From a virus, in the IMG/VR virus record IMGVR_UViG_3300021197_000972, positions 1-21,873 of that record: a stretch of 21,873 nucleotides of DNA; one strand, written 5' to 3'. This document shows, in pieces, positions 1-21,873 of the stretch (position 1 is its first letter; each line of letters begins with the position of its first letter). Made by a program: the position numbers and the translations under genes. Below the pieces are notes generated by a model, which was not told the DNA's origin, made no database searches, and worked only from the letters and a program-made list of their open reading frames with translations.

Positions 1-29
1 GGGGTCGGGTTTCACCGGGGGAGTAATAC

Positions 30-41
30 GAACAATTGTTC
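30..41. promoter_or_regulatory. Palindrome GAACAATTGTTC, copy 1
   Basis: Perfect 12-bp palindrome GAACAATTGTTC, about 146 bases upstream of the -35 box at 187. It is the founding copy of a motif repeated in the left-arm gaps (98-110, 786-800, 2429-2440). A symmetrical site of this size is typical of a dimeric DNA-binding protein. No cognate regulator is identified in the window. Confidence 0.55.
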
Positions 42-97
42 GCGCCCGGAACAGCACGGGCTGGAGTCTCCCCGGTGACTCGTGCCCGGTAGCATAA

Positions 98-110
98 CCC
101 GAACAATTGT
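98..110. promoter_or_regulatory. Palindrome copy 2 (CCCGAACAATTGT)
   Basis: CCCGAACAATTGT keeps the CCC flank and ten of the twelve palindrome bases; the right half breaks down (TATG instead of TTC). It lies 77 bases upstream of the -35 box at 187, so it could be a second operator half-site for the first transcription unit. Confidence 0.5.
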
Positions 111-186
111 ATGAATCCCGCTCCCGGCAGCAGATCCCCGGCAGTTTTACCCAGCACGGCCTGGTAATTTTTTTTATCTTTTTGTG

Positions 187-215
187 TTGACATACTATAC
201 AGCATGGGATATATT
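187..215 (+). promoter_or_regulatory. Sigma-70-type promoter for the first gene
   Basis: A consensus -35 box TTGACA (187-192), a 17-base spacer and a -10 box TATATT (210-215). A T-rich stretch (168-180) sits just upstream, as an UP element would. Transcription would start near 222 and read the 100-aa gene at 244. This is the best-matching promoter in the window. Confidence 0.8.
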
Positions 216-243
216 GGGATTAGTCTAGTTGAGGAGAAAGACA

Positions 244-546
244 ATGGAGACAATTACACTGGAGCTACCTGACTTTTGGGCAACCGCACTGTTTTATGAT
301 GACACTAGCGGTTTTGAATATGAGGACGAGAAGCCGTTCCAAGACTTTTGCCACTGGGCCGTAACAAATTACGGCACTTCTGAGCCTGTTGATATGGACG
401 AAGAAGGCCAATTCATGAAATACCATGACGCTGAACGGTTCGGCGTTCTCGCTTGCAACGTTCACCGCTATACTTTTATTGTGAATAACGGCAACCCAAA
501 GACTAGCGCAATGAAAACACTAGCGCACACAATGGAGGGTTCGTAA
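244..546 (+). CDS. Small protein of unknown function, 100 aa
   Basis: The ATG at 244 is preferred over the in-frame TTG at 229, because an AGGAG ribosome site (232-236) sits 7 bases before it and would lie inside the longer version. The protein is acidic and begins METITLELPDFWATALFYDD. The N-terminal W-A-x-x-L ... D-x-S-G pattern loosely recalls small phage and plasmid proteins of the DUF6926 kind, but I could not verify this. No membrane segment or catalytic motif is visible. It is the first gene after the strong promoter at 187, and its stop overlaps the ATG of a 16-codon frame at 546. Early expression from its own unit fits an accessory or host-takeover role, which is inference. Confidence 0.7.
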   Translation: METITLELPDFWATALFYDDTSGFEYEDEKPFQDFCHWAVTNYGTSEPVDMDEEGQFMKYHDAERFGVLACNVHRYTFIVNNGNPKTSAMKTLAHTMEGS

Positions 547-596
547 TGTTTGATGCACCTTTTGATGACTGCACCCACTGGATCGGGCTGATCTAA
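546..596 (+). CDS. Possible 16-aa leader or remnant peptide
   Basis: An ATG overlapping the stop of the 100-aa gene (TAATG) opens a 16-codon frame, MFDAPFDDCTHWIGLI, ending at 594-596. The overlap would allow translational coupling. There is no separate ribosome site and no recognisable domain. It could be a tiny gene, a decayed remnant or chance. The TCGGG repeat starts inside its end. Confidence 0.2.
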   Translation: MFDAPFDDCTHWIGLI

Positions 597-642
597 TCGG
601 GGTTCGGGATCGGGCTTCGGGCTTTCGGGATTCGGGATCGGG
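583..642 (+). repeat. Phased TCGGG repeat, G-quadruplex-capable
   Basis: Eight copies of TCGGG begin at 583, 597, 604, 610, 617, 625, 632 and 638. The last seven are spaced 6-8 bases apart. The G-triplets satisfy the canonical G3-N1-7 four-times pattern for a G-quadruplex, in the RNA-like strand. The array lies between the end of the first gene and its terminator hairpin at 640. The reverse complement of the CCCGAAC part of the dispersed palindrome (GTTCGGG) occurs once, at 602-608. Confidence 0.6.
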
Positions 643-668
643 GTATATCATATGATATGCCCCTTTTT
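640..668 (+). terminator. Intrinsic terminator after the first unit
   Basis: A 24-base near-perfect palindrome (640-663), GGGGTATATCAT then ATGATATGCCCC, has one G-T wobble and is followed by TTTTT (664-668). The arms pair almost without a loop, so the real RNA hairpin would open a few central bases. It closes the unit starting at 187. Confidence 0.6.
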
Positions 669-744
669 ATATGTATATACACACATATACGCACATACAT
701 GTGATCGCGCGCGTTCTCTTTGAATATAAAAAACCGATTTTTGA

Positions 745-770
745 CGCTGGATTTTTCCAGCGTTTTTTTT
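745..770 (+). terminator. Strong intrinsic terminator
   Basis: Stem CGCTGGA (745-751), loop TTTT and pairing arm TCCAGCG (756-762), followed directly by eight T residues (763-770). This is a textbook rho-independent terminator on the + strand. It backs up the one at 640 and insulates the amidoligase unit from upstream transcription. Confidence 0.85.
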
Positions 771-785
771 GTGCTGGATTAATAA

Positions 786-800
786 CCCGAACAATTGTTC
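786..800. promoter_or_regulatory. Palindrome copy 3 (CCCGAACAATTGTTC)
   Basis: A full CCCGAACAATTGTTC with the perfect 12-bp palindrome at 789-800. It lies between the terminator at 745 and the 112-aa gene at 906, just upstream of the likely promoter zone of the amidoligase unit. Its position supports an operator role. Confidence 0.55.
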
Positions 801-822
801 CAGATAATCCCACAAAACCCAT

Positions 823-850
823 TGTATTATGGGAAAAAATAAGGCATAAA
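823..850 (+). promoter_or_regulatory. Weak candidate promoter for the amidoligase unit
   Basis: A terminator upstream and an open reading unit downstream require a promoter in 801-895. The best candidate pairs TTGTAT (823-828) with CATAAA (845-850) at 16-base spacing; TAAACT (847-852) at 18 bases is an alternative. Both are poor matches, so the unit may need an activator or a phage-specific factor. The palindrome at 789-800 would overlap the region upstream of -35. Confidence 0.25.
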
Positions 851-905
851 CTAGGTATAGGGCGACAGCTTTGCCCTACAATCTAGTAAAAAGGTAACAA
901 AATCA

Positions 906-1244
906 ATGACTTACACATTTTCGATAGAACTACCAACAGATGAAATAGAAAGTCTATTTCATGAATTTGATGACGATCATGCGGCTATCCCTAGTGTTGC
1001 ATGCGCAAATAGTTCTTGGGCCGCTAAGAGTAACAACAAGCAGCATAACGAATTCGTTGACATGTTTGTGAGTGACAAAATTCCTGCAAATAGAATTCGC
1101 CAATATAATATTGGCAAAAAGATGCAAGGAAAGCGTACCTGCTATCAGATGGATATGGACCGCCGCGAACGCTATGCGCATCGCGCCAATCCGCGTTTTG
1201 TTTGCGATACGCAAGCATTCATTCAAAGCATCATTGACGCATAG
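906..1244 (+). CDS. Protein of unknown function, 112 aa, upstream of amidoligase
   Basis: It starts at ATG 906 behind a weak AAGG site (891-894) and stops at TAG 1242-1244, overlapping the ribosome site of the next gene. No family is recognised. The middle is polar with many Asn and His residues; the C-terminal part reads RRERYAHRANPRF followed by a likely amphipathic helix. The first residues MTYTFSIEL mirror the next gene's MAYTFGIEI, and the two start regions also match at most DNA positions, suggesting a duplicated start. The tight coupling to the amidoligase suggests a partner or substrate, which is inference. Base use (A/C-rich codons) matches the amidoligase and differs from everything after 2653. 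Confidence 0.65.
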   Translation: MTYTFSIELPTDEIESLFHEFDDDHAAIPSVACANSSWAAKSNNKQHNEFVDMFVSDKIPANRIRQYNIGKKMQGKRTCYQMDMDRRERYAHRANPRFVCDTQAFIQSIIDA

Positions 1245-1255
1245 GAGTAAAAACA

Positions 1256-2347
1256 ATGGCTTACACTTTTGGAATAGAAATCGAAACATGCGGCGCAAGC
1301 ATTGCAACCGTTCGCAACGCTTTGACAAATGCAGGAATTCGCGGTTGCCAAGTGAAACCAGACGGCACGCCAAGCGTTGACGCTGAAATCGTGTTGCCAC
1401 CATTGGCAATTAATCTGGACGAAAACCAATCAAGTCAAATAGCGTGCCGTTATTTGAATGACGTTTGCGCAGCGCTGCAATCAGCAGGTGCACGCATCAA
1501 TTCAGCATGCGGATTGCATGTTCATATCAGTAATGCGCCGCTTGCCGATACAACGCATTCCGCGCGGTTTACTGGTGATAGCATCGCCCATACTGAAAAC
1601 ACTGGACGGTTCTTGTCGCAGCATGGTGAACCAATGGATTTTATAGAGGTTCAAGACGTGCAAAGACGGATGACGCGGCAACAACGCGTTGTCAATTCTA
1701 TGTTCCCACGTTCGCGCACAAACAATCGCTATTGCTCACAATTGGATTTGTCGCGTATCGAAGCGGCAACCAATATCAGCCAATTGACGTTTGGCAAGTT
1801 TACTACAATCAACCTACAAACATGGTCACGCGGCACAATTGAATTCCGCCAAGCGTCCGGCACAATTGAAGCGGAAAAGATATTCAATTGGGTTTTGTTT
1901 CTCTTGAACCTAGTTGAACATACAACCCAAAACCGCGTTGAACATGGTAGCCGAACAATTGTAACGGATACGCCAGAAATGCCATTCAGACGCGGCGCGC
2001 GTGTTGGTGTTCAATACACAATGATGCGCACCGAAAGCGGCGCGACAACACAAGAGATCATGGACGCAACCGGATGTAGTGAACAACGCGTCCGCGCAGC
2101 GGTTTCTGAAATCAGAACGCGTGTTGGCGATGCCGCTGTTATCACTAGCACGCAGCAGGCAAATGGTGCGCGTTATGGTGACGGCACAAACCATACCGCA
2201 TACCGCGTGCCGCGTACGTTTGAAACCGTGGGAAGCGGCGCGGCATTGTTGCCAGAACACCGCATTGGCAATGCGTCGATATGGGCAGGCATATCGGACG
2301 AATTGTTTGAATGGTGGCATAATCGAATACAAACACTGGCGCTGTAA
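1256..2347 (+). CDS. Amidoligase-family enzyme with C-terminal HTH-like region
   Basis: A 363-aa protein with the features of the Amidoligase_2 family (glutamine synthetase-like carboxylate-amine ligase fold). It shows FGIEIET at residues 5-11, DAEIVLPPL around 42-50, CGLHVHIS at 85-92 (the family's HxH), and GTIEFRQ at 193-199 followed by a helical segment. Enzymes of this superfamily join a carboxylate to an amine using ATP; family members are proposed to modify peptides or cell-wall-like polymers. The substrate here is unknown. Residues 262-290 (GATTQEIMDATGCSEQRV and following) look like a helix-turn-helix of the kind that follows a variable linker in phage proteins, giving an enzyme plus DNA-binding arrangement. 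An AGGAG site at 1243-1247 supports the ATG at 1256. Six CAATTG hexamers lie between 1739 and 1961. A strong terminator follows. The enzyme family is well supported; the HTH is a pattern call. Confidence 0.8.
   Translation: MAYTFGIEIETCGASIATVRNALTNAGIRGCQVKPDGTPSVDAEIVLPPLAINLDENQSSQIACRYLNDVCAALQSAGARINSACGLHVHISNAPLADTTHSARFTGDSIAHTENTGRFLSQHGEPMDFIEVQDVQRRMTRQQRVVNSMFPRSRTNNRYCSQLDLSRIEAATNISQLTFGKFTTINLQTWSRGTIEFRQASGTIEAEKIFNWVLFLLNLVEHTTQNRVEHGSRTIVTDTPEMPFRRGARVGVQYTMMRTESGATTQEIMDATGCSEQRVRAAVSEIRTRVGDAAVITSTQQANGARYGDGTNHTAYRVPRTFETVGSGAALLPEHRIGNASIWAGISDELFEWWHNRIQTLAL
1951..1962. repeat. Palindrome-like copy inside the amidoligase gene
   Basis: CCGAACAATTGT, an 11-12 base match to the intergenic motif, sits inside the amidoligase coding region and encodes part of S-R-T-I-V. 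Codon preference (CAA-TTG, ACA-ATT) explains the other CAATTG hexamers nearby. This copy also carries the CCGAA flank, so it may be a true internal site. Confidence 0.35.
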
Positions 2348-2378
2348 AGCGCCAGAAATACCCCTGACACTTCGAAAG

Positions 2379-2410
2379 AACCCCGCCTAGTGCGGGGTTT
2401 TTTGTTTTTT
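2379..2410 (+). terminator. Intrinsic terminator after amidoligase
   Basis: Stem AACCCCGC (2379-2386) pairs with GCGGGGTT (2392-2399) around a 5-base loop CTAGT. The T run continues to 2403 and is followed by G and six more T. It ends the unit that starts upstream of 906. Confidence 0.85.
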
Positions 2411-2428
2411 GGCGGGTCCCTAGCCTAT

Positions 2429-2440
2429 CCCGAACAATTG
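2429..2440. promoter_or_regulatory. Palindrome copy 4 (CCCGAACAATTG)
   Basis: CCCGAACAATTG followed by CTC instead of TTC. It lies right after the amidoligase terminator and 160 bases upstream of the next promoter. A weaker echo, CGAACAAT, lies at 2522-2529. Confidence 0.5.
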
Positions 2441-2553
2441 CTCTAAATCGGGGTACACGGGGCCTATGTCCCCCCCCAAATGTCGGATCGTATCGGGCTG
2501 ACCCCTACACTCTGTTCCCCACGAACAATCACCAGCGAAAACCTTTTTACTGT

Positions 2554-2568
2554 CTATGGGTCCCATAG
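2554..2568. promoter_or_regulatory. 15-base palindrome, possible operator
   Basis: CTATGGG-T-CCCATAG is a perfect inverted repeat with a one-base centre, 33 bases upstream of the -35 box at 2601. It has no T run, so it is not a terminator on this strand. A repressor or activator site is a reasonable guess. Confidence 0.35.
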
Positions 2569-2575
2569 GGGTGTC

Positions 2576-2629
2576 AAAAAAATTTTTTAAAAAAATTCCG
2601 TTGACGGCTCCTTTAGGTTCCCATACCTT
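2576..2629 (+). promoter_or_regulatory. Promoter with A/T-tract UP-like element
   Basis: The tract A7-T6-A7 (2576-2595) is followed by a near-consensus -35 box TTGACG (2601-2606), 17 bases and a weak -10 box TACCTT (2624-2629). The tract sits where RNA polymerase alpha subunits bind UP elements. It would drive the HNH gene and possibly the long run of genes to its right. Confidence 0.55.
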
Positions 2630-2652
2630 ATGTAAAAAAGGGGTTATTTTAA

Positions 2653-3234
2653 ATGCCTGAGAATTGGTGGGAAGATTTGGGCTTGATGCGTAGATTGTAT
2701 AGTTATGACGCTGAGAGTGGTTTGATATATGCGTGTGATCGTTTGGAGTGTGATTTTGAGGATCGTGGTGAGGGTAGTTCATTTATGAGTGCTTCTGGTG
2801 CTGCTGCGAAGTATAACAAGGAGTTTAGTGGTCGTTTATCGTTTAACAGGCGAGTTAGGACGCGAAGATCGACTTGTGATTATTTGTGTGGTGGTGCGTC
2901 TTATAAGGGTGTTACCAAGAAGTTGTTTGCGCATCGTGTAGCGTTTTTTTTGTATCATGGATATTATCCAGTTTTTCCGAATTCTGTTGATCATATTAAC
3001 AGGGATGGTTGTGATAACAGGATTGTGAATTTGCGAGAGGTTACGCCTCGTGAGCAGTCTGCTAATACTGGATTGAGCAGGGCGAATACGTCTGGAGTTA
3101 AGGGTGTGAGTTTTTTGAAGGATCGTGGTAAGTGGCGTGCTTCTGCTAATATTGATGGTCGGAAGGTAAATTTGGGGACGTTTTTTGATATAAACGATGC
3201 GATTGCGGCGAGGAAGGCAGCTATAGATGCCTAG
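2653..3234 (+). CDS. HNH endonuclease with AP2-type DNA-binding domain
   Basis: A 193-aa free-standing endonuclease of the HNH_3 plus AP2 type, common in phages as a mobile (homing) gene. The HNH core begins near residue 95 with LFAHRVAFFLYHGYYP. It continues with VDHINRDGCDNRIVNLREVT from residue 112, where H114, N116 and the D-N-R of the second half are the metal-finger and catalytic pattern. Residues 147-192 (SGVKGVSFLKDRGKWRAS onward) form the AP2-like three-strand sheet and helix that grips DNA. An AAGGGG site (2638-2643) supports the ATG at 2653. The end overlaps the next start by 8 bases. It would cut an allele lacking the gene, or a competitor genome; this is family knowledge. Confidence 0.88.
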   Translation: MPENWWEDLGLMRRLYSYDAESGLIYACDRLECDFEDRGEGSSFMSASGAAAKYNKEFSGRLSFNRRVRTRRSTCDYLCGGASYKGVTKKLFAHRVAFFLYHGYYPVFPNSVDHINRDGCDNRIVNLREVTPREQSANTGLSRANTSGVKGVSFLKDRGKWRASANIDGRKVNLGTFFDINDAIAARKAAIDA

Positions 3235-3466
3235 ATACAGGTTAGATTACGGTGATAGTTTTGATTTTTATGCTCAGACTGCTGGTGAGGTTGTTCCTAT
3301 TTTGCAGGAGCATCACATTGTTGGTTTTGGTGAGGATGAGCGTAGTTTTTGTCGCAGGATAGCGTTAGAGATGTGTGAGTGGAACAGCGGTGATTATTAT
3401 TTTCATAGCCGTGATGCTTTAGCTGAGAGTATGTTTCGCAATGGATTATTAGAGGTGATTGATTAA
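3227..3466 (+). CDS. Small acidic protein of unknown function, 79 aa
   Basis: It overlaps the end of the HNH gene by 8 bases, with an AGGAAGG ribosome site (3211-3217) inside that gene, so the two are translated together. The protein starts MPRYRLDYGDSFDFYAQ, is acidic and rich in aromatic residues, and has no recognised domain, signal or membrane segment. It shares the G/T-rich codon use of its neighbours, so it appears native to this arm rather than carried in with the endonuclease. Confidence 0.6.
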   Translation: MPRYRLDYGDSFDFYAQTAGEVVPILQEHHIVGFGEDERSFCRRIALEMCEWNSGDYYFHSRDALAESMFRNGLLEVID

Positions 3467-3515
3467 ATTTTAAAAAATTGTTAGTGTTGTTGCGAGACAT
3501 TGGAGGTTTTGTGGA

Positions 3516-3914
3516 ATGATGCAGCAACAGATGCCGATGGGACCGCCTATGGGTGGTATGATGGGTCCTCCTATGGGTCAGGTTCCTCAGATGCCACAGG
3601 TTCCTCAGAATGTGCAACCGCAAGTTCAGCAGGGCCAGCAGGTTACAGGCTATGGTGGAAACACTAGGGGTCGTGCTGGTTTTAAGGCATATATGCGTCA
3701 GCGGAGGTCTGAGACTGAGGGTCGTATGATGTATCCGCAGCCTTCGATGCAACCCATGAGGGCATTACCTCCTCCACCTATACCTCAGTTTGCAATGCAG
3801 CAAGGACCTATGGTTGGCAGGCAGTTGCCGAGCGGCAGCATGGTTGGCAGCGCTCCAGTTCAGATGATGGGTGGTGGTGTTGTTCCGTTATTTAGGGGAT
3901 TGGGTTATTATTGA
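3516..3914 (+). CDS. Met/Gln/Pro/Gly-rich low-complexity protein with C-terminal GGxV motif
   Basis: A 132-aa protein behind a GGAGG site (3502-3506). Residues 1-45 are almost entirely M, Q, P, G and V (MMQQQMPMGPPMGGMMGPP and similar). A basic patch, TRGRAGFKAYMRQRRSETEG, lies at about 49-68. The C-terminal end carries MMGGGVVPLFRG. The composition predicts a disordered, flexible protein. The GGxV end links it to other proteins in the window that carry the same tag. Its position before two large cell-wall-active proteins suggests a virion or assembly role, which is inference. No family is recognised. Confidence 0.6.
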   Translation: MMQQQMPMGPPMGGMMGPPMGQVPQMPQVPQNVQPQVQQGQQVTGYGGNTRGRAGFKAYMRQRRSETEGRMMYPQPSMQPMRALPPPPIPQFAMQQGPMVGRQLPSGSMVGSAPVQMMGGGVVPLFRGLGYY

Positions 3915-3932
3915 TGAATAGGGGTATATGTT

Positions 3933-6302
3933 ATGGCTCGTAGTGAGGCGGAAGTTCAGGCTCGAATAAACCGAGCTTTGAAGGAGAGCGGTGGTTTATT
4001 TACTTCTGAGATCAATGATTTGGTATCTGAGCGTTCTGACATTCGTTCTGGCAACATAGGTGGTGGATTAAATACGTTTAGTGCGCCGAGTTCTACATTT
4101 GAGAGGGGTCGTGGTAGTATATACGACACATATCGGCCTCCTTCTTCGCCTGATCCTTCTCCTTCTCCTGCGCCTGTTTTTCTTCCTGATTTTGACGTTT
4201 TGGGTGGTTTTACTCAGGATGAGGTTGATGCGTCTAACCGTGAGGCTCAGTATAGCGGCATGATATTTGATCAGCAGCTTGGTATTCCGGGCGGCAGTAT
4301 TCCGGGTGATGAGGTTGTTAGCACTGGTACTGGTCAGGTAACGATGGACCCTTTGACTGGTGTTATTGATCCTTATGGGATGGATGCTATTGCGTCTACT
4401 ATTAGTCAGCTTGAGGATTCTGGTCTTGATAGTTTTGCTGACAATGAGTCGGTTGACGTTGGGGATAATTTAGATGCTCTTGCATCTGAGCTTTTTGCAC
4501 CGAATCGCAATTCTGGGGTTGATTTATCTGGTCCTGCGGCTGCTGAAGCTAGGTTTGGTGCGCCTATGGGTGAGCCGCAAACTGGGCCTGCTCTTCCTGA
4601 GGACCGTGATTCAGTTTTTATGTTAGATTATCCAGAGCCTGCTCCTATAAGGACAGGGAGGGGTTATGACACGAGTTTTGGTGGGGATTTCTCATCTTAT
4701 GCTGTAACTCCAGATCAGTCTGCATATAGCACGAGTATTGGTGCGGGTGAGGAAGACCCTTATGATCCGAGGGGTATTTTGCCTATTTCTGAGCAAGTAA
4801 GCAGAGCGATACCAATCACTACTCAAGCGATGACGGATGCTCCTGCTTTTGATCCTTTTTCGATTGGCGCGGAGGGTACTGGTAGTTTTGAGAATCTTCT
4901 GAACACTCAGCCTATAGATCAGTCTGAGATGAATGTAATTTCTGATACGATCAAGGGGTTTGAGGGTTTTGCTGGGATTGGTGGTTTTGATGTTACTGCT
5001 GATCGTGCTGGTTACGGCAGTGATACGAAGACTGATCCTATAACTGGTGAGGTTACGCGGATTGAGGAGGGCATGACTGTAACGCTGGAGGAAGCGGAGG
5101 CTGATTTAAACCGCAGATTAACGACTGAGTTTGTTCCTAGTGTTGTTGATGCTGTTGGTGCGGATACGTTTTACGCGATGGACCCTGCGACACAGGCTGC
5201 TTTGACTTCGATTGCGTACAACTATGGCTCTGGTTGGGCGGGTAAGTTGCCGACTTTAGCTGCTGCTGCGCGAAGTGGTGACAGGGATGCGATTGCTGAC
5301 GCTATTGCGGCTCGTGCTGGAGACAACGATGGGATAAATGAGTCTCGCAGGCTTTCTGAAGCTGAGATGGTACGGACGGGTTCTTCTTCATCTGTTCCTC
5401 CTGTTCCAGAGGTTAATGTTTCAGAATCCGTTGTTCCAAATGTTGTTGAGCCTGTGATTCCAGAATTTGACATTCGTGATCCTGAAGAAGACATGAATTT
5501 ATTTCCTGTTAGCATTCGTGATCCTGAAGAGGATATTGGTTTATTTCCTGATGCTGATGAATCTGACTTGGATCAGGGCAGTTTAATTGATCAATCAACG
5601 CAGGATGCTATTAACGAGGCTGTTGCTGCGGTTATAACTGGGACGCAGATAGAAGATACTGATACGGTTGTTGGTTACAACAGTGATGGTGATCCTATTA
5701 AGACTGGTGTTGCTGATTCAGTTCTTTCTAATTTTGGTGTGAGTTCTGGTTTTGCCGAGGACTTTATGGGTTCTGGATTGGGTCAGATTTTAATAGGTTC
5801 TTTGATTCCGTTTGGTGGTCCTTTGTTGCAATGGGCGCAAGGTGCGGACACAGAGAAGCGCCAAGAGATGGCTAGTGTTCTTGCATCTGGTGGGGGTATT
5901 CCTGTTTACGATGGTAATGGTAATTTACTTGGTGTTCAGAAGAATGACGGTGAGTATCTTGGTTATTCTTCTAACGAGGGTGGATATGTTTATGACGAAA
6001 GTGGTAACTTAATTAAGTCGGACATTGTTATTCCCAAGAAGACAGTGATTGGCTCTGGAGGTAATGATAGGGGTTCTGGAGAAGAAGGGGCTGAAGAAGA
6101 TTCCACTGTGCCTAAGATGCGTTTCAAGCCAATTGATCGTGGAGACCCTCCTATTGTAATAGAGCCTTCTCCGCCAAGTCCTTCTCCGCCAAGTCCTGTT
6201 CCTGATCCAAGTGATGGTTTGATTATTCGCACTCCGCGTTTTAATCGTGGTGGAGTTGTAACTCCTAACATTGACATGTTTATGCGCTCTATGAGGGGCT
6301 AA
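3933..6302 (+). CDS. Large virion-type protein with embedded GH24 lysozyme domain
   Basis: A 789-aa protein preceded by an AGGGGT site (3920-3925). Residues 336-475 fit a T4-type (GH24) lysozyme. The pattern has FEGF with the expected catalytic Glu at 344, a short GYG loop, then a helical stretch ending ALTSIAYNYGSGW (near 428), matching the family's AL-SFxYNxG signature. Such a domain cuts the peptidoglycan glycan backbone. The rest is long, acidic and Asp/Ser/Pro-rich, as in tail-associated or internal virion proteins rather than a free lysin. ERGRGSIYDTYR (57-68) recurs in the next protein. A 14-residue unit beginning IRDPEED is tandemly repeated near residue 513. A Pro-rich segment precedes the C-terminal GGVVTPNIDMF. 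A role in cell entry is inferred. Confidence 0.75.
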   Translation: MARSEAEVQARINRALKESGGLFTSEINDLVSERSDIRSGNIGGGLNTFSAPSSTFERGRGSIYDTYRPPSSPDPSPSPAPVFLPDFDVLGGFTQDEVDASNREAQYSGMIFDQQLGIPGGSIPGDEVVSTGTGQVTMDPLTGVIDPYGMDAIASTISQLEDSGLDSFADNESVDVGDNLDALASELFAPNRNSGVDLSGPAAAEARFGAPMGEPQTGPALPEDRDSVFMLDYPEPAPIRTGRGYDTSFGGDFSSYAVTPDQSAYSTSIGAGEEDPYDPRGILPISEQVSRAIPITTQAMTDAPAFDPFSIGAEGTGSFENLLNTQPIDQSEMNVISDTIKGFEGFAGIGGFDVTADRAGYGSDTKTDPITGEVTRIEEGMTVTLEEAEADLNRRLTTEFVPSVVDAVGADTFYAMDPATQAALTSIAYNYGSGWAGKLPTLAAAARSGDRDAIADAIAARAGDNDGINESRRLSEAEMVRTGSSSSVPPVPEVNVSESVVPNVVEPVIPEFDIRDPEEDMNLFPVSIRDPEEDIGLFPDADESDLDQGSLIDQSTQDAINEAVAAVITGTQIEDTDTVVGYNSDGDPIKTGVADSVLSNFGVSSGFAEDFMGSGLGQILIGSLIPFGGPLLQWAQGADTEKRQEMASVLASGGGIPVYDGNGNLLGVQKNDGEYLGYSSNEGGYVYDESGNLIKSDIVIPKKTVIGSGGNDRGSGEEGAEEDSTVPKMRFKPIDRGDPPIVIEPSPPSPSPPSPVPDPSDGLIIRTPRFNRGGVVTPNIDMFMRSMRG
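5471..5554 (+). repeat. 42-bp tandem duplication in the lysozyme gene
   Basis: Two adjacent 42-base units (5471-5512 and 5513-5554) both start CATTCGTGATCCTGAAGA and encode IRDPEED followed by LFP. They differ at third codon positions, so the duplication is not recent. It lies in the acidic linker after the lysozyme domain. Confidence 0.75.
6165..6194 (+). repeat. 15-bp tandem repeat encoding Pro/Ser linker
   Basis: CCTTCTCCGCCAAGT occurs twice head to tail (6165-6179, 6180-6194) and encodes PSPPS repeated. It lies in the proline-rich hinge before the C-terminal GGVV tail. The identical copies suggest slippage or recent duplication. Confidence 0.75.
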
Positions 6303-6303
6303 T

Positions 6304-8145
6304 ATGTATAGAAACATTGATACATTTTTTCAGGGTTTTGCGAACGGCGGCATGGTGGGTGAGCGTGGTCGTGGGAGTATTTACGACAGTTATCGCGGCG
6401 CGAAGAAGGAAGAGGAAGAAGAGGAGAAAAAGATTATTCCTTCTCCAGAGGTTAACCTTCCTTCTTTTTTGCAAGAAGATTATAGCGTTCCAGTTGATCC
6501 ATTTACGAGTCCTGACACTGGTAATATTGCGAGTGATCCAGAGTTTTTGCGTGGAACGAGTGATTATATTCTGCCGGGTTACATAGCGGATCAAACTCCT
6601 ATTGTTGGTAAGAGCTATGGGGAGATTGCGAGTGATACTGCTGGTGATGTTGGGGAGTATATTTACAACAATCCGAAGCAGGCTGCGATAGATTCTGCGC
6701 GTGGTTTAGGTTCTCTTCTTGTTGGCGACTTTGCTCAGACTGGAGAAATTGCTGATTTTGATCTTTTTGGCGGCATACAGGACGCTGGAGAGCAGGTTTA
6801 CGGCAGTGCCAAGACTCTTTTGTCTAATGATTACTTCAACTATAAACCTTGGCATACGATAAATATGGCGACAAATCCTGAATACGCAACTGCGCATAGG
6901 GAGAATAAACTGAGCGACATTGCGACTGTTGTGGGCGCAAGTCTTCCTGTGAAGCCTGTATTTAGGGGTATTGGTTCTGCGATTAAGGGCAGTGATGTGA
7001 GCAAAGCGCTCCGAGGTGAGCTTGGTGAGTCTTTTTATGGTCCTGATGGCCCTGCGGTTATGCCGAATGTGGGTGGATTTGAGCTTCCGTATTCTAGCAA
7101 AGAAGCGTGGAGAAGATATATTGAATTAAAAGATCAAGGTTTGTCTGACGCTGAAATTCAACGCCTTCATGGTCTTAAAGTTTATAGTTCAGGAGCCGGT
7201 AAGTCGAATCAGGTTATTGGTATTGTTAAGCCATCAAATCAAACAGACACATCAGATATACCTTATGAAGTTAAAAACACGGGGCGTTACGGCGGGTACT
7301 TTAATCCATCTGATAGCAGCATAACCGTAAGTGATAAAACCCCAGTAGGTTCAGCCTACTTTAAAGAAGTACTTCGCCACGAAGCTGAACACCTAAATCA
7401 AAAAAAAGCAGGCTTAGGGGGCTTTGAATTTGGTGCTGGTAGTCCTGATTATATTTTCCGCCGCCAGAGAAGGGTTTTAGAAGATTTAAATCAACAAATT
7501 CGAGGTGAAAAAGACCCTTCTAAAAGACAAGCTTTAATTGCTGAAAGAGACAGGGTTGCGGATATTGATGCTGCTGGCGCTTATTTCAACAGTCCTAAAG
7601 AAGTTGGAGCAAGGCAGGCTCAATTAGGACCTGTTAGAACATATGATCCTACGATTACTGCGACTGAGCTTCTTGATCCAACAATTAACATAGGCAAGGG
7701 TCTTGGAACTCGCGTTAGTGAGGCTTTTTCAAGAGCTATTCTTCCGACTTACAGGGGCTTGTCTCGTTTTAGAGAAATGAGTCCAAGAATTCCGTTCACG
7801 AACAGCAAATTATTTACTGGCTTTGATGAGGCATTATTGGCGGTGGCACTTAGGAATACGCCTAGAACGCCTAGCACAAGAGGAAATCAGCCTGTTCCGT
7901 TCTTGGGTGGGTACAGAGGCGATGAAGTTGATCAAGGCCCTGCATATAACGCATCTGTTGATGGTGGTGGTGGCAAAGGGTTTGATTTTGTTGAGGAGTT
8001 TCTTTCTGAAAACAAGCCTAAATCAGCCAATCTTGAATTTACAAACAAGAAAAAAGAAATGATTGGTGAGGGCATGAGAGGTTCTGATCTTGAGTTTGCC
8101 TTAAACAATCTTGCGCGGAGACTTGGCATTGAACGACCTGACTAG
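6304..8145 (+). CDS. Virion-type protein with HExxH metallopeptidase-like domain
   Basis: A 613-aa protein starting 1 base after the lysozyme gene, with AGGGG at 6294-6298. The N-terminus FANGGMVGERGRGSIYDSYR combines the GGxV tag and the ERGRGSIYD motif shared with its neighbour. A charged KKEEEEEEKK stretch follows. Residues 264-440 contain a zinc-peptidase signature: EVLRHEAEHLNQ with H359, E360 and H363, and SPKEVGARQ with Glu at 433, about 70 residues on, as in gluzincin-type domains of phage and mobile-element polyvalent proteins. The DNA of this domain (about 7090-7640) is A-richer than the flanks, pointing to a separately acquired module. It could cut peptide cross-links at entry or process virion proteins. 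The 3' end overlaps terminase. Confidence 0.7.
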   Translation: MYRNIDTFFQGFANGGMVGERGRGSIYDSYRGAKKEEEEEEKKIIPSPEVNLPSFLQEDYSVPVDPFTSPDTGNIASDPEFLRGTSDYILPGYIADQTPIVGKSYGEIASDTAGDVGEYIYNNPKQAAIDSARGLGSLLVGDFAQTGEIADFDLFGGIQDAGEQVYGSAKTLLSNDYFNYKPWHTINMATNPEYATAHRENKLSDIATVVGASLPVKPVFRGIGSAIKGSDVSKALRGELGESFYGPDGPAVMPNVGGFELPYSSKEAWRRYIELKDQGLSDAEIQRLHGLKVYSSGAGKSNQVIGIVKPSNQTDTSDIPYEVKNTGRYGGYFNPSDSSITVSDKTPVGSAYFKEVLRHEAEHLNQKKAGLGGFEFGAGSPDYIFRRQRRVLEDLNQQIRGEKDPSKRQALIAERDRVADIDAAGAYFNSPKEVGARQAQLGPVRTYDPTITATELLDPTINIGKGLGTRVSEAFSRAILPTYRGLSRFREMSPRIPFTNSKLFTGFDEALLAVALRNTPRTPSTRGNQPVPFLGGYRGDEVDQGPAYNASVDGGGGKGFDFVEEFLSENKPKSANLEFTNKKKEMIGEGMRGSDLEFALNNLARRLGIERPD

Positions 8146-9613
8146 TGATTTTTCCAAGTATCTAACAGATGAGGAGTTAGCCAAGGTTGCTCCTATGCTG
8201 GAGCGTTTGAAGACGCTTGATGAGCGCACTGAGAAGCAAAAAAGTTATATGGACTTTGTAAAGTATGTTTGGCCTCAGTTTATTGAGGGCAGGCATCACA
8301 AGATTTACGCTCAGAAGTTACAGGACGTTGCGGACGGCAAAATCAAGCGTTTGATTGTTAACATGCCGCCTAGACATACAAAGTCTGAGTTTGCCAGTTA
8401 TCTGTTTCCCACTTGGTTGATGGGTAGAAGGCCCGACTTAAAGATTATTCAGGCGACTCACACTGCTGAGTTGGCTGTTGGCTTTGGTCGTAAGATTAAA
8501 AACTTAATTGAGAGTGAGGAGTTCAAAGATGTTTTCCCGAATGTCAGTCTTGCTTCGGATGCCAAAGCGAGTGGTAGATGGAGTACGAACGGTGGCGGCG
8601 AGTATTATGCGGTTGGTGTCGGTGGCGCTCTCGCGGGGCGCGGCGCTGACCTTGCGATTATCGACGATCCTGTCTCCGAACAAGACGCGCTGAGTGTTAC
8701 GGCTTTAGATAATATCTACGAGTGGTACACTTCTGGTCCACGGCAGCGTTTGCAGCCCGGTGGGTCTATCATCATTGTGATGACGCGGTGGTCTATTCGT
8801 GATTTAACTGCGAAGGTTTTGGCGAAGCAGAGTGAAAAGGGCGCAGATAAGTGGGAAGTTGTTGAGTTTCCTGCGATTATGCCGTCTGGTGATCCTCTTT
8901 GGCCTGAGTATTGGACGCTTGATGAGCTTGAGGGTGTTAAGGCTTCTATCCCTGTAGCCAAGTGGAATGCGCAGTATATGCAGAATCCCACTGCTGAAGA
9001 GGGCGCTATTATTAAGCGTGAGTGGTGGAACGTGTGGGAAAAGGATGATCCACCTACATGCAGCTATATTATCCAAAGTTATGATACGGCATTTAGTAAG
9101 TCTGACAGGGCTGACTTTAGTGCTATTACGACTTGGGGTATTTTCCACAACGATGAAACGAGAGAGGATCACATTGTGCTGCTTGACGCAGTTCGTGGTC
9201 GTTGGGAGTTTCCAGAATTAAAGCAGCAGGCGAATGAATTGTACGACTTATACGAGCCTGACATGGTTCTTGTGGAGCAAAAGGCTAGTGGTATGCCTCT
9301 CACGCAAGAATTAAGGCGCATGGGCATACCTGTAACGCCTTTTACGCCCAGTAGGGGCGCAGATAAGTTTACACGCATGCACGCGTGCGCTCCTGTCTTT
9401 GAGAGTGGTATGGTGTGGGCACCAGATGCTAATTTTGCTGATGAAGTTATGGAAGAATGTGCTGCATTTCCGAATGGTGAACATGATGACTTGGCGGATT
9501 CGATGACTCAGGCTATACTGCGTTTTAGACAAGGTGGTTTTATTATCACTCCTAGCGACTATGACGATGAAGATGAGCTTGCGTATGCACGCAGAAAAAA
9601 GGAATATTACTGA
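8129..9613 (+). CDS. terL: Terminase large subunit
   Basis: Packaging motor ATPase and nuclease that loads DNA into the prohead through the portal. With the TTG at 8129 it is 494 aa. The in-frame TTGs at 8111 and 8123 are less likely, because GGAG (8117-8120) is well placed only for 8129; no ATG occurs until residue 22. The Walker A-type sequence MPPRHTKSE is at 79-87, and Walker B LAIIDDP at 175-181 with the acidic pair D179-D180. The nuclease domain begins at QSYDTAFS (D319) and ends with HDDLADS (D453-D454), the usual acidic triad positions of the Terminase_6 C-terminal domain. The start lies inside the end of the metallopeptidase gene, and the stop overlaps the next ATG (TGATG), so expression is coupled. 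Confidence 0.93.
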   Translation: MNDLTSDFSKYLTDEELAKVAPMLERLKTLDERTEKQKSYMDFVKYVWPQFIEGRHHKIYAQKLQDVADGKIKRLIVNMPPRHTKSEFASYLFPTWLMGRRPDLKIIQATHTAELAVGFGRKIKNLIESEEFKDVFPNVSLASDAKASGRWSTNGGGEYYAVGVGGALAGRGADLAIIDDPVSEQDALSVTALDNIYEWYTSGPRQRLQPGGSIIIVMTRWSIRDLTAKVLAKQSEKGADKWEVVEFPAIMPSGDPLWPEYWTLDELEGVKASIPVAKWNAQYMQNPTAEEGAIIKREWWNVWEKDDPPTCSYIIQSYDTAFSKSDRADFSAITTWGIFHNDETREDHIVLLDAVRGRWEFPELKQQANELYDLYEPDMVLVEQKASGMPLTQELRRMGIPVTPFTPSRGADKFTRMHACAPVFESGMVWAPDANFADEVMEECAAFPNGEHDDLADSMTQAILRFRQGGFIITPSDYDDEDELAYARRKKEYY

Positions 9614-9987
9614 TGTCTGAGAAGAGAAAGAAAGCAAAATTAACACCTACTAGAAGTGGCGCTCAAATATACATGTCTGATAGTTATTCTAAGGAGTTTC
9701 TTGATTCTATTGCGGTCGGTGAACCCACCGACCTTAGAAAGTTGATGGAAAAAAAGATAAGAGAAAAAATGTACGCTGAAGGGGCAACTCCTCAAGAAGT
9801 AGGGCGGAAACTATCAGACGTAACGACAGATCAAATTGATAGGGCTGTCCGCGTATCAAATAAAGCAAAGAAGCCTAAAAAACGGCCTACTCCATTTAAG
9901 AGCGGTGGCGTTGTTAAGGGCGGAAAGAAACCAAAAATGGGCTGCGTCATGAAGGGGCGTGGCGGAAAATATAAAGGACAAAGCTAA
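9613..9987 (+). CDS. Small basic protein with GGVV / GCVMKGRGG tail
   Basis: A 124-aa protein coupled to terminase by TGATG. The N-terminal two thirds are mixed charged helices: LRKLMEKKIREKMYAEGATP is followed by a segment reading SDVTTDQIDRAVRV that could be a small helical fold. The C-terminal third is a Lys/Gly tail: TPFKSGGVVKGGKKPKMG then CVMKGRGGKYKG. The position after the large terminase would suit a packaging accessory, but no small-terminase signature is seen. The tail closely parallels the tail of the gene at 18560 (GGKVIANGCGKVM). Confidence 0.6.
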   Translation: MSEKRKKAKLTPTRSGAQIYMSDSYSKEFLDSIAVGEPTDLRKLMEKKIREKMYAEGATPQEVGRKLSDVTTDQIDRAVRVSNKAKKPKKRPTPFKSGGVVKGGKKPKMGCVMKGRGGKYKGQS

Positions 9988-10280
9988 TGCCTAATACACC
10001 AAAGAAATATAAAGGATTTTCAAAGCTGCCTGAAGAAGTGCAGCAGAAAATGGACCCCAAAGCTGCCATGAAGTACATGGAAGGTGGTGCGGTTAAGAAA
10101 TACATGGGCGGCGGTCGTGTTATGAAGTATGGTCATGGTGGCAACGTTGAAAAAGACGGTGTTATGTATGAGCATGATCCAGAGCCTCAAAAGGCTTCTA
10201 TGAAGGGTGGCACAGGTGGTGGTCATTCTCGTGGTGGTGGCGCTGCTATCAGTGGAACCAGATTTTCTGGAGTAAAGTAA
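9987..10280 (+). CDS. Glycine-rich protein with repeated GGxV motifs
   Basis: A 97-aa protein whose ATG overlaps the previous stop (TAATG). A Lys/Pro-rich N-terminus (KKYKGFSKLPEEVQQKMDP) is followed by successive tags: YMEGGAVKKYMGGGRVMKYG and then HGGNVEKDGVMYEHDPEPQ. It ends in a Gly/Ser/His-rich stretch. Three GGxV-type units lie within about 25 residues, the densest cluster in the window. No domain, membrane segment or signal is visible. Its location between terminase and portal suggests a head or packaging-associated product, which is inference. Confidence 0.6.
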   Translation: MPNTPKKYKGFSKLPEEVQQKMDPKAAMKYMEGGAVKKYMGGGRVMKYGHGGNVEKDGVMYEHDPEPQKASMKGGTGGGHSRGGGAAISGTRFSGVK

Positions 10281-10703
10281 ATGGCTAAAATCGTTATCAA
10301 CATCGACATGGATGAGTTGAAGTCAGGCATTAACCAAGTTGTTGATGACGATATGTACGAGATGGAGGAAGAGGAATTTGTTTGTCCTCTTTCAACTCAA
10401 GACTCTAAGTTAAATTCTGAAAATCGTGAATATGCTATTAAAGAGCATTCTTATGGTCCATCAGAGGGCGGTAAAGAAATGTGCGGAACTTGCAGTTATT
10501 ACAGCATTAAGTCTAAAATGCTTGATTGCTTGAGCAGTGGTCTTGAAATGGATGTCAAAGGTGTGGGATATTGTGTAAAGTTTGAATTTGCTTGCAAAGC
10601 TGAAAATGTTTGTGACGCTTGGGAAAAGGGCGGACCCATAACTGACTTTGACGACATTGATACGCTTGAGCCGATTGAGGGTAACGAAAAGGATATTTTC
10701 TGA
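10281..10703 (+). CDS. Cysteine-cluster, probably metal-binding protein
   Basis: A 140-aa protein starting directly after the previous stop. The N-terminal half is strongly acidic (DDDMYEMEEEEF). The C-terminal half has a Cys array: CGTC, then Cys after 11 residues, GYC after 14, then two more Cys after 6 and 5 residues (VCDAWEKGGP). The C-x2-C, C and GYC order resembles small iron-sulfur or zinc-site proteins, including high-potential iron-sulfur proteins, although those do not carry the last two Cys. Similar short Cys-rich proteins sit next to portal genes in other phages as I recall. The metal and the role are not determined. The stop overlaps the portal start (TGATG). Confidence 0.6.
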   Translation: MAKIVINIDMDELKSGINQVVDDDMYEMEEEEFVCPLSTQDSKLNSENREYAIKEHSYGPSEGGKEMCGTCSYYSIKSKMLDCLSSGLEMDVKGVGYCVKFEFACKAENVCDAWEKGGPITDFDDIDTLEPIEGNEKDIF

Positions 10704-13210
10704 TGGCAGTCGAACGTGGATTAGGTGCGGGTGGATTACCCCTAGACCCAGTGATTGCGGAAGCTGAATCGCTTCAGAACGTAATTGATTTGCCTGCGCA
10801 GCCGGGAGTTACTGAATTTGATGATGGCAGTGCAGTCATAGGTGAGTATGAGGAAGACCAGCCTCCTGTTCAGCCTGTTCCGTTTGATGGGAACCTAGCA
10901 GAAGTTGTTGATGAGGCCGAGCTTGGTCGTATTTCATCTGACTTGGTAAATTCTATTGAAGATGACTTGTCTTCTCGTGAAGACTGGGAAGATACTTATA
11001 AGCGTGGTTTAGAGTTCTTAGGGATGAAGACAGAAGAGCGCTCAGAGCCTTTCGAGGGTTCTTCCGGCGTTATTCACCCATTGCTTGCTGAAAGCGTAAC
11101 TCAATTTCAAGCGCAGGCTTATCGTGAGTTATTGCCAGCCACTGGTCCTGTTCGCACAGCGGTTGTTGGCGCTCAAAATGAAATGCTTGTTAAGCAGTCT
11201 GAGCGCGTAAAAGACTACATGAATTACATGATTACCTATGAAATGGAGGAGTATGATCCTGAGTTGGATCAGATGCTTTTCTATCTTCCTGTCATTGGTT
11301 CTACGTTTAAGAAGGTTTATTTCGATCCTTTGAAGGGTCGCGCCGTTAGCAAGTTTATTCATGCTGAAGACATGGTTGTGCCTTATGGCGCTACCGATTT
11401 GTTATCTTCTCCGCGTATTACGCATCGCATAACGATGGATTCTAATGAAGTTAGAAAGCTACAGTTAACTGGATTTTATCGTGACATTGACTTGCCAGAT
11501 GAATCCGAAAGTGACACTGCGGCTATGAGTGAAGTTGAAGAGTCAATTGATGACATTCAAGGCATTCATCCTAGTGGACCGTCTGAAGAATTGACTTTAT
11601 ATGAGATTCACACAAGCCTTGATATTGAAGGCTTTGAGGATATTGGCCCTGATGGAACCCCTACAGGACTGAAACTTCCTTACATTATTACGGTAGTTGC
11701 TGATAGCGGAGATGTTTTATCCATTCGCCGCAACTATCAAGAAATGGACCCGATGAGGCGTGCGAAGCAATACTTCGTGCATTATAAATTCTTGCCGGGT
11801 CTTGGCTTTTATGGCTTGGGCTTAACGCACATGATTGGCGGTTTGGCACAAGCATCTACATCTATTTTGCGTCAATTGATTGATGCAGGCACCCTCTCCA
11901 ATCTTCCAGCAGGCTTTAAAGCCCGTGGCGCTCGTATCCGCGATGAAGATAATCCCCTTCAGCCGGGTGAGTTCCGCGATATTGATGTGGTTGGAGGCAC
12001 CCTGCAAGGCTCATTGATGCCGCTCCCCTTCAAAGAGCCTTCAGGGACGCTTTATAACCTTCTAGGAACGCTTGTAGACGCAGGACGCAGGTTCGCTTCT
12101 ATGGCTGATATGAAGATTGGTGAGATGAGCGGTGAAACGCCTGTTGGAACCACTATGGCGATTATGGAGCGTGGCACGAAAGTTATGTCCGCGATTCATA
12201 AGCGCTTGCATTATTCTCAGAAAATTGAGTTTAAGCTTCTTTCTAGAATATTTGCTGAAACCATTCAGGCATATCCATATGCTGCTGACATGCAGATGGG
12301 TCCAGAAGTGTTTGTTCAGGATTTCGATCAGCGTGTAGATGTTTTGCCTGTATCTGATCCAAACATCTTTTCGATGTCACAAAGGATTGCATTGGCGCAA
12401 ACTGAGTTGCAGTTAGTTCAATCAAATCCACAGATTCATGGTGGCCCACAGGGTTTGTATCAAGCATATCGTAAAATGTATGAGGCTTTAGGTGTTAACA
12501 ACATTGATGCCATACTCCCTCCTCCTCCACAGCCACAACCTGTAAATCCATCTAAGGAAAACCAGAATGCTCTTATGGGCGCTCCGTTGCAAGCGTTCCC
12601 TGACCAAGATCATGAGGCGCATATTGAAGCTCATATGGCTGTTATGTCTACTCCTGCGATGCAATTAAACCCACAAGCACTTGTGGTCCTGCAAGGGCAT
12701 ATACAAGAGCACATTGGATTGTTGGCGGAGGCTCAAGCACAGCAGGAAATAATGTCAGAAATCCCACCAGAACAAATGCAGATGATGCAGCAGCAGTCTC
12801 AGATGATGCCTCCACAGCAAGGTCCGCAAGACCCAATGCAGCAAGACCCAATGCAGATGATTATGATGCAGTTCAAGCCTCAGATCGACGCAAGAGCCGC
12901 ACAAATAGCAGCGGACATGACAGAACAACTTGTACAGGCTGTATCTCCGCAGGAAGAGGGTCAAGACCCTCTTGTTGAGATAAGGCAGCAAGAATTGCAG
13001 CTAAAAGCAGCAGACTTGCAGCGTAAGCAAGGTGAATTTGATGCGCGTCAGGAAATGGACCGTGAAAAGGAGCGCAATGATGTGCTTATAGCGCAGCAAC
13101 GCATAGATGCCCAAGAAAAAGCTATAGATGAGCGTTCTCGCGTTGCTGAAGAGCGCATTCAAACGCAGCGTGATATTGCTGCTGTGAATGCAAAAATGAA
13201 AGGACAGTAA
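10703..13210 (+). CDS. Portal protein
   Basis: An 835-aa portal of the long type found in P22-like and marine podovirus-like phages. It forms the dodecameric ring at the capsid vertex through which DNA enters and leaves. Residues 105-240 show the typical core: an EPFEGSSGVIHPLLAESV-type segment, helices around MLVKQSERVKDYMNYMI, then LPVIGSTFKKVYFDP. The middle has FVHYKFLPGLGFYGLGLTH and MADMKIGEMSGETPVGTTMA. The last 230 residues are Gln/Met/Pro-rich and then a long charged coiled coil rich in Gln, Glu, Arg and Lys, which may reach into the head or bind scaffold. The ATG overlaps the previous stop. A 15-bp tandem repeat lies at 12826-12855. Confidence 0.85.
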   Translation: MAVERGLGAGGLPLDPVIAEAESLQNVIDLPAQPGVTEFDDGSAVIGEYEEDQPPVQPVPFDGNLAEVVDEAELGRISSDLVNSIEDDLSSREDWEDTYKRGLEFLGMKTEERSEPFEGSSGVIHPLLAESVTQFQAQAYRELLPATGPVRTAVVGAQNEMLVKQSERVKDYMNYMITYEMEEYDPELDQMLFYLPVIGSTFKKVYFDPLKGRAVSKFIHAEDMVVPYGATDLLSSPRITHRITMDSNEVRKLQLTGFYRDIDLPDESESDTAAMSEVEESIDDIQGIHPSGPSEELTLYEIHTSLDIEGFEDIGPDGTPTGLKLPYIITVVADSGDVLSIRRNYQEMDPMRRAKQYFVHYKFLPGLGFYGLGLTHMIGGLAQASTSILRQLIDAGTLSNLPAGFKARGARIRDEDNPLQPGEFRDIDVVGGTLQGSLMPLPFKEPSGTLYNLLGTLVDAGRRFASMADMKIGEMSGETPVGTTMAIMERGTKVMSAIHKRLHYSQKIEFKLLSRIFAETIQAYPYAADMQMGPEVFVQDFDQRVDVLPVSDPNIFSMSQRIALAQTELQLVQSNPQIHGGPQGLYQAYRKMYEALGVNNIDAILPPPPQPQPVNPSKENQNALMGAPLQAFPDQDHEAHIEAHMAVMSTPAMQLNPQALVVLQGHIQEHIGLLAEAQAQQEIMSEIPPEQMQMMQQQSQMMPPQQGPQDPMQQDPMQMIMMQFKPQIDARAAQIAADMTEQLVQAVSPQEEGQDPLVEIRQQELQLKAADLQRKQGEFDARQEMDREKERNDVLIAQQRIDAQEKAIDERSRVAEERIQTQRDIAAVNAKMKGQ
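12826..12855 (+). repeat. 15-bp tandem repeat in the portal tail
   Basis: GCAAGACCCAATGCA is present twice without mismatch (12826-12840, 12841-12855) and encodes QDPMQ repeated. The repeat lies in the Gln/Met-rich low-complexity part of the portal, which is probably length-variable among relatives. Confidence 0.8.
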
Positions 13211-13211
13211 G

Positions 13212-13472
13212 ATGGTTTCATCTGTTAGAGAAAAGATTATAGAGCAAATTCGTCATGCCAAACGTGCAGCAAAAGATGCTCAAGAAGCTGTTGAAAAGGG
13301 ATTGGAAACAGCAGTTGAGATGGTTAGGGCGCGAACAGAGGAAGGACACTTTGTAAAAGATGACCCCAGCACCCCAGAAGATGAAGCGTGGGTTGAGAAG
13401 CCAAAAGCCAAGAAAAAGCCAGCCACCAAGAAAAAAACAACCGCAAAGAAAAAAGCGGCTAAAAAAGTTTAG
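13212..13472 (+). CDS. Lysine-rich histone H1-like small protein
   Basis: An 86-aa protein behind AGGA (13201-13204), which overlaps the end of the portal gene. Residues 1-40 predict one amphipathic helix (IIEQIRHAKRAAKDAQEAVE). The tail is a Lys/Ala/Thr/Pro repeat (KPKAKKKPATKKKTTAKKKA) like histone H1 or AlgP tails. Such tails bind nucleic acid non-specifically. It may condense or guide DNA at the portal or inside the head; this is inference from composition. Confidence 0.6.
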   Translation: MVSSVREKIIEQIRHAKRAAKDAQEAVEKGLETAVEMVRARTEEGHFVKDDPSTPEDEAWVEKPKAKKKPATKKKTTAKKKAAKKV

Positions 13473-13488
13473 CAAAATGGCTAGGCCC

Positions 13489-13518
13489 CAGAAGTTCCAA
13501 GGTATCTTCTGACTTTTT
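13489..13518 (+). terminator. Possible weak terminator after the portal segment
   Basis: CAGAAG (13489-13494) pairs with CTTCTG (13506-13511) around an 11-base loop, followed after AC by TTTTT (13514-13518). The stem is short and the loop large, so at most partial termination is expected before the GroES-capsid segment. Confidence 0.35.
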
Positions 13519-13529
13519 GGTAATATCTC

Positions 13530-13557
13530 TTGTGTTTCCCGCATAATTGCATACTAT
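13530..13557 (+). promoter_or_regulatory. Candidate promoter giving a leaderless mRNA
   Basis: TTGTGT (13530-13535), 16 bases and TACTAT (13552-13557). Transcription would begin at about 13564, essentially at the ATG at 13565, and no ribosome site precedes that ATG. An inverted repeat GCATA-CTA-TATGC (13549-13561) overlaps the -10 box and could be an operator. Box matches are moderate. Confidence 0.4.
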
Positions 13558-13564
13558 ATGCGGT

Positions 13565-13762
13565 ATGGACGCAATACATCTTGCAGAATATTTATACAAA
13601 GGCATTCGTGAGCGCGATATTCGTCTAAAAGACAAGCTTGCGGATGGTTCGATACAAACATTTGATGAGTATCGGTATATTGTAGGCGAAATACGCGGCA
13701 TGGCCTACGTCGAAGAAGAATTAAGAGCCGCGATGAAAGGTATAGAGTACGCAGATGACTAA
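13565..13762 (+). CDS. Small protein of unknown function, 65 aa, upstream of GroES
   Basis: The ATG at 13565 (MDAIHLAEYLYKGIRERDI) is preferred to the in-frame TTG at 13547, which lies within the likely -10 region. The protein is helical and charged, with YRYIVGEIRGMAYVEEELRA near the C-terminus, and looks like a small two- or three-helix bundle. Phage genes of this size and helical pattern often sit just before capsid modules, but no family is confirmed. The end overlaps the GroES start by 8 bases, so the two are probably translated together. No ribosome site is evident. Confidence 0.6.
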   Translation: MDAIHLAEYLYKGIRERDIRLKDKLADGSIQTFDEYRYIVGEIRGMAYVEEELRAAMKGIEYADD

Positions 13763-14243
13763 AAAGTTATTTGTACCAGAGCACGTTGCTGTAGCAGCGG
13801 ACAAGGTTGCAAAGGGCGCAAAGGCAATGCCAAAGCCCATTGAGAACGCGTTTGGTAAAGGCGCGGAAAATAAAAACGAAGATGATCCATCCCAGATGGA
13901 AGCTTCATCACTGGAAAGACTACCACAGCCTACGGGCTATCGTGTTCTTATCATCCCTTATTACCCTAGTGAAAAGACAAAAGGCGGCATTATCGTTCCT
14001 GATCAGGTTCGTGAGCGTGAATCTTTTGCTACGGTAGCAGCTTATGTCGTGAAATTAGGCCCTGATGCCTATATGGACACCCAGAAGTTCCCAAATGGTC
14101 CTTGGTGTAATGAAAAGGACTGGGTTCTTATAGGAAGATATAGCGGAAATAGGTTCAAAGTGGAAGGTCTTGAGGTTCGTATCATAAATGACGATAACAT
14201 TATTGCTACGATCCTTGACCCAAAAGACATTTCATATGTATAA
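13755..14243 (+). CDS. groES: GroES-like co-chaperonin (Cpn10)
   Basis: A 162-aa protein. Residues 58-158 match the Cpn10 beta-barrel: GYRVLIIPYYPSEKTKGG begins the barrel, with the mobile-loop core GGIIVP at 77-82, and VLIGRYSGNRFKVEGLEVRI and DDNIIATI close the fold. The usual GroES is about 95 aa; this one has an extra N-terminal segment of about 55 residues and a longer loop (MDTQKFPNGPWCNEKD). GroES caps the host GroEL ring; phage versions such as T4 gp31 are known to help fold the capsid protein. Its position between portal and scaffold or capsid genes suits that role. The N-terminal extension may adjust docking or the substrate, which is inference. Confidence 0.88.
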   Translation: MTKKLFVPEHVAVAADKVAKGAKAMPKPIENAFGKGAENKNEDDPSQMEASSLERLPQPTGYRVLIIPYYPSEKTKGGIIVPDQVRERESFATVAAYVVKLGPDAYMDTQKFPNGPWCNEKDWVLIGRYSGNRFKVEGLEVRIINDDNIIATILDPKDISYV

Positions 14244-14263
14244 GGTAACGGAGAGCAAGGAAA

Positions 14264-15211
14264 ATGGCTATGTCTGAAGAAATTCGTGAAAGCGAAGAGC
14301 TTGAAAGCAATACCTCAGTTGAGCTTGATGATGATCAAGACGATCAAGCTATTGAAGTATCTTCTGATGATGAAGAAGAAACCCGAACAAATGTTCAGGA
14401 AAAAAACTCAGGAGATGATGAGTTAGATAGTTACAGTGATTCTGTAAAGCGTCGAATCAATCAATTAACAGCAAAGCGTAAGCAAGCAGCAGAGGAAGCT
14501 CAAGCTGCCGTTCAGTATGCTCAACAAATGCAGGCTGAAAACGAGCAAATGAAAGGTCGTTTGCAGCAGCTTAATGGGGCATACAACAATGAAGCTGAAA
14601 GCCGATTAAATGCTCAAGAGCAGCAAGCCATTCGTGCTCTGCAAGAAGCTAATGAAGCTGGAGACTATGAAAAGGCTGCGAAAGCCCAACAAGCTTTAGC
14701 TAAAATTGCAGTTGCTAAAGACAAGGTTAGCACACAAAAAGCTAGAATAGCTCGTGATAATAATGCTCAACAGCAAGACCAGCAAGTTCATCAGCCGCAG
14801 CAACAGCAATATGCCCCACCTCCACAACAGGAAGCACCTCAACGTGACCCTAAGTTGGAAAAGTGGATGGACAAAAATCAGTGGTTTGGATCAGATCGCA
14901 TTATGACTCGTGCGGCTCAAGCCATTCATGAGCAATTAGTTTTAGAGGAAGACTTCGATCCTACGACTGAAGATTATTACAAAGAAATCGACTCTCGTAT
15001 GCGAAAAGAAATGCCTCACAAGTTTTCGGAGAAACGGTCTAACGCCCAGACTGTTGCTCCAGCGTCTGGAAATGGACGGTCTGTAAAATCAGGGCGGAAA
15101 AAGTCGGTGGAACTAACACCCGGTCAAGTGGCTTTTGCCAAAAAAATGCGTATTCCGTTAGATCGTTACGCAAAAGAAGTAGCTCGTTTAGAGCAAAACA
15201 GGAGAGATTGA
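14264..15211 (+). CDS. Scaffold-like capsid assembly protein
   Basis: A 315-aa highly charged protein placed where scaffold genes lie, before the capsid gene. Residues 1-65 are acidic. Residues 65-165 predict a long Gln/Ala/Glu coiled coil (QLTAKRKQAAEEAQAAVQ onward). A Gln/Pro-rich linker follows, then a basic C-terminal helical domain ending LTPGQVAFAKKMRIPLDRYA. Such a C-terminus is typical of scaffolds that bind the capsid shell and are lost on maturation. Two starts are possible: ATG 14264 with GGAG at 14250, or ATG 14270 with AAGGA at 14257, which has better spacing for 14270. No protease domain is fused to it. Confidence 0.7.
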   Translation: MAMSEEIRESEELESNTSVELDDDQDDQAIEVSSDDEEETRTNVQEKNSGDDELDSYSDSVKRRINQLTAKRKQAAEEAQAAVQYAQQMQAENEQMKGRLQQLNGAYNNEAESRLNAQEQQAIRALQEANEAGDYEKAAKAQQALAKIAVAKDKVSTQKARIARDNNAQQQDQQVHQPQQQQYAPPPQQEAPQRDPKLEKWMDKNQWFGSDRIMTRAAQAIHEQLVLEEDFDPTTEDYYKEIDSRMRKEMPHKFSEKRSNAQTVAPASGNGRSVKSGRKKSVELTPGQVAFAKKMRIPLDRYAKEVARLEQNRRD

Positions 15212-15212
15212 T

Positions 15213-15683
15213 ATGGCTAATCGGACACCACGCGAGTCAACTACGCGGGAGCGCACAGAGCGCTCAATGGAATGGCGACCCGGTTCTGCCTTGGAAGCTC
15301 CTGAAGCACCCCTCGGTTATAAGCACCGTTGGATTCGTGAATCCGTAATGGAATTCGACGATAAGACTAACGTACATAAGAAACGGCAAGAAGGCTGGGA
15401 CCTCGTTCGCGCTGAAGAGTATCCTGAATATGTAGGGCCTGTAGTAGATGAGGGACGAAACGCTGGCATCATTGGTGTTGGTGGTCTTGTTCTCGCTCGT
15501 ATCCCTGTCGAAATGGCTAATCAGCGGAATAAACACTATCAAGGTGTTTCTCAAAATCAACTGGATGCAGTGGATCGTGACTGGATGCGTGAAGACAATC
15601 CCGCCATGCCTAAGCTTGCTCCGCAACGTAAATCTTCCGTATCCTTTGGAATGAAAGGACGCGGAGCCTCTGAAGGAGAGTAA
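15213..15683 (+). CDS. Conserved structural-region protein of unknown function, 156 aa
   Basis: It lies between scaffold and decoration-like genes, with AGGAG at 15199-15203. The basic N-terminus (TPRESTTRERTERSMEWR) is followed by a core reading GYKHRWIRESVMEFDDKTNV, EGWDLVRAEEYPEY, and GGLVLARIPVEMANQRNKHY. Its size and W-R-I-R-E ... GW-x-L-V-R pattern recall a small protein often found next to capsid genes in marine phages, as I remember it. No function is known to me. It could be a second scaffold or a capsid-associated factor. Confidence 0.65.
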   Translation: MANRTPRESTTRERTERSMEWRPGSALEAPEAPLGYKHRWIRESVMEFDDKTNVHKKRQEGWDLVRAEEYPEYVGPVVDEGRNAGIIGVGGLVLARIPVEMANQRNKHYQGVSQNQLDAVDRDWMREDNPAMPKLAPQRKSSVSFGMKGRGASEGE

Positions 15684-15685
15684 AG

Positions 15686-16258
15686 ATGTCTAATCAAGAC
15701 GCTGCTTTCGGCCTTCGCCCAATCAAGACGAGCACAAGCTCACAAAGACAGAATCGTTATCGTATTGCCTCTGGCTATGGTACGAGTATTTTCCAAGGCG
15801 ACTTAGTTCTTGTTGCCACTGACGGAACTATTACTCGTGCTCCTGCTGGTGGTACTGCGTTGATTTTGGGCGTATTTAATGGCTGTTCATATGTGGACTC
15901 TAGTGGGGATGTAATCTATTCCAACTACTGGCCTGCAAGTGCAACTGGGACAGATATTTTCGCAAATGTCGTTGATGACCCAAGTGCAACCTTTGAAATC
16001 CAAGCTGACGCTGCATTCCCTGTAGCCGATTTGTTTGGCAATTTCGACATTGTTGACGCAACGGCAGGAAGTACCGTAAGTGGTAATTCTCGCACTGAGC
16101 TAGATGTCACAACTGGTGCGACGACTGCTGGTCTTCCACTGAAAGCAATCGACATTTCTCAAGACCCTGAGAATAGCGATGTAGCCACCGCGAACACTAA
16201 TGTGATCGTAAAAATCAACAATCACCTGTTCAGTGCTGGCACTGCGGGTCTAGCATAA
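15686..16258 (+). CDS. Putative capsid decoration or stabilisation protein
   Basis: A 190-aa protein just upstream of the major capsid gene. The start MSNQDAAFGLRPIKTSTSSQ and the following IASGYGTSIFQGDLVLVATD, GVFNGCSYVDSSGDVIYSNY and TFEIQADAAF segments indicate a beta-rich fold with alternating hydrophobic residues. Decoration proteins that bind outside the capsid lattice commonly occupy this position. The assignment rests on position, composition and recollection of similar proteins, not on a definite motif. RBS: GAAGGAGAG spanning 15672-15680. Confidence 0.5.
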   Translation: MSNQDAAFGLRPIKTSTSSQRQNRYRIASGYGTSIFQGDLVLVATDGTITRAPAGGTALILGVFNGCSYVDSSGDVIYSNYWPASATGTDIFANVVDDPSATFEIQADAAFPVADLFGNFDIVDATAGSTVSGNSRTELDVTTGATTAGLPLKAIDISQDPENSDVATANTNVIVKINNHLFSAGTAGLA

Positions 16259-16270
16259 GGAGACTGAGTT

Positions 16271-17179
16271 ATGGCTATTTCACGTTCACAACTCGTTAAG
16301 GAGCTAGAACCGGGTCTTAACGCTCTGTTCGGCATGGAATATGACCGCTATGAAAATCAACATGCGGAAATATTTGACACTGAATCTTCAGACCGTGCGT
16401 TTGAAGAGGAGGTTATGCTCGTCGGATTTGGGAATGCTCCCACAAAGTCCGAAGGTTCTGGTGTAGAGTTCGACAATGCAAATGAAGCGTACACTGCTCG
16501 TTATTCACACGAAACAGTTGCTCTCGCATTTGCGTTGACCGAAGAAGCAATCGAAGACAACTTGTATGACCGTCTTGGTGCTCGTTATACGAAGGCGCTT
16601 GCGCGTTCTATGGCACACACTAAGCAGGTTAAAGCAGCAGCAGTATTAAACAACGCGTTTAATGCTACTTTTGCTGGTGGTGACGGTGTTGAGCTTTGCT
16701 CAACTGCGCATCCACTTTCAGGTGGCGGTACTTTCCGCAACGAGCCATCAACAGCGGCTGACCTCAACGAAACTTCGTTGGAAAATGCGTTGATTGATAT
16801 CTCAACCTTCGTAGATGAGCGCAATATGATTATTGCTCTGCGTGGCACAAAAATGGTTATTCCACCACAACTGCAATTCGTTGCGGATCGTTTGCTGGAA
16901 TCAACATTGCGTGTTGGCACAGCCGATAATGATGTAAACGCCATTCGCAACATGGGTATGCTTCCAGAGGGTTACACTGTTAACCACTTCTTGACAGACC
17001 CAGATGCGTTCTTCCTCAAAACTGACGCGCCTAACGGATTTAAGCACTTTGAGCGTTCGCCAATGCGGACAAACATGGAAGCTGACTTCGATTCAGGCAA
17101 TATGCGCTTTAAAGCGCGTGAGCGTTACAGCTTTGGGTTTTCAGACCCACGTTGTGTTTTCGGTTCACCCGGAGCGTAA
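16271..17179 (+). CDS. Major capsid protein, HK97 fold
   Basis: A 302-aa protein with AAGGAG (16257-16262) overlapping the previous stop. It matches the Mu gpT / HK97-type capsid pattern: an N-terminal helix (LVKELEPGLNALFGMEYDRY), FEEEVMLVGFGNAP, ARYSHETVALAFALTEEAIE, the helical spine RYTKALARSMAHTKQVKAAA, CSTAHPLSGG, and a C-terminal ERYSFGFSDPRCVFGSPGA. No large N-terminal delta domain is present, in keeping with the separate scaffold gene at 14264. The high-level expression expected for a capsid gene fits the strong terminator directly after it. No cross-link Lys/Asn pair can be assigned by eye. Confidence 0.88.
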   Translation: MAISRSQLVKELEPGLNALFGMEYDRYENQHAEIFDTESSDRAFEEEVMLVGFGNAPTKSEGSGVEFDNANEAYTARYSHETVALAFALTEEAIEDNLYDRLGARYTKALARSMAHTKQVKAAAVLNNAFNATFAGGDGVELCSTAHPLSGGGTFRNEPSTAADLNETSLENALIDISTFVDERNMIIALRGTKMVIPPQLQFVADRLLESTLRVGTADNDVNAIRNMGMLPEGYTVNHFLTDPDAFFLKTDAPNGFKHFERSPMRTNMEADFDSGNMRFKARERYSFGFSDPRCVFGSPGA

Positions 17180-17231
17180 TGTATGCTAAAAGGGATGTGA
17201 GTATTCATTTACTCCTCCTCCCTGTTGGACT

Positions 17232-17262
17232 GGGGCTACTTCGGTAGCCCCTTTCTTTTTTT
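17232..17262 (+). terminator. UUCG-tetraloop terminator after the capsid gene
   Basis: An 8-bp stem GGGGCTAC (17232-17239) pairs with GTAGCCCC (17244-17251) around TTCG, the extra-stable C(UUCG)G tetraloop, followed by TTT, C and a T run. It is a very strong intrinsic terminator and separates the capsid module from the tail module. Confidence 0.92.
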
Positions 17263-17293
17263 ATTGATTGTGTTATTGTGATTTCATCCCTGA

Positions 17294-17312
17294 CAGTCGC
17301 ATTGGGCGACTG
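17294..17312 (+). promoter_or_regulatory. Leader hairpin upstream of the 17337 gene
   Basis: CAGTCGC (17294-17300) and GCGACTG (17306-17312) form a 7-bp stem with loop ATTGG, ending 15 bases before the CAGGAG ribosome site. No T run follows, so it is not a terminator. It may stabilise the 5' end of the next mRNA, be a processing site or be an operator. No clear promoter is visible in 17263-17336. Confidence 0.45.
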
Positions 17313-17336
17313 ACTTAACCCAGACAGGAGATTGAC

Positions 17337-17798
17337 ATGGGTATTACTACTTTTTCTGGTCCAATTAAGGCTGGAACCATAAAGAATACTACAGGCAGTA
17401 CACTTGGTTCTGACGTTGCTAACGTTGGTCAGGTTGTTATGTCACAAACCTTTTCAGCAGATTTGTCTGGTGGGGCATTAGCCGCAGTCGTACAAGATGT
17501 TGTTATTCCTGCTAACTCACAAATCATTGACTGTGTAATTGATGTAATTACTGCGGCGAATGCTACAACCAACTTGAGTGTTGGTGATACTGTTGGCGGT
17601 GCGGCAACAATTCTCAACACTTTTGCAAGTGGTACAGATGCAGGTCGTAAGTATCCAACAACACAAGCTGGTGCTGCACTTGCTTGGCAAGATACAGGAA
17701 CAGCGGACATTCGTTTGACTGTAACTGCTTCAGCAGCAACAAATGCGGGTTTGGTTCGTTTTACTATCTTATACGCTCAAAATAATAATTTAGCGTAA
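17337..17798 (+). CDS. Putative virion structural protein, 153 aa
   Basis: An Ala/Thr/Val-rich, Lys-poor protein with GACAGGAG upstream. It begins MGITTFSGPIKAGTIKNTTG, continues NVGQVVMSQTF and ends RFTILYAQNNNLA. Long runs of alternating small and hydrophobic residues (QIIDCVIDVITAANATTNLS) indicate beta structure, like a decoration or fibre-base protein. It follows the capsid terminator, has its own leader hairpin and is probably made in quantity. No family name can be given from the sequence alone. Confidence 0.55.
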   Translation: MGITTFSGPIKAGTIKNTTGSTLGSDVANVGQVVMSQTFSADLSGGALAAVVQDVVIPANSQIIDCVIDVITAANATTNLSVGDTVGGAATILNTFASGTDAGRKYPTTQAGAALAWQDTGTADIRLTVTASAATNAGLVRFTILYAQNNNLA

Positions 17799-17810
17799 TA
17801 GGAGGATAGT

Positions 17811-18215
17811 ATGGTTGATGCTGTAGCTACACAAACTATATTGGACGGCGAAAAAATGGTCGTTCAAAAATTCACTAATGTTTCTGATGGAACAGGTGAA
17901 GACGCGGTTGTCAAAGTGGATGTTAGCGCACTTATTGCTAATGCTCGTGGTCAAGCATGTACTGGAGTTGTCATCGAAAAAATTTGGTGGCAGTGCATTG
18001 GTATGAAGGTTCAAATTCTTTGGAACGCAAGTACCAATGTATTTTGTATAGAATTGGGCGAAAACCAAAGCGGAAATCATGACTATACAGCCTTTGGTGG
18101 CTTAATTAATAATGCTGGAACTGGCAAGGATGGAGATGTTCTTTTCACAACAGTTGGTCACACAAGCGCGGACACTTACACAATTATAATGTCTATGCGG
18201 AAAGAGTATGGCTAA
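17811..18215 (+). CDS. Putative virion structural protein, 134 aa
   Basis: AGGAGG directly precedes the ATG. The protein reads VATQTILDGEKMVVQKFTNV, DAVVKVDVSALI, CTGVVIEKIWWQCIGMKVQI and ends YTIIMSMRKEYG, a beta-rich pattern. The GGLINNAGTGKDGDVLFTTVG stretch gives a turn-rich loop region. Proteins of this shape often lie between capsid and adaptor genes in marine phages, as I recall. The function is not identified. It overlaps the next gene's start by 8 bases. Confidence 0.5.
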   Translation: MVDAVATQTILDGEKMVVQKFTNVSDGTGEDAVVKVDVSALIANARGQACTGVVIEKIWWQCIGMKVQILWNASTNVFCIELGENQSGNHDYTAFGGLINNAGTGKDGDVLFTTVGHTSADTYTIIMSMRKEYG

Positions 18216-18495
18216 ATCTAAAAAAGGCGAAATGCCAAAACGAAACAAGAAAAATTTTCGCCCCACAAAGTCTGGGGCGGGAATGACCAAAGCTGGTGTA
18301 AAAGCTTATCGTCGTAAAAATCCCGGCTCTAAATTACAAACTGCGGTTACTGGAAAAGTAAAAAAGGGCAGTAAGGATGCCAAGCGGCGTAAATCGTTTT
18401 GTGCACGTTCGGCTGGTCAGATGAAAAAGTTTCCAAAGGCGGCTAAAGACCCGAATTCTCGTCTGCGGCAGGCGCGTAAGCGTTGGAAGTGTTAA
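18208..18495 (+). CDS. Small very basic protein (TKAGVKAYRRKNPGSKLQTA type)
   Basis: A 95-aa protein overlapping the previous gene (ATG at 18208, previous stop at 18213-18215). About a third of its residues are Lys or Arg. The conserved-looking core is TKAGVKAYRRKNPGSKLQTA, then FCARSAGQMKKFPKAA, and the last residues are RLRQARKRWKC. I recall this pattern as a common small protein of marine phages. The charge suggests binding DNA or RNA inside the head or at the neck. No known enzyme motif is present, and Cys occurs only twice. Confidence 0.65.
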   Translation: MAKSKKGEMPKRNKKNFRPTKSGAGMTKAGVKAYRRKNPGSKLQTAVTGKVKKGSKDAKRRKSFCARSAGQMKKFPKAAKDPNSRLRQARKRWKC

Positions 18496-18663
18496 ATGGC
18501 TATAGGCCGCTCACAGATGGCGCAGCAAGTGACCAAGCCGCCAATGAAGAGGAAGAAAAATGCCAAAGGACGCGTGTTATCGAAAGGTAAAGGCAAGGTA
18601 CAAGGTTTTTCCAAGCGCATACGCAAGCGGAGCAATAGCAAAATGTCGAAAAGTAGGCGCTAA
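18496..18663 (+). CDS. Unlisted 55-aa very basic protein overlapping the next gene
   Basis: This open frame begins at an ATG directly after the stop at 18493-18495 and ends at TAA 18661-18663. A GGAAG ribosome site (18485-18489) has suitable spacing. The product MAIGRSQMAQQVTKPPMKRK and its Lys/Arg/Ser-rich rest is strongly basic, like its neighbours. Its last 104 bases are out of frame with the start of the gene at 18560, and the ribosome site of that gene lies inside it. The start and spacing look like a real gene, but its short length makes chance possible. Confidence 0.5.
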   Translation: MAIGRSQMAQQVTKPPMKRKKNAKGRVLSKGKGKVQGFSKRIRKRSNSKMSKSRR

Positions 18664-18841
18664 AAACTGGGGCAACAAAAGCAAAAAGAAGCCTGTTAAA
18701 AAAGCAATGGGTGGCGCTATTATGCCATCTAATGACTTTCGCAAGCGCCCAGTGCGTCGAATGGTAGATGGCGGAAAAGTAATTGCAAACGGTTGTGGTA
18801 AGGTGATGTCAAATCGCCGCAAACAAACTCGGATGACGTAA
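18560..18841 (+). CDS. Small basic protein with ACYRKVKARYKVFPSAYASG and GGKV motifs
   Basis: A 93-aa protein; the AGAGGAAG site (18547-18554) supports ATG 18560. The N-terminal half is MPKDACYRKVKARYKVFPSA followed by YASGAIAKCRKVGAKNWGNK. This Cys-bearing helical motif is familiar to me from many marine phage small proteins. The C-terminal half carries AMGGAIMPSNDF, MVDGGKVIANGCGKVMSNRR, the same tag family as the genes at 9613 and 9987. No enzyme activity is indicated. It could be a nucleic-acid-binding or virion-tethered protein. Its stop overlaps the next start (TAATG). Confidence 0.7.
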   Translation: MPKDACYRKVKARYKVFPSAYASGAIAKCRKVGAKNWGNKSKKKPVKKAMGGAIMPSNDFRKRPVRRMVDGGKVIANGCGKVMSNRRKQTRMT

Positions 18842-19119
18842 TGGCTGTACGAAAGACAAAAAAGGGTGCTGCACTCAAACGCTGGTTTAAAGAAGACTGG
18901 AAAGACGTTCGCACAGGAAAAGCATGTGGGCGTAAAAAGGGTGAAAAGCGTGGTACTCCATATTGTCGGCCTAGCAAGCGCGTAAGCTCAAAAACCCCTA
19001 AAACAGCTTCTGAGATGACAACTGCTGAAAAGCGTAGTAGAATATCTCAAAAGAAACGTCTTGGACAGCCTGCTGGCAAGCCCAAAAGGGTTAAATCCCT
19101 TAAAAGGAAGAAGAAATGA
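18841..19119 (+). CDS. DUF5872-like small basic protein
   Basis: A 92-aa basic protein. Residues 11-60 contain LKRWFKEDWKDVRTGKACGR, TPYCRPSKRVSSKTPKTASE, the W-F-x-E-x-W ... C-G-R ... C-R-P-S-K-R-V pattern that I associate with the DUF5872 family of marine phages and large algal viruses. The function is unknown in the family. The Lys-rich C-terminal tail (KPKRVKSLKRKKK) suggests nucleic-acid contact. It overlaps both neighbours by a few bases. Confidence 0.75.
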   Translation: MAVRKTKKGAALKRWFKEDWKDVRTGKACGRKKGEKRGTPYCRPSKRVSSKTPKTASEMTTAEKRSRISQKKRLGQPAGKPKRVKSLKRKKK

Positions 19120-19784
19120 CTGTATCAGGGTCTAAAGATTTTGAACTAGATGTAGCTGACTACATCGAAGAGGCTTTTGAGAGATGCGGCTTAGAGGTTC
19201 GTACAGGTTATGATTTAAAAACGGCAAAGCGGTCCTTAAACCTTATGTTTGCTGATTGGGCTAATCGTGGACTAAATCAATGGACGATAGCACAGCGCAA
19301 CTTTACTGTTACAGAAAACGATGGTGATGTTGATCTTGGAACAGATGTAATTGACATATTATCTCTTGTTGTTCGCCGCGATGGTACAGATTATGCTTTA
19401 GATCGCATCAGTCGAGATGAGTATCTTAACATTCCCACGAAAACTACAACTGGAAGGCCAACACAGTTTTTTGTTGATCGTCAAATAAACCCTTCTTTAA
19501 AAATGTGGCCTTTGCCTGAAAATAGTACAGATGTTGTCTTATATGACGCTCTGGTTCGTATGGATGATGCTGATATTTACACCAATACTTTGCAGGTTCC
19601 TTTTCGGTTTTATCCTGCTTTAGCGGCTGGTTTGGCATATTACATGAGTATTAAACGTGCTCCAGACCGCATGCAGATGTTAAAAGCGATATATGAAGAA
19701 GAAATTAATCGTGCAATGGATGAAGACCGTGACCGTGCGTCTTTCCACGTTGCTCCTGATTTAAGGAGCTATCGTTATGTCTAA
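19116..19784 (+). CDS. Head-tail adaptor / tail tubular A-like protein
   Basis: A 222-aa protein overlapping the preceding stop. It reads FELDVADYIEEAFERCGLEV, then LKTAKRSLNLMFADWANRGL and TIAQRNFTVTENDGDVDLGT in the N-terminal half, followed by a beta-rich central part. The C-terminal helices read YYMSIKRAPDRMQMLKAIYE. The helix bundle with a beta insertion and this position resemble P22 gp4 / T7 gp11 type adaptors that dock under the portal and start the tail. The next but one gene (20100) is of the same general shape. The adaptor role is well supported by layout; the exact family is not certain. Confidence 0.65.
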   Translation: MTVSGSKDFELDVADYIEEAFERCGLEVRTGYDLKTAKRSLNLMFADWANRGLNQWTIAQRNFTVTENDGDVDLGTDVIDILSLVVRRDGTDYALDRISRDEYLNIPTKTTTGRPTQFFVDRQINPSLKMWPLPENSTDVVLYDALVRMDDADIYTNTLQVPFRFYPALAAGLAYYMSIKRAPDRMQMLKAIYEEEINRAMDEDRDRASFHVAPDLRSYRYV

Positions 19785-20103
19785 GTATGCCACAGGAAAA
19801 TGGGCATATGGGATATCAGACCGATCAGGTTTTCGCTATCGGTTGAAAGACATGCGTAAAGAGTGGAATGGATTGCTTGTCGGAAAAGATGAATGGGAAC
19901 CAAAGCACCCACAACTTGAACCGCTTAGAGCAACGCCCGACCCACAAGCATTGCGTAATCCGCGTCCTGAACAAAATGTGACACAGCAGAACAACATACA
20001 ATGGGGCTGGAATCCAGTTGGTTTTAAATATGATGGGGGGCTAACCCCCAATAACTTGCTTGCCACTGGTTCTGTTGGCAGCGTAACGGTGACAACATCA
20101 TGA
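19777..20103 (+). CDS. Structural protein with RSGFRYRLKDMRKEWNGLLV motif
   Basis: A 108-aa protein overlapping the adaptor gene by 8 bases. Residues 1-50 contain GISDRSGFRYRLKDMRKEWN, then GKDEWEPKHPQLEP, a signature I recall in small proteins beside marine phage tail genes. The middle has PDPQALRNPRPEQN and the end is NNLLATGSVGSVTVTTS. That last part matches the repeat unit of the gene at 21493 (ATGSVGSVT), linking two proteins 1.4 kb apart. A neck or tail role is inferred. Confidence 0.6.
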   Translation: MSKYATGKWAYGISDRSGFRYRLKDMRKEWNGLLVGKDEWEPKHPQLEPLRATPDPQALRNPRPEQNVTQQNNIQWGWNPVGFKYDGGLTPNNLLATGSVGSVTVTTS

Positions 20104-20747
20104 GTTTTACATACGATCAGCTTAAACAAGCCATTCAGGATTATACTGAAAACACAGAGACAACCTTTGTGAACAATCTTGATATATTCATAAAAAACAC
20201 TGAAGAACGAATTTTAAAAATTGCTCAACTTGAAGTTTTTAGGAAAAATCAAAGCGGTAGTTTATCATTAGGAAATCAGTTTCTTGCTCTTCCTGATGAC
20301 TTTTTAGCCCCATTTAGTTTGTCTTTTACGAACGGCAGCAACAAAGAATTTGTTTTATTTAAAGACGTAAACTTTGTTCAATCCTTTAACCCGAACAATT
20401 CTACGACTGGTGCACCTCGGTATTATGCACAGTTTGATATTAATAATTTTGTTTTAGCCCCAACTCCAGATTCTAATTATGTTGTTGAGCTTCATTACTT
20501 CTACAGACCCGCTTCTTTGACTGCTGGGGCTGGGAGCGGGACAACATGGTTAAGCACGAATGCTTCAGTTTCTATGCTATATGGCAGCTTAATTGAAGCG
20601 TACACTTTTATGAAGGGTGAAGGTGATCTTGTGCAAAATTATACACAAAGATTTACAGAAGCCCTTTCTCGCGTCAAAAACTTTGGTGAATCACAAGAAG
20701 TTACTGATGCTTACCGAACAGGTCTTATTATTAGGGAGAAAACATGA
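20100..20747 (+). CDS. Second head-tail adaptor-like protein
   Basis: A 215-aa protein overlapping its neighbour at ATGA. It begins MSFTYDQLKQAIQDYTENTE, continues FIKNTEERILKIAQLEVFRK, then GNQFLALPDDFLAPFSLSF, APRYYAQFDINNFVLAPTPD and VELHYFYRPASLTAG. The C-terminal half is helical (YGSLIEAYTFMKGEGDLVQN). This matches the adaptor family exemplified by phage SU10 adaptor as I recall it, with N- and C-terminal helices around a beta domain. Together with the gene at 19116 it would build the neck. A CCCGAACAATT match to the left-arm motif lies at 20390-20400. Confidence 0.65.
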   Translation: MSFTYDQLKQAIQDYTENTETTFVNNLDIFIKNTEERILKIAQLEVFRKNQSGSLSLGNQFLALPDDFLAPFSLSFTNGSNKEFVLFKDVNFVQSFNPNNSTTGAPRYYAQFDINNFVLAPTPDSNYVVELHYFYRPASLTAGAGSGTTWLSTNASVSMLYGSLIEAYTFMKGEGDLVQNYTQRFTEALSRVKNFGESQEVTDAYRTGLIIREKT

Positions 20748-21040
20748 TACCTGCTTTGAATATGAGCTTGCCAGAAGATTTTGGCGTTCAAGTCCATACA
20801 ACCAACAATAGAGGGTTTACACCCGAAGAAATTGCAGAGCGCTGTGCCAGCAAAATTGTCAACGTTTCTGATACAGCGCACCCTGCGATTCGTGATCAAG
20901 CTCGTGTCTTTGAACGTCAAATTACGAAAGTCATTGAGTTTTATTTGCGAGAGGCTATAAAAAGTGATAGAACTACGGTATATAACGCACTTACAGATGC
21001 AGGGCATCCAAGCCTTGCGGAACTTATAAGGAGACTATGA
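20744..21040 (+). CDS. Conserved tail-region protein of unknown function, 98 aa
   Basis: Its start overlaps the adaptor stop (ATGA). The sequence has GFTPEEIAERCASKIVNVSD, HPAIRDQARVFERQITKVIE and REAIKSDRTTVYNALTDAGH, an all-helical pattern that I recall as a recurring small gene in marine phages between adaptor and tail genes. No catalytic motif is seen. It may be a neck or tail component or an assembly factor. Confidence 0.6.
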   Translation: MIPALNMSLPEDFGVQVHTTNNRGFTPEEIAERCASKIVNVSDTAHPAIRDQARVFERQITKVIEFYLREAIKSDRTTVYNALTDAGHPSLAELIRRL

Positions 21041-21041
21041 A

Positions 21042-21476
21042 ATGGCCTTTTCTGGCAACTTTATGTGCACGAGCTTTAAGAAGGAAATCCTTGAGGCCGT
21101 TCATAACTTTAAAAACTCTGGTGGAAGCACCTTTAAACTAGCGATGTATACAAATAGCGCATCGTTTACAGCGGCTACCACAGCATATACAACTTCAAAC
21201 GAAGTAAGCGGAACAAACTACACCGCAGGTGGTGCAGCCCTCACAAGAGTTGATCCATCTACAAGCGGCACAACAGCGCTTACTGATTTTGGTGATCTTA
21301 CCTTTAGCAACGCAACTGTTACTGCGCGTGGCGCACTGATTTACAATGATAGTGCTTCAGGTGATCCAACTGTAGTTGTTTTAGACTTCGGCGGAGATAA
21401 AACTTCTACTGCTGGAGACTTCACAGTTGTTTTCCCCACTGCAAACTCAAGTAGCGCCATTATTCGCATAGCCTAG
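21042..21476 (+). CDS. Putative tail structural protein, 144 aa
   Basis: It starts 2 bases after the previous stop, with AAGGAG (21026-21031). The sequence reads MAFSGNFMCTSFKKEILEAV, FKLAMYTNSASFTAATTAYT, then VTARGALIYNDSASG and VVVLDFGGDKTSTAGDFTVV, ending IIRIA. The Thr/Ser/Ala-rich composition and beta-strand pattern fit a tail or appendage protein. Its Thr-rich style matches the repeat protein that follows. No certain family is claimed. Confidence 0.6.
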   Translation: MAFSGNFMCTSFKKEILEAVHNFKNSGGSTFKLAMYTNSASFTAATTAYTTSNEVSGTNYTAGGAALTRVDPSTSGTTALTDFGDLTFSNATVTARGALIYNDSASGDPTVVVLDFGGDKTSTAGDFTVVFPTANSSSAIIRIA

Positions 21477-21492
21477 TTTATAGGTAAATGAA

Positions 21493-21873
21493 ATGGCAAT
21501 TGTTGCAGGCTGGGGGCGTGGTACATGGTCTACAGGCACTTGGGGCAACCCACTTCCTGTAGACGTTACTGGTGTTTCTGGCACAGGCCAAGTTGGTTCA
21601 GTTACAACAGCGGGGGCAAGTGACACCCCCGTTACTGGTGTTTCCTCAACAGGAAGTGTTGGGTCTGTAACCGTTGTCGCAAAAGCAAATATTTCACCAA
21701 CTGGTTTAAGTGCGACAGGCGGTGTTGGGTCTGTAGTCGCCTCAATACCTAAAAGTGTATCTGTTACAGGTCTTTCTGCTACAGGCAGTGTGGGTTCTGT
21801 AACAACTGTTGCGGCTTCAAATATTTCCGTTACAGGACTTTCCGCTACAGGCGGTGTAGGGTCTGTAACAACT
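21493..21873 (+). CDS. Start of a 22-residue-repeat tail protein, truncated by the window edge
   Basis: ATG 21493 opens a frame that runs off the window end (127 aa seen). After MAIVAGWGRGTWSTGTWG, residues 25 onward are repeats of V-T-G-[VL]-S-x-T-G-x-V-G-S-V-T with a 22-residue period. Four full copies and the start of a fifth are visible. The Gly/Trp-rich beginning and Thr/Ser/Gly/Val repeats suggest a beta-solenoid or fibre-like surface protein, probably a tail fibre or adhesin part. The same core ends the gene at 19777. The ribosome site is weak (TAGGT at 21481). Confidence 0.6.
   Translation, partial: MAIVAGWGRGTWSTGTWGNPLPVDVTGVSGTGQVGSVTTAGASDTPVTGVSSTGSVGSVTVVAKANISPTGLSATGGVGSVVASIPKSVSVTGLSATGSVGSVTTVAASNISVTGLSATGGVGSVTT
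21565..21873 (+). repeat. 66-bp in-frame repeat array
   Basis: Units start at 21565, 21631, 21697, 21763 and 21829, each exactly 66 bases apart, with conserved GTTACTGGT-like starts and GTTGGGTCTGTAA-like cores. Sequence differences are mostly synonymous or in the second half of the unit. The array continues past the window edge. Confidence 0.9.

Follow-up and report, generated by a model that had tools for sequence, protein, structure and literature searches.

Does the amidoligase gene of this phage fragment form a self-regulating system with the small gene ahead of it and the palindromes around it, or does the enzyme work with another partner? The window, the whole stretch of DNA that was analysed, is a 21.9-kb fragment (21,873 nucleotides) of an uncultivated phage from aquatic metagenomes; the phage is called marine here. 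An earlier note, made from the letters alone, had placed the gene of a 112-aa protein ahead of that of a 363-aa protein, and both open reading frames are present at the coordinates it gave. The coding features are:

229 to 546, plus strand: 105-aa gene with no function assigned, upstream of the locus and kept in the nearest relatives.
906 to 1244, plus strand: gene of the 112-aa protein, an optional occupant between leader and amidoligase (open reading frame; relatives).
1256 to 2347, plus strand: Amidoligase_2 enzyme of 363 aa, with a glutamine-synthetase-like core at aa 1–240 (Pfam, PHROG 2443, fold).
2003 to 2248, plus strand: DUF3489-like C-terminal winged helix-turn-helix, aa 250–331, between the catalytic core and the last helix.
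2297 to 2344, plus strand: conserved C-terminal helix of the enzyme, aa 348–363 (AlphaFold2, with low pLDDT here).
8111: TerL (PHROG and ORF list).
10703: portal (PHROG and ORF list).
16271: major capsid (PHROG and ORF list).

The amidoligase assignment, originally proposed from the motifs FGIEIET, CGLHVHIS and GTIEFRQ, is borne out by family and fold. The 363-aa protein matches Amidoligase_2 (PF12224) over aa 36–219 with an E value of 2.4e-17 and 64.1 bits, the curated Pfam cut-off being 22, and it matches PHROG 2443; viral amidoligases match it at E 6e-10. The AlphaFold2 model, for which an alignment of 29 sequences was used, has a mean pLDDT of 79 and superimposes on glutamine synthetases with a Z score of 11.4 and on YbdK with a Z score of 10.1. 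Foldseek with this model gave no PDB match below E 1e-3, a search of solved structures by sequence, using profiles of the enzyme and of the HTH, returned chance-level matches only, and an NCBIfam search with the enzyme gave no match. Relatives of the enzyme align over its full length in groups at 94%, ~ 70% and ~ 50% identity, and the gene is conserved, with dS far above dN. Across 29 relatives there is little or no variation at E8, E10, C85-G-L-H-V-H90, N186 and T194-I-E-F-R198. Matched by motif and aligned range rather than by residue-level superposition, E8, E10, H88, E196 and R198 probably correspond to the metal- and phosphate-binding residues of glutamine synthetase. The helix at aa 348–363 lines up, by eye, with the FYRxRAAVL-type ending seen in other amidoligases (the tails of L069, L074, L078 and L051). 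Amidoligases at the same position in three contigs (L115:2790, L122:3193, L165:4183) carry FGNEWE or GGVELE in place of FGIEIE at a diverged N-terminus, and these are possibly substrate variants.

The HTH-like stretch that had been noticed at residues 262–290 belongs to a winged helix-turn-helix. In the AlphaFold2 model, helices at residues 249–257, 265–272 and 276–290 are followed by strands at 296–299, 314–317 and 321–331, with pLDDT values of 81–89 in the blocks covering aa 241–290. Foldseek matches to this domain are MarR-type regulators and a DUF3489 phage protein, and the comparison with DUF3489 (PF11994) suggested at the outset yielded a weak Pfam match on aa 255–306 (E 1.9e-4, 21.9 bits). 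The domain is called DUF3489-like, and not a member of DUF3489, because this match lies below the gathering cut-off of 29.5, which none of ten relatives of the phage enzyme passed. The lowest nonsynonymous change in the protein is found in aa 255–306 (dN 0.07–0.09 at dS 1.3–1.5, compared with dN 0.24–0.26 in the catalytic part), and these rates indicate that purifying selection acts more strongly on the winged helix than on the catalytic part. The winged helix is real and selected, of a type that binds nucleic acids, and it is related to DUF3489. Fusions of Amidoligase_2 with DUF3489 occur in Desulfovibrionales (L069, L074 and L078) in the same order, namely catalytic domain, winged helix and conserved last helix, and the fusion is therefore not private to the phage lineage. 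In two of them (L069 and L078) DUF3489 scores above the cut-off, in the same place as the phage winged helix. The Desulfovibrionales enzymes differ from the phage enzyme in that they share only ~ 25–28% identity with it and their DUF3489 is nearer the family consensus. No phage-type cyclotransferase was found near the Desulfovibrionales amidoligases, one of which (L074) adjoins CII-like and repressor-like phage genes.

The 112-aa protein has no family match in Pfam, PHROG or PADLOC, and its predicted model has a pLDDT of 52, too low for use. A single-sequence search of viral contigs and phages found no relative, nor did tblastn against the first relatives of the locus. A 40% identical relative is present in L173, and a profile scan gave eight loci; the relatives, ~ 40% identical, lie directly upstream of the amidoligase in L186–L193. 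The upstream slot was surveyed in 69 distinct cases. No gene is present in 35 of them; a stand-alone winged helix occupies 11, the 112-aa family 6 and an 86-aa family 4, the remaining 13 being other or unclear. The stand-alone proteins are DUF3489-like winged helices of 57–59 aa directly upstream of the enzyme (L001:7825-7998, L014:2544-2717, L048:4818-4994, L137:270-443, L160:2250-2429). The 112-aa gene is a linked but optional neighbour of the amidoligase. The expectation that it encodes the ligase's substrate, or a toxin/antitoxin-like partner, draws on its adjoining the enzyme, only a few nucleotides away, in eight of eight loci known for the family; this adjacency stands. The role as partner or substrate is quite unlikely, with the family in 6 of the 69 slots, the others empty or taken by a stand-alone winged helix or by small genes that are unrelated, neither a toxin nor a defence match for the protein, and a cyclotransferase as the consistent neighbour instead.

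By capsid (69–73% identity) and terminase (55–62%), the nearest named phages are HTVC023P-type pelagiphages, DSL-LC04 and 023Pt_psg01. Clues to the host of the lineage were sought: no tRNA genes were found, and a genome scan gave remote homologues only. The window encodes a co-chaperonin GroES at 13755-14243 (PHROG 3188, E 4e-13), a gene reported as core in HTVC023P-type phages (PMC9599517), and it carries a Mu-gpT-DE RNA motif (Rfam, 66 bits) at 17288-17339, just 3' of the major capsid gene. Between the amidoligase and the late genes, at 2653-3234, lies a gene for an HNH endonuclease with an AP2-like tail. This gene is probably mobile; it was seen in four fetched relatives (L012, L013, L016 and L025) and not found in the others. 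In some relatives its place is taken by a 190-aa cupin-like protein (L055:2120-2689, minus strand; PCO_ADO, E 0.001), which is identical in several contigs.

The locus had been described as accessory, a description that does not hold. The amidoligase with its winged helix is present in all ten contigs in which TerS and TerL are both encoded, and a gamma-glutamyl cyclotransferase (GGACT, PF06094) in 13 of 13 amidoligase-bearing contigs tested, counts that are partly redundant and include near-duplicates (e.g. L003/L004 and L047/L048). The amidoligase is core in the lineage, and the cyclotransferase, not the 112-aa protein, is its consistent companion. In most members the cyclotransferase lies in a divergent operon beyond TerS, a caveat to any co-expression with the amidoligase; in the 50%-identity group it is found just upstream of the amidoligase on the same strand, and it also adjoins distant amidoligases of 27–34% identity. 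The phage of the window probably carries it as well, judging from these relatives, as the window ends short of the region. Both enzymes are encoded by Arthrobacter phage Kovu and Bacillus phage 035JT001, and neither was found in the HTVC023P-like cousins HTVC023P, HTVC027P, DSL-LC04 and 023Pt_psg01. Contig L218, which came to light through its cyclotransferase, also encodes TerS, but no amidoligase appears in the 2.6 kb next to TerS.

The regulatory features around the locus, listed without strand where they have none, are:

30 to 41: the palindrome GAACAATTGTTC without mismatch, ahead of the preceding transcription unit.
101 to 112: copy of the palindrome with two mismatches.
743 to 764, plus strand: terminator-like hairpin with a T-run, upstream of the operon (consensus match only).
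789 to 800: exact copy of GAACAATTGTTC, 117 nt before the first start codon and upstream of the operon's promoter-like elements.
855 to 887, plus strand: hairpin in the 5' leader, built around GGGCGACAGCTTTGCCC and ahead of the ribosome-binding site (leader alignment).
2375 to 2403, plus strand: terminator-like hairpin with a T-run, after the amidoligase (consensus match only).
2432 to 2443: copy of the palindrome that differs at one position, 85 nt beyond the stop codon of the amidoligase.

The terminators claimed for both sides of the locus thus appear as consensus-matching hairpins. The sequence of the leader hairpin varies among relatives, most of which predict a hairpin there; its folding z scores range from -0.7 to -4.5 in the lineages that have it and are ~ 0 in others, and an Rfam search of the leader returned nothing. 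As a conserved RNA element it was rejected, its stability being often near that of shuffled controls. Imperfect tandem repeats of GGGTTCGGG lie upstream of the operon at 596-644 and are common to relatives. TATGGGA was considered as a second operator and rejected, since it occurs near promoters yet is scattered over the genomes too.

The repeated palindromes are real: the two exact copies of GAACAATTGTTC in the window compare with 0.00 expected from shuffles, and a near-copy is present at 1953, inside the amidoligase gene. G003 (54.6 kb) has three exact copies, none of them outside a 2.3-kb stretch around the amidoligase. The earlier note had suggested a self-regulating enzyme, whose winged helix would bind these palindromes and control its own operon and the late operon. 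Their placement is in keeping with this. In most relatives of the 70% group a copy precedes the first start by ~ 115 nt (-113 to -117), and many relatives have a further copy past the terminator, ~ 70–95 nt from the amidoligase stop. The enzyme-less HTVC023P-like cousins have no palindrome between the terminase genes (DSL-LC04 has one GAAC-N4-GTTC site), and the stretch of contig L218 that was available has neither the enzyme nor the palindrome. However, a site read by the helix should co-vary with it, and GAACAATTGTTC stays exact among lineage relatives although the recognition helix takes forms as different as CSEQRVRAAVSEIR, TAINIRARISEIR, VAETSVRRMVSEIR and GSEGDVRRRVSELR, among others. 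Self-regulation through the palindrome is accordingly doubtful, and another protein is the likelier reader, because the site is constant while the fused recognition helix changes widely.

There is an even chance that this reader is a host regulator or another conserved phage regulator, with the amidoligase operon as a member of its regulon and only a target. The palindrome is exact across divergent members, intergenic and upstream of successive transcription units, and the leader copy ends ~ 20–31 nt upstream of a -35-like element, all of which suit such a regulator. The search for one conserved across the lineage has been less favourable: none was identified, and for the XRE protein of G005 a BLAST search of part of G003 found no relative. 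The GAAC-N4-GTTC palindrome resembles the Gram-positive LexA SOS box, a likeness that serves as a lead only. A separate regulator is compatible with the explanation of the enzyme's function preferred below, and both can be true.

On balance the best explanation, which we consider probable, is that the ligase and the cyclotransferase together remodel a gamma-glutamyl-type substrate during infection, the winged helix probably connecting the ligase with DNA or a partner and probably not reading GAACAATTGTTC. At the expense of ATP, the 363-aa ligase would couple an amine to a carboxyl group, probably the gamma-carboxyl of a glutamate-type residue, and the cyclotransferase, whose gene lies on the other side of the terminase small subunit in these phages, could cleave gamma-glutamyl-amide bonds; we infer this chemistry, formation by one enzyme and reversal by the other, from the two families. 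The substrate would most plausibly be a cell-wall peptide or a small metabolite, and the outcome would favour the phage, for example by wall modification or superinfection exclusion. For phage cassettes of amidoligase and cyclotransferase, a change to peptidoglycan that keeps out other phages has been proposed (PMC5498523; PMC10580990). That the target here is a wall peptide, and the effect a shielding of the infected cell from other phages, is a conjecture; the wall role is borrowed by analogy, because GATase_6 and ATP-grasp_4 (PF13535) of the fuller wall-modification cassettes are missing in eight of eight genomes of the lineage. The system is most likely reduced to amidoligase and cyclotransferase, a minimal pair lacking the glutamine amidotransferase or ATP-grasp enzyme that those cassettes contain. 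A wall-modifying or anti-host role, as raised in the earlier note, is conceivable. PADLOC defence models matched neither the enzyme nor the 112-aa protein, the cyclotransferase or the 57-aa protein.

Two other roles for the winged helix were weighed. It might bring the ligase to phage DNA to complete an amino-acid-bearing base modification, as could be imagined for a ligase and a DNA-binding-type domain in one protein, glutamyl-thymine pathways having been reported for some HTVC023P-type phages (PMC9599517). Such DNA-directed chemistry is highly improbable, and DNA hypermodification was rejected as a candidate, since thymidylate synthase (PF00303) and HMUDK_hel (PF18723) were not found in six lineage genomes. 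The enzyme might instead be a phage trigger enzyme, whose ligase core responds to a gamma-glutamyl product, or itself produces one, while the winged helix works at some DNA site that is not the palindrome (e.g. the TATGGGA-type repeats around the -35 element) and stand-alone winged-helix paralogues in the upstream slot tune the enzyme. We regard this as unlikely; if true, wall or glutamate metabolism would time late gene expression.

Under the preferred reading of a ligase paired with a cyclotransferase, the lineage is of interest in that a common group of uncultivated marine phages keeps the two as core genes without the other genes of the fuller cassettes, and the pair is a minimal unit for testing amidoligase-cyclotransferase function. 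The winged-helix fusion, with its counterparts in Desulfovibrionales, raises the question of whether a phage ligase acts on DNA as well. No experiment on this amidoligase branch was found in the literature. The statement that no described phage system has this layout does not survive comparison, as amidoligase-cyclotransferase cassettes are described in PMC5498523 and in Kovu. The locus is a variation on a known phage cassette and not a new system.

The enzyme shares its fold with glutamine synthetases and YbdK-type carboxylate-amine ligases (Z scores of 10–11), whereas its sequence identity to them is 8–16% and the winged helix is an addition in the phage enzyme. Known cassettes (RIO-1-like podoviruses, phiEco32, the LUZ24 group, Kovu and 035JT001) likewise combine amidoligase and cyclotransferase in one phage. 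The fuller phage cassettes contain a glutamine amidotransferase (GATase_6) and an ATP-grasp ligase, in contrast to the present lineage, in eight genomes of which neither GATase_6 nor ATP-grasp_4, the one ATP-grasp family searched, was found. Compared with the known cassettes, the present one adds the C-terminal winged helix to its amidoligase and places the cyclotransferase mostly in the divergent operon beyond TerS.
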